Shown: piece after piece, positions 1-64,000 of the stretch
Numbering within the stretch: position 1 is the stretch's first letter
Layout of the letters: each line of letters begins with the position of its first letter
Assembly (NCBI GenBank): GCA_016868665.1
Contig: VGGK01000010.1
Span: forward strand, 1-64,000
DNA: 64,000 bases
Origin: Chlorobiota bacterium
GTDB lineage: Bacteria; Bacteroidota; Chlorobiia; Chlorobiales; Chlorobiaceae
Direction: 5' to 3'
Translations under genes and position numbers: made by a program
The notes under the pieces: generated by a model
Told to the model about the DNA's origin: nothing
The model's input: the letters and a program-made list of their open reading frames with translations, nothing else
Databases searched by the model: none

Positions 1-120
1 GGGTTAGGAGACGGGAGACGGGAGACGGGAGACAGAAGGGAGGAGTACATGTGTCCCATAAGTCTCATTCGTCTCATTCGTCCCATTCGTCCCATTTATC
101 CCATTCTTATCGTTACCCGC
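1..120. repeat. Composite intergenic repeat, copy 1
   Basis: Two kinds of short tandem repeat lie side by side. Positions 7-34 hold about four copies of the 7-mer GGGAGAC. Positions 53-106 hold six copies of a 9-mer, GTCYCATTC with small variations. A short linker reading GACAGAAGG then GTACATGTGT joins them. The same two repeat types with the same linker words recur at 9811-9960, so this is a dispersed element and not a chance run. Nothing here looks coding. Confidence 0.75.
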
Positions 121-151
121 ATCTCTTTTTATAACTATTTTCTTGCTAAAA

Positions 152-178
152 TATGAGCATATGCTTATAATTGAGCAT
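152..178 (+). promoter_or_regulatory. Candidate ArsR/SmtB-type operator
   Basis: Positions 152-169 form an imperfect palindrome around the perfect 10-bp core AGCATATGCT (156-165). The half-site TGAGCAT occurs at 154-160 and again at 172-178. ArsR/SmtB repressors typically bind AT-rich sites shaped like ATATGAnCATATGnTCAT, and this site has that shape. It lies about 75 bp upstream of the osmC-like start, where it could control the first operon. No ArsR-type gene is seen in the window, so the partner is unknown. Confidence 0.35.
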
Positions 179-250
179 GGGCAGGGGTGGTCGGTATTTC
201 GTGGCCATTCGGATACTTATTGAAATAATAACGTTTTAATTTCAGGAACA

Positions 251-658
251 ATGAGCAGGGATATGATTATCACTTTTGAAGGCGGCAAGAAAGTGAATGC
301 TGAATTCAAGGGATTCACCATAGAGACCGATCAGTCGGAATATGCAGGAGGCGAGGGTTCGGCTCCGGAGCCGTTCATGCTGTTTCTGGCATCTATCGGA
401 ACATGCGCTGGTATTTATGTTTTTTCATTCTGTCAGAGCCGCGACATACCGACTGATGGTATTCGCATAGTGCAGTCGCATTTTCCCAAAGAGACCGGAA
501 GGGGAATAGGAAAAATCGTGCTGACCATCGAGGTACCTCCCGGTTTTCCCGAGAAGTACAGGGATGCTGTCGTGAATGCGGCTAACCTCTGCGCAGTAAA
601 GAAGCATATTCAGGATCCTCCGGTTTTCGAGGTTGTAACTGCTACGGTCGGAAATTGA
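251..658 (+). CDS. OsmC/YhfA-family peroxidase-like protein
   Basis: This 135-residue protein matches the OsmC/Ohr/YhfA family in length and in its two conserved cysteines, Cys52 (GTCAG) and Cys114 (NLCAVKKH). In characterised members these form the thiol pair that reduces organic hydroperoxides or binds reactive sulfur. The APEPFMLFLASIGTC segment around the first Cys is typical of the YhfA branch, whose physiological substrate is poorly known. It is cytosolic and leads a + strand cluster with a TDT-family transporter 50 bp downstream. A reactive sulfur role would suit a sulfide oxidiser but is inference. The ATG at 251 follows an AGGAA-like ribosome site (244-248). Confidence 0.85.
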   Translation: MSRDMIITFEGGKKVNAEFKGFTIETDQSEYAGGEGSAPEPFMLFLASIGTCAGIYVFSFCQSRDIPTDGIRIVQSHFPKETGRGIGKIVLTIEVPPGFPEKYRDAVVNAANLCAVKKHIQDPPVFEVVTATVGN

Positions 659-708
659 GCGAGGCTGATTTTCTTGATCATTAACTCAAACACTACAATA
701 TACAGATC

Positions 709-1692
709 ATGACATCTGAAGCAGAACACGAAGGTCAGTCGTTGAGACTGAAGCATTTTCATATAACGTTTTTTGCCATCGTGCTTGGTATGGCCGGTTT
801 TACGCTCGCCGTGCAGAAGGCGGGGGGAGAATTGATAAAATCGCTTGCCCCGGTCAGTGATGTACTCCTCTACATCACACTGGGGCTTTTTGCTGTCGTC
901 AGCGTGGTTTATCTGTTGAAGGCGGCAGCTCATCCCGATGCGATCGGCAAGGAGTGGAATCATCCGATCAAGATCAATTTCTTTCCTCTTCTCGCCAAGA
1001 TTCTTCTTGTTCTGAGCGTCGTCTATCTGGAGAGGACACAACAGGTCTCTTATTATCTCTGGGTTTCCGGCACGATTCTGCAGTTTTTCGCATCCATATT
1101 CATTATTTCCAGCTGGTTTTCACAGACGCACTTCAAGATCGAGCACATGACGCCGGGCTGGTTCATTCCTATTGTCGGTTCGATCATAGTGCCAATCGCG
1201 GGAGTGAAGCATGGCTTCGTCGAGGTTTCATGGTTCTTTTTCGCAGTCGGCCTGATTTTCTGGCTGGTGCTGTTTACCATTGTCATGAATCGCATGATTT
1301 TTCATGCGCCGATAGCAGAGCGCCTGTTGCCTACGCTCTTTATTCTGTTTGCTCCTCCCGCGATCGGTTTTATCGCATACAACAAGCTGGCTGGCGGCGA
1401 ACTCGATGCGTTTGCCCGTATCCTCTATTTCTTCTCGCTTTTCATGTTCGTGCTTGTGCTTTTCAGGCTGCCGATGCTGGCCAAAATCAGGTTTTATCTG
1501 TCTTGGTGGGCCTATTCGTTCCCTGTTGCGGCCAAGGTGCTTGCGACGCTGCTTATGATGAACATTACGAAAGATCCCTTTTATAAAAATCTTGCGTTGT
1601 TCGAACTGGGTTTTCTTTTCCTTATTATTGCGGTACTGATCGTGCGTACGACAATGGCGATCACAAGAGGGGAAATCTGCGTTGAGGACTGA
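709..1692 (+). CDS. TDT/SLAC1-family membrane transporter
   Basis: The 327-residue protein is almost wholly hydrophobic, with about ten predicted membrane segments. It opens with the HFHITFFAIVLGMAGFTLA pattern of the tellurite-resistance/dicarboxylate transporter (TDT, TehA/SLAC1) family. Family members are channels or exporters for anions such as sulfite, tellurite, nitrate, chloride or C4-dicarboxylates. Substrate cannot be read from the sequence. A position between an OsmC-like protein and a DUF134 regulator would fit export of a sulfur oxyanion, but this is inference. Length agrees with the family (about 320-330 residues). Confidence 0.85.
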   Translation: MTSEAEHEGQSLRLKHFHITFFAIVLGMAGFTLAVQKAGGELIKSLAPVSDVLLYITLGLFAVVSVVYLLKAAAHPDAIGKEWNHPIKINFFPLLAKILLVLSVVYLERTQQVSYYLWVSGTILQFFASIFIISSWFSQTHFKIEHMTPGWFIPIVGSIIVPIAGVKHGFVEVSWFFFAVGLIFWLVLFTIVMNRMIFHAPIAERLLPTLFILFAPPAIGFIAYNKLAGGELDAFARILYFFSLFMFVLVLFRLPMLAKIRFYLSWWAYSFPVAAKVLATLLMMNITKDPFYKNLALFELGFLFLIIAVLIVRTTMAITRGEICVED

Positions 1693-1721
1693 TTTGCGGT
1701 CGCGTAACGGATAAGCTTATT

Positions 1722-2183
1722 ATGAAACAAAACAGGGTCGGCCGGCCGGTAAGCTGCCGCTGTATAGAGGATATACCGAAGTTCACCTGTTTCAAGCCGG
1801 AAGGCATTTCCCCCTCTAGGCTCGAGAGCGTCGTGCTGACCGTCGACGAGGTCGAGGCGCTCCGGCTTGCCGACAAGCTTGGACTTTACCAGACGGAGGC
1901 CGCAGCGAGGATGAAGGTGTCTCGCCAGACTTTCGGACGAATCATCGAATCGGCTCACCGGAAGGTTGCCGAGGCGATTATCGACGGCAAATCCATATGC
2001 GTCGAGGGCGGCAATATCGAACAGGTCTGCGGACATGCCGAAATCGCCGGAGAGAATACCTGTGTATGCCTTTATTGCGGTTTCGAGAAACCGCATCTCG
2101 ACGGATTGCCCTGCAGGATGGAACAGTGTCCGGATTGCGGCAAGCCTCTGATCCGTAAAGGGAGGTGCAGCAGTGTCGCCTGA
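1722..2183 (+). CDS. DUF134 helix-turn-helix protein with C-terminal zinc-ribbon-like Cys cluster
   Basis: The N-terminal 90 residues match the DUF134 family: a GRP-x-RxI opening, FKPEGI, then a sigma-70 region-4-like helix-turn-helix (VDEVEALRLAD ... SRQTFGRII). A probable DNA-binding role follows from family knowledge. The last 45 residues add CVCLYCG and CPDCGKP pairs, which suggest a small zinc ribbon not found in the shortest family members. The gene follows the TDT transporter by 29 bp and overlaps the next gene by 11 bp, so the cluster is probably co-transcribed and may be regulated by this product. Confidence 0.8.
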   Translation: MKQNRVGRPVSCRCIEDIPKFTCFKPEGISPSRLESVVLTVDEVEALRLADKLGLYQTEAAARMKVSRQTFGRIIESAHRKVAEAIIDGKSICVEGGNIEQVCGHAEIAGENTCVCLYCGFEKPHLDGLPCRMEQCPDCGKPLIRKGRCSSVA

Positions 2184-3363
2184 ATTCCTGGGTTCATTTT
2201 CTCTTCACAAGCTGCCCGAGCTTCATTTCGGCTCGGGCAGCTTTTCTCTTTTACCCGAAATTGCCTGTCGGTTCGGTTATCGCCCCATGGTTGTGACCGG
2301 AAGCCGTTCGTTCGAGGCGTCAGGCCGTCTTGGATGGCTCCTGGAGCGATTGCGGACGGGTTCCGCAGACTGCCTGCACAGCCGCGTAAAGGGGGAACCC
2401 TCTCCTGAAATGATAGATGATGCGGCGGCGGCAGGGCGGCGTGCCGGCTGCGATATGGTTATCGCTGTCGGCGGCGGCAGCGTGATCGATGCGGGAAAGG
2501 CCGTGTCGGCCATGATTCTGCAGGAGCATCCGGTAGAGCGGTATATCGAGGGTCGTAAGGATTTTATTGGCCATGACGGCAGGAAGGTGCCGTTTATTGC
2601 CGTGCCGACGACATCCGGTACCGGAAGCGAGGCAACGAACAACTCGGTTATCAGTCGTGTCGGTCCTGACGGGTTCAAGCGTTCGCTTCGTCATCCGGCC
2701 TTCGTGCCCGATGTAGCCGTTATCGATCCCGAACTGATCTGCACGGCACCGAAAGCTCTTACAGTTGCTTCCGGAATGGATGCACTTACCCAGTTGATCG
2801 AAGCATGGGTTTCGCCGTTCGCATCTTCCTTTACCGATCTTCTGGCCTTCAGCGGTCTGGAATATTTCTGCCGTTCTTTTCTGCGTGTCTGTTCGGATGG
2901 CGCCGACGACAGCACTGTACGCGGAGAGGTTGCTTATGCCTCTTTTCTTTCAGGTATTGTGCTCTGCAATGCAGGGCTGGGCATCGTTCATGGATTTGCT
3001 TCGTCGATAGGGGGTACTTTTGATATTCCGCATGGCGTGCTTTGCGCGACCTTGCTGGCCGAAGTTACAAGGGAGAATATTCTGCAGCTGAGGCTTTTCG
3101 GCTGCGGACAACGGGCGCTTTCAAAATATGCGGCAGTCGGAAGGCTTCTTTCACAGCGACCGGAGCTTTCCGATGCCGGCGCATGCGATATGCTGGTGGA
3201 AACGCTGGCGCACTGGCAGCATGAGCTCGATGTGCCGAGGCTCGGCAATTTCGGTATCGGTATGGAGCACATCGCGCATCTTGCCGCCATTACGCGAAGC
3301 AAAAGCAACCCCATCGAGCTTAATCCCGAAAGCCTGCGGAAAATCCTGGTTGCAAGATTGTAG
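2173..3363 (+). CDS. Iron-containing (group III) alcohol dehydrogenase
   Basis: At 396 residues it has the usual length of the iron-dependent alcohol dehydrogenase family. Visible motifs are GGGSVIDAGKAVS (NAD-binding), PTTSGTGSEATNNSVIS, MDALTQLIEAWVS and the metal-site histidines in VHGFASSIGGTFDIPHG. The start is a GTG at 2173 with a strong GGAGGTG ribosome site at 2161-2167; it overlaps the DUF134 gene by 11 bp, suggesting translational coupling. It is probably a cytosolic NAD(P)-dependent oxidoreductase of unknown alcohol/aldehyde substrate. A second, distant relative sits at 41160 in the sugar operon. Confidence 0.9.
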   Translation: MSPEFLGSFSLHKLPELHFGSGSFSLLPEIACRFGYRPMVVTGSRSFEASGRLGWLLERLRTGSADCLHSRVKGEPSPEMIDDAAAAGRRAGCDMVIAVGGGSVIDAGKAVSAMILQEHPVERYIEGRKDFIGHDGRKVPFIAVPTTSGTGSEATNNSVISRVGPDGFKRSLRHPAFVPDVAVIDPELICTAPKALTVASGMDALTQLIEAWVSPFASSFTDLLAFSGLEYFCRSFLRVCSDGADDSTVRGEVAYASFLSGIVLCNAGLGIVHGFASSIGGTFDIPHGVLCATLLAEVTRENILQLRLFGCGQRALSKYAAVGRLLSQRPELSDAGACDMLVETLAHWQHELDVPRLGNFGIGMEHIAHLAAITRSKSNPIELNPESLRKILVARL

Positions 3364-3380
3364 CGTTCATTGCTTTACTT

Positions 3381-3788
3381 TTACGAGGCGAAATAACCCT
3401 TTGCTTTTGCGAGAAACTGGTTTTCCGTCATCCGATCGCAGGCTTCGACAGCACTGATTTTATCGCGGAGAACGTGGACTTTACCGATCTCTCCGGCAAA
3501 TTCCGTTTTTGCTTCACCGGGGCCGAAAATCGCAATTGCATCCGCGTTCTCAAGCAGCGGGATGATATTGCGGTAAAAGGCATGGTACTGGTGCATCCTG
3601 CTCTCTTCGGCGCTTTTTTCGTTTACGACCGACTGGGCTACAATGGTTCCTCCCGATTTCCAGCCTCCCGATGGCTTGAAATGGCTTTCGGCTCCTGACT
3701 GCAGATGCCGGAGGGTTACCGTTTCGCCTGCGAGGGAAACGACGAGGGCTTCGCGGTGGTCGATCCAGATGGCGGCAGAGTTTTTCAT
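3381..3788 (-). CDS. Small eRF1/pelota domain-3-like protein
   Basis: The 135-residue protein starts with KNSAAIWIDHREALVVSL and has a central IAIFGPGEAKTEFAGEI motif. This combination resembles bacterial stand-alone proteins related to domain 3 of eRF1/pelota, annotated as translational machinery proteins. In other bacteria, eRF1-like proteins have been linked to ribosome rescue or hibernation; that role is not shown here. It is convergent with the alcohol dehydrogenase (17-bp gap) and lies downstream of the SET-domain gene on the same strand, separated by a hairpin. Confidence 0.6.
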   Translation of the reverse strand: MKNSAAIWIDHREALVVSLAGETVTLRHLQSGAESHFKPSGGWKSGGTIVAQSVVNEKSAEESRMHQYHAFYRNIIPLLENADAIAIFGPGEAKTEFAGEIGKVHVLRDKISAVEACDRMTENQFLAKAKGYFAS

Positions 3789-3814
3789 GGTGGCCTCCCC
3801 TATAAGAGTTATGT

Positions 3815-3840
3815 TGCCTGCCTGATTTTTCCGGCAGGCA
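3815..3840 (-). terminator. Hairpin between SET gene and eRF1-like gene
   Basis: An 8-bp perfect stem TGCCTGCC / GGCAGGCA encloses a 10-nt loop containing a run of five T on the + strand. It sits downstream of the SET-domain gene and just upstream of the 3788 start on the - strand. It could end SET transcription or attenuate the next gene. No strong U-run follows on the - strand. Confidence 0.45.
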
Positions 3841-3872
3841 CTTTATCTGTTAAAGACAATATAAGGCATTAT

Positions 3873-4328
3873 TCATTGTCTTGTCGTCCACCAATCGTCT
3901 CCATAGTTGTAAAAAAGCTCTTCGCCTCGCGCAATGTCACGCAGTGCGTAAATGACCAGTTCTGCGCCAAGGCCGGTATCTTCGCGATAGTAAGCAACAT
4001 TCGGCGATGAGGAGTGGTTGAAGAGCATACCGTTTCCCATGGCTATCAGTCTTTTGTTTTCATCGCTGCCGTAGAATACATAGTTCAGCAGCTCGCCACC
4101 GATATCCTTGTCGGTCACTTCCAGAGCCGGACATCGTTCAACGATATCACCTTCCCGGATTGCTGCGGCCGCAAATGCTCCACGTCCGCTTACGGTTGAA
4201 GGCCCGATCCTGACACTGTTTTTTCTGCCTGTCCCGGTTCGTTTTTTCAGGAACATTCCGATTGCAATGCCAGCAAGGAGCGCTGAAGCAAAAAGGGCAA
4301 GACCGATGGTATAGAGGTTTTCCTGCAT
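3873..4328 (-). CDS. Membrane-anchored SET-domain protein
   Basis: The protein (151 residues) has one N-terminal membrane helix (about residues 7-27) and then a compact SET domain. Its signatures are GRGAFA (48-53), NHSSSPN (104-110) and GEELFYNYG (135-143), which in SET methyltransferases form the SAM-binding pseudoknot and catalytic Tyr. Bacterial SET proteins are sporadic, and substrates are mostly unknown; free-standing ones have been shown to methylate ribosomal or histone-like proteins in a few species. The membrane anchor ahead of the domain is unusual. The pre-SET and post-SET Cys clusters are absent. Confidence 0.8.
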   Translation of the reverse strand: MQENLYTIGLALFASALLAGIAIGMFLKKRTGTGRKNSVRIGPSTVSGRGAFAAAAIREGDIVERCPALEVTDKDIGGELLNYVFYGSDENKRLIAMGNGMLFNHSSSPNVAYYREDTGLGAELVIYALRDIARGEELFYNYGDDWWTTRQ

Positions 4329-4524
4329 AAGCTCACTGTTTCTGGAAAGAACGCTATGTTAACAAAAAATAACCGTTTTTTCCGCTGATGCGCTGCTTCG
4401 ATTTCTTAACGAGTATTCAATCGGTCTGATCTGACAGTGAAGTGCTATCTGTGTTTCATTGGGTCGGAATCATCTGCTGTTTTTCAGGGTTTTCATTCCT
4501 GAATTAACAATAATCTGCAGCGCT

Positions 4525-4929
4525 ATGAAACCGGTTGTTTTGCTTCGTTATATCTGGGCATTTCCCAATACCATGCTCGGTCTGATCCTTGCTTTTCCGG
4601 CATTTGTGTCGGGGGGAAGAATCAGTCGAATCGATGGCGTGCTGGAGATATCAGGCAGGTCTACCGCCTGGATGCTTCAAAGGATTCCATTTGTCGGTAC
4701 TGCATCGGCCATGACATTCGGCCATGTTGTGCTTGCTGTCGATGAAGCGGTTCATGAGCGGTGGAGAGAGCACGAGCGCATGCATGTAAGGCAGTATGAA
4801 CAGTGGGGCCCTCTTTTCATTCCGGTATACCTCGCATGTTATTATGCCGCAAGGTTACGGGGAGAGGACGGATATTATGGAAACCGTTTCGAGGCCGAGG
4901 CCTTCGGAAACAAACGGAGTGTCACATGA
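4525..4929 (+). CDS. Small membrane protein with HEXXH zincin-like motif
   Basis: The start is set at the ATG at 4525 because residues 1-30 from there give a clean membrane helix (RYIWAFPNTMLGLILAF); an upstream in-frame start at 4459 lacks support. The 134-residue product carries HERMH (83-87), a second hydrophobic stretch (GPLFIPVYLACYYAA) and RFEAEAFGN near the C-terminus. HEXXH followed by a GPLF helix and a late Glu recalls membrane zinc metallopeptidase folds, but this is a pattern match and not a proven family. It lies 18 bp before an ABC ATPase gene and may process or assist the exported substrate. Confidence 0.6.
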   Translation: MKPVVLLRYIWAFPNTMLGLILAFPAFVSGGRISRIDGVLEISGRSTAWMLQRIPFVGTASAMTFGHVVLAVDEAVHERWREHERMHVRQYEQWGPLFIPVYLACYYAARLRGEDGYYGNRFEAEAFGNKRSVT

Positions 4930-4947
4930 TGAGGAGGAATTGTTTTT

Positions 4948-5682
4948 ATGGAGAGTGACTCCGGGAGCAATCCGCATGTTCCGCCGGTGCTGAAGATAAG
5001 CGGTCTTTCGAAAACCTATCTCATGGGAGAAGTTATCGTAGATGCCCTTAAAAACGTTTCGATCGATTTTTTTGCCGGCGAACTGGTCGTGCTGCTCGGC
5101 GCTTCAGGCAGCGGAAAATCGACTCTTCTGAACATCATCGGAGGTCTTGACGTGCCTTCCGGGGGCAAGCTTTTTTTTTATGGTCGCGAGATTACCGCTG
5201 CTACCGAGGCTGAGCTGACCGCCTACCGGCGCCGTTCCATAGGATTCGTCTTTCAGTTCTATAACCTGATTTCCAGTCTTTCGGCGCTTGAGAATGTGCA
5301 GCTCGTCACGGAAATCGCCGAAAATCCCATGCCCGCCGAAGAGGCGCTCAGGCTTGTCGGCCTCGGAAGCCGGCTGAACCATTTTCCCGCCCAGCTTTCG
5401 GGCGGGGAGCAGCAGCGTGTCGCTATTGCCCGGGCCGTTGCAAAGCGCCCCGAACTGCTGTTGTGCGACGAGCCGACCGGCGCTCTCGACTATCAGACCG
5501 GAAAGCTTGTTCTCGAGGTCATCGAAAAGGTTAATCGTGAACTCGGGACGACAACCCTCGTCATCACCCATAACGCATCGATTGCCGGTATGGCCGACCG
5601 GGTGGTTCGACTCGGCAGCGGCGAGGTTACCGAAGACCGCCGTAATCCCGCGAGAAAGACCCCGTCGGAACTTGTTTGGTGA
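4948..5682 (+). CDS. ABC transporter ATPase, LolD/MacB type
   Basis: The 244-residue subunit has Walker [10 protein letters not shown] (51-59), the signature [14 protein letters not shown], Walker [13 protein letters not shown] and the switch His in TLVITHN. The ENVQL and [10 protein letters not shown] segments are typical of the LolD/MacB/FtsE branch that pairs with FtsX-type permeases. It is followed by such a permease after 7 bp and by a HlyD adaptor, so it should power an envelope export or lipoprotein-type extrusion machine. The ATG at 4948 has a GAGGAGG ribosome site at 4931-4937. Confidence 0.95.
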
Positions 5683-5689
5683 GAATGTA

Positions 5690-8056
5690 ATGACGTTGCT
5701 TGCAAAAAAAATGTTTCGGGAACTGCTGCATCTGAAGGGACAGATGCTGGCCGTTACCGCTGTCGTGGCCTGCGGTATTTCTGTATTCGTTTCCATGAGC
5801 AGCGTGAAGTACTCGCTCGAAGCCTCTCGGGAGCAGTATTACAGCAAATACCGCTTTTCTGAGGTGTTTCTGCAGGTAAAGCGTGCGCCGGAACAATATC
5901 GCGAAGCAGTCCTCCGTATTCCGGGCGTGGCTTCGGTGAGCTCGCGAATTGTTGCCGATGTGACGCTTGACGTGCCGGGTCTTGACGAGCCGGCTACCGG
6001 ACGGCTGATTTCCGTTCCGGAGTACAGGACCGAATCGGTACTTAACGACCTGTTTATCGAAAGCGGCCGGTACATCGAGCCGGGTCATCCAGAGGAGGTT
6101 ATCGCCAGCAAGCCTTTTCTCGAAGCCAACGGTCTTTCTCCCGGCGACAGGATTGCCGCAGTGATCAATGGGCGCAGGAAGCAGCTCGTCATCGTGGGCA
6201 TGGGACTCTCTCCGGAATATATATACGAGGTGCAGCCGGGATCGTTTTTCCCGGACAAGAGGAGGTTCGGCGTTTTCTGGATGGGCCGCCGGGCGCTCGA
6301 ATCGGCGCTTGATATGAGCGGCGCGTTCAATGATCTTTCCCTGACGCTCGCTCACGGCGCATCTGAAAAAGATATAATCATGCGCCTCGACCAGATGTTC
6401 CGGCGATACGGTTCTCTCGGTGCATATGGCCGCAGCGAGCAGCTTTCTGACCGGTTCATCGTCGATGAAATCAAGCAGGTCGGTATTCAGATCACGTTTC
6501 TGCCTGCAGTGTTTCTTGCCGTTGCGATCTTTCTGCTCAATATGGTGCTTCGCAGGATCGTCGCCACTCAGCGCGACCAGATAGCCGTGCTGAAAGCCAT
6601 GGGGTTTTCGAATGAAGAGGTCGGGTTGCACTATCTTGGTTTCGCCATGATTCCCACCGCTGCAGGTGCTGTTGCCGGCACGCTCCTGGGTGCGTGGCTT
6701 GGAAGGGAACTGATGAACATCTACGCCGACTTCTACAATTTTGCCGAACTGGTTTATCTGTTCAGGGCGGAGGATCTGGTGCTGTCGGTGCTGCTGAGCT
6801 TCGCCGCCGCGCTTATAGGCGCGCTCGGTGCCGTGCGGAGCGCCGTCCGGCTGCCTCCGGCTGAAGCCATGAGGCCGGAATCTCCCGTTGTCTACAGGAA
6901 GGGCGTGCTTGACCGCCCTTCACTGCAGAAAAAAATTTCCGTACCGGCAAGGATCATCCTTCGAAATCTCGAACGGAGGCCGTGGAAAGCCGCGCTCTCG
7001 GTTGTTATGATATCGCTTGCCGTGGCAATTCTTATTGCCGGGCGTTATACCTATGACGCTGTTGAGCGGATGGTCCAGGTGGAGTTTAACGAGAAGCATC
7101 GCGAAGATGTTACCGTTGTTTTCAACGATCCCATGCCGCCGTCGGTAGCCTATAGCGTCACATCGCTTCCCGGAGTGCTCGAACATGAGTATTACCGCGA
7201 AGAGCCGGTCAGTATGCGCTTTGCCCACCGCATACGCCGCCAGTCGGTCAAGGGTCTGCAATCTGCAGACGGTCTGCAGCGGCTTGTCGATAAACGCAAC
7301 CGCCAGGTCGATCTGCCGACGTCGGGGATACTGCTTACTTCGGATCTTGCAGCCATTCTCGGAGTGCGGCGGGGGGATACCCTCGGGATCGAATTTCTGC
7401 AGGGGCGTCAGCTGAGGCGCGAAGTAAGGGTTGCCGGAACCATCGACGAGATTCTCGGTCTCTCCGCCTATATGCATATCCGGGAACTCGACAGCCTCGC
7501 CGGCGATGGCGGAGCCTTCAATGCCGCATATCTGCGGATCGACCAGACAAAGGCAGGGGAGCTCTATTCGGAGTTCAAGAACATGCCTGGAGTCGGCAGC
7601 ATCATGATGCTCAAGGCGCTGAAGGAGAGTTTCGACGAACTGATTGCCGAAAGCATGATGACGTCCACATTCATTCTGACCTCGTTTGCCTGTGTGCTGG
7701 CTTTTGCCGTTGTCTATAACGGCGCGCGTATCTCTCTTTCCGAGCGTTCCAGAGAGCTGGTAAGCCTGAGGGTGCTCGGCATGACGAGGGGCGAAATATC
7801 ATTTATACTGCTTGGCGAACAGGCCCTGCTGACCTTGCTTGCCGTTCCGCTCGGATTTCTTTCAGGCACCGGACTTTCGGCGCTGCTCGCAATAGCTCTC
7901 AGCTCGGAACTTTACCGGTTGCCGCTGGTATTCGGCGCCTCTAACTTTCTTTTCGCTTTCGCGGTTGTTGTTCTTGTTTCTGCGGTTTCCGCGGCGGCAG
8001 TCAGACGGCGACTTGTGGGGCTTGATCTTGTAGAGGCATTAAAAACGAGGGAATAA
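5690..8056 (+). CDS. ABC transporter permease with two FtsX/MacB domains
   Basis: The ATG at 5690 gives a 788-residue protein beginning MTLLAKKMFRELLHLKGQM. An open frame extends upstream through the ATPase gene but is only a shadow. The architecture is a duplicated FtsX permease: an N-terminal helix (about 18-38), a periplasmic domain, three helices (about 265-420), then a second helix-periplasmic-three-helix unit from about 425 to the end. Single-chain double-FtsX permeases act without a partner permease. With the ATPase (7 bp upstream) and the HlyD protein (2 bp downstream), it probably forms a MacAB-like or DevBCA-like export complex; substrate is unknown. Confidence 0.9.
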   Translation: MTLLAKKMFRELLHLKGQMLAVTAVVACGISVFVSMSSVKYSLEASREQYYSKYRFSEVFLQVKRAPEQYREAVLRIPGVASVSSRIVADVTLDVPGLDEPATGRLISVPEYRTESVLNDLFIESGRYIEPGHPEEVIASKPFLEANGLSPGDRIAAVINGRRKQLVIVGMGLSPEYIYEVQPGSFFPDKRRFGVFWMGRRALESALDMSGAFNDLSLTLAHGASEKDIIMRLDQMFRRYGSLGAYGRSEQLSDRFIVDEIKQVGIQITFLPAVFLAVAIFLLNMVLRRIVATQRDQIAVLKAMGFSNEEVGLHYLGFAMIPTAAGAVAGTLLGAWLGRELMNIYADFYNFAELVYLFRAEDLVLSVLLSFAAALIGALGAVRSAVRLPPAEAMRPESPVVYRKGVLDRPSLQKKISVPARIILRNLERRPWKAALSVVMISLAVAILIAGRYTYDAVERMVQVEFNEKHREDVTVVFNDPMPPSVAYSVTSLPGVLEHEYYREEPVSMRFAHRIRRQSVKGLQSADGLQRLVDKRNRQVDLPTSGILLTSDLAAILGVRRGDTLGIEFLQGRQLRREVRVAGTIDEILGLSAYMHIRELDSLAGDGGAFNAAYLRIDQTKAGELYSEFKNMPGVGSIMMLKALKESFDELIAESMMTSTFILTSFACVLAFAVVYNGARISLSERSRELVSLRVLGMTRGEISFILLGEQALLTLLAVPLGFLSGTGLSALLAIALSSELYRLPLVFGASNFLFAFAVVVLVSAVSAAAVRRRLVGLDLVEALKTRE

Positions 8057-8058
8057 CC

Positions 8059-9225
8059 ATGATAACCTTGTCAAAAACACAGCGTATTGCGGCTTTTTCT
8101 CTCGTTGCCGCAGCACTGACTCTGTTTGTCGTTTTCAGACCTTCACCGCTTCATGTCGATTCCGGAACTGTGACTAAAGGTACCTTGCAGGTCATGCTCG
8201 ATGCCGAAGGGTACAGCCGGGTACGCGATCGTTTCGTAATTGCCGCTCCGATTTCAGGTCGTCTGGCAAGAGTGACTTTAAGGGAGGGCGATAGTGTGGC
8301 GAAGGGCGATACGATTGCCGAACTGCTTCCGGCGGAACTTGATGCAAGGGAGTTCAGCGAAGCTTCCGCACGAACAGCGGCAGCCAGGGCCGCATATGAC
8401 GAAGCACTCGCAAGAGAGCGCCATGCAAAACTCGGCTTCGAACAGGCTGCACGCCGTTCTGTCCGTTACGGTAATCTCTATGGCGAGGGTGCCGTATCGA
8501 AAGAGACTTTCGAACTGGCGCAGAATGAAGCAGATATGCTTCGCAAGGAAGCCGACGCTGCGCTTTCCGCTGCGCGTTCGGCCCGATACTCGTTCGAAGC
8601 GCAGCATGCAGTCATTGACCGTCAGACGACAGGGACGCCGGTACGGGTCGTCTCTCCCGTATCCGGAACGGTTCTGCGGCTGCACGAACAGAGCGAACGA
8701 GTGGTGTCTGCAGGCGCTCCGCTTTTCGATATCGGCGACCCTTCGGCTATCGAGATCGTTATCGATCTTCTCTCGACGGATGCCGTCAGGGTTAAACCCT
8801 CAGACCGTGTGCTCGTCGAGGAATGGGGAGGCGGGAAGGTTTTGGAGGCGTCGGTGAATCGTATCGAGCCGTCCGGATTTACCAAAATATCCGCGCTTGG
8901 CATAGAGGAAAAACGGGTCAATATAACAGCATCGCTCAGGCGTAAAGAATCCCGTCTTGGAGATAACTTCAGGGTTCAGGCGAAAATCGTGCTTGATGAA
9001 AAGAGTCGCGTGCTTCTTGTTCCCCTCAGCAGCCTTTTCAGGGCGACCGGCGGATGGAAGGTATTCGTTATCGAAAACGGCAAAGCCGCTGCCAGGCCGG
9101 TACGAATAGGCCTGCGCAGCGCTTTTTATGCAGAGGTACTTGACGGGCTCGGTGAAGGCGACAGGGTGGTAGTCCATCCGACCAACGAACTTCGCGACGG
9201 TATGCGGGTTACTTTCGAAAACTGA
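8059..9225 (+). CDS. HlyD/MacA-type periplasmic adaptor
   Basis: This 388-residue membrane-fusion protein has an N-terminal anchor (about 10-27), a split lipoyl domain (AAPISGRLARVTLREGDSV ... SPVSGTVLRLHEQSERVV), an intervening helical hairpin (about 95-190), and a beta-barrel/MP domain that ends in GEGDRVVVHPTNELRDGMRV. In tripartite pumps such proteins link an inner-membrane ABC permease to an outer-membrane channel. It starts 2 bp after the permease stop. No TolC-like channel gene is present in the window, so a shared one elsewhere would be needed. Confidence 0.92.
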   Translation: MITLSKTQRIAAFSLVAAALTLFVVFRPSPLHVDSGTVTKGTLQVMLDAEGYSRVRDRFVIAAPISGRLARVTLREGDSVAKGDTIAELLPAELDAREFSEASARTAAARAAYDEALARERHAKLGFEQAARRSVRYGNLYGEGAVSKETFELAQNEADMLRKEADAALSAARSARYSFEAQHAVIDRQTTGTPVRVVSPVSGTVLRLHEQSERVVSAGAPLFDIGDPSAIEIVIDLLSTDAVRVKPSDRVLVEEWGGGKVLEASVNRIEPSGFTKISALGIEEKRVNITASLRRKESRLGDNFRVQAKIVLDEKSRVLLVPLSSLFRATGGWKVFVIENGKAAARPVRIGLRSAFYAEVLDGLGEGDRVVVHPTNELRDGMRVTFEN

Positions 9226-9230
9226 CCAGG

Positions 9231-9734
9231 TTATTTGAACCAGATCGAGTCGGGGTGCCGCTCGTGGAGCTTCCGGTCGAGACCGAGCCAGTGGCCTGAA
9301 GGGAGAAGCATCATAAGTACCGAGTATATCATGAAGGGCGGCAGGGTGAGGTTATAGAAGCCTCCGGCTGCGAAATTCACTACGAGAAAAAGCGCAAAAG
9401 CCGCATTGGCCCTTACTCCAAGGCCGAGAGCAAGACCGATGCCTATAATAAGCTCTCCGATGGTAACGATCCAGGCTATCGGTAAAGCGAGCGGTATGGC
9501 AAAGTGCTCAAGGTAAAGGATCTGAAAGTCGTTCAGTTGAGGCGGATCGGTAAGGCGCTGCACGAAGAAACCATGCATCTTGTCTGTCCAGAGCCATTCC
9601 CTCACGAATTTGTGCCAGAATCCGTATAGAAAAAAAATAGCGAAAATGTAACGGCCGGAAAGAAAAAGTACGATACCCACGGTTTTCCACGGGTGCGCCC
9701 GTACATAGTCCCTGCTCCATGAAAAAGTACTCAT
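9231..9734 (-). CDS. DoxX-family membrane protein
   Basis: The 167-residue protein has four hydrophobic segments with the DoxX pattern (GRYIFAIFFLYGFWHKF, TIGELIIGIGLALGLG, FALFLVVNFAAG, YSVLMMLLPSG). It ends with GLDRKLHERHPDSIWFK. DoxX/DoxD relatives include thiosulfate:quinone oxidoreductase subunits and redox-homeostasis membrane proteins. The sequence alone does not show which applies. It converges on the HlyD gene with a 5-bp gap and has its own upstream region facing the repeat element at 9811-9960. Confidence 0.8.
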   Translation of the reverse strand: MSTFSWSRDYVRAHPWKTVGIVLFLSGRYIFAIFFLYGFWHKFVREWLWTDKMHGFFVQRLTDPPQLNDFQILYLEHFAIPLALPIAWIVTIGELIIGIGLALGLGVRANAAFALFLVVNFAAGGFYNLTLPPFMIYSVLMMLLPSGHWLGLDRKLHERHPDSIWFK

Positions 9735-9810
9735 AATGCTGTTTTTTAATCGGTTATCATCATGATGGGAATATAAGGAAAAATATGGGAGTGAGGAGGG
9801 AGGAGGGGTA

Positions 9811-9960
9811 ATTGATAATGGGTAATGGGTAATGGGTAATGGGAAGACAGAAGGTGGAAGGGGACTGAATGCTGTACATGTATTCCATACGTCACATAAG
9901 TCTCATTCGTCCCATAAGTCCTATTTTCACAGAGAGCGTCTCGTCTCCTGTCTCCCGTTC
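9811..9960. repeat. Composite intergenic repeat, copy 2
   Basis: Tandem TAATGGG units (about 9817-9843) are followed by GACAGAAGG, a GTACATGTAT linker, four 9-mers of the GTCYCATTC/GTCCCATAA type (9891-9926), and an end that reads GTCTCGTCTCCTGTCTCCC. The last part is the reverse complement of the GGGAGAC heptamers that open copy 1. The linker words and 9-mers are shared with 1-120, so both belong to one dispersed family. It sits in the gap between divergent-facing 3' and 5' gene ends and contains no coding signal. Confidence 0.75.
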
Positions 9961-12405
9961 TTACATCAGGTTCTGGGGATCGACGTCGATTGTGATAGAG
10001 AGGTCTGCCGACCTGTAGCGGGATATGGCTGCGTCAAGCTGCTGGCGGATGAATGCGGGGGAGAGTTTGCCGGAGAGTATTTTGAGGAGCAACTGGTAAC
10101 GGAACCTGTCTCGCAGTTTTGCTATGCCTGCAGGTGCGGGTCCGAGCAGGATGACGTTTTCAGGCGGCAGATGCGTGGCGAGTTCCGTTTTGAACGATAT
10201 TGCGGCTTCTTCGGCTTTTTTTTCTTCCGCCGCAGAAAACTCGAATTTCATCAGTCTGGCGACAGGAGGATATCCGAGAGCGGTTCTCAGGCCCATTTCG
10301 CGATCAAAAAATTTTTCATAGCTGCCTTCGAGCAGCGATCGGAACACTTCGTTTTCAAGGTTGTAAACCTGAAGATAGACTTCGCCGGGTATCGATGCAC
10401 GCCCTGCCCGCCCCGCTACCTGTGTCAGCAGCGAATACATGCGTTCGGCTGCCCGGAAATCCGGGATGTTCATCCCGATATCGGCCATCATAACGCCGAC
10501 GAGTGTCACGTCCGGGAAATCAAGTCCTTTTGCGACCATTTGCGTGCCAAGCAGTATTCTTGATTTTTTATCATGAAACTGTTTGAGAATTCTGCCATGG
10601 GCCCCTTTGGAAGTCGTGGTATCGATGTCCATGCGGAGAATGGTTTCGTCCGGAAAGAGGGATTTCAATTCTTCTTCTATCCGTTCGGTTCCGCTGCTTT
10701 TATAAAAGAGTTTTGTCGAACTGCACTCGGAGCACTGTTCGGTGAATTTTCGGGTAAGCCCGCAATAGTGGCAGCGAAGCTGCATGCCTGCCGCATGGTA
10801 GACCAGCGGGATGTTGCAGTGACGGCACATCGGGGTATGGCCGCAGTCAAGGCAGAATACGCTGCCGGCAAAGCCTCGTCGGTTCTGCAGCAGAATCACC
10901 TGCTGGTTTTTTTCTAATCTTTTGCTTATTTCGCGGTAAAGCAGGTCTGAAACAGATGGCGTGGCTTTTGGCGCTTCACGCATTGAAATGAGGGTTATGC
11001 CGGGCATGCTTGCCCCATCGATGCGTTCAGGCAGGTTTATGAGCCTGTACTTGCCGATTCTCGCATTCTGGTATGATTCGAAGGATGGTGTTGCCGAGCC
11101 GAGCACGCAGACGGCATTTTCAAGCATGGCACGCATGACTGCGGTATCTCTTGCATGATAGCGGGGATTGCGATCCTGTTTGTAGGCACCGTCATGTTCT
11201 TCGTCCACAATTATTGCTCCGACGTTTTCCAGCGGCGCGAATATGGTGGAGCGTGGGCCGAGGGCGATTTTTGAGCTTCCTGCTTTGAGGCTGTGCCATG
11301 CGTCGTATTTTTCCTGGTCACTCATGGCGCTGTGCAGAATAGTTATATTATCGTGAAAATGCTGCATGAACCGTCCCGCGGTCTGTGGAGTGAGCGAAAT
11401 TTCCGGAACCAGCACTATAGCGGTTTTGCCGCAGTCGAGAACCTGTTTGAGCAGTTCGATATAAATAAGGGTTTTACCGCTTCCTGTCACTCCATGAAGC
11501 AGAAAGGGACGAAATTCTCCGGTATCGACGGCCTCATGCAGAATGGCGAGCGCTTCTTTCTGTGCACAGGTAGGGTTTTCAGGGTGTTTTTTTGTTTCAG
11601 AATAGGTGTTTTTGAAATTGCTCCGGATATCTGCGATTATTTTTTCTGTGATTCCTTTTCTTGTCAGTTCATTGAAGATCGATGGTTGAAATCCGAGGAT
11701 ATCGGGAAATCCGGGTTCTCCTTCCAGTTCGAGAAGAGCCGTGAACGCTTCAAGCTGTTTCGGGGCATGACGGAGCAGTTCTTCGGGGTTCCCCTTGAAG
11801 CTTCTGTTTATACGATAAGCGTTTTTCTTTTTCGGACGTGTTGTGGAGAATTTTTTCTGCAACGTGATGTAGCCGCCTTTTTCGAGTTCCGTGAGCGTCC
11901 GATAGAGCTGCTTTCGGCCGAGTCGCTTCTGAATCTGCCGCACGGTGAGTTTTTTTGCTGTGGCAAGTAATTGCAGGATTTCACGTCTGAGGGGAGTGCT
12001 GTGGGTTTTTCGTTCAGCGGGTTTCAGAAGAAAATCGTTGAGCTCTGCAATATCGTGCACGGTTGTTCTTACGGATGCAGGAAGGGCAGCGAGTATCGTA
12101 TCGAGAGGCGAAGAGATATAGTAGTCGGCCATCCAGAGGGCGAGCCTGAGAATGTTGTCCGAAAGAACCGGAGAACCACCATACATAAGGTCAGAAATGA
12201 CCGGCAGCGCAGGATTTCCGGTATCGATACCGTTTTCGTTGGAGGAGAGCTGCAGCACGTAACCGGGGTAGAGGGCATCCTTTCTGCGTGGAAGGGTAAC
12301 CAGTACCATGCTTCCGGGGCAGATGTCACATTCGAAGAGTTCCGGAACCCGAACTGGCAGCGGTTCGCCTCTGAAGAGTCTGTCGATTACAAGCAGTGCA
12401 TGCAT
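9961..12405 (-). CDS. priA: Primosomal protein N' (replication restart helicase PriA)
   Basis: The 814-residue protein has the complete PriA layout: N-terminal 3'-DNA-end-binding domain, winged helix, helicase core with Walker A GVTGSGKT and DEEH box (VDEEHDGAYKQ), the zinc-binding insert with paired cysteines (CLDCGHTPMCRHC ... CHYC ... CSEC), and the C-terminal domain. PriA reloads the replisome at stalled or D-loop forks. It is the last gene of the - strand run rlmN, hypothetical, adk, priA, with a strong hairpin between adk and priA. Confidence 0.97.
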   Translation of the reverse strand: MHALLVIDRLFRGEPLPVRVPELFECDICPGSMVLVTLPRRKDALYPGYVLQLSSNENGIDTGNPALPVISDLMYGGSPVLSDNILRLALWMADYYISSPLDTILAALPASVRTTVHDIAELNDFLLKPAERKTHSTPLRREILQLLATAKKLTVRQIQKRLGRKQLYRTLTELEKGGYITLQKKFSTTRPKKKNAYRINRSFKGNPEELLRHAPKQLEAFTALLELEGEPGFPDILGFQPSIFNELTRKGITEKIIADIRSNFKNTYSETKKHPENPTCAQKEALAILHEAVDTGEFRPFLLHGVTGSGKTLIYIELLKQVLDCGKTAIVLVPEISLTPQTAGRFMQHFHDNITILHSAMSDQEKYDAWHSLKAGSSKIALGPRSTIFAPLENVGAIIVDEEHDGAYKQDRNPRYHARDTAVMRAMLENAVCVLGSATPSFESYQNARIGKYRLINLPERIDGASMPGITLISMREAPKATPSVSDLLYREISKRLEKNQQVILLQNRRGFAGSVFCLDCGHTPMCRHCNIPLVYHAAGMQLRCHYCGLTRKFTEQCSECSSTKLFYKSSGTERIEEELKSLFPDETILRMDIDTTTSKGAHGRILKQFHDKKSRILLGTQMVAKGLDFPDVTLVGVMMADIGMNIPDFRAAERMYSLLTQVAGRAGRASIPGEVYLQVYNLENEVFRSLLEGSYEKFFDREMGLRTALGYPPVARLMKFEFSAAEEKKAEEAAISFKTELATHLPPENVILLGPAPAGIAKLRDRFRYQLLLKILSGKLSPAFIRQQLDAAISRYRSADLSITIDVDPQNLM

Positions 12406-12416
12406 TGCGCTGGAAC

Positions 12417-12447
12417 TGAAAAGTCAGTGAGATGCACTGACTTTTCA
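12417..12447 (-). terminator. Hairpin between adk and priA
   Basis: A perfect 13-bp inverted repeat, TGAAAAGTCAGTG / CACTGACTTTTCA, has a 5-nt loop and lies in the 67-bp adk-priA gap. On the - strand the 3' arm itself ends in TTTTCA, a weak U-run. Partial termination or mRNA end-protection for adk is likely, which would lower priA expression relative to adk. Confidence 0.65.
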
Positions 12448-12472
12448 AAAAAAAGATGTTACGGTTTCTTTT

Positions 12473-13138
<666 letters not shown>

Positions 13139-13142
13139 TTAC

Positions 13143-13925
13143 TTATTTTTTGGTGATAATCGTGAATTTGGGTCTTGACGGCTTCGAATCGGAAGGTGAT
13201 TCTGATGCATCCAGTTTTGCGGATTCTGGAGTGGAACCGTTTTTCAGCTGTTCGGCAGTGGAGTTGTCTTGCTGTTGTGCGGGAGCTTCATTCGTGGTTT
13301 TGCCGGCGATTGTCAGCGGGATGTTCTGAACGGGACTTTTCTTTTTGAATTCTATGGTTTTTGCTTTTGGTGCCCCGTCCGGTTTTTTCTGGTTCTGCAG
13401 TTTCGCTTCGTCGAAAATATGCTGGAAAGCTGCGGTGGATCCTTTAGGGTCGACTGATCGGTAACCATAGTCTTCTTCGGAAATGATTTTCTTGCGGAAT
13501 TCGAAGTCGAGTGCGCCAAGCATCATACGGATGACTCTGCGGCTCTCTCCGAGATCACCCTTCGATTCGATATTGGTCAGTGCTTTTGCATTGACCGTCG
13601 TGATCGGTCGTCCGTTGACGTCTTTTTCTTCGTGAAGTCCGAATGTTACGTCGATTTTCATGCCGAGGAGGGCAAAAGAAAAAACTTCCGCACGGATAAC
13701 CGTCATGCCCCCAACAGCGGTTTTCTCGTTCTTGAAACCCCATCCTACCCAGCGTTCTGTTTTCTCTACAATAAAATCGGAGATTTCAGCAGCGGGAGTA
13801 TCGTATCTGCGAACTTTAAGTTCACTGAAAACAGGCGTTTCGGATGTGTGGGTCGCGTTGCCGGTCAAGCCGTGATAGGCTTTGGTGAATTCTGTTTTGA
13901 ACGGGATGAAATCTGTCAAATCCAT
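13143..13925 (-). CDS. Conserved hypothetical protein with disordered Ser/Lys tail
   Basis: I do not recognise a characterised family for this 260-residue protein. Residues 1-165 look folded, with alternating strands (ELKVRRYDTPAAEISDFIV, GGMTVIRAEVFSFALLGMKIDVTFGLHEE) and the basic segment RRVIRMMLGALDFEFRKK. From about residue 175 the chain becomes rich in Lys, Gln, Ser and Pro with repeated SPxDxKPSRPK-like text, so it is probably disordered. It has no signal peptide or membrane helix. It lies between rlmN (21 bp upstream) and adk (7 bp downstream), so it is probably a housekeeping partner. Confidence 0.7.
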   Translation of the reverse strand: MDLTDFIPFKTEFTKAYHGLTGNATHTSETPVFSELKVRRYDTPAAEISDFIVEKTERWVGWGFKNEKTAVGGMTVIRAEVFSFALLGMKIDVTFGLHEEKDVNGRPITTVNAKALTNIESKGDLGESRRVIRMMLGALDFEFRKKIISEEDYGYRSVDPKGSTAAFQHIFDEAKLQNQKKPDGAPKAKTIEFKKKSPVQNIPLTIAGKTTNEAPAQQQDNSTAEQLKNGSTPESAKLDASESPSDSKPSRPKFTIITKK

Positions 13926-13946
13926 GATTTTTGAGCCAGTTAGGAA

Positions 13947-15038
13947 TTAATGCGGTTCTTCCGGGATTTGCCCTTTTCTCTCAGTTGCAAGCTGCCCGCA
14001 TGCGGCATTGATGGACGCTCCGTGACTTTTTCTGACCGTAACCCGCAGTCCCGAATCGACGAGAAACCGGATGAAAAACTCCCTTTTTTCTGTGAAAACG
14101 GGCTTGAACTTAATATTAACGATTGCATTATAATCAATCAAATTAATTTTACAGAAAAGGCCCTTTGCAAATTTTTCGAGGGCTTTTGCGTCTTCAGGTG
14201 CATCGTTTACCCCGTCAATAAGCATATAGACGAGCGTGACGGGCTGACCGGTCAGCCGGATGTAGGATGCAAGTGTGCGTCTGAGATCATGCAGCGGATA
14301 GTTTCGGGCCACCGGCATTATCGATTCCCGTTTTTCCTGTATCGCTGCATGCAGCGATACAGCCAGTTTGGTTCCGGGTTTCAGGGATGCAAGCAAGTCT
14401 ATTTCAGGTATGATGCCGAGTGTAGAAATCGAGATTTTTCTCCGCGGCAGACTGAAACTGTACGACTGATTGCGGAGCGTTTCGATAGCATCAAGCACAT
14501 TGGCGGTATTGAGCAGAGGTTCTCCCATGCCCATAAAGACGATGTTTGTTATCGACCTGCTGTTACCATAATCATTTCTGAGCCATGCATTCAGCAATGT
14601 TATCTGGTCGATTATTTCGCCTGGCGACAGATTTCTTATAAAACCCATTCTGCCGGTAGCGCAGAAACTGCATCCGAGCGGACATCCGATCTGGGAGGAG
14701 ATGCATGCCGTTATCCGGCTCCTGCCCGGTATGATTACCGATTCCACTGCCTGCCCGTCCGGCATCCTGATCAGGAATTTCGTCGTCGGCATTTCTGTCG
14801 TGTCGAGAGCCTCTTTTATGCACTCCTGGATCGAGGCATTGTCGATGGCATAGTTCGCCGACAGTTTTTTTCTGAGTGCAAGGCTCAGTATGGTCATGTC
14901 GTCAAATGAACGTGTATGATGACTGAAAAGCCATTGATGGATCTGCGATGCACGATATGCCGGTTCGCCGAGAGCCGTGAGGGCCAATCGCAATTCGGCG
15001 GCGGCGAGATCCTTTATGTTAGGTGTTGAAAGGAGCAT
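13947..15038 (-). CDS. rlmN: 23S rRNA/tRNA adenine-C2 methyltransferase RlmN
   Basis: At 363 residues it has family length. The radical-SAM motif is present as [16 protein letters not shown], with MGMGEPL, the [15 protein letters not shown] strand and the C-terminal Cys in [13 protein letters not shown] that forms the covalent methyl-transfer intermediate. It makes m2A2503 in 23S rRNA and m2A37 in some tRNAs. It is the promoter-proximal gene of the - strand run to priA. The oxygen-sensitive Fe-S cluster suits an anaerobe. Confidence 0.97.
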
Positions 15039-15360
15039 GGACGGCGCGGGATGTCGGATTATTTTTATTTTTTAACACATGCAGTCATGTTCGCTGACAA
15101 TTGACACTATTGGCCCTTCAGTTGTTCCGATGAAAAAAAAGTCTTTTATGTCTGATAAAGATTGTAAAGTGATTTTGAGAAAAAAGACTAAATATGTATA
15201 GTTAGATATAGTAAAATGCATTCGATGTTAAGGTACGAATCCCGTTCGATACGAACAATCGCACAAAGGCAGTCTTCGGTCTGTTTCTGCCACTAAAAAA
15301 CGAAACAGTATTATTTGATTAATTATTCAGTATCCGATTTGAACACCCCCCCATACGATT
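15039..15360. other. Gene-free divergent promoter region
   Basis: This 322-bp AT-rich gap separates rlmN (-) from the wHTH regulator (+). It holds TTGACA at 15101-15106 without a clear -10 and a perfect 5-bp inverted repeat GTTCGATACGAAC at 15244-15256, which could be an operator. I see no coding sequence or structured RNA. Confidence 0.5.
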
Positions 15361-15699
15361 ATGAGTGAGAAAAAAAAGGAAAATATACTTTACGACCATC
15401 AGTTGCTCGATAAAGTGATTCATGCGAGGATAAGATTCGCTGCATTGGCATATCTCTATGCTGTCAATCAGGCTTCATTTGTTGAAATCCGGGATCAGAT
15501 CAGAGCTACGGACGGGAACCTGAGTGTGCATATGCGCAAGCTTGAATCGGCTGGATACATCAGTTGTGACAAGGAGTTTCAGTCGCGGAAACCGCAGACC
15601 AACTACAGTATCACTTCGCTTGGACGCGAGGCGCTGCAGCAGTACAGAAGCCATATCGGTTCTTTTCTTGGCGGAGATATCCTGCTTGAGACGGCATGA
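15361..15699 (+). CDS. Small winged-helix transcriptional regulator
   Basis: The 112-residue protein is a single winged helix-turn-helix of the MarR/PadR-like HTH_34 type. It shows HARIRFAALAYLYAVNQASFVEIRDQI (helices 1-2), TDGNLSVHMRKLESAGYI (recognition helix and wing) and TNYSITSLGREALQQY (closing strand and helix). Such proteins usually repress their own gene and a neighbour. The nearest downstream gene is the DHH phosphoesterase 92 bp away, and upstream rlmN is divergent. No ligand-binding domain or metal-binding Cys/His set is visible, so the signal is unknown. Confidence 0.8.
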   Translation: MSEKKKENILYDHQLLDKVIHARIRFAALAYLYAVNQASFVEIRDQIRATDGNLSVHMRKLESAGYISCDKEFQSRKPQTNYSITSLGREALQQYRSHIGSFLGGDILLETA

Positions 15700-15738
15700 G
15701 CTTTCCGGGACAGAACCATGGATCTCTTTCTTTTTTCA

Positions 15739-15772
15739 TTGACAGGAAAAAATAATAAATTAGGTACTTTTG
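15739..15772 (+). promoter_or_regulatory. Candidate promoter of the DHH phosphoesterase gene
   Basis: TTGACA at 15739-15744 is followed by TACTTTTG at 15765-15772. The latter fits the TAnnTTTG -7 box used by Bacteroidetes primary sigma factors, which the related Chlorobi might share. Spacing from the TTG element is a little long. Transcription would start about 10-15 bp before the ATG at 15792. Confidence 0.3.
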
Positions 15773-15791
15773 CTAAAGTTACCTGAAATGG

Positions 15792-16850
15792 ATGATACTA
15801 CCGGTTTACGGACGTAAGCTCGATCTGATGGGATGGTCTCCTGTTATCGATATCCTGCTTGAAGGTCAGCAGTTTCTGCTGACGACACATGAAAATTCCG
15901 ATGGTGACGGTCTTGGCAGCCAGGTTGCCCTTGCTCTTGTGCTGAAGCGTCTTGGGCGTCATGTCATGATAGTCAACCCGACTGAAGTTCCTCCCAATTA
16001 CACGTTTCTTAAACAGGCCGGAAATATCGTGCATTTCGATGATCGCGACGAGGATGTCATACAGGATTTATCCCTCTGCGATGTTCTCGTTCTGCTGGAT
16101 GCCAACCTGAGCGAACGAATGGGCGCGCTCCGTCCGCATGTTCTGTTTGCCAATGAGGTCGGCAGTATGAAAATGGTCTGCATCGATCATCATCTCGATC
16201 CGGAAGATTTTGCCGATGTCATGGTTTGCGAGCAATATGCGTCGTCAACCGGAGAACTGGTCTATGATCTCGTCCTTGCGCTCGAGGAGAAAACCGGAAT
16301 GCAGCTTATTACTCCTCAGGTCGCCGAAGCGCTTTATACCGCAGTCATGACCGATACCGGGTCGTTCAGGTTTCCCAAAAGCTCGCCCTACGTCTACCAG
16401 CTTGCAGGGGATCTTGTCGATAAAGGAGCTGATCCGTCGAAGATTTACGATCTTGTCTATAATTCCCTTACCCCGCAGGCGTTGAAACTGCTTGGACTTT
16501 CGCTTACTGCCATAGATATTTCCGATGACGGACTGATTGCGTCGCTGTTCATTTCTCAGGAGATGATGAAAACGACCGGGAGCAGGCTGTTCGATACCGA
16601 TCTTATCATCAGATATCTTCTGAGCGTCCCTTCGGTTCGGATTTCCGTGCTGATGACGGAGATGCAGGATGGAAGGATCAAGGCAAGTTTCAGGTCGAGA
16701 GGCGATATTTATGTCAACCATCTTGCCCGGCAGTATGGCGGCGGTGGCCATATGAATGCCGCAGGGTGCCTGCTTAACTGTTCCGCAGAAAAAGCCCGGA
16801 GGATGATTCCCGAGGATGTTCGGAGATTTCTTGCTGCGCAGGGTCAATGA
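15792..16850 (+). CDS. DHH/DHHA1 phosphoesterase, NrnA-like
   Basis: The product (352 residues from the ATG at 15792; a second ATG at 15828, giving MGWSPVIDILLEG, is also plausible) has the DHH-superfamily motifs HENSDGDGLGSQ, a DxN strand (LLDANLSERMG), IDHHLDPEDFAD and, in the DHHA1 domain, GGGGHMNAAGC. These bind two metal ions. NrnA-type enzymes degrade nanoRNA and dephosphorylate pAp; some relatives cleave cyclic dinucleotides. A pAp phosphatase role would tie in with sulfate assimilation, but the exact substrate is not shown. It is cytosolic. Confidence 0.85.
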   Translation: MILPVYGRKLDLMGWSPVIDILLEGQQFLLTTHENSDGDGLGSQVALALVLKRLGRHVMIVNPTEVPPNYTFLKQAGNIVHFDDRDEDVIQDLSLCDVLVLLDANLSERMGALRPHVLFANEVGSMKMVCIDHHLDPEDFADVMVCEQYASSTGELVYDLVLALEEKTGMQLITPQVAEALYTAVMTDTGSFRFPKSSPYVYQLAGDLVDKGADPSKIYDLVYNSLTPQALKLLGLSLTAIDISDDGLIASLFISQEMMKTTGSRLFDTDLIIRYLLSVPSVRISVLMTEMQDGRIKASFRSRGDIYVNHLARQYGGGGHMNAAGCLLNCSAEKARRMIPEDVRRFLAAQGQ

Positions 16851-16890
16851 CAGAGCCGTTATAACGATAATAATCGAATATTTCAGGTAT

Positions 16891-18405
16891 ATGAACATCA
16901 GCGCGACGACCGATCCGGTCAGAAGGATAGATGCCGGTATTCTGGTGCTTCCTTTTACTCCTGCCTTATTGAAAAAGAATGGCGCCGTCCTTCTCAAAGA
17001 GCTTGGTTTTCCGGGAAATGTGATGGATGATTTCAAGGCTGCAGCGGGCGAGGTTGTTGTGCTTTACGGACAGGCCGATAAAGGGTTTTCCGGCAGGCTG
17101 GCACTGCTTGGGCTCGGCGAAGGCAAGAAAGCCGGCGATTTCCGCAAAGCCGGAGCCGCTATTGCCGGCAGGGCGATCGAGATGAAGATGGCTACAGTCG
17201 CGGTTGATATGTCGGGCATCAAGGGTTTTGCAGCGTCGGCCAAATTGTCCGCGGCAACAGTCTGTACGGCTTTTGTAGAGGGATGTTTCGCAGGATCCTA
17301 CCATTTCGACCGTCTGAAAAGCGGAAAGCTGAAAAAGAAAGCTGATGACAACAATCCAGGGGAGATAGCGGAAATGATTTTCCGCTCGGAACCGGCTCAG
17401 CTTGGCGCACTTGAAACCGGTATTGCCGAGGGAATCGTAACCGGATCCTGCCAGAGCTTTGCTAGGGATCTTGTCAATCTTCCCGGCAATCATCTTCAGG
17501 CCGTCGATCTTGCGCAAGCAGCGACTGAGTCCGGCGAGCGCGGCGGTTACGATGTCAGGGTGTTCGGCAAGGCGGAAATAGAGGAGCTTGGAATGGGGGG
17601 ACTTCTTGCTGTCAATAAAGGAAGTGTTCATCCTCCGACTTTTTCCGTACTCGACTATCGGCCTGCAGGCAAGGCCGAGAAAACCATAGCGCTTGTGGGA
17701 AAAGGTATTACTTTCGATTCCGGGGGCATTTCCATCAAGCCGTCCGAAGGCATGGGCGAAATGAAATCCGATATGGCCGGAGCAGCTGCCGTTATCGGCG
17801 CTGTCGAAGCCGCTGCCCGGCTCAGGCTTTCTGTCCGCGTAGTGGGTCTTATTCCCTCTACGGACAATATGCCTGACGGTTCGGCTATGAAACCGGGAGA
17901 CGTCATCACCACCTATTCCGGAATTACTGTCGAGGTCGGCAATACTGATGCCGAAGGGCGCCTTATTCTCGCCGATGCTCTGACGTATGCTAAAAAACAC
18001 TACAATCCTGATGCTGTCGTCGATCTGGCGACACTGACTGGCGCATGTATTGTCGCTCTGGGATATTCTGTCGCCGGACTTTTCTGCAATAACGACAAAC
18101 TTGCGGACGATATCTTCGATTCCGGCCTTCGGACTGAGGAGAAAGTCTGGCGTATGCCGCTCTGGGAAGAGTATGACGAGATGATCAAATCCGATGTCGC
18201 CGACGTGAGCAATCTCGGGGCAAGAGGCGCGGGTTCGGTGACAGCGGCCAAATTTCTCGAGAAGTTCCTGGACGGCCATAAAAAATGGGCGCATATCGAT
18301 ATTGCCGGACCTTCTTACGTTTCGGGCAAAGGCGGCCTTAAAGCGGGCGGCGCTACCGGATTCGGCGTCCGGTTGCTCGTCGATCTCCTGAAAAAATGGT
18401 CCTGA
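16891..18405 (+). CDS. pepA: Leucyl aminopeptidase (M17)
   Basis: From the ATG at 16891 the protein is 504 residues, the usual M17 length; an upstream frame start at 16816 overlaps the previous gene and is unlikely. The C-terminal catalytic domain shows VGKGITFDSGGISIKPS, MKSDMAGAAAVIGAV and the family signature NTDAEGRLILADAL, which carry the two-zinc ligands and the catalytic Lys/Arg. It removes N-terminal residues from peptides in the cytosol as a hexamer. A long antisense frame across it is a codon-bias shadow. Confidence 0.96.
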   Translation: MNISATTDPVRRIDAGILVLPFTPALLKKNGAVLLKELGFPGNVMDDFKAAAGEVVVLYGQADKGFSGRLALLGLGEGKKAGDFRKAGAAIAGRAIEMKMATVAVDMSGIKGFAASAKLSAATVCTAFVEGCFAGSYHFDRLKSGKLKKKADDNNPGEIAEMIFRSEPAQLGALETGIAEGIVTGSCQSFARDLVNLPGNHLQAVDLAQAATESGERGGYDVRVFGKAEIEELGMGGLLAVNKGSVHPPTFSVLDYRPAGKAEKTIALVGKGITFDSGGISIKPSEGMGEMKSDMAGAAAVIGAVEAAARLRLSVRVVGLIPSTDNMPDGSAMKPGDVITTYSGITVEVGNTDAEGRLILADALTYAKKHYNPDAVVDLATLTGACIVALGYSVAGLFCNNDKLADDIFDSGLRTEEKVWRMPLWEEYDEMIKSDVADVSNLGARGAGSVTAAKFLEKFLDGHKKWAHIDIAGPSYVSGKGGLKAGGATGFGVRLLVDLLKKWS

Positions 18406-18454
18406 CCGTCGAACGGCCAGCAAGAAGAACCGATAACATAACCGTTATCCGAAA

Positions 18455-19159
18455 ATGAGTGTGACCAGCCAGAATCCTGTTGTCATTGTACCGGGAGTGC
18501 TTTTCTGGGATGGCCTTTATGAGGTGATGCGCGATGCGCTCTCAAGGTATCTGCCCGCCGAAAAAATCGAAATCGCTCCGGTCAGCCTGCTTGACTGGGT
18601 GGGATTTCCTCCCTCACCAGAACGCTCCACGAACAGGGTTATGACGGCTATAGACCGTTCCGTTCGGTCGTTACGGATAAAATTTCCGGAAGAGCAGGTA
18701 ACGATTGTCGCTCACAGTGGCGGGGGTACCGTTGCCATGATCTACCTTCTCGAAAAACGTTTCCAGGGTGACGAGTATCATCCCGGCGATTCCGTAGGCA
18801 AGCTTGTAACGCTCGGCACACCCTTTCATACGCACGAGCATTATGCGAAAATCAAAACGGATTTTATCTTCAGGCATCTCGACAGCGATTTCTTTTTGCG
18901 CAAGGAGGTCGTGTCGATTGTCAGCGATCAGTATCGCGGCGATCTTCAGGGCAGTCTGATTGAAAAGATGTGTTACATGTTTTACCGAAGCGTAACTGAA
19001 GATGGTCATGCTGCCGGCGACGGCATCGTACCCGCTGACAGCTGTTATCTTGAAGGAGCCCGTAATGTGACCATTCCGCATGTGGAGCATCTTCCTACAC
19101 CGCATACCAGGTGGTATGGCACAAAAGAAGGAGTTGATCAATGGATTCAATGGCTGTAA
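18455..19159 (+). CDS. Alpha/beta-hydrolase, lipase/PGAP1-like
   Basis: The 234-residue protein has the nucleophile elbow [14 protein letters not shown], an early VIVPGVLF oxyanion strand, [12 protein letters not shown] (candidate acid) and HVEHLPTPH (candidate catalytic His), the order expected for an alpha/beta hydrolase. Its closest recognisable types are lipases and PGAP1-like esterases. No signal peptide is evident, so it is probably cytosolic or membrane-associated. Its 3' end overlaps the next gene, a lipoprotein, by 19 bp in another frame, suggesting coupling. Confidence 0.75.
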
Positions 19160-19998
19160 ACGGCCGTAAAGGCCCATATGCCGCGGTACTTGCGGTTTTC
19201 ATGGCAATGCTGCTGCTTTTTGCCGGGTGTAACGGGAGAGAACAGGCCCAGCCCGATCCGCAGCAGCAGCACATGGAGTCAATGATGGCAATTCTTGCGC
19301 AGGTACAGAAGAACCTTGCAAGAATACAGCAGAAGGAGGCTGTCGTAGAGCGGTTGTCGTCCGATATTGAAAAAAAGGACAGCCGGGATGCCGAGCAGAT
19401 CGGTCGGGATATTAATTCGAGCATCCGGTTCATCGACTCCACGCTTACGGCAAGCAAGGATCTCATCGCAACACTCGAGTCTGAGAACAGGAAGTCCCTG
19501 TATAGGGTTGCGTCGCTCGACAAGCTTACAACGGAGCTGAAAACGGCGCTGAATGACAAGGATTCGGAGGTAAGAAAACTGAAAGGTCAGGTTCAGCAGC
19601 TCAGCGGCGAAGTCTCATCGCTGATGAAAACCGTCGATGTGCTTGACGAATTTATTCAGGAGCAGGGTGACCAGCTTTATACGGCTTACTATATCGGGGG
19701 AACATTCGAAGAGCTTGTCGCAAAAGGGATTCTTGTCGCAATCAACCCGATTGAGAAGTTATTCGGCAATCAGTACCGTATTTCGCCGGACTTCGATGTG
19801 CGGCTTTTCACGAAGCTCGATATTACGGAAACCCGTGATATCTATTTAAATAAACCGCTGAAAAGCCTGAGAATCATTACTCCTCATACCACCGGGTCCT
19901 ACGAGCTGGCAGGGGGGAGCACATCGTCGCTGCTCCTGATTCGCGACGAGAACGAGTTCTGGAAGAAATCGCGTTGCCTTGTCATCGTCTATGAGTGA
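19141..19998 (+). CDS. Coiled-coil lipoprotein
   Basis: The protein (285 residues) begins with a signal sequence and a lipobox LFAGC (about residue 23). A long heptad-rich coiled coil follows (about 40-175), with many Glu/Lys/Gln, then a C-terminal domain of about 100 residues that ends in [13 protein letters not shown]. It is predicted to be an envelope lipoprotein. I do not recognise a named family. The overlap with the hydrolase gene suggests the two work together at the membrane, which remains inference. Confidence 0.75.
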
Positions 19999-20058
19999 GA
20001 AAGCTTAATCCCCCCTGAACAAAGTCAGGCTTTCAATCAAACGAAAAAAACATCTCTG

Positions 20059-21396
20059 ATGAAAATAACGATATTCGGTTCCGGTTATGTCGGTCTGGTA
20101 ACCGGAGCCTGTTTTGCTGAAGTCGGCAACGACGTTTTGTGCGTGGACATCGATCAGGCAAAGATCGAAAGGCTCAACAATGGCGAAATACCCATCTATG
20201 AGCCGGGTCTCGAAGCCATCGTACATGAGAACAGCCGGAAAGGGCGCCTGAAGTTCACTTCGGACATCCGGGATGGGGTTGATTTCGGACTGTACCAGTT
20301 CATCGCGGTCGGGACGCCTCCCGACGAGGACGGATCCGCCGATCTGCGGCATGTGCTCAGCGTCGCCGAAAGCATCGGCACGCATATGCAGGAGTACCGG
20401 ATCATCATCAACAAGTCGACGGTTCCTGTAGGAACGGCCGATCTTGTGAGGGAAAAGGTTCTTTCGGTTCTGAACGCACGCAATGCCGGCATAGATTTCG
20501 ATGTGGTCTCGAACCCTGAATTTCTCAAGGAGGGTGACGCGGTCAACGATTTCATGAAGCCTGAACGGATCGTGGTCGGCGTCGACAACCCGCGCACGAA
20601 AGAGCTGCTGCGATTCCTCTATTCGCCCTTCAACCGCAGCCACGAGCGGTTCATCGCCATGGACGTCCGTTCGGCCGAGCTTACGAAGTATGCGGCCAAT
20701 TCAATGCTCGCCACCAAGATCAGTTTCATGAACGAAATCGCCAATATTGCCGAACGTGTAGGCGCCGACGTCGAAGAGGTACGCAGGGGCATCGGTTCCG
20801 ATTCCCGAATCGGTTTTTCGTTCATCTATCCGGGCGTAGGATACGGGGGTTCGTGTTTTCCGAAAGACGTTCAGGCCCTCGAGCGAACTGCCCGGAAGTA
20901 CGGGTATGATTCGAGGATACTGCAGGCCGTCGAATCGGTCAATCACGACCAGAAAAGCTCGCTTGTCAACAAAATGAAGGAACATTTCGGCGGAAACCTG
21001 AAGGATAAGGTGATCGGGCTGTGGGGGTTGGCGTTCAAGCCGAATACCGATGACATGCGCGAAGCTCCGAGCCGTCGCGTGATGGAAGAGCTCTGGCAGG
21101 AAGGTGCGTCGGTACGGGTATATGACCCCGTGGCCATGGATGAAGCCATGCGCATCTATGGCCGGCGGGACGATCTGCATTATGCCCAGAACGCCGACGA
21201 AGCCGTCATTGGGGCCGATGCTCTTGCTATCGTTACGGAATGGCTGATGTTCCGCAGTCCCGATTTCGATATGATCAAGCGGGAGCTGAGGGAACCGGTG
21301 ATTTTCGATGGCCGGAACATCTACAATCCCGATTTCATGGAGCAGTCGGGTTTTATCTATTATTCCATTGGACGGCGTCCGAGAGGCGTGAACTGA
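20059..21396 (+). CDS. ugd: UDP-glucose 6-dehydrogenase
   Basis: The 445-residue enzyme oxidises UDP-glucose to UDP-glucuronate with two NAD+. It has the N-terminal dinucleotide fold [18 protein letters not shown], the NKSTVPVGT segment, a catalytic Cys in [11 protein letters not shown] and the C-terminal [19 protein letters not shown]-glucuronate feeds capsule, LPS or glycolipid synthesis; in green sulfur bacteria galacturonosyl/glucuronosyl lipids are possible uses. The gene stands alone and converges with thiD with a 1-bp gap. Relatives acting on UDP-ManNAc or GDP-mannose are less likely given the motifs. Confidence 0.93.
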
Positions 21397-21397
21397 A

Positions 21398-22222
21398 CTA
21401 CCAGAAGCGATAAAAATGGTGCAGCGGGCCGTGTCCCGTTCCGAGACGGTAGGCGGCTCCTGCTTTTATTGCTTCGAACGTGTAGTTTTTGGCATTTTCC
21501 ACGGCTGATTCCAGATTCATTCCAAGAGCCAGGAATGCCGCTATTGCCGAAGAGAGCGTACATCCTGTGCCGTGCGTGTTTACGGAGCAGATTTTTTCCC
21601 TGCTGAACCATCGGAACCTTTCCAGATGAAGCAGGCAGTCGCTGCACTCCTTTCCTTCCATATGTCCGCCTTTTACAAGCACGGAGCGTGCACCGAGCCT
21701 GCGCAGCATGAGCGCTGAGGATTCGATTTCTTCCCTTGTTCCCGGACAATTCCGCTCTCCTGCAAGCATGGCGCTTTCCATGATGTTGGGGGTTATGAGA
21801 GCCGCAATCGGAAAGAGTTCCCCGATCATCACAGGCAGGGCCTTCGGTTCAAGAAGATCCTTGCCACTTGAAGAGCAGAGAACCGTATCGAGAATGACCG
21901 GGGCCTCGATTTTCTGCAGCAGGCCCGCTACTTCACGGATTGCTCCGGCACTTCCGAGCATACCGATTTTTACGGCGTCAACTGTTATGTCATCGAGAAT
22001 CGACTTGAGCTGTTCCCTGATGCTCGAGGCCGGAAGGGAATAGCTGTCTACAACTCCAACGGTGTTCTGTGCTGTAACCGAGGTGATGACAGACGCGCCG
22101 TAGCAGGCGAGCGCGGATATTGTTTTCAGATCGGCCTGTATTCCGGCTCCTCCGCTTCCGTCGGAGCCGGCAATGGTGAGAACGGTTCTGTAGCGCACTT
22201 TATCGTAAACGATTGAGTTCAA
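21398..22222 (-). CDS. thiD: Hydroxymethylpyrimidine (phosphate) kinase
   Basis: The 274-residue ribokinase-fold protein has the ThiD motifs TIAGSDGSGGAGIQADLKT, ITSVTAQNT, VKIGMLGS and the C-terminal anion hole GTGCTLSSAIAAFL. It phosphorylates HMP to HMP-P and HMP-PP for thiamine synthesis. Its 5' end overlaps thiE by 23 bp, and it is the last gene of the - strand thiamine operon. No thiC, thiG or thiS is present here. Confidence 0.95.
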   Translation of the reverse strand: MNSIVYDKVRYRTVLTIAGSDGSGGAGIQADLKTISALACYGASVITSVTAQNTVGVVDSYSLPASSIREQLKSILDDITVDAVKIGMLGSAGAIREVAGLLQKIEAPVILDTVLCSSSGKDLLEPKALPVMIGELFPIAALITPNIMESAMLAGERNCPGTREEIESSALMLRRLGARSVLVKGGHMEGKECSDCLLHLERFRWFSREKICSVNTHGTGCTLSSAIAAFLALGMNLESAVENAKNYTFEAIKAGAAYRLGTGHGPLHHFYRFW

Positions 22223-22826
22223 GCAGCGAGACCAGCTTTCCGGCAGCAGCTTCAGGATCTTCTGCGCGGCTTATGGCGGCAATGACGGCAATTCCCGAAG
22301 CTCCTGCAGCAATCGGCAGATGAGCGTTTTCCAGGTTGATGCCGCCTATTGCAACAACAGGGATCTTCACGGCTTGTGTTATGCTTCCTATGGCATCGGG
22401 CCCGGTCGGAACCGTATGCTTTTCTTTCGAAGAAGTAGGGAAAATATGGCCGAAGCCGACGTAATCCGCACTCTCATTTTCCGCATCGACTGCTTCCCGG
22501 GGCGAGGAGACTGAAACTCCGAGGATTTTCGACGAACCGAGCAGCTTTCTTGCCTCCGCAGCGGGGAGATCCTGCTGGCCGATATGTACGCCGTCAGCAT
22601 CGGCAGCGATCGCTATATCCACCCGGTCATTGACCATGAATATGGCATGGCTTTTACGGCAGATATCTCTTATTTCTACCGACCATCGATACAATTGTTC
22701 TCCGGATGCCGATTTATGCCTGAGCTGTATCATTGAGGCTCCTCCTCCAAGAGCCTGGCGCGCCTGTTCGACAGGGTGCCGGATTTCATCGGTAATAAAA
22801 CAGAGAAACGGGTGATTGGGAATCAT
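22200..22826 (-). CDS. thiE: Thiamine-phosphate synthase
   Basis: The 208-residue TIM barrel joins HMP-PP and thiazole phosphate. Motifs are IQLRHKSASG, the pyrimidine/metal site FMVNDRVDIAIAADADGVHIGQQDLP, GVSVSSPREA, GFGHIFPTSSK and VVAIGGINLEN. All key residues of bona fide ThiE appear present. It overlaps the upstream paralogue by 4 bp (ATGA-type overlap) and thiD by 23 bp. Confidence 0.93.
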   Translation of the reverse strand: MIPNHPFLCFITDEIRHPVEQARQALGGGASMIQLRHKSASGEQLYRWSVEIRDICRKSHAIFMVNDRVDIAIAADADGVHIGQQDLPAAEARKLLGSSKILGVSVSSPREAVDAENESADYVGFGHIFPTSSKEKHTVPTGPDAIGSITQAVKIPVVAIGGINLENAHLPIAAGASGIAVIAAISRAEDPEAAAGKLVSLLELNRLR

Positions 22827-23512
22827 CTGTAAAGCACTCGCTGTAAATTGGTTAAAATACCGGATACATTATCGTTATCATAGAAAAGAGAGAGAGCGGC
22901 AACGCCGTGCGCCCCTGCAGACAGGCAGCGCTTCGCGTTTTCGGTTGTAACGCCTCCAATTGCAAAAACCGGAACGCCGACCGCATGACAGACAGCTTCA
23001 AGCTTGTCGAGCCCCTGTGGCGATCCATAGCGTCGTTTTGAAGGCGTATCGAAAACCGGTCCAAAAATCAGATAATCTGCTCCGAGCATATCGGCATCGA
23101 GGGCCGATTCGAGGGAGTGGGCGCTTTTTCCGATGAGCATGTTATGCCTCAGTCGCGAGAGTTTATCCGGAGGACATCCGGATTCCGGCAGATGAACGCC
23201 TGAGAGTCCTGCAGCCGCAGCAATATCGATACGCTCGTTCAGGACGATCAGGGCCCGACTGGCTTCACCCATCGCTTTCACCCTGCGGCTCAGGTTTAAA
23301 AGGCTTGCCGCAGCGAGTTGTTTTTCCCGTATCTGAACGATGCAGGGCAGGGTAGCGGGCAATTTCTCCATAAGCTCGAGGAGCATTGTCCCCGAGCTGT
23401 CAGGTTCCCTTCCGCTGCTGACGATGCAGAGGCGCGGAAGAGAAGATCGTGATGGCTCAACGGTGGCATCCGTATGGCTCTCCGCCGCAATCTGTATTGT
23501 TTTCATGGTCAT
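22823..23512 (-). CDS. ThiE-like paralogue, possible thiazole tautomerase TenI
   Basis: This 229-residue barrel is a second ThiE/TenI-family protein with VQIREKQLAAASLLNLS, LIVLNERIDIAAAAGLSGVHLPESG, GKSAHSLESALDADMLGADYLIFGPVFDTPSKR and VPVFAIGGVTTEN. The NDR metal motif of ThiE is NER here and the HIGQQD segment is HLPESG. These changes, and AHS in place of GVS, are typical of TenI, which aromatises the thiazole phosphate product. It leads the operon. I see no TPP riboswitch in the 117 bp upstream. Confidence 0.85.
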   Translation of the reverse strand: MTMKTIQIAAESHTDATVEPSRSSLPRLCIVSSGREPDSSGTMLLELMEKLPATLPCIVQIREKQLAAASLLNLSRRVKAMGEASRALIVLNERIDIAAAAGLSGVHLPESGCPPDKLSRLRHNMLIGKSAHSLESALDADMLGADYLIFGPVFDTPSKRRYGSPQGLDKLEAVCHAVGVPVFAIGGVTTENAKRCLSAGAHGVAALSLFYDNDNVSGILTNLQRVLYR

Positions 23513-23629
23513 TCGGCATCGAAGGCTGCCATTGTATCACTTTTGTTAAAAAGCGGAAATTCCCGTACCTATTAAAGGAGTCCCTGGCAAAGTTTCCGGT
23601 TCTTTTCTTCAATATAACGATCCCGTACC

Positions 23630-24115
23630 ATGTCCCATATCGAAGAGCGCATTGTCAATGCAGGTTTTCAGCTTCCGGCTCATTCGGTTCCTGCAGGTTT
23701 GTATCAGCCGGCGATACGTACCGGCAATCTGGTTTTTACTTCGGGTCAACTTCCGCTCAGAGACGGAAAACTTGTCGAGCCCGGAGGTAAGGGAAAGGTA
23801 AACGAACTTACTCAGACAGATGCAGCAGCAGCAGCAGGTACGGCCCTTCTTAATGCACTCGCAGCGGTGAAAAGCCTTACCGGCACTCTCGATGTGATTG
23901 AGCATATTGTAAGGCTGACCGTTTACGTGGCAAGCGAATCGTATTTTACCAACCAGCATCTTGTCGCCAACGGAGCGTCGTCACTGCTTGCCGACTTTTT
24001 CGGAGAACAGGGAAGACACGTTCGAAGCGCTGTCGGCGTCGCCGAACTGCCTCTCGATGCAAGCGTAGAGCTTGAACTTATTGTCGCCTGTAATTTTCCT
24101 CAGGCGATTATTTAA
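23630..24115 (+). CDS. RidA/YjgF-family protein, long form
   Basis: The 161-residue protein matches the YjgF-like endoribonuclease/deaminase subfamily of RidA proteins of about 150-155 residues. Visible pieces are [37 protein letters not shown] and [18 protein letters not shown]. RidA proteins hydrolyse reactive enamine/imine intermediates from PLP enzymes. The catalytic Arg of the archetype (R105, in the IEVxxIA context) is not at its usual place in the ending LELIVACNF, so activity may differ. It diverges from the thiamine operon. Confidence 0.85.
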
Positions 24116-24982
24116 GTTAAAAAAACCCCCCGCCATTATTCTGTTGTTGGAGCGATTATAGTTGCGCTGAGCAATAGATAAAAATACCATTCTGCTTATA
24201 TAAGTCATATTATAGTTGCTATAATAATTGCAATAATAGCAGATCGTTTTCTGTTGTATTATTCTTGAATGCGTTATTGTTAATATTGATACAATAAGAC
24301 ATTCTGAATTTTATTGTAATGATTATTATTTGTGTTGTTAGCACTATAACAAAAAATAAAAAACATCTATCTGTCGGTGTTGATGTGTCTTTATATTTTT
24401 TTTATATGATAGGTTTATTGATTATAAAAAGTATTAAAAAATATTTTAGATAATAGGATCTAAATACTTATAATTAAATAAAATAATTTTATTTGTTGAA
24501 GAATATTTATATATGTTTATGATTTTTATTAAGTGTTTGTTTATGTTTTGTTTTTTATCTTGTAATTACGTTTATTTGTTTTGGTTGTTGTTTTTTTAGA
24601 TTAAGATTGTTTGGCTGATAAAATGCATAACAATCATTATGGTTTTTGTGTTGATTGGTTGTCTGAGGATTTCTCGTATTATTTTAATCGATGGATTATA
24701 ATGGAAATGTATTGTATTTCTGTGTGCCATAAAATGGCGCTGTGGTGTTTTTATTATCAAATATTTATTCTGAAGCGTGGTGTTTTATTGTGATGGATGT
24801 TGTCGGGTAAAGAAGGTGATTTAGCGTTATCTGAATGCTCTTTCAGTGCAGGAATAGTTGTTAACATATTCCTTTTGATAAGGATGGTTAGGGATTGTTT
24901 TTTTGTGTTTTTGTTCCGTGATCGGTAAAATACGTATCGTAAGTAACCAAGATGTTTACCGCTTAAGTCAATCCATGCCGTC
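24116..24982. other. AT-rich, C-poor gene-free region
   Basis: An 867-bp gap between ridA and the S41 protease is far more AT-rich than its surroundings. Part of it is strikingly short of C on the + strand: 24481-24600 has only two C in 120 nt while G is common. The longest frame is 60 codons (24611-24793) with a poor start and no family resemblance, so I do not call it. No DnaA-box cluster, tRNA or terminator is evident. It may be a foreign insertion, a decayed element or a transcribed non-coding region. Confidence 0.6.
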
Positions 24983-26650
24983 ATGTCCCGAATTTTAACC
25001 GTCTTTGTCATGGCTGCCGTACTTGTTTTCGGTGTCTTTCTCGGCACCAGGCTGAACAGGAGCGGTCAGGAGAGTTCGGGTACCGAGAGGAAAATGCTCG
25101 ATGCATACAACCTCATAAGGGATCTGTACGTCGATGATGTTCAGCCCGACAGTCTTGCGGGAGCGGGCATCAAAGGTATGGTTCGGTCTCTTGATCCTCA
25201 TTCGGTCTATCTCGAGCCTGAAGAGGTTTCCTTTTCGCAGGCGGAGTTCGATGGGAATTTCGACGGCATAGGGATAGAGTTCGATATAATCAATGACACT
25301 CTTCTTGTCGTGACGCCGCTTTCGGGAGGTCCCAGTACCGCCGTAGGGATCGCTGCCGGTGATCGTATTATTGCGATCGATGCAGTTTCGGCAATCGGCA
25401 TAACCCATCAGGATGTGCTGCGCAAACTGAGAGGAAAACGGGGTACGACTGTCAAGCTCAGGGTATTCCGCCCGCTCAGCGGCAAGGTTATGGATTTTCT
25501 TGTTACCAGAGGTCGTATTTCCACATCGAGCGTCGAGGCCTCTTTCATGATTGGTGACGGGATCGGTTACATACGGTTAAGTCGTTTTGTCGCCACAACG
25601 GCAGAGGAGTTCAGCAAAGCTCTTTCATCGCTTGGCAGTAAAGGTATGAAGCGCCTTGTTATCGATCTTCGAGGAAATCCCGGTGGTTTTCTTGAGGAGG
25701 CCGTCGAAGTGGCAGATGAATTTCTTGGAAAAGATCAGCTGGTCGTCTACACCAAAAGCGCGAAAAATGCTGTTGAAGATGCCCGTTATCTGGCAAAAAG
25801 CGGCAATGGGTTCGAAACCGGACGGATTGTCGTGCTTGTTGACAAGGGAAGTGCATCGGCTTCGGAAATTCTTGCAGGTGCGCTGCAGGACAACAAGCGT
25901 GCCCTGATCATCGGAGAGCTGACATTCGGAAAAGGTCTCGTACAGCGTCAGTTCGAGTTCAATGACGGTTCCGCGCTCCGTCTGACGGTTTCCCGTTATT
26001 ATACACCTTCCGGCAGACAGATACAGAGAACCTACCGCAAAGGAGATGACGGCCGTGAGTTGTATTATAAAGATGCGACGGTTGATCTGCGGCCTGAGAA
26101 ACTGTTTGTTGAGCCGGCGCGTTTTGCCTATTTCACGAATGCCGATATTTCGGTATACAATACCGGGATGTTATCAGATATAATTTCCCGTCCCGAAACA
26201 TCCGGCATGTTCAGGGAGGGCCAGTATTCGTTGCTCAAAGATGCCGGTGGCATTATTCCTGATTACTGGGTCAGTGGAAGACCTTATGCTGAGTTTTATC
26301 AGGAACTGTACCGCACCGGTTCATTCGAACACCTCGCCCAGAGAATTCTCGATGACCCGGAAAGTGCGGTTCAGCAGTACAGAAAATCCCTCGATAGTTT
26401 CATGAGCGGGTATGTAAAGGAAATTCGTCTTGAGGCCTTTGTTGCAAGGGTGTGTGCGGAAAAAAAGATTACATTCAATAAAAATGCTTTTCTTCAGGAA
26501 CAGAAGCATATAGCCCTGGCCGTGAAGGCAAGGCTTGCTCACCGTATATTCGGTACCGAAGGTCAGATAATGGTATATGTCATGCAGTCCGATCCTCTCA
26601 TAGGCGTTGCGCAGAAGGTGTTGGGTTCCGGAAATGCAGCAGCGCTTTAA
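24983..26650 (+). CDS. C-terminal processing peptidase (S41, CtpA/Prc family)
   Basis: The 555-residue protein has an N-terminal signal anchor (about 3-22), a PDZ domain (about 90-175, NFDGIGIEF ... GDRIIAIDAVSAIG) and the S41 protease domain. The catalytic pair is Ser292 (GSASASEI) and Lys317 (TFGKGLV); their spacing of 25 matches that in characterised CtpA enzymes. A further about 200 residues at the C-terminus are longer than in CtpA. It acts in the periplasm on C-terminal tails of envelope proteins. It sits 19 bp upstream of the first START-domain gene. Confidence 0.93.
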   Translation: MSRILTVFVMAAVLVFGVFLGTRLNRSGQESSGTERKMLDAYNLIRDLYVDDVQPDSLAGAGIKGMVRSLDPHSVYLEPEEVSFSQAEFDGNFDGIGIEFDIINDTLLVVTPLSGGPSTAVGIAAGDRIIAIDAVSAIGITHQDVLRKLRGKRGTTVKLRVFRPLSGKVMDFLVTRGRISTSSVEASFMIGDGIGYIRLSRFVATTAEEFSKALSSLGSKGMKRLVIDLRGNPGGFLEEAVEVADEFLGKDQLVVYTKSAKNAVEDARYLAKSGNGFETGRIVVLVDKGSASASEILAGALQDNKRALIIGELTFGKGLVQRQFEFNDGSALRLTVSRYYTPSGRQIQRTYRKGDDGRELYYKDATVDLRPEKLFVEPARFAYFTNADISVYNTGMLSDIISRPETSGMFREGQYSLLKDAGGIIPDYWVSGRPYAEFYQELYRTGSFEHLAQRILDDPESAVQQYRKSLDSFMSGYVKEIRLEAFVARVCAEKKITFNKNAFLQEQKHIALAVKARLAHRIFGTEGQIMVYVMQSDPLIGVAQKVLGSGNAAAL

Positions 26651-26669
26651 CGACTAAATATTTCTGTTC

Positions 26670-27329
26670 ATGTCCCTGCTTGAAAAAATTAACAGCAATA
26701 CCTGCACCCTTCGCCTGAAAAACGACTGGCTGAAGATTTTTACCTGTCCCGTTCCGACTTCCGACTTTCTTTCTTTTGTCGGCGTTGCGGAAATTGACGC
26801 ACCTCAGCATGCGGTGCTGAGTCTGCTCTATGACATCGATGTCGCGACGGAGTGGGTATGGAAAACCAGGGAGATGCGCCTTCTCAAGGAGCTTTCAGGA
26901 GATAATGACGGCAGAATCGTCTATCAGCTGGTCAGCGCGCCTTGGCCGCTATCCGATCGGGAGATCATCACCCGTTCACAGGGCTATATCAATCCCGAAA
27001 CATCCGAAGTGTTTATCAAGCTCGAATCCGTGCCGGATTTTCTTCCCCCTAACGATAAGTATGTCAGGGTGCCCCAGGTTGAAGGCGCATGGAATATTCT
27101 GCCTCTTACCGAAAACACATGCAGGGTTGTGTTCAGGCTGCATATTGAGCCAGGTGGCGAGATACCTGCGTGGCTGGCAAATATTGCGGTTATCGATACC
27201 CCCTACCATACCATGAACAATATGCGGCAGATGGTGAAAAAAGAGAAATATCAGAAACCTGTGGAGGCTCCGTTCAAGAAGTCGCCTGCCGATATTATTG
27301 GGAATTACGAAGATTTTATTACCGAATGA
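26670..27329 (+). CDS. START-domain lipid-binding protein, copy 1
   Basis: This 219-residue protein is a bacterial START/SRPBCC-fold protein of about one domain. Diagnostic parts are [38 protein letters not shown], a [14 protein letters not shown] strand, and the long C-terminal helix [21 protein letters not shown] domains hold a hydrophobic ligand such as a sterol, phospholipid or carotenoid. No signal peptide is present. It follows the S41 protease by 19 bp and precedes a paralogue by 65 bp. The ligand is unknown. Confidence 0.85.
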
Positions 27330-27394
27330 CGCTATGCTGGCAGTGCAGGATGTGACTGCTTACCCGTTTCTTATCACTATATGCCCGTTTTTCT

Positions 27395-28012
27395 ATGGAT
27401 GTTGAGTCGGCCCTGCAGGCGAACTGGGATTTTCGCGTCGAACACAAGGGAATCCGCATATTCTCTTCGAAAGTAAGAAATTCAGATGTTCTTGGTTTCA
27501 AGGGCGAAGCCGAGTTTCCGGTTACCTTCAGGAAGCTGATAAGTCTTTTCTATGATACGGAGAACTACCAGCGCTGGGTGCACCAACTGGCTTCCATGGA
27601 GGTTCTTGAAAAAAACGATTGTCTCGAATATGTCGTTCGCCAGGTCATAAACGCGCCATGGCCGCTGCAGAAGAGGGAGATGATCGTTCGTACTGGTCTG
27701 GCGCAGGCTGGGGAGAACGCCGTTGCCGTCACGATGACCGGTGAGCCTGATTATCTTCCGCCCAATCCTCAATTACATCGCGTTCGTCATTGCATGGGGT
27801 TATGGGTATTCACTCCGTCGGATAACGGCAATGTGCATATCTCGTTCGTGATGCATATCAATCCGGGCAACGATGTGCCCTCGCCGGTCAGTAACACTGC
27901 CATGTTCGAAGTGCCTTTCTATTCGCTGCAGAACATGCGAAACCTTCTTGCCGCTCCGTCGTACAATCCGCCATACCCCGAAGAGATCGAAAACCATCTC
28001 TGCATCATGTAA
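27395..28012 (+). CDS. START-domain lipid-binding protein, copy 2
   Basis: The 205-residue protein is a clear paralogue of its upstream neighbour: the [29 protein letters not shown] and [13 protein letters not shown] segments align with the same segments of copy 1. It arose by tandem duplication, with considerable divergence since. The 3' end overlaps the convergent heptose kinase gene by 8 bp. Function is inferred to be lipid binding or transfer; the pair may handle different ligands. Confidence 0.83.
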
Positions 28013-28988
28013 GCTGTTCCAGGCATGCCCTGACAAGCCGTTCTGTCCTGACCGGTACAGCGCCGACATCCTGACAGACGGTTCCGGCGGCAAGATTTGC
28101 GATTTTTGCGCTGGTCACTATATCGAGTCCCGCCGCGGTGCCGAGAGCCAGAACTCCTATTACAGTATCACCTGCACCTGATACGTCGGCAACTTCCAGA
28201 GATGCTGCCGGAATATGGGTAAAACCGTCGCTGAGAACGGTTATACCTTTTTCGCTTCTCGTTACCACAAGAGACTCCGCCGCAATTTTCTCCTGGAGTT
28301 GCAGACATGCTGCTTCAACCTCGCTATCGGTATTGTGCACAACAAGGCCGAGCGATGTGGCCATCTCGGACAGATTCGGCTTGAATACCGTGCAGCCGCA
28401 GTAAGAAAAGAATTCTTTCTGTTTCGGGTCTACGAGCACCGGCAGGTCATTGTCTTCCGCGATGCTGATGATTTTCCTTATGAGCGTCGAAGTCAGCAAT
28501 CCTTTATTGTAATCCTCTATAATGACCGCATCGAGGGACGTGGCGAGGTCGAGGAGTATTCCGGCTATGTTCCTTTCAATGGTTTCGCTTACCGGTTTCC
28601 GGCTTTCGAAGTCCACACGCGTGATATGATGATTCTGTGAGAGAATTCTTGTCTTGCAGGTTGTCGGGCGCGAAGCGTCGCTTACCAGATAATCCGACGA
28701 AAGCCCCTGGATCGCAAACAGCTCCGAAAGGGAATCCCTGTCGCTGTCTTCGCCGGTAACACCGATCAGGAATGTTTCCGCTCCGAGCGAGAGCGTGTTG
28801 CGCGCGACGTTTGCCGCACCGCCGAGGCGAAGGTCTTCGTGTGTGACGTCTACTACGGGAACGGGATATTCCGGCGAAATACGCGAAACGTGGCCGAATA
28901 TATACTTATCGAGCATGATGTCCCCGATTACGGCAATTTTCAGTTGTCCGAAGGACTCGATGATCTTCTTGATCGGAAAGGGGTACAT
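28005..28988 (-). CDS. hldA: D-glycero-beta-D-manno-heptose-7-phosphate kinase
   Basis: The 327-residue PfkB-family kinase has [27 protein letters not shown] and [10 protein letters not shown], the hallmark of the RfaE/HldE kinase domain, with the [17 protein letters not shown] anion-hole motif. The C-terminal cytidylyl/adenylyltransferase domain of bifunctional HldE is absent, so this is the single-domain HldA (RfaE1) form. It makes heptose-1,7-bisphosphate for LPS core synthesis, supporting a diderm envelope. The matching HldC transferase is not in the window. Confidence 0.92.
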
Positions 28989-29105
28989 GGGCCTTTTTAT
29001 GGTTAATGAGAGATGTCCGAAAGGCTATAGATAACAAAATTGCGTTAATTCCGGAATCGGGGGGAAAGGTGAGTGACTGCGATTTTATTTTTTGCGATTT
29101 TTTGT

Positions 29106-29149
29106 TATAATTAAAGCTAATCATTTTTAAGCTTTATCCTGAAAAGGAA
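29106..29149 (+). promoter_or_regulatory. -10 box and ribosome site upstream of ffh
   Basis: TATAAT at 29106-29111 has no good -35 at normal spacing (TTTTAT at 29083). An AAGGAA ribosome site at 29144-29149 precedes the ATG at 29158. It is the likely promoter for the ffh-rplS run. Confidence 0.4.
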
Positions 29150-29157
29150 ATACGCGC

Positions 29158-30507
29158 ATGTTCGACAGTCTGAGTGATAAATTAGAGCTTGCTTTTAAAA
29201 AGCTTGCCGGTCAGGCAACCATAAACGAAATCAACATCGGTATCGCGATGCGCGATATCAAGAGGGCTCTGCTCGGTGCGGATGTCAACTACAAGGTTGC
29301 AAAAAAGCTCGTCGAGGATATCAGGGAGAAGTCTCTCGGCGAACAGGTCATCAAGAGCGTTTCTCCTGCCCAGATGATCGTCAAGATCGTCAGCGACGAA
29401 CTTACCGATCTTATGGGCGGCGAGAACAGGCCTCTGAATCTCTCGCCGAAAAAACTTCCGGCCATTATCATGGTGGCGGGTCTTCAGGGTTCCGGTAAAA
29501 CCACTTTTTGTGCCAAGCTGGCCAGGAGGCTGAAAAAAAGCGGGAAAAATCCACTGCTTGTCGCTGCCGACGTCTACCGTCCGGCTGCTGTAGACCAGTT
29601 GAAAACTCTCGGCGAACAGGTTGAGGTTCCTGTGTTTTCCATAGCTGAGCCCGATGCCATGAAGGTGGCTATGCAGGGGCTCGAGGCCGCCCGCTCCGGC
29701 TCCAATGACGTACTGATCGTCGATACTGCGGGACGACTGCAGATCGACGAGAAAATGATGGCCGAGGCCGAGGCGCTCAAGCACGCGCTCAAACCCGACG
29801 AACTGCTTTTCGTTGTCGATTCGATGATGGGACAGGAAGCCGTCAATACGGCTCGCGAATTCAACGAAAGACTCGATTTCGACGGCGTCGTGCTTACCAA
29901 GCTCGACGGCGATGCCCGCGGCGGAGCCGCGCTTTCCATCAGGCAGGTCGTCGAAAAACCGATCAAGTTTATCAGTATCGGAGAGAAGGTCGACGATCTC
30001 GATCTTTTCTATCCGGACCGCATGGCCCAGAGGATTCTCGGCATGGGCGATATCGTGAGTTTTGTCGAAAAGGCACAGGAGACGCTCGATCTCGAAAAAA
30101 CCATGCAGATGCAGAAGAAGCTCATGAAGAATGAGTTCGATCTGAACGACTTTTTCGATCAGCTGCAGCAGCTCAAGAAGATGGGATCGATCCAGGGTCT
30201 TATTGAAATGGTTCCCGGTCTGAACAAGATGGTTCCGAAGCAGGAGCTTGAAAATCTCGATTTCAGACCCATCGAAGCGATGATCAACTCGATGACGAAG
30301 CAGGAGAAAGAAAATCCCGAAATCATCAACGGAAGTCGCCGCCAGCGCATCGCCAGGGGAAGCGGAACCAGGGTTCAGGACGTGAATCTGCTTCTCAAGC
30401 AGTTCGGTGAGATGAAAAAGATGATGCGCTCGGTATCTAAACTGTCGCAGTCCGGCAGGAAGATCACTTCGCAGAATCTTGCGCTTGACAAGTTTTTAAA
30501 GAGATAA
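29158..30507 (+). CDS. ffh: Signal recognition particle protein Ffh
   Basis: The 449-residue GTPase has the N domain (1-90), G domain with [31 protein letters not shown] and [10 protein letters not shown], and a Met-rich M domain (about 300-449; [11 protein letters not shown]) that binds 4.5S RNA and signal sequences. It delivers nascent membrane proteins to FtsY. It leads the conserved ffh-rpsP-rimM-trmD-rplS block. No 4.5S RNA gene is seen in the window. Confidence 0.98.
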
Positions 30508-30546
30508 CCTGTTTTTGCAGTTACCATTAACTAAAATACTGAAGCA

Positions 30547-30954
30547 TTGGTAAAGATCAGACTTAAAAGAGCCGGAAGAAAGAAGATGCCATTCTACCAG
30601 ATCGTAGCTGCCGATTCGCGCGCACCGAGAGATGGTAAATTCCTTGAAGTCGTCGGACACTATCAGCCGACCGCGAAGCCGCATGCCGTAACCCTCAAGA
30701 AGGACAGGGTATCCTACTGGATGCAGACCGGCGCACAGCCGACCGATACCGTCCGCAGCCTCATTCGTTCCACCGGCCTTCTTCATGAACTGAGGCTCCG
30801 CAGCCTTGGCCGCAGCGAAGCCGATATCACGACCGAAATGGAAAAATGGCAGCAGAAGCAGTCGGAACGCCGTCAGAAGCGTCTTGCCGTAAAGACACGT
30901 CGCCGTCAGGCAAAGAAAGCAGCCGAGGGAAAAGCTGAAGGTAGCGAAGCCTGA
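30547..30954 (+). CDS. rpsP: 30S ribosomal protein bS16
   Basis: The start is TTG at 30547, giving [23 protein letters not shown], the invariant bS16 N-terminus; no ATG lies nearby. The 135-residue protein is longer than the usual 80-90 because of a Lys/Arg/Gln/Ala-rich tail from about residue 88 ([18 protein letters not shown]...), a pattern also seen in Bacteroidetes-Chlorobi relatives. It lies 39 bp after ffh. The weak start codon may tune its level. Confidence 0.97.
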
Positions 30955-30980
30955 ACGAACGGTTCGATACAGTTTTCGGG

Positions 30981-31487
30981 ATGGATCGTTATCTGACAGG
31001 CACCATACTCAAGCCGAAAGGCTTGAAGGGCGAAGTGAAGGTGCTGCCGGTTACCGATTATCCCGAACGCTTTCTTTCAAGGAAAGCATATTATGTAGGT
31101 AAAACGGACGGCGATGCAGAGCTTCGCAACGTTGTCCGCGCCTCGCTTGCCAAAGGTTTTGCGTGGCTGTTTTTTGAAGGCATTGAAACCCGTGACGATG
31201 CGCAAGCCATGTGCGGCATGCATCTGTATATCGAAGAGCGGGAGCTGCAGCCTATGCCGGACGACAGGGCCTATGTTCACGAACTGATCGGGCTTGCGGT
31301 CATCGACGGCAACGGATGTGAGGCTGGAGTCGTGACAGGCATCGTGCAGATGCCGGCTCATGAGGTGTACGAGGTGACGACGAGTGGTTCAGGAATTGTA
31401 CTGATTCCTGCCATCGATGAGTTCATCGAAGCGATCGATACAGGTATGCGTCGGATGTCGGTTCCCCGATTCGGAGAGTTTTTGTGA
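30981..31487 (+). CDS. rimM: Ribosome maturation factor RimM
   Basis: The 168-residue protein has the RimM beta-barrel (TGTILKPKGLKGEVKVLPVTDYPERF) and a PRC-barrel-like second half (VHELIGLAVIDGNG ... IPAIDEFIEAIDTGMRRM). It assists 30S head assembly by binding uS19. It starts 26 bp after rpsP and precedes trmD by 19 bp, the usual order. Confidence 0.96.
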   Translation: MDRYLTGTILKPKGLKGEVKVLPVTDYPERFLSRKAYYVGKTDGDAELRNVVRASLAKGFAWLFFEGIETRDDAQAMCGMHLYIEERELQPMPDDRAYVHELIGLAVIDGNGCEAGVVTGIVQMPAHEVYEVTTSGSGIVLIPAIDEFIEAIDTGMRRMSVPRFGEFL

Positions 31488-31506
31488 ATACCTGTGACAG
31501 GAAAAT

Positions 31507-32226
31507 ATGCAAGCAACCGGAGGGATGGGGCCACTGCGTATCGATGTGATTTCCGTAATTCCCGGTTTTTTCGACTCGCCGATTCAGAACGGCCTGCTCG
31601 CAATAGCCCGGAAAAAGCATTATGCGGAGATTCACGTGCATAACCTGCACGACTATGGACTCGGACGCTACAAGCAGGTTGACGATACCCCGTTCGGCGG
31701 GGGAGCAGGTATGGTGATTCGTCCTGAACCGGTTTTCGCATGCGTCGAAATGCTGCTTGCCGAAAGAGAGTATGACGCGGTCATTTTTCCGACTCCCGAC
31801 GGAAAGCCGTTCGATCAGCCGCTTGCAAACAGGCTTTCCCGTTCGAGGAACCTGATGCTGCTCTGCGGGCATTACAAGGCGGTAGATGAGCGGGTTCGCG
31901 AAATGCTTGTTACCATGGATGTTTCTGTCGGGGATGTTGTGGTTTCTGGAGGCGAAATTCCGTCGCTTCTTATTATGGACGCGGTTGTACGGCTCATTCC
32001 GGGAGTAATCGGCGATGGAGAATCGGCACTCACCGACTCATTCCAGACCGGTTTGCTTGATTGTGCTTACTATACCCGACCGGCTGAGTTTCGGGGGATG
32101 AAGGTGCCTGATGTTCTCTTGTCGGGGCATCACAAAAAAATAGAGCAATGGCGTCACGAAAATGCCATGCAGCGGACGCGTCAGCGGCGCCCGGACCTGC
32201 TCGATAAAACGGTTTTTGAAGAGTAA
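31507..32226 (+). CDS. trmD: tRNA (guanine37-N1)-methyltransferase
   Basis: The 239-residue SPOUT-class enzyme has [31 protein letters not shown] and [24 protein letters not shown], the knotted SAM site. It methylates G37 in tRNAs reading CUN, CCN and CGG. The start may be the ATG at 31507 (AGGAA 31499-31503) or 31525, where a GGAGG sits too close to be a normal ribosome site; 31507 is preferred. Confidence 0.97.
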
Positions 32227-32245
32227 GAAAAAATAACGTAAATAG

Positions 32246-32617
32246 ATGTCGAAAATGGATCAGTTAATTCAGTTAGTTGAAGCCAAGCAGAACAGAGCCG
32301 ATTTTCCGGAGATCAATCCCGGTGATACCGTGAGGATTCAGTTGAAGGTTATCGAAGGTGAAAAAGAGAGGCTGCAGGCTTTTGAAGGCGTCGTCATCAG
32401 CGATCGCGGCGCAGGTGGTTCAAAAACCATCACCGTTCGGAAAATCTCGCACGGCGTGGGAGTTGAAAGGATCATACCGGTAAATTCTCCGAATATCGAA
32501 AGCGTTACCGTTCTGAAACACGGCAAGGCAAGAAGAGCCAAACTCTTCTACCTTCGCAAACGTACAGGTAAAGCTGCACTCAAGGTCAAGGAGCGCAAGG
32601 CCGCCATCAAGGCCTGA
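32246..32617 (+). CDS. rplS: 50S ribosomal protein bL19
   Basis: The 123-residue protein has the bL19 signatures [32 protein letters not shown] and [31 protein letters not shown]. It sits at the 30S-50S interface. It is last in the block and is followed by a strong terminator 9 bp beyond its stop codon. Confidence 0.98.
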
Positions 32618-32626
32618 GAGTCGCAA

Positions 32627-32658
32627 AAACCGGCAGGCGTGCAAGATCCTGCCGGTTT
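32627..32658 (+). terminator. Rho-independent terminator after rplS
   Basis: A perfect 11-bp stem AAACCGGCAGG / CCTGCCGGTTT with a 10-nt loop is followed by ATTG. The 3' arm ends in TTT. It lies just after the rplS stop and closes the ribosomal-protein block. Confidence 0.85.
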
Positions 32659-32889
32659 ATTGCATCATCTGAGTCCTGCAACAGGGGAAGCAATCTCCTG
32701 TGCCTTGCCGTCCCTGCCGGTCGGTTTCCGTGTTTTATGCCCTTCATCTTTTGCACTTCTTGCGGATCTATCATTTCTTCTCTGTATATACTTGTGCGGC
32801 CAGGAAGTAAAAATCGCACATCCATCAGGGGATTTCCGCAAGCCAGAACCTTTCGGGATACTTCAGAAATAGTTCACAGGGATTTTCGT

Positions 32890-33729
32890 ATGACGCAGAT
32901 AGGCGATTACCGTCTGTACTCTCTTGACGTTCAGGATTTCGCGCTTGACGGAGGCGCCATGTTCGGAGTGGTGCCGAAGGTGCTGTGGGAAAAACTTGTG
33001 CCGGCAGACCATCTGAATCGGGTCATGCTCAAGACCCGCCTGCTCCTGATTTGCGGAAACGGCCGAAACATTCTGGTCGATACCGGTATGGGTTCCGCGT
33101 GGAGTGAAAAGCTTCGAGCCATTCATCTGCTCTCGGACTTCCGGATAGAAGAGGAACTTCAGAAACATGGTTTATCGCCTGCCGATATCACCGATATCAT
33201 CTATACGCATCTCCACTTCGATCACGTCGGGGGTGCATTCCGCCTTGTCGGGAACGTACTGGTTCCGGTATTTCCCGCCGCACGGCACTATGTTCAGCGT
33301 GAAAACTATCTTTCCGCTACCACTCCGAACCAGAAAGAGAAGGTGAGTTATTCACCTGTGTTTATCGAAGCTTTCGGCAAGCTTCCGTCAGTCGAGCTGA
33401 TCGACGGCCCGGCAGAACTCTTTGCGGGTATCGAAGTATTCACAAGCAACGGCCACACCAGAGGGCAGCAGCTCGTTCGTGTGAGCGACGGAAGCCGTTC
33501 GCTGGTGCATGGCGGCGACCTCGTACCCTCTTCGGCTCATTTGCCGCTGCCCTGGGTCATGGGCTTCGATATCGAACCGCTTACGGTCATCGACGAAAAG
33601 ACCGCATTGCTCGAAAGCATGATCGAGGCTGACGAGCTGCTTTATTTCGGGCACGATCCCTTCAATGAAGCGGCTACCCTCAAGCGGGGGGAAAAGGGTA
33701 TTATGGTTGATTCATTCGTTACCCTGTAA
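32890..33729 (+). CDS. MBL-fold metallo-hydrolase
   Basis: The ATG at 32890 gives 279 residues; the frame stays open to 32737 but the upstream part is non-conserved in style and includes no ribosome site. Motifs are HLHFDHVGG (zinc site), NGHTRGQQ, VHGGDLVP and GHDP, typical of the glyoxalase-II/AHL-lactonase-like superfamily. The family covers lactonases, esterases and persulfide dioxygenases; the HxHxDHxGG spacing does not decide among them. It is cytosolic and 14 bp upstream of the MutY-like gene. Confidence 0.88.
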   Translation: MTQIGDYRLYSLDVQDFALDGGAMFGVVPKVLWEKLVPADHLNRVMLKTRLLLICGNGRNILVDTGMGSAWSEKLRAIHLLSDFRIEEELQKHGLSPADITDIIYTHLHFDHVGGAFRLVGNVLVPVFPAARHYVQRENYLSATTPNQKEKVSYSPVFIEAFGKLPSVELIDGPAELFAGIEVFTSNGHTRGQQLVRVSDGSRSLVHGGDLVPSSAHLPLPWVMGFDIEPLTVIDEKTALLESMIEADELLYFGHDPFNEAATLKRGEKGIMVDSFVTL

Positions 33730-33743
33730 TCTTTCGCAGGAAC

Positions 33744-34577
33744 ATGTCTTCGATAGTTACTCCTGAAATGATTGGCCCTTTCAGGGAAAAAGTTTTCGCG
33801 TTCTTCCGAGAGAATCGCCGTTCATTTCCCTGGCGCGAGACCACCGACCGCTATGCGATCATGGTGAGCGAAATCATGCTCCAGCAGACGCAGGCCGAAA
33901 GGGTCATACCGAAATATACGGCATGGCTGGATCGCTTTCCCGATGTTGCAGCGCTCTCATATGCTCCGCTCAGGGATGTGCTTTCGCTCTGGAGCGGTCT
34001 CGGCTACAATTCGCGTGGCCAGCGTCTGCAGCTTTGTGCCCGTTCGATCGTCGAGCGCTATGACGGGATTGTTCCCGCAACACCTTCGGAACTGAAAACC
34101 CTGCCGGGTATCGGCGACTACACCTGTCGATCCATTCCTGTTTTTGCCGATAATCTCGACACAGCGGCAGTCGATACCAACATTCGCCGCATTATCGTTC
34201 ATGAATTGGCTCTGCCTGAAGATGCATCGAAACATCTGATACAGGCTGTCGCAGAGGAGCTTGTACCGAAGGGCCGCAGTTGCGAATGGCACAACGCGCT
34301 CATGGACTACGGTGCGATGTTTCTGACCAGTCGCAGAACCGGCATCCGGCCGTTGACAAAACAGTCGAAATTTCATGGATCGAAACGGTGGTACCGGGGC
34401 AGGCTGCTGAAGGAACTGGTGGCATCTGATCAGCTTTTTTTAGAAGAGGTTGAGGAAAGATACTGCCAATGCCCATGGGGAATCCGGGAGATCATCCTGG
34501 AGCTCGTATGCGAAGGGCTCGTTGAGGAGAGCGTCAACCGTGACGGCCCGGGACGCGTGCTGAAGATCAGGGAGTGA
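33744..34577 (+). CDS. MutY-like adenine glycosylase without Fe-S cluster
   Basis: The HhH-GPD fold is clear: FPWRETTDRYAIMVSEIMLQQTQ, the HhH motif LKTLPGIGDYTCRSI and VDTNIRRI. Catalytic Glu43 and Asp144 lie 101 residues apart, as do E37 and D138 of E. coli MutY. The four Cys that bind [4Fe-4S] (C-x6-C-x2-C-x5-C after ALMDxGA) are missing: after NALMDYGAM the text is FLTSRRTGIRPLTKQSKFHG. The MutT-like C-terminal domain that reads 8-oxoG is also missing; the chain is 277 residues against about 350. It may excise A from A:8-oxoG or act on another mismatch. Confidence 0.8.
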   Translation: MSSIVTPEMIGPFREKVFAFFRENRRSFPWRETTDRYAIMVSEIMLQQTQAERVIPKYTAWLDRFPDVAALSYAPLRDVLSLWSGLGYNSRGQRLQLCARSIVERYDGIVPATPSELKTLPGIGDYTCRSIPVFADNLDTAAVDTNIRRIIVHELALPEDASKHLIQAVAEELVPKGRSCEWHNALMDYGAMFLTSRRTGIRPLTKQSKFHGSKRWYRGRLLKELVASDQLFLEEVEERYCQCPWGIREIILELVCEGLVEESVNRDGPGRVLKIRE

Positions 34578-35054
34578 TCATGCTTTGTGTTTCAGGCAGT
34601 TTATTCCTTTTTTTTCGGCTCTCCAGTAGACGCATTCGGAAGGAACCGATGCGCAGATTTCCTGATATCTGCCGGATACCCTTGAAATGATAAGGGGGCG
34701 GCAGGTATGTTTATCAAGGCTTTTCATTGCATCATCAAAAGTTGCCCTTTGTGCTTTTCCCGAAGCGATCATGGCAAGGGCGAGATCATCAAGGAAAACT
34801 GATTCAGTATAAACGGATTCCGGATTGATGTTCCTGCAGACCCGTTCACCAAGTGCAATTACATCGGCATTTTCAATGCACACCAGTGCCTGATCGAGAG
34901 TCAGGAGAAGCGGTTCAAATTCCTCTATTTTCTTTCGTATATGCAGGGATTGTTCATTGTCCGGCAACTGTCCGGTTTCGGTATTGAAATACAGAAGAGT
35001 CTTTCGTATGCTTATGAGTATGTTATCCCCGGTATACTCTTCGATCGTTGCCAT
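34578..35054 (-). CDS. Hypothetical protein
   Basis: I do not recognise this 158-residue protein. It is mostly helical and acidic in the middle (KKIEEFEPLLLTLDQALVCIENADVIALGERV) with a Cys-containing C-terminus (THTCRP-like KHTCRPLI, EICASVPSECVYWRAEKKGINCLKHK). The five Cys suggest a metal or redox role, but no known pattern is present. It converges with the MutY-like gene with zero gap and is followed upstream by the acyl-CoA synthetase on the same strand 84 bp away. Confidence 0.6.
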   Translation of the reverse strand: MATIEEYTGDNILISIRKTLLYFNTETGQLPDNEQSLHIRKKIEEFEPLLLTLDQALVCIENADVIALGERVCRNINPESVYTESVFLDDLALAMIASGKAQRATFDDAMKSLDKHTCRPLIISRVSGRYQEICASVPSECVYWRAEKKGINCLKHKA

Positions 35055-35138
35055 TATGTTGTTCGGTTATCTGAACGGGAGCAGGCAGGCTCTTCGGTGC
35101 CTCTATGATGTATGGGATAATAATTGTGGAAAAGCGGA

Positions 35139-36971
35139 TTACTCGGTATTGTACACCATATTCAGGGCGTTGTAGACCTTGTCGATTTCCTGGGCGTATT
35201 TCTCTGTGATGGTCTTTCGCTTGAGTTTGAGCGTAGGGGTCATGTCGCCTTTTTCCACGCTGAAAGCCTCTTCGATAAGCAGGAACTTGCGGACTTTTTC
35301 GTGTGTCGCGAGCTGGCGGGAGATGGTTCGCATGAGCCTTTCGTATATCTGCTGTATTTCCTTGTGTTCGATCAGCTCTTTCGTTGTTTTTGCCGCGATA
35401 TTGTGTTGTGCGGCATACTCGTTCAGTCTTGCGAAGTCGGGCACGATGACGGCGATGAGAAATGGACGTTTTTCTCCGATGACGATCACCTGATCGACGT
35501 AAGGACTATCGGAAATGAGATTTTCGATCGGCTGCGGAGCGATATTCTTTCCGCCGGATGTGACGATGATGTGCTTTTTCCGATCGGTAATCTTAAGATA
35601 GCCGTCTCGGTCGATCTCTCCGATATCGCCGCTGTAAAACCATCCGTCCCTGATGACTTCTTTTGTGGCCGCTTCATCCTGCCAGTATCCTTTCATGATA
35701 TTCGGGCCTTTCAGCAGAATTTCGCCATCTTCGGCGATCCTGACCTGCACATTGCTTACAGCAGGTCCGACTGTGCCGAATTTAATCTTTTCCGGTCGGT
35801 TCACGTGGGTGACCGGTGAGGTTTCAGTCAGCCCGAATCCTTCGAGTATGGGAATTTCAAGAGCCTGGAAAAACTCGCCGATTTTCTGCGGCAGTGCGGC
35901 GCCTCCGGAAACGAAGTAACGCAGCCGTCCTCCGAATTTTTTACCGATTTTGTGGTAGACCAGTTTGTCGGCCAGTTTGTGCTGAGCCGACAGGGCAACG
36001 CCGACCTGGTTTGTCTCGTTCATCCGGCGATGATACTCTTCTCCGGTTTTTACTGCCCAGTTGAAAATTTTCTGTTTTACGGCGCTCTGACTGCCGACCT
36101 GTTTAAGCATGTTGGCCTTCATCCTGTCGAACAGCCGGGGTACGGTAAAGATAATTGTGGGTTTCGCTTCGGTCATGTTGAGCGAAATGGTTTCGATGCT
36201 TTCTGCCAGATAGATGGCCGCACCGCATGAGAAGAGCAGATAGTATCCTCCCGTACGCTCATAAGCGTGCGACAGGGGGAGGAAAGAGAGGCTGCAGTCG
36301 CTTTCGTCGAGACGCATGATCGAAGAACAGGATTTAACGTTCTCGCAGAGGTTCCTGTGCGTGAGCATAACGCCTTTCGGCAGACCTGTCGTTCCCGAGG
36401 TATAGATGATGGTGGCAATGTCTTCCGGATCTACCTTTATGCCGTCGAGAATCCAGGGTTTGTCCGCGAGGATTTTATTTCCCGTTTCCTTGACGCGGTT
36501 CAGGTCGATAACGTCCTCGATTGGTTCTTCGAGACGGTTCATGACGATAACAAGATTCAGGTCGGGCAGGTTCTGCCATATCGATAGAATTTTGCCCAGC
36601 TGCAGCATGTTGGAAACGACTATGCATTTCGCGCTGCAGTTCTGCAGGATATATTCAATCTGGTTCGGTGGAAGCGAGGGATAGAGCGGTACGTCGATAG
36701 CTCCGATATTAAGAATGGCCATATCAGCGAGGTACCATCCGGGACGATTTTCGGAGAGGATCGCTACCCGATCCTGCTCGGCTATGCCGTTTTCGCGAAG
36801 ATAAGCCGAAAAAGCGTGTACATCCTGTTCAAGTTCGCTGTAAGGGATCGGTTCATAGACGCCGTTGATTTTCCGCGCGATGGGAAATTTGTCTTTTCTG
36901 CCGCGGTAATGGCTGAACACCGAAGAGAACAGCTCTGGTAACGTGTGAAAATCAGGATTGATGAGTCCCAT
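35139..36971 (-). CDS. Long-chain acyl-CoA synthetase (AMP-dependent)
   Basis: The 610-residue ANL enzyme has the P-loop [53 protein letters not shown] and the hinge [27 protein letters not shown]. It matches the FadD15-like long-chain branch, length about 600. It activates fatty acids as acyl-AMP then acyl-CoA at the inner membrane. It is monocistronic. Note that the signalling locus at 51817 contains a thioesterase that could consume acyl thioesters, though a link is only conceivable. Confidence 0.93.
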
Positions 36972-37151
36972 GGAACGTCAGTCTTAAGCTTGTGGATGCG
37001 TGGTATCGGCAAAGAACTGCTGCTGCATGCTCCGTAAGCGGAGCAGGAAGGATCAGACGGATTTAAGCTGATAATTAACAATACAATAGTATCTTTGCAA
37101 AGAGGGTTTGGTACTTTATGGTATCTTTTATATCAGTTTTTTATCTGTTTT

Positions 37152-38216
37152 ATGAGGATAAAGAAAGAAAGGCGTAATAATCTTTCAGGATATGCAGGTC
37201 TTCTGCTCGGAATCGTGCTCATCGCCTATCTGTTCAGCCAGATCGATCTTTACGGCGCGATCTCCAGGATAGTCTCAATCGGGTTTTCTTCGGCACTGCT
37301 TCTCCTTCCGTTCCTGATTCTGCATATAACGGAAACCTTCGCATGGATAAAGGTATTTCCGCCAGGAATGAAGGGAATGCCTTTTTTCCCCCTTTTCCGC
37401 ATCCAGCTTATCGCAGAAACCGTTTCCATGACGCTTCCCGCAGGAGTCGCGATCGGCGAACCTCTCAGGCCGTATCTATGCAGGCGCTTTATCGGTCTTC
37501 CCGTTCCTGAATCAGTAGCCAGCGTTGCCGTGCGCAAAATCATGCTTTCTGCGGCGCAGGGTATATACACGGTTCTCGGCGCAATCGCCGGATATGGCTT
37601 TCTGCAGGAGGTTTCTGTTCGCATCACCGGTCTTGAAGGACTCGGTATGCTCATGGTTGTCAGCGGACTTGGGGTTATTCTCATTTTCATGCTTTTTCTT
37701 CTTCTGCTTCTCAACGGAAGCGTCGCCGCAAAACTGCACCAGCTGCTCATGCTTGTTCCGTTCCGGAAGGTCAAGGAGTGGTTGCTTGAAAAAGAGGCGG
37801 GATTTCTTGATACCGATCAGGCGCTCGGCAGTTATAGGGGTTCTCCCGGCAGAGGAAGGCATGTGGCAATGTTTTACTATGTCGTCGCCTGGTTTACGCT
37901 TACGATCGAGAGTTATCTGATATTGCGGCTGCTTGGCATCGAGATTCCGTTTTATCAGATTTTTGCCATCGATATTGCCCTTGCCATGCTCCGATCCCTG
38001 TTTTTTTTCATTCCTTCGGGCCTTGGCGTCCAGGATATCGGCTATCTGCTTTTTTTTCAGGCAATAGGCATGCCGGATTATTCAGCAAACGGAGCGGCAT
38101 TCGTGCTTTTGCGCCGGTTCAAGGAGTTGATCTGGTATGCAGTTGGCTATGGGGTTATGTTTCTTTCCGGCGTGCATCTCAGGGATGCCGAAGATGTGGG
38201 TGTGAGCGATTCATAA
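37152..38216 (+). CDS. Lysylphosphatidylglycerol synthetase-type transmembrane (flippase-like) protein
   Basis: From the ATG at 37152 (a TTG-initiated extension to 37095 is unlikely) the product is 354 residues with about eight membrane helices. The text RRFIGLPVPESVASVAVRKIM and LFFFIPSGLGVQDIGYLLFFQAIG fit the UPF0104/AglD-like family related to the MprF flippase domain. The catalytic lysyl-transfer domain of MprF is absent. A role in moving a lipid or isoprenoid-linked sugar across the inner membrane is inferred. It diverges from the acyl-CoA synthetase. Confidence 0.82.
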   Translation: MRIKKERRNNLSGYAGLLLGIVLIAYLFSQIDLYGAISRIVSIGFSSALLLLPFLILHITETFAWIKVFPPGMKGMPFFPLFRIQLIAETVSMTLPAGVAIGEPLRPYLCRRFIGLPVPESVASVAVRKIMLSAAQGIYTVLGAIAGYGFLQEVSVRITGLEGLGMLMVVSGLGVILIFMLFLLLLLNGSVAAKLHQLLMLVPFRKVKEWLLEKEAGFLDTDQALGSYRGSPGRGRHVAMFYYVVAWFTLTIESYLILRLLGIEIPFYQIFAIDIALAMLRSLFFFIPSGLGVQDIGYLLFFQAIGMPDYSANGAAFVLLRRFKELIWYAVGYGVMFLSGVHLRDAEDVGVSDS

Positions 38217-38230
38217 TCCGGAATCCAGGA

Positions 38231-38295
38231 TAAGAGACTGCCTGAAAAGGTCGGTTCTATAATTTGTTTTTGTTTATGTATGAGACAGCCTCTTG
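38231..38295. other. Imperfect long inverted repeat after the flippase gene
   Basis: AAGAGACTGCCT near 38231 and its near-complement ending ...AGCCTCTT near 38295 pair with two mismatches over 12 bp, around a T-rich 40-nt centre. It lies 14 bp after the stop at 38216 and may be a bidirectional terminator or a MITE-like remnant. Confidence 0.35.
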
Positions 38296-38334
38296 TTCAA
38301 GTGCGACAGGTTTTTTACATAATACGAGATTGCT

Positions 38335-38778
38335 TTAAGCGAGCATTATGGTCTGACAGCACGATACTATCACGAGTAATCCTTCGGCAATCGATTTTCG
38401 TCCGGAGGATAACCACGTACGGATCGTATTGAGCGGTTTACCGATGATGATCGATATTGCCCGATGGTTCATTCCGCATATCTCCGAAAGCAATACAGTG
38501 AGTTTTTTATCCGTTTCCTGCTGCCGGAGCGATTCGAGCAGCTCTTCGTCAGGATAATTGCAATGCGTCGGTTTGCTTGTTGAGTTAATACGGTCGGCAT
38601 GTTCGTAATAGACCTCTCTGAATATTCTGAATACTTCTATTTCAGGCGTGTCGGACTGAATGCTTCGATAGGTTCTTAATACAAGCTCGTTGGTTTTCTT
38701 CAGTGAACCCGTCATCCAGTATCCCAGAGAGTACAATTCGTTCAACAGATCCAGCGGTTCTCTTTCTTCTTCGTTCAT
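38335..38778 (-). CDS. Degenerate ECF-type sigma factor
   Basis: The 147-residue protein has an ECF-like layout: a short region-2-like start (LLNELYSLGYWMTGSLKKTNELVLRTYRSIQ), a linker, and a region-4 helix-turn-helix (LLSEICGMNHRAISIIIGKPLNTIRTWLSSGRKSIAEGLL). Region 2 lacks several residues needed for -10 recognition and the whole is shorter than a typical ECF factor (about 180 residues). It may be a modified sigma factor or a regulator derived from one. No anti-sigma gene is adjacent. Confidence 0.65.
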   Translation of the reverse strand: MNEEEREPLDLLNELYSLGYWMTGSLKKTNELVLRTYRSIQSDTPEIEVFRIFREVYYEHADRINSTSKPTHCNYPDEELLESLRQQETDKKLTVLLSEICGMNHRAISIIIGKPLNTIRTWLSSGRKSIAEGLLVIVSCCQTIMLA

Positions 38779-39447
38779 GCTTGCTGTGTTTATTTGTTGA
38801 TAGGTAAGTGATTTATCGGTATTATAAGAGGTTTATGCGTAACGCCTCTATGAAGAGATTCCAGCCTTGTGAATATGATATCAGAGTCGGATAAGATCGA
38901 AAGGTTTTGACATGGAAGATCTTTTCTGCGGTTATTACGTATGTTATAATAGGACTTTGTCTATTAAAGTTCCTGTGGTACAGGATAATGTTCAGATAAT
39001 TCCATCAGTCTTTTTTTTCGGGTTCATTGAAAGGTTGAAGAGTAACAGGTGACGAGCGCCGACCCATGTAGCAGTTTGGGCGCGCAATACCTGTATTAAG
39101 GTGCCCTGATTTGTTGTGCATGGGACTGACGCATTGTTCAGATGACTTGAATCCAACGGCCTGCCAGGCCTGATTGACCAGTACTTTCTGCTTTTCACGA
39201 TTCTTTTTAAACCCGAGAAACCATGAACATGTTATCGGCTTTTTTATATTTTTGATCGAAGCGTTTTTTCCTTTCGGGCTTCGGTTGAATTCTTGTTATA
39301 AACTGTCGGCATGCAAGGATTTATGCCGTGTTTGATGCGACGCATCAGGCAGCGAGATGGGCGGGTTGACCGAGAGGTTGTGTTTGTTGCTTTATAAGGA
39401 ATATTTGTAATGCCTACCCGAAAAGCTGTATGTGATCGGGCGTTTTT
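38779..39447. other. Gene-free region with a possible decayed element
   Basis: This 669-bp gap holds no convincing gene. The stretch 39017-39216 is bounded by the 7-bp inverted repeat TCGGGTT / AACCCGA and contains the compact palindrome GGCCTGCCAGGCC (39158-39170). On the - strand a frame of about 100 codons without a start codon runs through it. That pattern would suit a remnant mobile element, a dispersed repeat or a structured RNA; I cannot tell which. The right part (39220-39447) is upstream of the sugar operon and should hold its promoter. Confidence 0.45.
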
Positions 39448-40401
39448 ATGAAGAAGATTTTATTTGTCTGCGGCTCGATGAATCAGACCACCCAGATGCA
39501 CCGGATTTCGGAATGGCTGGGCGATTACGACCGCTATTTCACACCGTTTTTCAGCGATGGTCTGCTTGGAATCGCAAGCGGCATGGGACTGCTCGAATTC
39601 ACCATTCTCGGAAGGAAAAGGTCTGCAAAGGCGCGGCAGTATCTTGCCGAACATGATCTGAAACTCGATATAGGGGGTATGGGTCGTCATTACGATCTTG
39701 TGGTTACCTGCACTGATCTGATCGTCCCAAGAGAGATAATGAGAAAGAAAATCGTGCTGGTGCAGGAGGGTATGACCGAGCCCGAGACTGTGCTTTTTCA
39801 TCTTGCACGTAACTTTCGCTGGGTGCCCCGATGGATTGCCGGAACTGCGACTACCGGCCTGAGCGATGCTTATGAAAGGTTCTGCGTGGCAAGCGAGGGG
39901 TATCGCGATCTTTTTATCCGCAAGGGAGTCGCCCCGCATAAGATCGAGGTGACCAGCATTCCTAACTTCGATGATTGCGCGAAGTATCTCGTGAACGATT
40001 TCGAGCATCGCGACTACGTGCTCGTCTGCACTTCCGACAATCGCGAAACGTTCATCTATGAGAACCGTCGCAGGAATATCGAAAAATATCTTGCTATGGC
40101 AGAGGGCAAGCAGCTTGTTTTCAAGTTGCATCCGAACGAGAATGTCAGCCGGGCCATACGGGAAATCGAAACCTATGCCCCGGAGAGCCTGGTCTATGCC
40201 GAAGGAAAGACCGAAGAGATGATCGCCAATTCGAGTATGCTCATTGCGCAGTTTTCCTCGACTATTTTCGTTGGATCCGCATTGAACAAACCTGTACATT
40301 GCGGCTTGCGTCCCGAAGAACTCAGGGTGCTTACTCCGCTGCAGAACAGATCGGCGGCACGCCGAATTGCCGACGTCTGCCGCAATGTCATTGATGGTTG
40401 A
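39448..40401 (+). CDS. GT-B-like glycosyltransferase / sugar-epimerase-fold protein
   Basis: I do not recognise an exact family for this 317-residue protein. The N-terminus [19 protein letters not shown] is a Rossmann-type start, and the second half has [30 protein letters not shown] and [21 protein letters not shown], which resemble the second domain of GT-B glycosyltransferases and UDP-GlcNAc 2-epimerases. It leads the four-gene sugar operon, 20 bp before the CMP-sugar synthetase. It could transfer or prepare the sugar made by its neighbours. No signal peptide or membrane helix. Confidence 0.6.
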
Positions 40402-40421
40402 GAGGTTCAGGATGTAAGAGA

Positions 40422-41147
40422 ATGAAGAAAGAAGCACAGAATATCGCAATCATACCGGCAAGGGGGGGCTCAAGGGGTCTGCCCGGCAAGAACATCCACC
40501 CTGTTGCCGGTCGTCCGCTGCTGGCCTGGACGGTTTCGCAGGCATTGCAGTCCGAGCGGATAGACAGGGTTTTCGTGTCAACCGACGATCAGGATATCGC
40601 CTCTGTCGCCAGAGCTTGTGGTGCCGAGGTGATTGATCGCCCTCCTGAAATAAGCGGTGACAGCGCATCTTCTGAATCAGCATTGCTGCATGCCGTTGAG
40701 TTGCTCGAAGGGGAGCTGGCAATCCGGATCGGGCTGGTGGTCTTTCTCCAGGCAACGTCGCCCCTGCGCAAACCGGGAGATATCGACCGGGCGATCGAGA
40801 GGCTTGAAACCGAAGGTGCCGATTCGCTCATCTCGGTTACCAGGCTTGACGACCTTACGCTTTGGGAACGGCAGGCTCATGGCTGGGAAAGCATCAACTT
40901 CGATTATCGCAACCGCGGAATGCGGCAGGAGCGGGCCCCCCAATATATCGAAAATGGCTCCATCTATCTTGTTTCTCCGGAGGTGCTAAGAAGCCTCGGT
41001 AACCGCATTGGCAGAAATCTCGCTGTTTACGAAATGGAGTTCTGGCAGACATGGGAGATTGATTCAATCGAAGAAATCGATTTAATTGAGTATTACCTTT
41101 ATAAAAAAAAACTGGCGATCCGGGACTCCGGATCAGATAACCCATAG
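40422..41147 (+). CDS. NeuA-type CMP-sugar (ulosonate) cytidylyltransferase
   Basis: The ATG at 40422 gives 241 residues; an upstream TTG at 40398 is less likely. The N-terminal [16 protein letters not shown] is the CTP-binding signature of acylneuraminate cytidylyltransferases, and [20 protein letters not shown] and [12 protein letters not shown] complete the fold. These enzymes activate Neu5Ac, pseudaminic, legionaminic acids or Kdo as CMP-sugars. Linked to KdnA- and KdnB-like genes, an amino-octulosonate substrate is the favoured inference. No NeuB-type synthase is present in the window, which argues against a nonulosonate. Confidence 0.88.
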
Positions 41148-41159
41148 AATTGACTATCC

Positions 41160-42290
41160 ATGCAATTTTTCCTTTCGACTGATCTGGTCATCGGAGTCAA
41201 CGAGGCGCTGAACCTGCACGAGCAGATACGGCTGGTCGGCATGAGGCGGCCCGGAGTTATTTACGATGCCAATCTTTCTTCAAGCATCTATTTTCAGGAT
41301 GTTCTGAAAGGCCTGACCGGCCGATGCGGCGAATGCGTACTTTACTGCAACGATTTTTCGGGGGAGCCGACCTATGCTCATCTTGAAAACGTGGCTGAAT
41401 TTTTTCGCCGGGATATGCCGGACGGCATTGTGGCCATCGGCGGCGGCAGCACGCTCGACCTCGGTAAGGGGGTGGCCCTTTTGCTTACCAACAATGTTGC
41501 CGCACTTTCGCTGAAGGGTTTTCCTCAGGAGGTCAACGATCCGGTTCCGCTCGTCACGGTGCCTTCGCTGCTTGGCAGCGGCGCTGAAATCAGCTTCAAT
41601 GCGGTTTTTATCGACGAGGCGGAAGGGCGCAAACTCGGCATCAACAGCAGGAAGAACTTTCCAAAGAAAACCATTATCGATCCTCAACTCTCGATGACGG
41701 CGCCGATTGAGAGCGTGATCGCTTCAGCCATGGACAGTCTCGTACACTGTGTCGACAGTTTTGGTTCGCAGAAACATACTCCCCTCAGCAGGATTTTTTC
41801 CATCGAAGGGTTCCAGCGCACCTTTTTCGCGCTGCAGCAGGGGCAGTTCGATCGTGCGGAATCGCGTCTCGATCTGGCTATCGGCAGCATCTGCGGAACT
41901 ACTGCGCTCATGAACTCCGGCGACGGTCCGACAAACGGTTTTGCCTACTATCTCGGTGTCAGGCACAAGGTGCCTCATGGTTTGGCCGGGGCAATTTTCC
42001 TCAAGGAGGTCATGCGCTACAATTTCATGCACGGATACGATAAATACGCGCTGCTCAACCCGATGCGTTCATCGCCTTCACCAAGGGATGCTACCCGGGA
42101 ACTCCTTGAAGAGATGGACGAACTCTACCGTCAGCTTGATATTCCGAATCTCGTTCCTTACGGCTACGGAAAGGGTAATGTCGCAGAACTTGCAAAAAAT
42201 GCCTCGAATGCGCTCAAGGGGTCGTTTTCCGGAAACCCGGTTGAGTTCACCGAGGAGTCGGCGCGGCATGTCATTTATAATCTGACCTGA
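41160..42290 (+). CDS. kdnB: Iron-type alcohol dehydrogenase, KdnB-like (Kdo 8-oxidase candidate)
   Basis: The 376-residue protein belongs to the iron-alcohol dehydrogenase/dehydroquinate-synthase-like superfamily: AIGGGSTLDLGKGVALLL, VTVPSLLGSGAEIS, AMDSLVHCVDSFG and HKVPHGLAGAIFL (metal-binding His). Text such as KLGINSRKNF and the VHCVDS box resembles KdnB of Shewanella, which oxidises C8 of Kdo to an aldehyde. It is 12 bp after the cytidylyltransferase and 27 bp before a KdnA-like aminotransferase, which is the known partner. The assignment is mainly from context; an ordinary alcohol dehydrogenase is the alternative. Confidence 0.65.
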   Translation: MQFFLSTDLVIGVNEALNLHEQIRLVGMRRPGVIYDANLSSSIYFQDVLKGLTGRCGECVLYCNDFSGEPTYAHLENVAEFFRRDMPDGIVAIGGGSTLDLGKGVALLLTNNVAALSLKGFPQEVNDPVPLVTVPSLLGSGAEISFNAVFIDEAEGRKLGINSRKNFPKKTIIDPQLSMTAPIESVIASAMDSLVHCVDSFGSQKHTPLSRIFSIEGFQRTFFALQQGQFDRAESRLDLAIGSICGTTALMNSGDGPTNGFAYYLGVRHKVPHGLAGAIFLKEVMRYNFMHGYDKYALLNPMRSSPSPRDATRELLEEMDELYRQLDIPNLVPYGYGKGNVAELAKNASNALKGSFSGNPVEFTEESARHVIYNLT

Positions 42291-42317
42291 ACTAATAAAA
42301 CCAACAAGCTGAACAAC

Positions 42318-43475
42318 ATGGCAGGAGCAGAATTAATTGGTCGCGAGGAACTGGCAGAAATACAGGAACTGTTCAGTCACGAAAAGGTGAATCTCTATCG
42401 TTACGGGGGAGGGAACTACAAGGCTCGGGAATTCGAGGAACGGTTTGCGGACTACATGGGCGTGCAATATGCTCATGCTGTTTCGTCGGGTACTGCGGCA
42501 ATCCACTGCGCGCTTGCCGGAGCGGGTATCGGTTCCGGCGACGAAGTGATCACCACCGCATGGACCTTCATAGCTCCGGTTGAGGCGATAAGCGCTCTCG
42601 GCGCGATACCGGTACCGGTTGAAATCGACGAAACCTACCATCTCGATCCGGCGGAAATCGAAAAAGCCGTCACTCCGGACACCAAAGCGATTGTGGCAAT
42701 TCCCATGTGGGCGCCGCCAAAAATGGACGAAATTGCCGCAATCTGCGACAAGTACGGCCTTACGCTCATCGAGGATGCCGCGCAGGCGCTTGGAGCGACC
42801 TACAAAGGGCGCAAGCTCGGCACTATCGGCAAGGTCGGTTCATTTTCGTTCGATGCAGGAAAGACACTGCATACCGGCGAGGGCGGCATAATCGTGACCA
42901 ACGACAGGGAGGTGTACGATCGAGCGGCCGAGTTTTCCGACCATGGTCACATGCATATTTCCGGCCTTCCGCGCGGCAAGGATCCACGCCGCGCAAAAGG
43001 ACTTAATCTGCGCCTGAGCGAAGTTACCGCATCAATCGGGCTCGCGCAGCTTCGCAAGATCGACCATATTCTCTCTCGCTCGAAAGAGAACAAGAAAAAA
43101 ATCAAGGAAGCAATCAGGCATCTCGGCAATATTTCTCTGCGTTCTTTCAGCGACGAATCGGGTTCGCAGGGTGATACGCTTATTTTTCGCGTGCGCGACC
43201 GCGAAGCGGCCTTGCAATTCGAAGCACACCTTATGGAGCGCGGGTTCGGCACCAAGATTCTGCCCGAAGCTCTCGATTGGCACTATGCCGGCGTCTGGAG
43301 CCATCTGCTGCCGGAATATGACCGTTATCGCGGTGTGGATCTCGAAGCGCTGTGGCCGAAAACCGGCGCCATGTTGCGCAGCAGTATATGCCTGAACATT
43401 CCCGTGCTGATGGATGACGAGACAATCGGGAAGCTTGTCGAAGCGATTATCACCGGGGCGGAAAAGATCGGGTAG
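42318..43475 (+). CDS. kdnA: DegT/DnrJ-type aminotransferase, KdnA-like (Kdo8N synthase candidate)
   Basis: The 385-residue PLP enzyme has SSGTAAIHCALAGAGIGSGDEV, TAWTFIAPVEAISALGAIPVPVEID, the pre-PLP EDAAQALGATYKGRKLGTIG and Lys182 in SFDAGKTLHTGEGG. The FSDHGHMHI and LNLRLSEVTASIGLAQLRKID segments agree closely with KdnA, which aminates 8-oxo-Kdo to 8-amino-3,8-dideoxy-octulosonate. Most other DegT members read different text there. It is last in the sugar operon, before a strong terminator. A sugar-nucleotide transaminase is the alternative. Confidence 0.75.
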   Translation: MAGAELIGREELAEIQELFSHEKVNLYRYGGGNYKAREFEERFADYMGVQYAHAVSSGTAAIHCALAGAGIGSGDEVITTAWTFIAPVEAISALGAIPVPVEIDETYHLDPAEIEKAVTPDTKAIVAIPMWAPPKMDEIAAICDKYGLTLIEDAAQALGATYKGRKLGTIGKVGSFSFDAGKTLHTGEGGIIVTNDREVYDRAAEFSDHGHMHISGLPRGKDPRRAKGLNLRLSEVTASIGLAQLRKIDHILSRSKENKKKIKEAIRHLGNISLRSFSDESGSQGDTLIFRVRDREAALQFEAHLMERGFGTKILPEALDWHYAGVWSHLLPEYDRYRGVDLEALWPKTGAMLRSSICLNIPVLMDDETIGKLVEAIITGAEKIG

Positions 43476-43486
43476 AACGGACATGA

Positions 43487-43512
43487 AAAAAGCCGCAATA
43501 CTGCGGCTTTTT
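43487..43512. terminator. Bidirectional terminator after the sugar operon
   Basis: A perfect 11-bp stem AAAAAGCCGCA / TGCGGCTTTTT with a 4-nt loop lies 11 bp after the KdnA-like stop and just before the 3' end of tRNA-Cys. It has an A-run on one side and a T-run on the other, so it can serve both strands. Confidence 0.9.
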
Positions 43513-43518
43513 ATCGGG

Positions 43519-43589
43519 AGGCGAAGAGCGGATTCGAACCGCTGTACAAGGTTTTGCAGACCTCTGCCTGACCACTCGGCCACTTCGCC
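43519..43589 (-). tRNA. tRNA-Cys (anticodon GCA)
   Basis: The - strand folds as a 71-nt cloverleaf: acceptor GGCGAAG/CTTCGCC, D-arm with GGCCGAGTGGTCAGGC, anticodon loop CTGCAAA with GCA, TpsiC arm with GGTTCGAATCC, and discriminator U73, the identity base for Cys. The 3' CCA is not encoded. It lies between two convergent-free genes with a terminator at its 3' end. Confidence 0.97.
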
Positions 43590-43662
43590 CTGTTGTTCAA
43601 CGGGAAGTAAAGGTAAAAAAAGAAAACCGTTATTTCAAAAACAACGGCCAATAATTTATGTT

Positions 43663-44385
43663 TTAGTGATCGTTGAACGGTTCGATGCAATCTTTTCTGA
43701 TATACCGGGGATTGTTGATTTTTCTTGAAACCCGGTAACTTTCTATAATCCCGTCGGCAGCCGGCCTCAGAAGGTATGTGGCCGCTTTACCGTTTGCTTT
43801 GAGCCACTCCTGCCATGATTCCTGCTCAAGGATAACCGGCATTCGTTCGTGGATGGATTGCATCTCGGCATTTGCTTGTGTTGTGATTATCGTGCAGGAG
43901 ATCAGGGGAGACTCCCTTTCATCCTTCGGCTGCCACCTGTCCCAGAGTCCGGCCAGCGCCATGGGTCGCTTGTCGGCGCGATGGATGTACCAGGGCTGCT
44001 TGTTGACATTCGCGTCTCGCATGGCGCTCGACTTGGGACTCGCGTCTCGCGCAGCGCTCCACTCGTAAAATCCGCTTGCGGGAATCAGGCAGTGGCGGCG
44101 GTCAAGCATATGGCGGAAGTAGGGCTTCGTTCCGAGGCTCTCCGACCGGGCGTTCACGGGTCGTATTTTCGGGATGGTTTCCGCCCAGTGGGGAACGAGC
44201 CCCCAATGCGCATTAGCGAGCACGTTTACACCCTCGTCGCCGAGCAGTACGGTGATGGTGCTGTCAGGCGCTATGTTATAGCCAGGCATGAACCGGTAGT
44301 GTTCTTCCTCCTCGAAAGGCAGTTCGAGCTGCCTGAGCTGATCGAGGAAGTAGCGCAGCTCAAAAAAACCGAATCGTCCGCACAT
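43663..44385 (-). CDS. SRAP/HMCES (YedK)-type DNA-protein crosslink protein
   Basis: The start is placed at the ATG giving MCGRF (44385); the 18-bp upstream extension would bury the catalytic Cys2, which must be N-terminal after Met removal. The 240-residue protein has NIAPDS, KIRPVNARSESL, RHCLIPASGFYEW and IHERMPVIL, the active-site Asn, Arg, Glu and His. It forms a thiazolidine crosslink with abasic sites in single-stranded DNA. Between GFYEW and KQPWYIH there is a 20-residue insertion with a 30-bp tandem duplication (44011-44064) encoding two SAxRDA segments. Confidence 0.9.
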   Translation of the reverse strand: MCGRFGFFELRYFLDQLRQLELPFEEEEHYRFMPGYNIAPDSTITVLLGDEGVNVLANAHWGLVPHWAETIPKIRPVNARSESLGTKPYFRHMLDRRHCLIPASGFYEWSAARDASPKSSAMRDANVNKQPWYIHRADKRPMALAGLWDRWQPKDERESPLISCTIITTQANAEMQSIHERMPVILEQESWQEWLKANGKAATYLLRPAADGIIESYRVSRKINNPRYIRKDCIEPFNDH

Positions 44386-44453
44386 CATTCCGGTGTTTGG
44401 CATTATTAATCTTATAGAACATTGAATCGGTACTGAAAAAGTTCCTTTTCCGG

Positions 44454-44918
44454 ATGATCGAAGTTAAAACCGGCATAACCCTCGATGCCGCACCCGGGGC
44501 AGTATGGAAGGTACTTGCCGATGTTGCGGCATATCCCGAGTGGAATACCATGATCACGTCCCTCGATGGCGAGTTGCGCGAAGGGTGTCCCATACGAATA
44601 CGAGTCAGGCTTCGCTCCCTGCCTGCGATTCGTCTTCCAGTTGTCGTTACCGCCGTACATCCTGAAAAACGGTTATGCTGGGTCATGACGCTTCCAGTGG
44701 GTCTGTTACGCGTCGAACACTGTTTTCATATTTTCCGTGAGAGCACCGGGGGCATGAGGTTCGTCAATATCGAACGGTTTTCAGGCATCATTGGGGTTCT
44801 TGCCGGAAGCGTCATGCTGCGCATGTTCAGGAGTGACTACGAACGGATGAACAAGGCGATAACACAGAGAGTGTATATGGAGGCCAGTAAATGTGAATCG
44901 CTGGAAAATTCCGGTTAG
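44454..44918 (+). CDS. SRPBCC-family (polyketide-cyclase-like) protein
   Basis: The 154-residue protein has the SRPBCC opening IEVKTGITLDAAPGAVWKVLADVAAYPEWNTMI, strand-rich centre and long C-terminal helix (MLRMFRSDYERMNKAITQRVYMEA). Such domains hold hydrophobic ligands. It is the third member of the START/SRPBCC fold in this window, but only distantly similar to the two START proteins at 26670-28012. It is alone and cytosolic; ligand unknown. Confidence 0.8.
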   Translation: MIEVKTGITLDAAPGAVWKVLADVAAYPEWNTMITSLDGELREGCPIRIRVRLRSLPAIRLPVVVTAVHPEKRLCWVMTLPVGLLRVEHCFHIFRESTGGMRFVNIERFSGIIGVLAGSVMLRMFRSDYERMNKAITQRVYMEASKCESLENSG

Positions 44919-45277
44919 CTGCGGAAAACCGGATGATTATTAAAAAGAGCGATTCGGTTTAATATCCTTGCAGTAAAGAAGCTGCAAGGCATTGATGAAG
45001 ATCGGACTTCATCAATGCTTTCGGTTTGAGGTTGCCGGTATCATATTCAGCTTGGTTATTTTGATTGTGGATGCCGTTGCTCGTCGATTGCCCGGAAAGC
45101 TCATGTTTTTTATCCTTTTTGTTTACATTTATATGAATAATGTAAACGTTCCTGTCTTTCCCCTGCTCTCCTTTCGTACGCGGTTTTTGGTTTTTAATGG
45201 CGGCAGCGCCATTCTGTTCTGTGGATAAGTAACGCAATGCTGAATTGCCGTTCGTTCCAGTTAAAAGGGTAAAAAGC
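44919..45277. other. Gene-free region upstream of the first CqsS-like kinase
   Basis: This 359-bp gap begins with the two adjacent hairpins at 44966-45018, continues with AT-rich sequence and ends in an AAAAGGGT ribosome site (about 45263-45270) before the ATG at 45278. Short frames on both strands overlap each other and are not called. Confidence 0.5.
44966..45018 (+). terminator. Tandem hairpins (terminator or leader structure)
   Basis: Two perfect stems nearly abut: CCTTGCAG / CTGCAAGG (44966-44973 with 44982-44989) and GCATTGATGAAG / CTTCATCAATGC (44989-45000 with 45007-45018), followed by TTTCGGTTT. The second, 12 bp with a 6-nt loop and T-run, is a good Rho-independent terminator for the SRPBCC gene. 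The first shares one base with it, so the two can compete weakly. Confidence 0.65.
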
Positions 45278-47395
45278 ATGTTTCTTTCAGGATATATAAG
45301 GAAGTGCTTGGATGAGGGCACCCGGATATCGCGGTTCAACGTAACCTGGGGCGTGCTGCTTGCCGCGCCGGGACACCTTTTTTTTTATTTTCTTTTGAAA
45401 TACGGCTTTCTCATGCCGTATGAGAGTTTTGCTTTACGTTTTGCCGGATCATTACTCGCTCTCTTTGCCCTGCTGCTTGTGAGGCTTGATTCCCCTACGG
45501 CAAAGAGGATTTTTCCGTATTATTGGCATTTTACCCTGATTTTTGTTTTACCTTTTATTTTTACGTTTTACCTCCTGAAGAACGATTTTCATGAGCTCTG
45601 GCTATACTGGGAAATTTTCATGGTATTCGTTCTGATTGCCTTTGTGCCGAACTGGCTGATGCTGCTCTTCGACCTTGTTATTGGCGTATTGGCGGCTGTA
45701 GCGGTTTTTATGCTGACATCTCCAGGAGCTTCGCTGAATCCGGACTTCGATATTGCAGCCTACGCAACAGTGCTTTCGTTCTGCCTTGTGGCAGGTTATC
45801 TTTTCAGTTACAGCAACAGAAAGGGGCAGGTTGCGCTCGAAAAAAACGCGGCTCTTCAGGCGCTTGCCGGCAGTATTGCGCATGAAATGCGTAATCCTCT
45901 CAGCCAGGTGCGACTGAATCTCGATATTATTGAACATCAGCTTCCCTCCTGCGGGCGAGAGGATAATGGAAAGTCCGCAGATCTGCAGGAAAATATCATA
46001 AAGGTGCTCGACAGCCTATATCAGCACGTGGCATGGTGCCAGATTGCAGTCAGGCGAGGATCGCAGATCATTACCATGATTCTCGACGAAGTCAGCGAAA
46101 AACCCATCAGTAAAAACAGTTTTATCCATGCGAGTGCAGGGCTGACAACCCGTAAGGCGATTGAGGAGTATGGTTTCGAATCTTCCTCTGATCGAAAGAA
46201 GATAATGTTTGACAGCAGTCGGGATTTCATGTTCCGTGTCAACGAAACCATGTATATGTTTGTGCTATTCAATCTTCTGAAGAATGCGCTTTATGTTCTG
46301 GAGTCGCGTCCGGAAGCGAAAATCCACATAACGATTGAACCGGGAGAGACCTTGAACAGGGTGAAAGTCAGGGATACTGGTCCGGGGATTCCGGAAGTGC
46401 ATCTGAAGCGATTATTCGATCCCTACTATACATCTGGCAAAAAGGGGGGGACAGGGTTGGGGCTTTCATACTGCAAACGGGTAATGCAGGCTTTCAGCGG
46501 CGATATTACCTGTAATTCCCTGGAAGGCGCCTATACAGAGTTCGTGCTCGAATTTCCAGTGGTTTCCCGGGATCAGCTTCAGGCAAGCCTCGAAGGTCTG
46601 ATCAGTGAAAATCGCGAACTTTTAGGAGCCAAGCGTATTCTTGTAGTTGACGACAGGGAGCAGGACAGGAAAGATGTGCGCCGGGTGCTTGGAGAAGTTG
46701 TTGCTTTTCTGGACGAGGCTGCCGACGGCAGGGAGGCAATCGCGAAGCTGCGGAACGCCTCCTGCGATCTTGTGATAATGAATCTTTCAATGCCTGTGCT
46801 CGACGGATATGAGGCTACGGAGCTGATCAGGCAGGGAGAGGCCGGCGAATCAGCATCCACCGTTCCCGTTCTGGGCTATACCGAGCAGCCTTATGCTGTC
46901 GTTCATGCAAGGACTATCAAGGCAGGAATGCAGGGATTGCTTGCCAAACCATGTTCGGATGAGGAGCTGATTATCGGTCTTGCGGAAGTTTTCCGGGAAC
47001 TCAAAGGCATCAAGCTTCAGCGTCTGCAGGGTACGAGAGTACTGATTGTGGATGATTCGTCGGTCAACAGGATCGGGCTTGCCATGATGCTCGAAAAGTA
47101 CGGAATGCAGACAGAGGCGGCAAGAAACGGAAAGGATGCGCTCGAAAAGATTGAATCAGTCAGGTTTGACCTTGTGCTCATGGATATCGGGATGCCTATT
47201 GTCGATGGTATCGAGGCTACAAGGCGGATACGCAAATCTCCAAAAGAAGATACTGCCGTGCTTCCGGTGATCGGTATCAGCGGCGAATCGGATGAGCAAC
47301 TCGTTCGCGAAGCTCTATCTTCAGGGATGAATGATTATGTCGTGAAGCCGGTCGATATCCGCGTACTTGCCGAAAAGATAAGCAATCTGCTCTGA
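45278..47395 (+). CDS. CqsS-like autoinducer-receptor hybrid histidine kinase 1
   Basis: The 705-residue protein has six membrane helices (about 20-175) that resemble the CqsS/LqsS/PhcS sensor domain: MPYESFALRFAGSL and LLKNDFHELWL match the Vibrio CqsS segments around FPQSYE and MMLMNDW. HisKA follows with His202 in GSIAHEMRNPL, HATPase with FNLLKNAL, DTGPGI and GTGLGLSYCKR, then two receiver domains. Receiver 1 has Asn502 in place of the phospho-Asp (LVIMNLSMP), so it should not be phosphorylated; receiver 2 keeps Asp636 (LMDIGMP). It is followed after 56 bp by a secreted protein gene. Inner membrane. Confidence 0.88.
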   Translation: MFLSGYIRKCLDEGTRISRFNVTWGVLLAAPGHLFFYFLLKYGFLMPYESFALRFAGSLLALFALLLVRLDSPTAKRIFPYYWHFTLIFVLPFIFTFYLLKNDFHELWLYWEIFMVFVLIAFVPNWLMLLFDLVIGVLAAVAVFMLTSPGASLNPDFDIAAYATVLSFCLVAGYLFSYSNRKGQVALEKNAALQALAGSIAHEMRNPLSQVRLNLDIIEHQLPSCGREDNGKSADLQENIIKVLDSLYQHVAWCQIAVRRGSQIITMILDEVSEKPISKNSFIHASAGLTTRKAIEEYGFESSSDRKKIMFDSSRDFMFRVNETMYMFVLFNLLKNALYVLESRPEAKIHITIEPGETLNRVKVRDTGPGIPEVHLKRLFDPYYTSGKKGGTGLGLSYCKRVMQAFSGDITCNSLEGAYTEFVLEFPVVSRDQLQASLEGLISENRELLGAKRILVVDDREQDRKDVRRVLGEVVAFLDEAADGREAIAKLRNASCDLVIMNLSMPVLDGYEATELIRQGEAGESASTVPVLGYTEQPYAVVHARTIKAGMQGLLAKPCSDEELIIGLAEVFRELKGIKLQRLQGTRVLIVDDSSVNRIGLAMMLEKYGMQTEAARNGKDALEKIESVRFDLVLMDIGMPIVDGIEATRRIRKSPKEDTAVLPVIGISGESDEQLVREALSSGMNDYVVKPVDIRVLAEKISNLL

Positions 47396-47451
47396 TTATC
47401 GTGGGGGGCAGCTTTTACTCCTTAAATGGACAGCTGTCAACAATAACAATC

Positions 47452-47931
47452 ATGCAACAGGCGATGAAACAAGTTCGAAGCTTTGTTCTGCCGGCAGTTT
47501 TCATGCTGATTACAGGTATCGCTCATGCAGATAACTTCTTTTGCCCGGATGCTTCCGGAAAAACCCGGAGCGTGGAAGTATTCACTCCGGCTCCGGGCAG
47601 CGTTGAACGCAAGGCTATACTCGACGTTATGCGTATGAAGGTCATGGAGCTTCATGAACTCGATGTTGTTTTTGTTGTGAGGTCGATGAATGTCTGCAAG
47701 GGGTGGGCCTGGGTGCATACGCAGCCCCGGTCCAGGGACGGAAACTCTCGGTATGAGGACTTTTATGCTCTCCTGCAAAGAGTCAAGGGGACGTGGACTA
47801 TCGTTGAAATACCCTGTACCGAACCGGAAGATCCTGAATGTTTGGACAGTCCCGGTTATTTCCGGAAACTTGCGTTGCGTTTTCCGGATCTGCCGCAGGT
47901 AATTCTGCCTTCAAAAGATTATAAGCCATGA
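47452..47931 (+). CDS. Small secreted protein of unknown function
   Basis: The ATG at 47452 places a signal peptide (KQVRSFVLPAVFMLITGIAHA, cut before DNFFCPD) at the N-terminus of a 159-residue precursor. The mature part has RKAILDVMRMKVMELHELDVVFVVRSMNVCKGWAWVHTQP, a pattern seen in small periplasmic proteins of unknown role, and four Cys that may pair (CPD, NVCKG, IPCTE, PECLD). It lies between the first CqsS-like kinase and the PAS kinase, and could be a periplasmic partner of either. An in-frame start at 47401 would disrupt the signal peptide. Confidence 0.75.
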   Translation: MQQAMKQVRSFVLPAVFMLITGIAHADNFFCPDASGKTRSVEVFTPAPGSVERKAILDVMRMKVMELHELDVVFVVRSMNVCKGWAWVHTQPRSRDGNSRYEDFYALLQRVKGTWTIVEIPCTEPEDPECLDSPGYFRKLALRFPDLPQVILPSKDYKP

Positions 47932-47964
47932 ATAAACTGACATTGCCGTCCGGGATCTGTCGAC

Positions 47965-50900
47965 ATGTTTTCGTCAAGCGGCGCTATGCTTTCAGACAGG
48001 TCGGCAGCTGAGCATTTCCGGTTACCAGGCGGGGATCAGTCACTTTCATGCCGGAGCTCAGAAATTCGCCTGTCAACATCGATCGATATGAAGAATCTAT
48101 CCTTCGTCCGTCAGAATCCTGAATTATCCGGTTCGACGGCTTCCGATACAATCAATTCTGACTCGCAAGATCATTCCGTTTCGGCACAGATGAATATCTA
48201 CAAGACGATTTTTGAGCATATCAGGGATGGTGTGTTTATCCATACTATCTGCGAAAGCGGCAGAATCGGACGATTTGAGCTGGTTAACCCGGCGGCATGC
48301 CGGATGACCGGGTATACCGAGGAGGAGTTGCTCGATATGGGTCCGGAGGATCTTCATCTTCAGGAGGATATTCAGGTCATCAGGGCGTATTGCCTGGATG
48401 GGCTCAAAAAAAACAGGACATGCATGTTCGATGCGATCCTGCTGCATAAAGACGGTTCACGGATTGACACGGAGATCAGTGTTACGACAGTTGCCAACGC
48501 TGAAAGCGAGTGCGTTATTACCACGGTACACGACGTTACCCTTCGCAACAGGGCGTATCGCGATCTTGCCGAAAGCAAGAGCAGATTACAGCTTATCATG
48601 GATGCCGCTCATGCGGGTATCTGGGAGTGGAATACAAAGAATAACAGCAATATCTGGACGGATGAACTGTATCGTCTCTATGGACTCGATAAGGATGGCA
48701 CTGAGGCTTCTTACGAAGCCTGGCTGAAATCCATCCTGCCCGAAGAAAGGGAGCAAACCGAAAGAGTCGTGATCGAAGCGGCAAGGAAAGCTGAAGAATT
48801 TACTGTCGAGTGGCGGGTCAGGCAGGCTGAGGGCACTGAACGATGGCTTATGTCGAAAGGCACTCCTTTCAAAGACGAAGAAGGCGAGGCAAGCCGATAT
48901 GTGGGAATCGTGATTGACATTACAACGCTCAAGCTCGCACAGAAGGCCGAAATGAAAGAGCAGTCCTTGCGCAAAGCCGTTATTGAGAGTATTCCCGGAA
49001 CGTTTTACATGATCGATGTCAATGGACGATACTCCGCATGGAATGCGTATCAGCGAGATGTAATTATCGGCAAACCGGAATACGAGATGCATGAAGCCGA
49101 AGCGATTCATAGCATTCATCCGGAAGATCGAGTGCTGATTCAGAAAAAAATCACCAATGTACTTGAAGAAGGAACTGTCGAAATTGCGGTCGGGAGGGTG
49201 CTGCTTTGCGGAGGACCTGCATTCCGCTGGTTTCTGATGACCGGTCGGCGTATTTTTTTTGACGGTCAGCCTTATCTGATAGGTATCGGCATAGATATTA
49301 CCGATCGTAAACGGATCGAGGACATGCAGAGCTTTCTTGCCCGTATTACTTCGCTGCCTGCGTCCGAGTCTTTTTTCAGCGCTCTGGCTCAATACCTCGC
49401 GGATTGCCTCGGTATGGATGTTGTGCATATCGGGCGATTCAAACGCGACGGCTCAGCCATGACGACGCTTGGTATATGGAGTATCGGATATGATACGGAA
49501 GAAATATCTGATGCGGCGTGGAACGGCCTTCCTGCTGCGGATCTGCATGAAACAGGAATATGCATCCATCTCTCAGGCGTTCGCGATCTGTTTCCTCAGG
49601 ATCGGCTTTTGCAGGATCTTCGGGCAGAAAGCTATATGGCCACAACGCTTTTTGACCATAACGGCCAACCGATTGGCATCATCAGGGTTGTCGGAAGCGG
49701 TTCGCTTGAAAACGGTAATATAGCCGAAACGATCATAAAACTCGTAGCCATGCGCCTGTCGGGGGAAATTGTGCGACTTGAGGCAGAACATGCTCTGCAG
49801 AAAAGCGAAAAAAAATATCGGGAGCTGTATGAAACCGTACCGATTGGCTTGTATCAGAGCGATCTGGGAGGGCATATCATTGCGGCTAACGAATCCTGTT
49901 TTCAGTTAGCCCATGCCGCCAAAGAGGATCGCGACTGGTGGTTAACGCAGGATACGCGTGCAAGTTATGTTGATCCCGAGGATGCACGGCGGCTCAGGGA
50001 ATTGCTTTTGAGAGACGGATACGTCAGCGGTTTCGAGTCGAGATTCAAGCGCTGTGACGGCACCATAGCCTGGCTGAGCAATACGGCAACACTTGTATAT
50101 AACGAAAAAGGCGAGGCGGATTTCATCAGCGGATCGTTTATCGATATTACAGAGCGAAAATTGGCTGAGGAGGCAAAAGAAAAGCTTGAACTGCAGCTTC
50201 AGCAATCGCAGAAAATGGAGCTTGTCGGTCGGCTTGCCGGAGGCATAGCTCATGATTTCAACAATATGCTTGGCGTTATTCTGGGCAATGCCGAGCTGGC
50301 TCTTGCATCAGAAAACCTTGATCCAGCCAATACAGAACATATCGAGGAGGTTGTCAATGCGGCCAACCGTTCTGCTAATCTGACCGGACAGCTGCTTGCT
50401 TTCGCACGAAAACAGACTGTTACTCCGAAAATCGTCGAGTTGAACAACCTTGTGGAAGGGATGCTGAATATGCTGGAAAGATTGATCGGAGAGGATATAA
50501 AACTTTGCTGGCAGCCTTGTCTCTCTCAACTGTTTGTGAATATCGATCCTTCGCAAATCGATCAGATTCTTGTAAACCTTTGCGTTAATGCCCGGGATGC
50601 TATAGTCGATGTGGGTACGGTTACCATTGAAACAGGCGCAACGGGCATTGACGAAACTGATGCCGGTGCATTTTCGCTGGTGACGCCCGGCGAATATGTT
50701 ATGCTTGCAGTAACCGATACCGGTTGCGGGATTGAGAAGCAGCATTTCGACCATATTTTCGAGCCTTTTTTTACGACCAAGGAGATCGGAAAAGGCACTG
50801 GACTCGGTCTTTCGACTGTTTACGGCATCGTGAAGCAGAATAACGGTTTTATCAATCTTGAAAGCCAACCCGGAAATGGGGCATCATTCAGGATTTATCT

Positions 50901-51333
50901 GCCCCGTATCGAAAAAACACTGCATCATCCAGCCGAAGAACAACCGGTTTCACCTGTTGTTCAGGGAAAAGAGACCATACTGCTTGTCGAAGACGAACCG
51001 GAAATACTGAAGCTGTGCAGGATGGTGCTCGAAATAATCGGCTACTCGGTACTTACGGCGAATACGCCGGACAAAGCCCTCCAGATAGCAGAAGAACATG
51101 GACGGGCAATTCACCTGCTGCTTACTGATGTGATTATGCCGGAAATGAACGGACGCGATCTCGCCTTCAGACTGCAATCGATTCAGCCGGATATGAAGGT
51201 CGTCTATATGTCGGGGTATACAGCCGATAATATCGCAAGCCATGGAGTGATCAATACCGATGTCCAGTTTATCCAGAAGCCTTTCAGTATCAATGCTCTG
51301 AAGCAGAAAATCCGTGATGTTCTCGAGCAATGA
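47965..51333 (+). CDS. Multi-PAS/GAF hybrid histidine kinase
   Basis: The 1122-residue protein (possible internal start at 48088) has no membrane helix. Domains in order: PAS 1 (about 75-200), PAS 2 (205-330), PAS 3 (335-450), GAF-like (455-620), PAS 4 (635-755), HisKA with His in GGIAHDFNNMLG (about 760), HATPase (NLCVNARDA, VTDTGCGI, GTGLGLSTVYG) and a C-terminal receiver with LLLTDVIMPEMNG (about 1053) and QKPFS. The DFNN-type H-box is of the class in which the receiver sits behind the kinase. It senses unknown cytosolic signals and may pass phosphate to or from the flanking CqsS-like kinases, which is inference. Confidence 0.9.
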   Translation: MFSSSGAMLSDRSAAEHFRLPGGDQSLSCRSSEIRLSTSIDMKNLSFVRQNPELSGSTASDTINSDSQDHSVSAQMNIYKTIFEHIRDGVFIHTICESGRIGRFELVNPAACRMTGYTEEELLDMGPEDLHLQEDIQVIRAYCLDGLKKNRTCMFDAILLHKDGSRIDTEISVTTVANAESECVITTVHDVTLRNRAYRDLAESKSRLQLIMDAAHAGIWEWNTKNNSNIWTDELYRLYGLDKDGTEASYEAWLKSILPEEREQTERVVIEAARKAEEFTVEWRVRQAEGTERWLMSKGTPFKDEEGEASRYVGIVIDITTLKLAQKAEMKEQSLRKAVIESIPGTFYMIDVNGRYSAWNAYQRDVIIGKPEYEMHEAEAIHSIHPEDRVLIQKKITNVLEEGTVEIAVGRVLLCGGPAFRWFLMTGRRIFFDGQPYLIGIGIDITDRKRIEDMQSFLARITSLPASESFFSALAQYLADCLGMDVVHIGRFKRDGSAMTTLGIWSIGYDTEEISDAAWNGLPAADLHETGICIHLSGVRDLFPQDRLLQDLRAESYMATTLFDHNGQPIGIIRVVGSGSLENGNIAETIIKLVAMRLSGEIVRLEAEHALQKSEKKYRELYETVPIGLYQSDLGGHIIAANESCFQLAHAAKEDRDWWLTQDTRASYVDPEDARRLRELLLRDGYVSGFESRFKRCDGTIAWLSNTATLVYNEKGEADFISGSFIDITERKLAEEAKEKLELQLQQSQKMELVGRLAGGIAHDFNNMLGVILGNAELALASENLDPANTEHIEEVVNAANRSANLTGQLLAFARKQTVTPKIVELNNLVEGMLNMLERLIGEDIKLCWQPCLSQLFVNIDPSQIDQILVNLCVNARDAIVDVGTVTIETGATGIDETDAGAFSLVTPGEYVMLAVTDTGCGIEKQHFDHIFEPFFTTKEIGKGTGLGLSTVYGIVKQNNGFINLESQPGNGASFRIYLPRIEKTLHHPAEEQPVSPVVQGKETILLVEDEPEILKLCRMVLEIIGYSVLTANTPDKALQIAEEHGRAIHLLLTDVIMPEMNGRDLAFRLQSIQPDMKVVYMSGYTADNIASHGVINTDVQFIQKPFSINALKQKIRDVLEQ

Positions 51334-51816
51334 TCTCGTCTTTTTTCAGTAGCAGTCTGCACACTCTGATTGTATCTGCGATTGAACGCAAAGTCTGCTT
51401 GGTGATCGGTTTACAGCGCGTATTGCCGGATCCGGCTGAAAGCAGAGTCGGGTTCTGAAAAAAAAGAGGATTATACACGGTTATAGCCTGGTTTCTGAAG
51501 TCATTTTTCATGCCGTGATTGCGAGCCGGTCTTGCGGGCTACGCGAAAATAACATCCCATTGATTGTTATCTCCTTTTTTAAAAAAGAGATATGTTTTCG
51601 GTTTTTGTTTCAGGATTGTTACATTAACTATATACAGGTATATGGATTTTATCTTCTCGTTATAATACCGGAATTCGAGGCTGTGCATCGGCCATATACT
51701 CGCCTGGCAGGTTTTCCGCGACTGTTGATGGCGCAATTTTTTTTGAATTTTTATTTCCTGACCTGCGGATTTTAGCGGAATCACAGACCCTACAGTTCCC
51801 AACAAGCAGTATAGCA
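51334..51816. other. Gene-free region before the thioesterase-methyltransferase gene
   Basis: A 483-bp stretch with no convincing gene. It contains the palindromes GCCGGATCCGGC (51425-51436) and CTTTTTTAAAAAAG (51574-51587), the latter a possible terminator on either strand. It should hold the promoter of the two-gene unit 51817-55720. Confidence 0.5.
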
Positions 51817-53226
51817 GTGACACAGAACCATATGCTTTCTAATTTCAATCATTCTTTCCTTTTGAATTCAATCGACGCATGGGAGGAGGATCGTCGGGAT
51901 CGTTTCGATCTCGAAGCTCTGACGAAGTCGTTCCACGAATCGGTACCGGCTCTTGGTTTCATCGACTGGAAGATTACGGATGTCGAGCGCGGTTATGCCG
52001 AAACGGAACTTCCGCTTATTCCTAATTCATCGAATCAGTACATTGCCCATCAGGGCCCTCTGATGCTGCTTGCCGCAGAATACACAGGAGGACTGGCTCT
52101 TACCACATTGTTTCATCGGGTGCCGATAATCGGTTTCTGGCCTTCTGTCGACGAGAACGCCGGTTATATGTGGGGAGCCAAGGCATCAATCAAGTGGCTC
52201 ACTCCAAGCTGCCATAATCTGACCTGCAGGGCGCGGATCGATAATGAGCGATGGGAAGGGCTTGCCAGACGATTTGCCAGCAGCAGCAAGATAGTTGTGA
52301 CTGTTCCCGTTCACATGTACAACGGCGAGAAACTTGTTGCTACGGCCGATTTTACCTACTGGACGCAGGATATCAGGGGGCTTAAACGAAATGCTTACGA
52401 TATTGACAGGATCGATCTGCTCTATGAGCACAAGACCAAAACAACGGCAAAACTGATTGTAGGATTGCGCGCGCTTGAACAGGAAAAGCCACGGGAAGAG
52501 AGGCGGTTTGACGATCCTTATGCCTTCATGCTGGCCGGAAAGCATGGCATTACCCTGGCCAGAAGGTTCAGCGTGGCTACTCCGCAGCTTCAGAATATGA
52601 TAGCTGCCCGTACGCGGCATATTGACGAGTGTGTACGGGCTTTTGCTTCGGGAAAAACGAAATTCAATGTGGTCAATATCGGTTCAGGTTACGACAGCCG
52701 GTTCTGGCGGCTTGATTTTCCTCATGCCGTCGTTTACGATCTCGACCTGCCGGTCATGCTGCATGAACGACAAAGCATTTTCAATTACGATAAAAACATA
52801 CCGGTACGCGCCGTTCCCATAGACCTTGAAAACCAGCCGATCGATCAGGCGCTGCGGGAGCGATCGGATTTCGACCCCGGGTTGCCGACGTTTTTTATCT
52901 GGGAGGGAGGCTCGATGTATTTCAGGGAAATGATTATTGACGGCATTCTCCGTTCGATAAAAAAGATCATGCAGGAGGATTCCTGCATCTGGCTTGATTA
53001 TGTGTCGCAGGATCTGATAGAAATCCGCACGGGTATACGCGAAGCTGAAGGATTCATTCACAATATACGGAAAATGGGCGAACCCTTCATTAACGGATAT
53101 AACGATATCGAAGATCTTGCCGACAGGTACGATTTTATCATAGAACAGGATGTCCGTTCCGGAGAGCTTCTTGATATCGAAGAGGATGTTTATAACCATT
53201 ACAGTTTCTGTGTTCTGAAAAGCTAA
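51817..53226 (+). CDS. Hot-dog thioesterase fused to LCMT-type carboxyl methyltransferase
   Basis: This 469-residue fusion starts with GTG at 51817 (ATG at 51832 possible). Residues about 35-185 form a hot-dog domain of the DUF4442/YiiD-C type: NQYIAHQGPLMLLAAEYTGGLALTTLF has the His78-x-Gly and acidic Glu88 expected of thioesterases, and SIKWLTPS and VVTVPVHMYNGEKLVATADF complete the fold. Residues about 228-469 are a leucine-carboxyl-methyltransferase-like (PPM1/LCMT, PF04072-type) domain: NIGSGYDSRFWRLDFP (SAM site), YDLDLP (311 region) and FIWEGGSMYFRE. The gene ends 1 bp before a CqsS-like receptor. Inferred: acyl-thioester hydrolysis plus methylation of the free carboxylate to a signal. 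Confidence 0.85.
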   Translation: MTQNHMLSNFNHSFLLNSIDAWEEDRRDRFDLEALTKSFHESVPALGFIDWKITDVERGYAETELPLIPNSSNQYIAHQGPLMLLAAEYTGGLALTTLFHRVPIIGFWPSVDENAGYMWGAKASIKWLTPSCHNLTCRARIDNERWEGLARRFASSSKIVVTVPVHMYNGEKLVATADFTYWTQDIRGLKRNAYDIDRIDLLYEHKTKTTAKLIVGLRALEQEKPREERRFDDPYAFMLAGKHGITLARRFSVATPQLQNMIAARTRHIDECVRAFASGKTKFNVVNIGSGYDSRFWRLDFPHAVVYDLDLPVMLHERQSIFNYDKNIPVRAVPIDLENQPIDQALRERSDFDPGLPTFFIWEGGSMYFREMIIDGILRSIKKIMQEDSCIWLDYVSQDLIEIRTGIREAEGFIHNIRKMGEPFINGYNDIEDLADRYDFIIEQDVRSGELLDIEEDVYNHYSFCVLKS

Positions 53227-53227
53227 T

Positions 53228-55720
53228 ATGTTCTTATCGATGACCCCCAGATACTCTTCCAGATCCTCTTTTCTGAAACGCCTGGAGGATTTTTTCCGGA
53301 AAGATTACGATCGTAATGAACTGACGATCAATTATATCAGGTACATAGGGCTATGGGGTCATCCGCTCTATTACCTGCTTTGTACGGTTGTTTTTCCTCA
53401 GCCTTACGAGTCTTTCGAGCTTCGTTTTGCAACGGCGGTTACCTTTGTGCCGATTCTGTTCCACAACCGTTATCCCGTCAGGTTCAGGCCGTTGATGATG
53501 ATATACTGGTATTTATGGCTGACCTTTACCTTTCCGGTTGTGTTTACCTACCTGATGCTGATGAATGATTTTTCCGGTCTGTGGCTGGTTGCCGAAACTG
53601 TCATGCTGTTCGTGTTCATCATCTTTATCACCAATTTCTTTCTTCTGGCATTTCTGTTGGTTTCCGGTATTGCCGTCGCTTATGCGGGATATGTTGTCAC
53701 TACCGGCACTCATCTGACGATCACGCAGCATATTATCGAATACTTCCTGTCGGTGCCGATTGCTATTCTTCTTGGTTTGCTGGTCAATTCCACCAATAAA
53801 AAAGGTGCGCTGGCAAACGAGCGGAATACGGTGCTGCAGTCTCTGGCAGGGAGCATCGCTCACGAAATGCGCAACCCACTCGGTCAGATTCGGCATTGCC
53901 TGTACAGTATCCAGAACCTTCTGCCCCAGGTAACGCCCGAAGAGTATAACAAACCGATCGGCAAAGAGAGGCTCGAAAGTCTTTACGAACGGGTGGTTCG
54001 TGGTCAGATGGCTGTAAAACGAGGCGCCCAGGTGATTGACATGGTTCTCAGCGAAGTTCGCGAGAAGCCTATAGGGCCGGAGAGTTTTACCTATCTGTCC
54101 GCTGCCAGGGTTACGCGCAACGCGCTCGATGAATTCGGCTATGAATCTGAACAGGACAGGAAGCGCGTTCATCTTGTCACGAAAGATCAGTTCGTTTTTC
54201 ATATCAACGAAACGCTTTTTGTTTTCGTGCTCTTCAACCTGCTGAAGAATGCCCTTTTCTATTTCAAAACCTGTCCCGACAGTCAGATCACAGTACGTCT
54301 TGAGACGGGTAAAACTCATAATTACATATATTTTCACGATTCGGGGCCGGGGATATCGAGCGAGGCTCTGCCGCATATTTTTGACAGCTTTTTCACCAAA
54401 GGCAAGACTGCAGGTACCGGTCTCGGGCTGGCTTACTGCAAGCGGATCATGACCGCTTTCGGCGGGGATATTGTCTGTAAATCGATAGAAGGCCAGTATA
54501 CCGAGTTCATGCTTTCTTTTCCGGTTATTTCCGAAAAGGAGATGAACATCTATACGGAGCGTGTCATATCCATGGGATTGGCCGATTTTAAGGGAAAATA
54601 TCTGCTGATCGTTGATGACGAAGCGCTTTATCGCATAGTCCTGAAAAAGTATCTTGCTCCTCTGGAGGTTGAGGTCGACGAGGCGGTCGATGGGCGGGAA
54701 GCATTGCATAAGCTCGCTGAAAGACGGTACGATCTTGTTATCATGGACCTGAACATGCCTTCCATGGGCGGTTATGAAGCGGTCGAAAGGCTGCGCCGCG
54801 GCGAAGCAGGTCAGGAAGCCTGTTCGGTACCTGTTGCGGCACACAGTTCAGAGTCCGTCATGACCGCACGAAGCAGATCGGAAAACGCGGGAATGCAGGC
54901 TTTTATCGCCAAGCCCTGCAGCCAGGCCGAACTTATCACTTCTCTGCGGTCCGTGATCAATGCCGTCCCTGAGGGAAAATATCCAGGTTCTCCGTTTTCC
55001 GGACGAAAAGTGCTGCTGGTGGACGATTCAGCTCTGAATCGCGACCTGCTCGCGATGTATCTCAGAGACAAGGGAATTGTCGTGACCGTTTCGGATAGCG
55101 GTGATCAGGCGCTGGAGATTCTCAGAAAGCAGGATTTCGAGTTGATGATAACCGATATTCATATGCCGGGAATGGATGGACTCGAACTGACCCGCAGGAT
55201 TCGATCGAGCCGGAACCACCGTTATGCCCGGATGCCTGTTATCGGGCTCAGCGGGGCGATTGAAGAGGAGGCTGCGGCGAGAAACGCGGGAATGAACGAC
55301 TTTCGCGTCAAAACGGACAGCCCCAGACTGCTTCTTGCCTCCATTGGCAGGCAACTGTCGGTTCCCGCAGAAAACCCTCTTCAGGAAAAAGCGGTGAAAG
55401 AGTATGCTCACTCAACAGCAGTTACTTCTGCATACGGTCTGTCGTTATCGGAGAGCGAAGATCTCTTGCGCATTTTTCATGAGGAGTTTAAGGATATGCC
55501 AGCAACTCTTCGCCGGGCTCTTGAGGAAGCTGATATCGAAAGTCTTAAACAACAGGCGCATAAACTTAAAGGGAGTGCCGCCATTCTTGGTATCGTATCG
55601 CTCAGCAAGGCAGCCGAAGAACTTGAAATGCATTGCCGTAACGGAAGAACCGAAGATCCTCGCTCCAAAGTAGAGCACATCGTCGAAGCTCTTGAGGCAT
55701 TGTTGGCGGAAAAGGTCTGA
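53228..55720 (+). CDS. CqsS-like autoinducer-receptor hybrid histidine kinase 2, with Hpt
   Basis: This 830-residue protein begins 1 bp after the thioesterase-methyltransferase gene. Six membrane helices (about 40-195) carry GHPLYYLLCTVVFPQPYESFELRFATAV and LMLMNDFSGLWLV, a very good match in layout and text to Vibrio CqsS. The kinase core has His212 (GSIAHEMRNPL), FNLLKNALF, DSGPGIS and GTGLGLAYCKR. Two receivers follow, both with Asp (507 in VIMDLNMP; 643 in MITDIHMPGMDG), then an Hpt domain with His778 (AHKLKGSA). The second receiver ends FRVKTDSP instead of the usual VxKP. The long form includes all phosphorelay modules. Inner membrane. Confidence 0.9.
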   Translation: MFLSMTPRYSSRSSFLKRLEDFFRKDYDRNELTINYIRYIGLWGHPLYYLLCTVVFPQPYESFELRFATAVTFVPILFHNRYPVRFRPLMMIYWYLWLTFTFPVVFTYLMLMNDFSGLWLVAETVMLFVFIIFITNFFLLAFLLVSGIAVAYAGYVVTTGTHLTITQHIIEYFLSVPIAILLGLLVNSTNKKGALANERNTVLQSLAGSIAHEMRNPLGQIRHCLYSIQNLLPQVTPEEYNKPIGKERLESLYERVVRGQMAVKRGAQVIDMVLSEVREKPIGPESFTYLSAARVTRNALDEFGYESEQDRKRVHLVTKDQFVFHINETLFVFVLFNLLKNALFYFKTCPDSQITVRLETGKTHNYIYFHDSGPGISSEALPHIFDSFFTKGKTAGTGLGLAYCKRIMTAFGGDIVCKSIEGQYTEFMLSFPVISEKEMNIYTERVISMGLADFKGKYLLIVDDEALYRIVLKKYLAPLEVEVDEAVDGREALHKLAERRYDLVIMDLNMPSMGGYEAVERLRRGEAGQEACSVPVAAHSSESVMTARSRSENAGMQAFIAKPCSQAELITSLRSVINAVPEGKYPGSPFSGRKVLLVDDSALNRDLLAMYLRDKGIVVTVSDSGDQALEILRKQDFELMITDIHMPGMDGLELTRRIRSSRNHRYARMPVIGLSGAIEEEAAARNAGMNDFRVKTDSPRLLLASIGRQLSVPAENPLQEKAVKEYAHSTAVTSAYGLSLSESEDLLRIFHEEFKDMPATLRRALEEADIESLKQQAHKLKGSAAILGIVSLSKAAEELEMHCRNGRTEDPRSKVEHIVEALEALLAEKV

Positions 55721-55853
55721 AATGCAAGACCCTGATTTTCCCTCGATTCCTTTTTCAGATAATTCCTGTGTATATTGAAATATGACGTTTTATGACCAGT
55801 GGGAATCGTACGCCCGGACGGTCTTTAATCCAATTCATACAGGGAGAAGTATT

Positions 55854-56081
55854 ATGCTGAAGGACGCTGCTGCTGCGGCTGGAGGTGCAATCCTCCTTAC
55901 GCCATTAGGAATGCCTTTCGTAATGCACGGTGTTGCCGGCATGCTTGTCGGCGGAGCCGGTTTGTTCGTTGCCGATTCGCTTTTGAAACAGGTGCTCGAA
56001 GTTATGGATACATCGCAGAAAAACTCCGGGAGCGCCAGTGATACCCAGGAGGGTAATGCGCCGGATTCCGGAGAGATATGA
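55854..56081 (+). CDS. Small Gly/Ala-rich hydrophobic protein 1
   Basis: The ATG at 55854 has a GGAGAAG ribosome site (55840-55846) and gives a 75-residue protein; a longer frame from 55782 lacks one. Residues 1-45 are Ala/Gly-rich and hydrophobic (KDAAAAAGGAILLTPLG, VAGMLVGGAGLFVADSLLKQ), followed by a polar Ser/Asp/Asn tail. It resembles the protein at 56265 in size and composition and may be a membrane-associated peptide. Function unknown. Followed by a tRNA on the opposite strand. Confidence 0.6.
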   Translation: MLKDAAAAAGGAILLTPLGMPFVMHGVAGMLVGGAGLFVADSLLKQVLEVMDTSQKNSGSASDTQEGNAPDSGEI

Positions 56082-56090
56082 ACGAGGGTG

Positions 56091-56164
56091 TGGACAATAT
56101 AGGACTCGAACCTATGACCTCTCGCGTGTGAAGCGAACGCTCTAACCAACTGAGCTAATTGTCC
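56091..56164 (-). tRNA. tRNA-Val (anticodon CAC)
   Basis: The - strand forms a 74-nt cloverleaf: acceptor GGACAAT/ATTGTCC, D-arm GCTCAGTTGGTTAGAGC, anticodon stem TTCGC/GCGAG with loop TTCACAC (anticodon CAC, codon GUG), TpsiC arm ATAGG TTCGAGT CCTAT and discriminator A. CCA is not encoded. Confidence 0.95.
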
Positions 56165-56264
56165 TTATGCCGTCGAAAACGTATACGTTTTCGCAAATGA
56201 TAAGCGATAAGGTAAGGAACGCATACAAAATATCAAAATTCACGTCCTAAAACAGGAGAAATAC

Positions 56265-56495
56265 ATGGAAACGCCGAATCCTGTGGATATGGCTGTCAAG
56301 ACAGCTGCCGGCGTTGCCGGCGCCGCGGTGGTCGGGCCTCTTGCCGCTCCGTTGATGCCGGTGCTGACCGGTCTTGCCGTTGTCGGTCTCGGGGTTTTCG
56401 CTGCCGGATCGATTATCGGCCAGGTTGCCGACAGCGTGATGCACAAAAAAGACGATCGCGACGATATCGAAGACCGCTTGCCCTTTAACGGATAG
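56265..56495 (+). CDS. Small Gly/Ala/Val-rich hydrophobic protein 2
   Basis: The 76-residue protein starts with ATG at 56265 after AACAGGAGAAA (ribosome site AGGAG). It has two hydrophobic stretches ([24 protein letters not shown] and [21 protein letters not shown]) and a charged C-terminus ([17 protein letters not shown]). It resembles the 55854 protein in size and character, across tRNA-Val. Likely a membrane-inserted small protein; function unknown. Its 3' end overlaps the convergent DUF255 gene by 11 bp. Confidence 0.65.
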
Positions 56496-58629
56496 TATCG
56501 AGAAGTTGCCTGAGCTCTTCCGGAGAGGAGACGGGGGGCATGCACGAGCGGTTGCGGCAGAGCGTAATGGTTGGTTTGGTGACGTTCGTTGCCGAGATGT
56601 GTTGTACAGTCATATCGGGCAGATAGCGTGCATAGAGAATCTGCAGGATTTCGCGAAGTTTATCCGACGGCATATCGCCTGAAACCGTGGCCTGTAAGCC
56701 TCCCTTGCGGGCATAGTCGAGAGCCGTCAGCATGAGCGGCAGTGCGTTGCCGCGTTCCGACAGTATTCCGGAGCAGGCCTTCAGGCATTGTTCCGCCATG
56801 TCTCTATACGCATCGTTTCCGGTTATTGCCGCTATATCGAGCAGATTTCTGATGCTTACCGATGCGGCTGCCGGTTCGGCACCGTCATATTCCTCCTTGA
56901 GTCTTGCCGGTACGCTGGTGTCTGTCGAGGCTGTACTGAAATACCCTCCCGATTTGTCGTCGTAAAAGAGTTCGTTCTGTTTGTCGCACAGCCTTTGCGC
57001 GTATGCAAGGCAGCGTTCTTCGAAGGATGCCTGGTAGAGGTCGAGCAGGCCGCGAATGAAGCATGCATAATCTTCGGCTTTTCCAGGTATGGCAGCTTCG
57101 CCGTCGCGATAGCGGCGCAGAAGCGTGCCCTCTTTTTCCCTATAGAGCCGGTCAAATATGAAGTCTGTGGCCTTTCTTGCTGCGTCGAGGTATTCGTGGT
57201 TGCCGAGTACGTTGAATCCTTGCGAAAGAGCAGATATCATGAGTCCGTTCCATGATGTGATGATTTTGTCGTCGAGGAACGGGCGGGGTCTTTTCAGTCG
57301 CTTCAGATAGAGCAGTTCCCGCACGGTGTTGATGGTTGCGGTTGCTTTATCTGCCGGAACGCCGGCCAGCTTCGCAGCTTTTTCAGGCGCCATCAGGTGC
57401 ATGAGCACGTTTTTTCCGTCGAATTCTCCGTGCGGGTCTTCCCTTACGTTTCCATCGGGATCGATTCCGCAGGCAAGAATGAAGAGTTCGAGTGCTGCCG
57501 ATTCAATCGGCAGTTGCCGCAGTTCCTCCAGAGACCAGATGTAGAAGGCGCCTTCTTTTTTTTCAGTGCTTCCATGTTCCGGATAACTGTCGGCATCTTC
57601 GGCCGAATAGAATCCGCCCTCCGGAGACCGCAGGTCGTGCAGTACGTAATTGAAGATATTTTCTGCGACTGATGCGTAATATCGTTCTCCGCTCATGCGG
57701 AACGCATCGAGATAGCTGACAGCCAGCTGGGCGTTATCGTAAAGCATTTTTTCGAAATGTGGTACATGCCAGCGGGCATCGGTTGCATAGCGGGAGAATC
57801 CTCCTCCGCCTTTTCCTGTACTCCAGATATGGTCGTGAATGCCGCCCTCGGCCATGCGCCTGAGCGTATAGAGCGCCATTGATGCGGCTTCGCGGTTCGC
57901 GTTGCGGGCTGCGTAACTGAACAGAAAGGTGATGAGCGCCGGTCTCGGAAATTTCGGAGCCGGCCCGAATCCTCCCCAGGAGGGATCGTATGCGTATTGA
58001 AGCCATTCGAAACAGCCATTTTCGGCAGCATTTCCCGGTATTGCCGATGATTGCGAAGGGGTTTGTGCCGTAAGTGCAATCTGTTCGAAAAAACCTGCTG
58101 CGGCAGCCTTTATTCTGGCAGGGTCGTTTGACCAGAGTTCGGCTATGGAGCGGAGCAGGGTGCCGAAGCCCGGCATGCCGTAGCGGTCTTCGGGAGGAAA
58201 GTAGCTGCCCCCGTAGAATGGCTGCAGGTCAGGCGTGAGCCAGACCGACATGGGCCACCCTCCGCGGCCGGTAGAAGCCTGCACGTAGGTCATGTAGAGG
58301 CGGTCGAGATCGGGATGTTCCTCGCGGTCTGCCTTGACCGGTATGAAATACCGGTTGAGCAGTTCTGCCGTTCCCTGGTCTTCGAACGACTCCCGCTCCA
58401 TCACGTGGCACCAGTGGCAGGTGGCATAGCCTATGGAGAGGAAGATCGGCAGATCGCGTTCCCTTGCTTCAGCAAAGGCCTCTTCACCCCATGGGAGCCA
58501 GTTCACCGGGTTGCCGGCATGCTGAAGCAGATAGGGACTTTTCTCCCGGGCAAGGCGGTTCGTATGCGTTTTTCCGCTTTTCATATCTGCACTGTTTCGA
58601 TGGACTATCAAAAGAGTTCTTTCATTCAT
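56485..58629 (-). CDS. DUF255/YyaL thioredoxin-fold and (alpha/alpha)6 barrel protein
   Basis: The 714-residue protein (or 699 from the ATG at 58584, where the typical [25 protein letters not shown] start begins) has the N-terminal thioredoxin-like domain with [17 protein letters not shown] and a long helical barrel like that of N-acylglucosamine 2-epimerases. This is the YyaL/SPATA20 family, whose enzymatic role is unsettled. The CxxC is intact. It is divergent from the methionine sulfoxide reductase gene with a 110-bp gap, which may reflect shared redox control. Confidence 0.9.
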
Positions 58630-58739
58630 TCAACAAGCAGTGCGGCAATGAAAGTTCTTGACGAACCGGAAACAAACTGTAATGGTCTCGGGTTATATGG
58701 GGATGGAGTTATAAAACAGGACAGAAAAGGTCGGAAAAA

Positions 58740-59759
58740 ATGATTTCAGGATTCGCAAACGGTTCGGGGAGATGGTTCAAAGGGATGCTCGTGTGCGCGG
58801 TTTCAGCGATTGTGCAGCTTTTCCTTGCGTCATGTTCGACCGGTACCGTTCCCGAAGATGCTGAATCATCATTACAGCAGAAGAAAAAGGAGGAGTACAA
58901 CATGTCTTACAATCAGCTTACGCCGGAGGAGGAACGGGTTATCGTGCATAAGGGTACCGAGATGCCGTTTACCGGAAAATATTATCTGAACAAAGAGAAA
59001 GGAACATATCACTGCCGGAGGTGTGACGCTCCGCTGTTTCGTTCAACGGACAAATTCGAATCCGGTACCGGGTGGCCGAGTTTTGACGACGCCATACCGG
59101 GCGCCGTAAAGAAGGTTCCGGATGCTGACGGCAGGCGTACCGAGATCGTGTGCGCGAACTGCGGAGGCCATCTCGGCCATGCTTTTTTCAATGAGGGCAT
59201 GACCGCAAAGAATGTGCGGCATTGTGTGAACTCGATTTCGCTCGATTTCAGGTCGGAAGCTGCGGCAGTTAAGCCGGAGACCCGGAAAGCGGTTTTTGCG
59301 GGCGGTTGTTTCTGGGGTGTGGAATACCACTTCAGCAGGGTTAAGGGAGTACTTGACGTCAAGTCGGGTTATACCGGGGGCGAGATTGACAATCCTTCAT
59401 ACAAGCAGGTGTGCAGCGGTCGGACAGGTCATGCGGAAGCTGTGGAGATAGACTACGATCCGCAGCAGGTGAGTTACGAAACGCTTGCAAAGCTCTTTTT
59501 TGAAATCCACGACCCAACCCAGGTGAACCGTCAGGGTCCCGATATAGGTACCCAGTACCGTTCAGCCCTGTTCTACAGCGACGAAGAACAGAAGCGGACA
59601 GCCGAAAAACTCATTGCAGAATTGCAGGCGAAAGGGTACAGGGTAGCGACAACGCTTGAGAAAGCCGCGACGTTCTGGCCTGCGGAGGATTACCATCAGG
59701 ACTACTACGAAAAGACAGGCCACCAGCCTTATTGTCATATCTATACGAAACGGTTCTGA
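58740..59759 (+). CDS. Lipoprotein MsrB-MsrA fusion (methionine sulfoxide reductase)
   Basis: The 339-residue protein starts with a signal sequence and lipobox FLASC (about residue 31), so it is an envelope protein. MsrB (about 55-165) has both zinc CxxC pairs (CRRC, CANC) and catalytic Cys in RHCVNS; MsrA (about 178-339) has catalytic Cys in GGCFWGVEYHF and GYTGG. It repairs R- and S-methionine sulfoxide. MsrB comes first here, the opposite of the MsrA-MsrB order in Neisseria PilB. It lacks a thioredoxin domain and so needs an external reductant. Confidence 0.94.
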   Translation: MISGFANGSGRWFKGMLVCAVSAIVQLFLASCSTGTVPEDAESSLQQKKKEEYNMSYNQLTPEEERVIVHKGTEMPFTGKYYLNKEKGTYHCRRCDAPLFRSTDKFESGTGWPSFDDAIPGAVKKVPDADGRRTEIVCANCGGHLGHAFFNEGMTAKNVRHCVNSISLDFRSEAAAVKPETRKAVFAGGCFWGVEYHFSRVKGVLDVKSGYTGGEIDNPSYKQVCSGRTGHAEAVEIDYDPQQVSYETLAKLFFEIHDPTQVNRQGPDIGTQYRSALFYSDEEQKRTAEKLIAELQAKGYRVATTLEKAATFWPAEDYHQDYYEKTGHQPYCHIYTKRF

Positions 59760-59767
59760 TAAAGGGG

Positions 59768-59866
59768 GGCGGGTTTTCCAACCCGCCATTGGTTTTTCGC
59801 GCTACACCGTTGCTTTACGCATAAGGGGTGGCAAGTTGTTATCAAAGGCGGACAGGTATGTCCGCC
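59768..59866 (+). terminator. Two tandem terminator hairpins after msrBA
   Basis: Hairpin 1: GGCGGGTT / AACCCGCC with TTCC loop (59768-59787). Hairpin 2: GGCGGACA / TGTCCGCC with GGTA loop (59847-59866), followed by CTCTTTGTTTTTG, a good T-run. The second is the stronger terminator; the first may be a structured repeat. Confidence 0.8.
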
Positions 59867-60036
59867 CTCTTTGTTTTTGTTTGCGTGCAAAGAACTTTAA
59901 TAAACAAAGCAAATGAACAGAAGGAAAAAATTGATACGCTGGCGGGGGAGCTTGTGACGGATCCGACTCAATGCGTTTTTGACCGCTTTATGCGTATCTT
60001 TTAATAAAGCTTTGTGTTATCAGATCTGAAACCGTT

Positions 60037-61338
60037 ATGCACGATCCAGTGATTCTTGTTTTGCTCCTGCTTCTGGTGCTTGCGCTGCTTGCTTTTGTGG
60101 TGTTCCGCTTACTCGCAGATGCGCCTGCCAAGGCAGAACTGATGCGGCTGCAGGGCACTGAAGAAGAGCGGAACAGGGCGCTTGTGAGGCTTGAGTCCGT
60201 TACGGCAGAGCTCGATGCGCTCAGGATTGCCCATGCCCGTCTCGAAGCCGATCTGCAGCATGAGCGGAGGGCGGCTTCGGAAAAGATCTCCTTGCTTGAA
60301 GATTCCGAAAGCAGGCTGAAGCGCGAGTTCGAAAACCTTGCCGGACGGATTGTAGAGGAGCGGGGCAGAGCGCTTGGCGAAGAGAATCGCCGCGGGATGG
60401 ATGGCTTGTTGCAGCCGTTCAGGGATCAGCTCGAAGCGTTCCGGCGCAGGGTTGACGAGGTGCACGAGACCAGCATAGCCGGTTCGGCGAGTTTGCGCGA
60501 GCAGGTTCGGCAGCTGCTCGAGTTCAGCAGCCGGGTGAGCGACGAGGCCAACAACCTTGCGCGGGCGATAAAAGGGGATGCGAAAGCCCAGGGCGACTGG
60601 GGGGAGTTGATTATCGAGCGCATTTTCGAGGCATCAGGGCTTGAGAAAGGACGTGAATATCTATCCCAGGAGAGTTTCCGCAGAGAATACGGTTCGCTCA
60701 TGCGCCCTGATTTCATGGTGCTGCTTCCAGGCGAAAAGGCGGTTGTTGTGGATTCCAAAGTTTCGCTGACCGCTTACGAGCGGTTCTGCAGCCTTGAAGA
60801 TGGCGATCTCAGGGATAAGGCGCTCAGGGAGCATGTGCAGTCGGTGCGAAGGCATATTTCCTCTCTGCTCGAAAAGGATTACAGCGGCATAGGGGGCAGC
60901 CGTACGCTTGATTTCGTGATTATGTGCATACCGCTCGAACCTGCATGGCAGGCCGTTATGCAGGCAGAACCGGAACTGCTGTACGAGATGTCGGGCAGGA
61001 ACCTCGTGCTATGCGGCCCTGCGACCCTCATGATAACGCTCAAGCTAATCGCGCAGATCTGGCGGAGGGAAAACGAGAACCGTAATGCTGAACTGATCGC
61101 CGATAAAGCCGGCAAGATATACGACCAGGTATCTCTGATCGTCGAAGCCGTCGAGGAGAGCCGCAGAAAGATGGCCGGTGTTTCGGATTCGTTCGATCTC
61201 GTGCTGCGCAGGCTGAAGGATGGGCGGGGCAATCTTGTCGGAAGGGTGGAGGAGATCCGAAAGCTCGGGGCGAAAGTGAATCGCCGGATTGCGGTTGAAG
61301 CCGGTGACGGACAGGGTGAACGAGATGAGGTGCAGTAA
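60037..61338 (+). CDS. rmuC: DNA recombination protein RmuC
   Basis: The 433-residue protein has an N-terminal membrane anchor (about 3-26), a coiled coil (about 30-180) and the RmuC core: GDWGELIIERIFEASGL, RPDFMVLLPGEKAVVVDSKVSLTAYE and IPLEPAWQAVMQ. The core is a PD-(D/E)xK-like nuclease domain. RmuC limits inversions at short repeats in E. coli. Here it is monocistronic with a 698-nt-wide right flank to the SQR-like gene, shared with an antitoxin gene converging on it (3-bp gap). Confidence 0.93.
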   Translation: MHDPVILVLLLLLVLALLAFVVFRLLADAPAKAELMRLQGTEEERNRALVRLESVTAELDALRIAHARLEADLQHERRAASEKISLLEDSESRLKREFENLAGRIVEERGRALGEENRRGMDGLLQPFRDQLEAFRRRVDEVHETSIAGSASLREQVRQLLEFSSRVSDEANNLARAIKGDAKAQGDWGELIIERIFEASGLEKGREYLSQESFRREYGSLMRPDFMVLLPGEKAVVVDSKVSLTAYERFCSLEDGDLRDKALREHVQSVRRHISSLLEKDYSGIGGSRTLDFVIMCIPLEPAWQAVMQAEPELLYEMSGRNLVLCGPATLMITLKLIAQIWRRENENRNAELIADKAGKIYDQVSLIVEAVEESRRKMAGVSDSFDLVLRRLKDGRGNLVGRVEEIRKLGAKVNRRIAVEAGDGQGERDEVQ

Positions 61339-61341
61339 CGG

Positions 61342-61650
61342 CTATCTCTCGCCGTTGTCGAATACCGGTATCTCTTTTTCGATGGAAGCTCCGGCTTCGT
61401 TCATTGCGACCTTGAGATCGTAATCCATCTGCAGACCGAACCAGAACTGGGCGGGGGTGCTGAAATAACGGGCAAGACGGAGCGCCGTGTCGGCTGTCAT
61501 GCAGCGTTTTCCGGTAATGATGTCGTTGATTTTCCAGACCGGAACATGAATATCTTCGGCTACCTGTTGTTCTGTCAGCTCCAGGGGATTGATGAAGTCT
61601 TCAAGGAGAACTCTGCCCGGATGCAGAGGTTTGTTTTTTATTGCGCTCAT
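61342..61650 (-). CDS. HigA-type (addiction module) antitoxin, orphan
   Basis: The 102-residue XRE helix-turn-helix protein has NKPLHPGRVLLEDFINPLELTEQQVAEDIHVPVWKINDIITGKRCMTADTALRLARYF, the HigA/VapI pattern. In normal higBA modules the toxin gene is directly upstream; here the 165 bp upstream (61651-61815) do not contain a HigB frame, so the antitoxin appears alone. It may now act as a repressor or as protection against another HigB. Base use looks like neighbours. Confidence 0.88.
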   Translation of the reverse strand: MSAIKNKPLHPGRVLLEDFINPLELTEQQVAEDIHVPVWKINDIITGKRCMTADTALRLARYFSTPAQFWFGLQMDYDLKVAMNEAGASIEKEIPVFDNGER

Positions 61651-61815
61651 GAGGCAGATCTCCTTATGGTATGGAGCATGGAATAAGGCTGGCCCTGATG
61701 TTGCAGATTACTATTTTTTTCTGGATTTCAAACGCCGAAAACTCACGATCAGTCATTTCCTGTCATGAACGGAGATCGTGGTTTCAGAGGTGCCCGACAG
61801 TCTCCGGATGTTTTT

Positions 61816-63042
61816 TCAGCCTACCTCTTTGCCGGCCATCACCAGCGTGGGCGGCGCGCCGAGATGCTTTCCTGCGAGCAGTACATTCCAGTAGAGCCAC
61901 TCGAATCCGGTTTTTCCGTACCAGTTCATTTTTGTTTCCTTCAGCAAGGTGAAAGGGCCGAGTTTAGGCATGGGAAACTTGCCGGGCAGCGGTTCAATTT
62001 TGTAGTTGAAATCGATGACCGACGAGGTGCCTTTCGAGTAAACAATGAAGCAGGTGGAATGGCCGTCGAAAATCTCTTCAGGCTTTGCCCCGAGGATTTC
62101 TGCCATGATGTTGAATACCACCACGTCGGCTTCGTAATGGGCAACCGAACCGGCCTTTGATGTAGGTACGTTGGTGGCGTCGCCGATTACGTAGATACCG
62201 TCATGCTTCAGGGCTTTGAGCGTGTTGTGGTGCGTAGGAACATAACCGATACCGTCGTCGATACCTGAATCGCTTATTACCTGACTGCCGAGGGTGGTAG
62301 GGATGGATACGAGGAGATCGTATTTCACCCGGTCGCCCTTGATTGATTCGATGTATTTTTCCTTTCCGTTAACTTCGCTCAACTCGAAACCGGCGGTTAT
62401 CGTTATGTTTTTTTCTTTTGCCACCTGGGTGAACACCGCCGAGGCTTTAGGTTTGGTGAAGGCTCCCGCCAGCGGTGTGACCAGTTCTATTTCAACCTTG
62501 TTTCTGATGCCTCGGCTTTTAAAAAACCAGTCGGACATGAAGACGAACTCGATCGGAGCTACCGGACATTTGAAGGGGAGTTCCGCGATGTTAAGCACTA
62601 TTTTTCCGCCTTCGAAGGCCTTCATTTTCTGCCGAAGCAGTTCGGAGTCTTCAAGAGTATAGAAGGTGAACGCATTCTTTCCCCAGGCATCGAGCAGTCC
62701 GTCGTTTTCCTCCGGAGCGATTCTGCAGCCGGTACTGATGACAAGAAAATCATACGAAAAGGTATGGTTGGTTGTTCTTACCTCTTTCTTGTCGGGTTCG
62801 ATGCGTACGATTTCATCAATGACAAAATTGATGCCCGGCAGAATGTATTTTTTTCTTGACTTTGTAAGCGTTTCCACTTTCTGGATACCGAACGGCACGA
62901 AGATCATACCAGGCTGGTAGATGTGCCTGTCATCGCGATCGATTACCGTAATATCCCAATCCGCCGGAAGATGGCGCCTCAGATTGTTCGATATGATTGT
63001 TCCTCCTGTTCCTGCTCCAAGCACGACGATTTTTTTTGCCAT
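61816..63042 (-). CDS. Sulfide:quinone oxidoreductase-like flavoprotein
   Basis: The 408-residue FAD protein has KKIVVLGAGTGGTIISNNL (Rossmann), HIYQPGMIFVPFG, DFLVISTGCRIAPEE and IYVIGDATNVPTSKAGSVAHY. Cysteines lie at 106 (STGC), 159 (PFKC-PVAP) and 331 (HSTC). Cys159 and Cys331 are at the positions of the redox pair of SQR, and Cys106 takes the third-site neighbourhood. The amphipathic C-terminal part (LPGKFPMPKLGPF ... FEWLYWNVLL) fits membrane association. It oxidises sulfide to sulfur with quinone; the sub-type is uncertain but STGCRIAPEE recalls the type III/flavocytochrome-like branch. Confidence 0.87.
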   Translation of the reverse strand: MAKKIVVLGAGTGGTIISNNLRRHLPADWDITVIDRDDRHIYQPGMIFVPFGIQKVETLTKSRKKYILPGINFVIDEIVRIEPDKKEVRTTNHTFSYDFLVISTGCRIAPEENDGLLDAWGKNAFTFYTLEDSELLRQKMKAFEGGKIVLNIAELPFKCPVAPIEFVFMSDWFFKSRGIRNKVEIELVTPLAGAFTKPKASAVFTQVAKEKNITITAGFELSEVNGKEKYIESIKGDRVKYDLLVSIPTTLGSQVISDSGIDDGIGYVPTHHNTLKALKHDGIYVIGDATNVPTSKAGSVAHYEADVVVFNIMAEILGAKPEEIFDGHSTCFIVYSKGTSSVIDFNYKIEPLPGKFPMPKLGPFTLLKETKMNWYGKTGFEWLYWNVLLAGKHLGAPPTLVMAGKEVG

Positions 63043-63558
63043 GGGTCTTTTCCGTATGGTTTATGTTTTATCTCCGGAACGGCGCCTTGCAACGTGCGGC
63101 AGTTCCGGCAATCTTTGCCTTGCATCAGCCGATTATGGCAGCAGGCATAAGGGTTATCGGGGTTCAGTACAGAGGGTAATAATATCCTTCAGCTTTCCGG
63201 TTTGTCTCTTGTAAGGATAATATCAATTATATAATTTAATATTTATATGGTTATGTACAAGTGTTATGATGTCTCCGGTTTTCCTGATCTGTATTCATAA
63301 CCGAAGTTTCAACGTAACCCGGTACACGTCTATGCTGACGACATACCCTCTCTACAGGACTCGCGTACAATGATGAAACATGGGATGATCAGGTCGTGAA
63401 CTGCCGCGATGACGGCTTGCCTGCTGTCTTACTGATTATTCAGGTTGGTATCGGCCGTGGGGAAACCGGAAGCGTATATGATGTGTTCCCATAGCATATC
63501 GTATATTCCGGATCACTGGTTACATGGCAAGGCAATTTTATTCAAAAAGGAGTCAGCG
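63043..63558. other. Gene-free region between SQR-like and YbjN-domain genes
   Basis: A 516-bp divergent region. 63216-63262 is very AT-rich (TTATATAATTTAATATTTATAT) and is a good candidate for the promoter on either strand. I see no coding frame or stable RNA in it. The right end has an AAGGAG ribosome site (63547-63552). Confidence 0.5.
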
Positions 63559-64000
63559 ATGGGATTTGCGGAGGTTCTTGAAGAGTTCGTCGCCGGTATC
63601 GGCTGGACGGACAAGGTAGAGCAGGATGGCGATATCAGCCGTATTGCGGTCAAGTTATCGATAGGGGGTAGCTCGTATCGGCTGATGATCGAAGGGTACG
63701 ATTCGAGGCAGTGGGTCGTGCTTCATCTCTATCCGGTCTATTCGGTCAATGCCGGCAAGTCGGTCGATGCCTGCATGTTCTTCAACTATGTCAATAATAC
63801 GTTCAGCTATCCCGGATCGGTCAGCGTCGACGACGAGGGAGTCATCTGTTACCGGCAGATCATCGATGTGGAGGGTCTGAATGCCGATGCCTCCCTGATA
63901 AACAATATGCTCAACGCCGCAGCGGACCTGTTCGAACGCAACGGCGAGATGATCGAAACCATCGCACAGGGCGATGATCGTTATGAGGATGTCAGAAAAC
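63559..64000 (+). CDS. YbjN-domain protein, truncated by window end
   Basis: The ATG at 63559 follows AAGGAG by 6 nt. At least 147 codons are open to the window end with no stop. The protein begins MGFAEVLEEFVAGIGW and contains LMIEGYDSRQWVVLHLYPVYSV, CMFFNYVNNTFSYPGSVSVDDEG and LINNMLNAAADLFERNGEMIETIAQG, the mixed sheet and helix of the YbjN / type III chaperone-like fold. YbjN proteins are poorly characterised sensory or chaperone proteins. The 3' end is unseen. Confidence 0.8.
   Translation, partial: MGFAEVLEEFVAGIGWTDKVEQDGDISRIAVKLSIGGSSYRLMIEGYDSRQWVVLHLYPVYSVNAGKSVDACMFFNYVNNTFSYPGSVSVDDEGVICYRQIIDVEGLNADASLINNMLNAAADLFERNGEMIETIAQGDDRYEDVRK

Follow-up and report, generated by a model that had tools for sequence, protein, structure and literature searches.

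A putative quorum-sensing synthase-receptor pair of green sulfur bacteria: a hotdog-methyltransferase fusion beside a CqsS-type sensor kinase

CqsA is an established autoinducer synthase, and in the CqsA-CqsS and LqsA-LqsS systems of Vibrio and Legionella the synthase gene adjoins that of the receptor. What does a receptor of this type perceive when its gene is adjoined by a different kind of enzyme? The question is raised by a locus in the window, the 64,000-nucleotide stretch of Chlorobiaceae DNA analyzed here, which comes from a genome of 2.38 Mb. The original prediction described a five-gene signalling block with two CqsS-like kinases (K1 and K2) and a thioesterase-methyltransferase fusion (FUS), in which a PhcBS-like logic would be served by a new type of synthase. 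Five same-strand open reading frames (ORFs) are indeed found at positions 45278-55720 (Table 1). The FUS ORF starts at 51817 or 51832 and that of K2 at 53228 or 53240; orthologues favour 51832 and 53240. The most likely reading of the locus, argued below from sequence comparison, is that FUS and K2 form a quorum-sensing pair uniting a known receptor type with a new synthase type.

Table 1. Features of the FUS-K2 locus and its surroundings, as positions in the window
Feature	Coordinates	Strand	Remarks and basis
K1, second CqsS-type receptor	45278..47395	+	HisKA, HATPase, two receivers
Small protein, signal-peptide-like N-terminus	47401..47931	+	Outside conserved module
PAS hybrid kinase	47965..51333	+	Four PAS stretches; outside conserved module
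FUS, hotdog plus LCM-type SAM methyltransferase, candidate autoinducer synthase	51832..53226	+	Pfam, NCBIfam, Foldseek
Hotdog domain of FUS, residues ~40-182	51949..52377	+	AF2 model, Foldseek, residue counts
LCM-type methyltransferase domain of FUS	52447..53223	+	LCMT1 profile match, residue counts
K2, CqsS-type hybrid sensor kinase	53240..55720	+	Membrane sensor, HisKA, HATPase, two receivers, Hpt
K2 specificity motif around W119 (V. cholerae CqsS W104)	53573..53596	+	Ala at S107 position; alignment

FUS, K2 and their neighbours in related genomes

As a unit, the five-gene block did not survive comparison with relatives, in which only FUS and K2 stay together. At the other loci FUS lacks K1, the small protein and the PAS kinase as neighbours, and a five-gene operon was rejected. 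The small protein matched nothing in Pfam or NCBIfam. The hybrid kinase had been described as PAS/GAF; its PAS stretches were recovered, while a GAF domain was not found with the same two databases.

The linkage of the fusion to its receptor, proposed at the outset as a check on gene order in green sulfur bacteria, was observed in all testable relatives and in three lineages. Among the 98 genomes of the order searched, full or near-full FUS was found in 14 places in 13 genomes. At 13 of them, the window and 12 other Chlorobiaceae loci, the contig extends past FUS, and each time the next gene downstream is a K2 orthologue; the 14th place is a contig end. FUS without K2 was not found at any locus with enough contig, and the stop-to-start gap between the two genes is -4 to 14 bases. 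A scan of 84,980 species located FUS outside the Chlorobiaceae only in Ca. Thiosymbion oneisti, the Thiosymbion of Catanema (both nematode symbionts) and one alphaproteobacterial MAG, with a K2-like kinase directly downstream in each (L172, L173, L174). These Gammaproteobacteria and the MAG keep the linkage at 53-64% identity, with other flanking genes and with the two genes nearly touching. The gene for a FadL-type outer-membrane lipid transporter follows K2 in L173. At the MAG locus a FadL transporter gene lies downstream, and a second, K1-like receptor is encoded directly upstream of FUS; this receptor does not cluster with K1 in the tree. The Thiosymbion of Catanema has, beside its intact pair, further copies of both genes that are broken (L172:3234-4673, L177:6270-7409, L185).

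Distance matrices of FUS and K2 correlate with a Mantel r of 0.89 when all 13 pairs are used and of 0.75 within the Chlorobiaceae alone (p 0.0002). The FUS-linked receptors form one clade (SH-aLRT 100), which is recovered with SH-aLRT 89 when outside members and motif columns are removed. Linkage within the Chlorobiaceae is in part a matter of inheritance, and a functional pairing of FUS with K2 is well supported by these genome comparisons.

K2 is classed as a CqsS-type receptor on the strength of a homologous membrane sensor, bearing PYE(S/N), W104 and related motifs, followed by a histidine kinase. V. campbellii CqsS matches it at 31% over 94% of the query, and in the sensor-domain phylogeny, the second check proposed, the K2 sensor clusters with the CqsS family. 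In line with the first description, K1 and K2 have the CqsS-type membrane sensor in common, and alignment recovers its motifs PQPYES, LRF and MND-W. The Hpt domain also ascribed to the kinases is present in K2 and lacking in K1. For both kinases, the best NCBIfam match is the Vibrio quorum receptor LuxN, through the kinase part and far below cut-off.

K1 is assigned to a separate orphan receptor clade outside the conserved module. Its specificity signature, ELWLYW, is AfsA-type by the residue code described below, yet the AfsA gene is absent from the window's genome, which makes K1 an orphan and perhaps an eavesdropper. The K1 clade is represented in four genomes (G000, G027, G048, G049), all four of which contain FUS, a hint that K1 might be a partner of the fusion.

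CqsA-type PLP enzymes were not found beside K2, the neighbour being FUS at every testable locus. The statement that no CqsA/LqsA gene occurs here is true within the window; elsewhere in the same genome, on contig C7, CqsA (631 bits against a cut-off of 428) is encoded divergently from a third CqsS-type kinase (L042:7649-10192 and 10640-11887). CqsA/CqsS homologues had already been noted in Chlorobium and Prosthecochloris (PMC5289986).

Domain composition of FUS and its relation to PhcB

The C-terminal half of FUS is an LCM/TIGR00027 methyltransferase with SAM motifs and LCM fold intact. It scored 114.2 bits against TIGR00027 (NCBIfam cut-off 93.55) and 95.4 bits against LCM (Pfam cut-off 22.3), matched LCMT1 by profile (E=2e-6), and, as an AF2 model, returned ML2640, PPM1 and TYW4 in Foldseek. 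The SAM motifs (R260, NIGxGYDSRFWR, DLDLP and WEGGSMYF) are invariant in 16/16 sequences. While FUS has the fold and motifs of LCMT1/PPM1 and ML2640, it differs from them in its additional hotdog domain and its linkage to a receptor; searches for FUS or close relatives on plasmids returned matches to the methyltransferase domain alone, at 26-32%. Where the function of LCM-family relatives is known, they methylate carboxyl groups, and carboxylates other than that of an acyl chain can be LCM-type substrates.

The thioesterase half of the predicted fusion is less definite. Against YiiD_C and DUF4442 the N-terminus gave weak scores under the Pfam cut-offs (18.8 vs 25 and 20.5 vs 27 bits), and a sequence search of the domain against the PDB gave chance matches only. 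The hotdog assignment rests on the AF2 model (pLDDT 67.7, medium confidence), for which Foldseek returned the hotdog proteins PA5026 and MadB, whose fold FUS has without a significant sequence match and as part of a fusion. By target-normalised TM-score MadB (8ayv) was the best N-terminal fold match (0.81), and PA5026, a probable thioesterase, scored similarly, such that the fold match cannot tell thioesterase from decarboxylase. Residues N68, Q69, H73 and Q74 are invariant, with a carboxylate (E/D) at 83, in 16/16 FUS sequences; E/D83 and N68 are candidates for catalytic residues. MadB is a malonyl-ACP decarboxylase with a catalytic Asn loop (PMC8666670), and the invariant SNQYIAHQ loop of FUS may be its counterpart.

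The PhcBS-like logic of the original prediction was retained as a working analogy and abandoned as homology. Like PhcB-PhcS of Ralstonia, which uses a 3-hydroxy fatty acid methyl ester, FUS-K2 has a SAM methyltransferase gene directly upstream of a sensor kinase, and the proposed product class is the same. However, FUS combines an LCM-type enzyme with a hotdog domain and is not a homologue of PhcB: hhalign against the PhcB-type methyltransferase gave a probability of 11.8% over 31 columns, covering the SAM motif only, and the two belong to different Pfam families. Nor was a place for PhcS in the CqsS-type sensor family supported; of ten PhcS-like proteins the sensor profile found one, through a weak match lying mainly at the His box. 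The true PhcB relative beside CqsS-type receptors is, by homology, c25, a class I methyltransferase of other green sulfur bacteria that corresponds to the methyltransferase half of PhcB. It has one match per genome in 15/80 Burkholderiaceae genomes (E ~1e-27), each checked match being followed by a kinase, and the closest matches have R22 and H230 (L161 in one) at the positions published for PhcB/PhcS (numbering from PMC6989110 and PMC11960443). Since c25 adjoins CqsS-type receptors while PhcS falls outside the sensor profile, PhcB-type enzymes stand beside two different receptor families.

Exchange of enzymes linked to CqsS-type receptors

The sensor profile detected approximately 120 CqsS-type receptors in 46 of the 98 genomes of the order. 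By clustering of neighbours, 30 were found beside CqsA (two being Vibrio and Cupriavidus records), a representative of which exceeded the NCBIfam cut-off; 26 beside an AfsA hotdog protein (PF03756, 100.9 vs 24 bits) with a flavin amine-oxidase-like protein; 13 beside FUS; and seven beside c25. The remainder have no recognised enzyme or lie at contig ends. CqsA over cut-off is present in 30/98 genomes. Directly upstream of CqsS-type receptors, KASIII-like enzymes, 60% identical, are encoded in Paraburkholderia caribensis (L043:3900-7541) and two Thiosymbion genomes (L182, L184).

The AfsA protein and its flavin amine-oxidase-like companion are encoded directly upstream of receptors in L083, L085, L125, L132 and others, with a tandem duplication in L125; signals made in these Chlorobiaceae could be gamma-butyrolactone-like or otherwise new. 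In the alphaproteobacterial MAG, the gene immediately upstream of one CqsS-type receptor encodes an NAD-binding 'male sterility'/thioester-reductase-like enzyme, possibly a sixth synthase type (L188:2194-3378).

Head-group specificity of V. cholerae CqsS is determined by W104 and S107 (PMC3376566). Counted over receptors with a linked enzyme only, the S107-equivalent is Ser in 34/35 CqsA-linked receptors (Thr in one) and in 0/52 others, Trp in 26/26 AfsA-linked and 7/7 c25-linked receptors, and Ala or Cys in 16/16 FUS-linked and 3/3 KASIII-linked receptors; Ser was not found in any FUS-linked receptor. Pro at the 103-equivalent occurs in 7/7 c25-linked receptors and nowhere else among those labelled. 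The independent origins number two for CqsA with Ser, one for c25 with Pro, and one or two for FUS or KASIII with Ala/Cys. In an independent-pairs test all informative pairs agree, at one or two per test, and the sign test is not significant; the tracking of the linked enzyme by receptor residues is thus suggestive. FUS-K2 resembles CqsA-CqsS and LqsA-LqsS in receptor family, sensor motifs, hybrid kinase and adjoining synthase gene, whereas FUS is not a PLP enzyme and K2 has Ala/Cys in place of Ser. The prediction that an orphan receptor with Ser at 107 implies CqsA in the same genome held in G036, G043, G044, G045 and G076 and failed in G005, G007, G012 and G065. Because of these failures, a CqsA partner in the same genome is not a requirement for Ser-type orphans, which may listen to neighbours.

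One chromosomal site in a sister genus (g2) contains CqsA in 4 genomes, AfsA with the flavoenzyme in 11 and c25 in 3, each beside its receptor. The site is flanked by c4 and c7 on one side and by c17, c5, c18, c21 and c24 on the other; by sequence, c5 resembles LpxD, c18 ribose-phosphate pyrophosphokinase and c21 ribosomal protein L25. The three c25-linked receptors at this site (L147, L150, L154) are chimeras. Their sensors are 57-61% identical to the c25 clade of genus g1 compared with 42-43% to local receptors, while their kinases are 57-65% identical to local receptors compared with 40-43% to the c25 clade. Trees agree, placing them among local receptors when the kinase is included and in the c25 clade when the sensor is used alone. 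The four CqsA-linked receptors of the site have kept the local sensor, with Ser instead of Trp at the S107-equivalent. By these comparisons FUS-K2 is taken to belong to a set of synthase/receptor cassettes that share a receptor family and can be interchanged.

Proposed signal and rival explanations

A quorum-sensing pair with the full acyl-methyl-ester mechanism is the probable account of FUS-K2. The hotdog domain of FUS would probably bind acyl-ACP or acyl-CoA and free the acyl chain as an acid, decarboxylation being the alternative. The fused LCM-type domain would then probably methylate the carboxyl group with SAM to give an acyl methyl ester able to cross membranes, perhaps with a 3-hydroxy or 3-oxo group. 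With hydrolysis and carboxyl methylation combined in one polypeptide, the product class of PhcB would be reached by an unrelated enzyme. The ester would exit the cell and bind K2 at its membrane sensor. At head-group positions the pocket of this sensor is unlike those of alpha-hydroxyketone receptors; the change of S107 to Ala/Cys is seen in the alignment and would alter the ligand accepted. Binding would shift the kinase/phosphatase balance of K2, and a His-Asp-His(Hpt) phosphorelay would carry the signal to a response regulator.

The chemistry could depart from this scheme with FUS still making the signal: the hotdog domain might decarboxylate in the manner of MadB, or only deliver an acyl-ACP intermediate, and the methyltransferase might cap another group, to yield a ketone, ether or other lipid. 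MadB being the best N-terminal fold match by target-normalised TM-score, the possible correspondence of its catalytic Asn loop (PMC8666670) to SNQYIAHQ, and the Ala/Cys at S107 of KASIII-linked receptors, which may suggest related products, all speak for such a route. It is nevertheless rather unlikely, given that PA5026 scores similarly in a fold comparison that cannot part thioesterase from decarboxylase and that the LCM-family relatives of known function act on carboxyl groups. Less probable again is that FUS acts under K2 as an effector or modifying enzyme that inactivates, exports or tailors a lipid, with K2 responding to a compound of other origin, such as the product of the CqsA encoded in this genome. 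With that CqsA and a third receptor in the genome, and CqsA over cut-off in 30/98 genomes of the order, a ligand of foreign or shared origin would be available. On the other side, K2 belongs to a clade of its own without the Ser of 34/35 CqsA-linked receptors, and the PhcB-type enzyme and CqsA, an established autoinducer synthase, are neighbours of receptors just as FUS is and take each other's place at one site. Common descent, most cases being within one bacterial family, could make the neighbourhood coincidental or purely historical. That is very improbable, since the Gammaproteobacteria and the alphaproteobacterial MAG keep the nearly touching genes among other flanks and every FUS with enough contig around it was accompanied by K2.

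The reading of FUS-K2 as a synthase-receptor pair has a wider form, for which the case is evenly poised: CqsS-type receptors would be a general lipid-signal platform served by five or more unrelated families of synthase (CqsA, AfsA with a flavoenzyme, PhcB-type methyltransferase, hotdog-LCM fusion and KASIII-like), with swaps at a fixed site accompanied by splicing of a sensor onto the resident kinase or by substitutions at two specificity positions, and the FUS autoinducer class would be an undescribed one common to green sulfur bacteria and Thiosymbion. In the open-access literature no report was found of FUS, AfsA-linked, PhcB-type-linked or Thiosymbion CqsS signalling, of synthase swapping or of sensor chimeras in this family, which is weak evidence of novelty. 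Quorum sensing appears to gain new chemical languages by keeping one receptor chassis and exchanging the synthase, along with the sensor domain or a small number of residues in the pocket, and new autoinducers are predicted in an ecologically important phototroph family and an animal symbiont. The residue code would help in guessing the ligands of orphan CqsS-type receptors, and the natural chimeras could guide receptor building.

Clusters of three CqsS-type receptors without a recognised synthase occur in L157 and L159. On plasmids of Polaromonas JS666 (L047), Dyella (L044) and Rhodanobacter (L045), CqsS-like kinases adjoin BREX or DEAD/DEAH helicase and WGR genes, possibly reflecting quorum-controlled phage defence.

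Follow-up and report, generated by a model that had tools for sequence, protein, structure and literature searches.

The known systems closest to the locus considered here include the CqsA/CqsS and LqsA/LqsS systems and the PhcB/PhcS system of Ralstonia. In CqsA/CqsS and LqsA/LqsS, as at this locus, the synthase gene adjoins the gene of a homologous receptor in which a membrane domain is joined to a kinase. The synthase of these systems is a PLP acyltransferase, whereas the gene beside the receptor described below encodes a hot-dog/methyltransferase fusion and the receptor carries Ala or Cys at the position equivalent to Ser107 of CqsS. Residues W104 and S107 of CqsS help to set the head-group preference in Vibrio and, in the available text of the same study, LqsS has the S and is without the W (PMC3376566). 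PhcB makes 3-OH PAME or 3-OH MAME according to the accessible part of PMC8578825, and its gene, coding for a SAM methyltransferase, lies beside a sensor-kinase gene as in the present case. For green sulfur bacteria, a comparative study of 2023 found, as far as its available portion goes, only the CAI-1 system (PMC10158934), and excerpts of another report list cqsA/cqsS homologues in Chlorobium (PMC5289986). No description of a hot-dog/LCM fusion was found by title or abstract in the literature on PhcB or on green sulfur butyrolactones, in a search that covered mostly non-subscription papers.

The window (the whole stretch of 64,000 nucleotides of a Chlorobiota bacterium contig that was analysed) carries a gene for such a fusion next to a receptor gene (Table 1), and this two-domain enzyme of some green sulfur bacteria probably makes a fatty-acid-derived chemical signal. 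The open reading frame 51817-53226 (+) is intact, with 0 internal stops. The Met conserved among the fusion homologues is M6 of this frame, so the gene likely starts at 51832; single residues of the fusion are numbered from this Met below. Scans for promoters and terminators at the locus gave matches at chance level only.

Table 1. Coordinates in the window of the fusion gene, its two domains and the CqsS-type kinases
Feature	Position	Strand	Remarks
Second CqsS-type hybrid kinase, without Hpt	45245..47395	+	41% identical to the receptor at 53228-55720
Fusion gene, hot-dog + LCM-type SAM methyltransferase	51832..53226	+	464 aa; frame readable from GTG 51817
Hot-dog domain (predicted)	51892..52371	+	about residues 21-180 (M6 numbering); fold match to 8ayv, 1t82, 1yoc and 1sh8, and conservation
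LCM/TIGR00027 carboxyl-methyltransferase domain	52441..53223	+	about residues 204-464 (M6 numbering); PF04072 and TIGR00027 above cut-off
CqsS/LqsS-type receptor, proposed cognate	53228..55720	+	membrane input domain-HisKA-HATPase-REC-REC-Hpt hybrid kinase

At the level of sequence, the assignment of the C-terminus of the fusion to the methyltransferases is firm. The PF04072 match covers residues 216-381 (E 5e-27, 95.4 bits against a cut-off of 22.3) and the TIGR00027 match residues 209-417 (114.2 bits against a cut-off of 93.55). Both GSGYDSRFWRL and EGGSMYF are present, and the SAM-motif residues R260, G284, G286, D288, D305, D331 and E358, part of them aligned to LCMT-1, are invariant in 16/16 rows. 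The nearest folds of the domain are LCMT-1 (3iei, Z 17.4, the top match) and ML2640 (2uyq, Z 17.3). Sequence family, SAM motifs and fold are therefore common to the fusion and to the LCM/TIGR00027 methyltransferases, to which the fusion adds the hot-dog domain and a place beside a CqsS-type receptor gene in a two-gene unit. Pfam and TIGR profiles detected no PLP aminotransferase-type domain, as in CqsA/LqsA, in the fusion. Enzymes of the LCM type typically methylate carboxyl groups, those of small molecules included. LCMT-1 methylates the C-terminal Leu carboxylate of a protein, and its place as top fold match would agree with a fusion that methylates a protein, for example the receptor itself. 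Such a role is highly improbable, as it leaves the hot-dog domain without an evident function. Methylation of the receptor in particular was judged unlikely because the C-termini of the fusion-linked receptors vary (one row, L034, is cut near a contig end).

The N-terminus is matched weakly in sequence, below the Pfam cut-offs for YiiD_C (20.5 bits against 27) and DUF4442 (18.8 against 25), and its predicted hot-dog fold is clear. In the full AlphaFold model, of modest mean pLDDT (68), the domain matches MadB 8ayv (Z 16.6 over 143 residues), 1t82 (15.9), 1yoc (15.8) and 1sh8 (15.0). Modelled alone, with a mean pLDDT of 60, it matches 1yoc (Z 14.1), 8ayv (13.9), 1t82 (13.3) and 1sh8 (13.2). The fusion has the hot-dog fold in common with MadB/YiiD_C decarboxylases and DUF4442 proteins (Z 13.2-16.6), and differs from them in being joined to a methyltransferase, in the acid at residue 83 and in missing the Pfam cut-offs. 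N68, Q69 and H73 are invariant in 16/16 aligned homologues.

These results bear on an earlier note, which had read the gene as a thioesterase fused to an LCMT-type methyltransferase. The fusion gene and the observation of two domains are confirmed, the hot-dog by predicted fold and the LCM domain above cut-offs, and the structure prediction that the note had proposed recovered both folds. The reading of the gene as a two-step acyl methyl ester synthase is borne out in part: the domain build, the retained SAM-binding residues and the coupling with the receptor support it, hydrolysis by the hot-dog and a methyl ester as product are matters of inference, and the nearest folds include MadB. The two motifs named for the LCM domain hold, as does H78 (H73 here). 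The claimed E88 (residue 83 here) stands as an acid in 16/16 rows but not as Glu, which occurs in 9 of the homologues, with Asp in the other 7.

The closest solved hot-dog folds are DUF4442/YiiD_C proteins, one of them a proven malonyl-ACP decarboxylase (MadB 8ayv), and 1t82, also among the best matches, is the MadB of Shewanella. Although long annotated as thioesterases, some PF09500 proteins are malonyl-ACP decarboxylases (Mad) that use Asn45, according to the accessible text of PMC8666670. In comparison with E. coli YiiD, Asn45 of Mad falls on the invariant N68 in a gapless hand alignment on a shared T-G, and on Y70 in an hhalign alignment with a probability of 0.55%. The fusion could accordingly make the signal of the adjoining receptor by another route. 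Its hot-dog would then decarboxylate as Mad does or serve to dock acyl-ACP, and the group methylated by the LCM domain would be a hydroxyl, an enol or, on a dicarboxylic acyl-ACP, the free carboxylate, so that the signal would be something other than a simple fatty-acid methyl ester. This is rather unlikely. Position 83 is acidic in 16/16 fusion rows where YiiD has Thr in the hand alignment; an acid there resembles the hydrolytic hot-dogs (hot-dog thioesterases), and a hydrolase is therefore favoured for the domain. The carboxyl methylation typical of LCM enzymes also argues against this alternative.

The full fusion is present in 8/37 genus genomes, in 9 copies. At E 0.001, 12/61 genomes match the fusion, the full fusion being found in only 8 and the others matching the LCM part. 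A scan of genome contigs returned 17 loci, 13 from Chlorobiaceae, Chlorobiota, Chlorobium or Pelodictyon, three from Ca. Thiosymbion (one degraded) and one from an alphaproteobacterial MAG. The window and 25 loci amount to 18 distinct places once 8 repeats of the same contigs are set aside; the fusion is intact in 16, in another the sequence runs out within its gene, and the last is degraded. In wider genome searches, the full-length fusion occurred only in genomes already known for it (2/146, 0/57, 1/398 and 1/150). No relative was found among viral contigs (0/21 pattern-matching stretches), and no plasmid record covered at least 80% of the fusion in searches that gave 14 and 102 records. The plasmid matches fall on the LCM part in 14/14 records of the first search and in nearly all of the best 60 of 102 in the second; among the matches listed, one weak match (E 0.06) starts inside the hot-dog part. 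At one Ca. Thiosymbion locus (L161), decayed pieces of a fusion and a receptor gene occur no more than 15 kb from the intact pair, and in the alphaproteobacterial MAG (L044, 3991-10007) two CqsS-type receptors occur, one on either side of the fusion.

The adjoining receptor has 31% identity over 417 aa, covering the membrane part and the kinase, with CqsS of Vibrio campbellii, which itself adjoins a CqsA scoring 696.7 bits against 428 (NF005526). Its best plasmid relative is that of Paraburkholderia caribensis, located just 3' of a KAS III-like gene. KAS III-like genes lie just upstream of CqsS-type kinases both on this P. caribensis plasmid (L055, 4900-8541) and in Ca. Thiosymbion (L162, 3805-6230). 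The distance between the fusion and receptor genes is 1 base from the first ATG of the receptor and 13 bases from M5, the start conserved among its homologues. The 1-bp gap that had been offered as evidence of coupling thus depends on the start chosen, but the coupling itself is strongly supported by adjacency, and the suggested search for the same fusion brings the intact distinct copies, that of the window included, to 16, in Chlorobiaceae, Ca. Thiosymbion and one alphaproteobacterial MAG. In 16/16 of these loci a CqsS-type receptor, cut by a contig end in three, lies directly downstream on the same strand, and it is kept despite differing flanking genes in most species and across three lineages. 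The pairing is far beyond chance. Distances among fusions and among receptors are correlated (r 0.90 for 14 loci; 0.78 for the 12 Chlorobiaceae loci), which is weak evidence since the trees of linked genes tend to agree anyway.

A phylogeny of 84 receptor rows was made by a quick method, with three long-branch joins flagged. It omits second copies of the same contigs, partial receptors (fewer than about 170 profile positions), the repeat of the Thiosymbion receptor and, through thinning, most rows of one further receptor family; rows labelled 'other' were not split further. The synthase labels change 12 times on this tree, against a mean of 46.6 for shuffled labels, and 0/200 shuffles were as low. 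The 10 AfsA-linked rows form one starred clade and 13/14 fusion-linked rows fall in another. The alphaproteobacterial fusion-linked receptor stands outside the fusion clade, beside the other receptor of its own locus, by a join flagged as long-branch.

At the S107-equivalent position, Ser is found in 17/17 CqsA-linked receptors, Trp in 10/10 AfsA-linked receptors and Ala or Cys in 14/14 fusion-linked receptors, counts that are less independent than they appear because descent is shared within clades. The TM4 Trp equivalent to W104 is kept in every neighbour-labelled row, including 14/14 fusion-linked ones, so that W104 and S107 of CqsS do not occur together in any of the fusion-linked receptors. 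Since LqsS lacks the W, this comparison says more about the ligand than about the receptor family. The S107 pattern is the strongest hint that the fusion product differs from CAI-1 in its head group.

Because the receptor adjoins the fusion in 16/16 loci, the receptors sort by neighbour and the S107-equivalent follows the synthase, it is very probable that the fusion synthesises the signal to which the adjoining receptor responds. That the two form a conserved, horizontally scattered synthase-receptor pair can be stated with considerable confidence. It is very unlikely that the fusion serves lipid or secondary metabolism and has a kinase for a neighbour by coincidence. LCM-only relatives do occur on many plasmids, and the two whose surroundings were inspected are without such a receptor, but the receptor is retained at intact fusion loci while other neighbours change, and both receptor subfamily and head-group residue track the neighbouring synthase.

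CqsS-type receptors are present in 25/61 genomes of the genus Chlorobium, many with more than one. Neighbours were counted at 40 further loci of the genus, a subset of the receptor matches, with Pfam run per cluster representative. A CqsA/LqsA homologue lies beside the receptor in 14/40 loci and an AfsA-domain gene with a flavoprotein gene directly upstream in 10/40; the remainder have the fusion (3/40), a class I methyltransferase of 288-296 aa (3/40), an O6-methylguanine-DNA methyltransferase (4/40) or none of these (6/40). The genome of the window itself has a CqsA (632 bits against 428) beside another CqsS-type receptor at G000:C7. The AfsA (PF03756)/flavin amine-oxidase-like/receptor operons of Chlorobium (L122, L126, L129, L131, L135, L139, L141, L145, L153 and L155) have overlapping or touching gene ends. 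AfsA is the maker of gamma-butyrolactone precursors in Streptomyces, and by analogy these operons may use a butyrolactone-type signal read by the CqsS-type kinase. The O6-methylguanine-DNA methyltransferase gene is directly upstream in one clade of Chlorobium receptors (L134, L138, L144 and L150) and the class I methyltransferase gene is downstream in another (L136, L146 and L151). Gammaproteobacterial CqsS/LqsS-like sensors (L173, L174, L175 and L179) lie beside a haem-oxygenase-like, radical SAM or YcaO gene, and these neighbours are possible further synthases.

The second CqsS-type kinase of the window is separated from the receptor of the fusion by a gene for a 1122-aa multi-PAS hybrid histidine kinase (47965-51333), and no synthase gene was identified beside it. 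Its three nearest rows in the tree (G001, G004 and G576) belong to genomes in which the fusion occurs as well (4/4 including the window). Fusion-type receptors occur in 11/61 genomes of the genus, and the crude p for 4/4 is 0.026, based on 25 receptor-bearing genomes with relatedness ignored. A role for this kinase as a second receptor of the fusion signal was considered and dropped, since it has Trp at the S107-equivalent position, like the AfsA-linked receptors. The Trp suggests that this kinase probably serves a different signal.

The best explanation of the locus is a two-gene quorum-sensing unit in which the fusion makes an acyl methyl ester for the adjoining receptor, a proposal about as apt to be right as wrong. 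The hot-dog would hydrolyse acyl-ACP or acyl-CoA to set free the carboxylate of the acyl chain, and the LCM domain would then methylate this carboxylate with SAM to give a methyl ester. The ester, neutral and lipophilic, would leave the cell. The CqsS-type kinase would bind it through its membrane input domain and relay phosphate along REC-REC-Hpt to a regulator as output. What is observed under this explanation comprises both domain folds, residues of catalytic type, the gene pairing, the receptor family and a synthase-specific receptor signature. The most economical product to assume is an acyl methyl ester, with about an even chance of being the signal.

Such a product recalls PhcB. Table 1 of PMC6989110, the part of that paper used here, gives the positions 2943477 for phcB codon 22 and 2945312 for phcS codon 161; if the two genes stand side by side with little space between them, PhcB has about 465-472 aa, close to the size of the fusion. 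The length of phcBSR is about 3.9 kb (PMC6580516). The PhcB substitution R22C falls outside the methyltransferase domain as annotated and yet lowers signal activity in supernatants, according to the same portion of PMC6989110. The fusion may then be an ortholog of a PhcB that is itself two-domain, a serious but somewhat doubtful possibility; in that case the locus would be a Phc-type module whose hosts are new but whose enzyme type is not. The published phcBSRQ operon continues with phcR and phcQ, whereas no phcR/phcQ-like response-regulator gene follows 3' of the receptor, where an ORF of 99 aa and a 714-aa gene on the minus strand come next. In addition, phc is restricted to Betaproteobacteria in the available text of PMC10653808. 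Orthology with PhcB concerns novelty and not mechanism, and is compatible with the acyl methyl ester explanation.

Tentatively, the CqsS-type receptor family may be a common platform for signals of unrelated chemistry. In green sulfur bacteria its partners would be CqsA, an AfsA-type hot-dog/flavoprotein operon or the hot-dog/LCM fusion, a single protein taking acyl-ACP to a methyl ester, and one TM4 residue would follow the head group of each signal. The fusion would bear on how PhcB makes methyl esters. Matched synthase/receptor pairs and a candidate specificity residue sorted by synthase type make the co-evolution of signal and receptor testable. Overall, the fusion locus suggests a second signalling system of different chemistry in the same green sulfur genomes, and possibly a third with AfsA.
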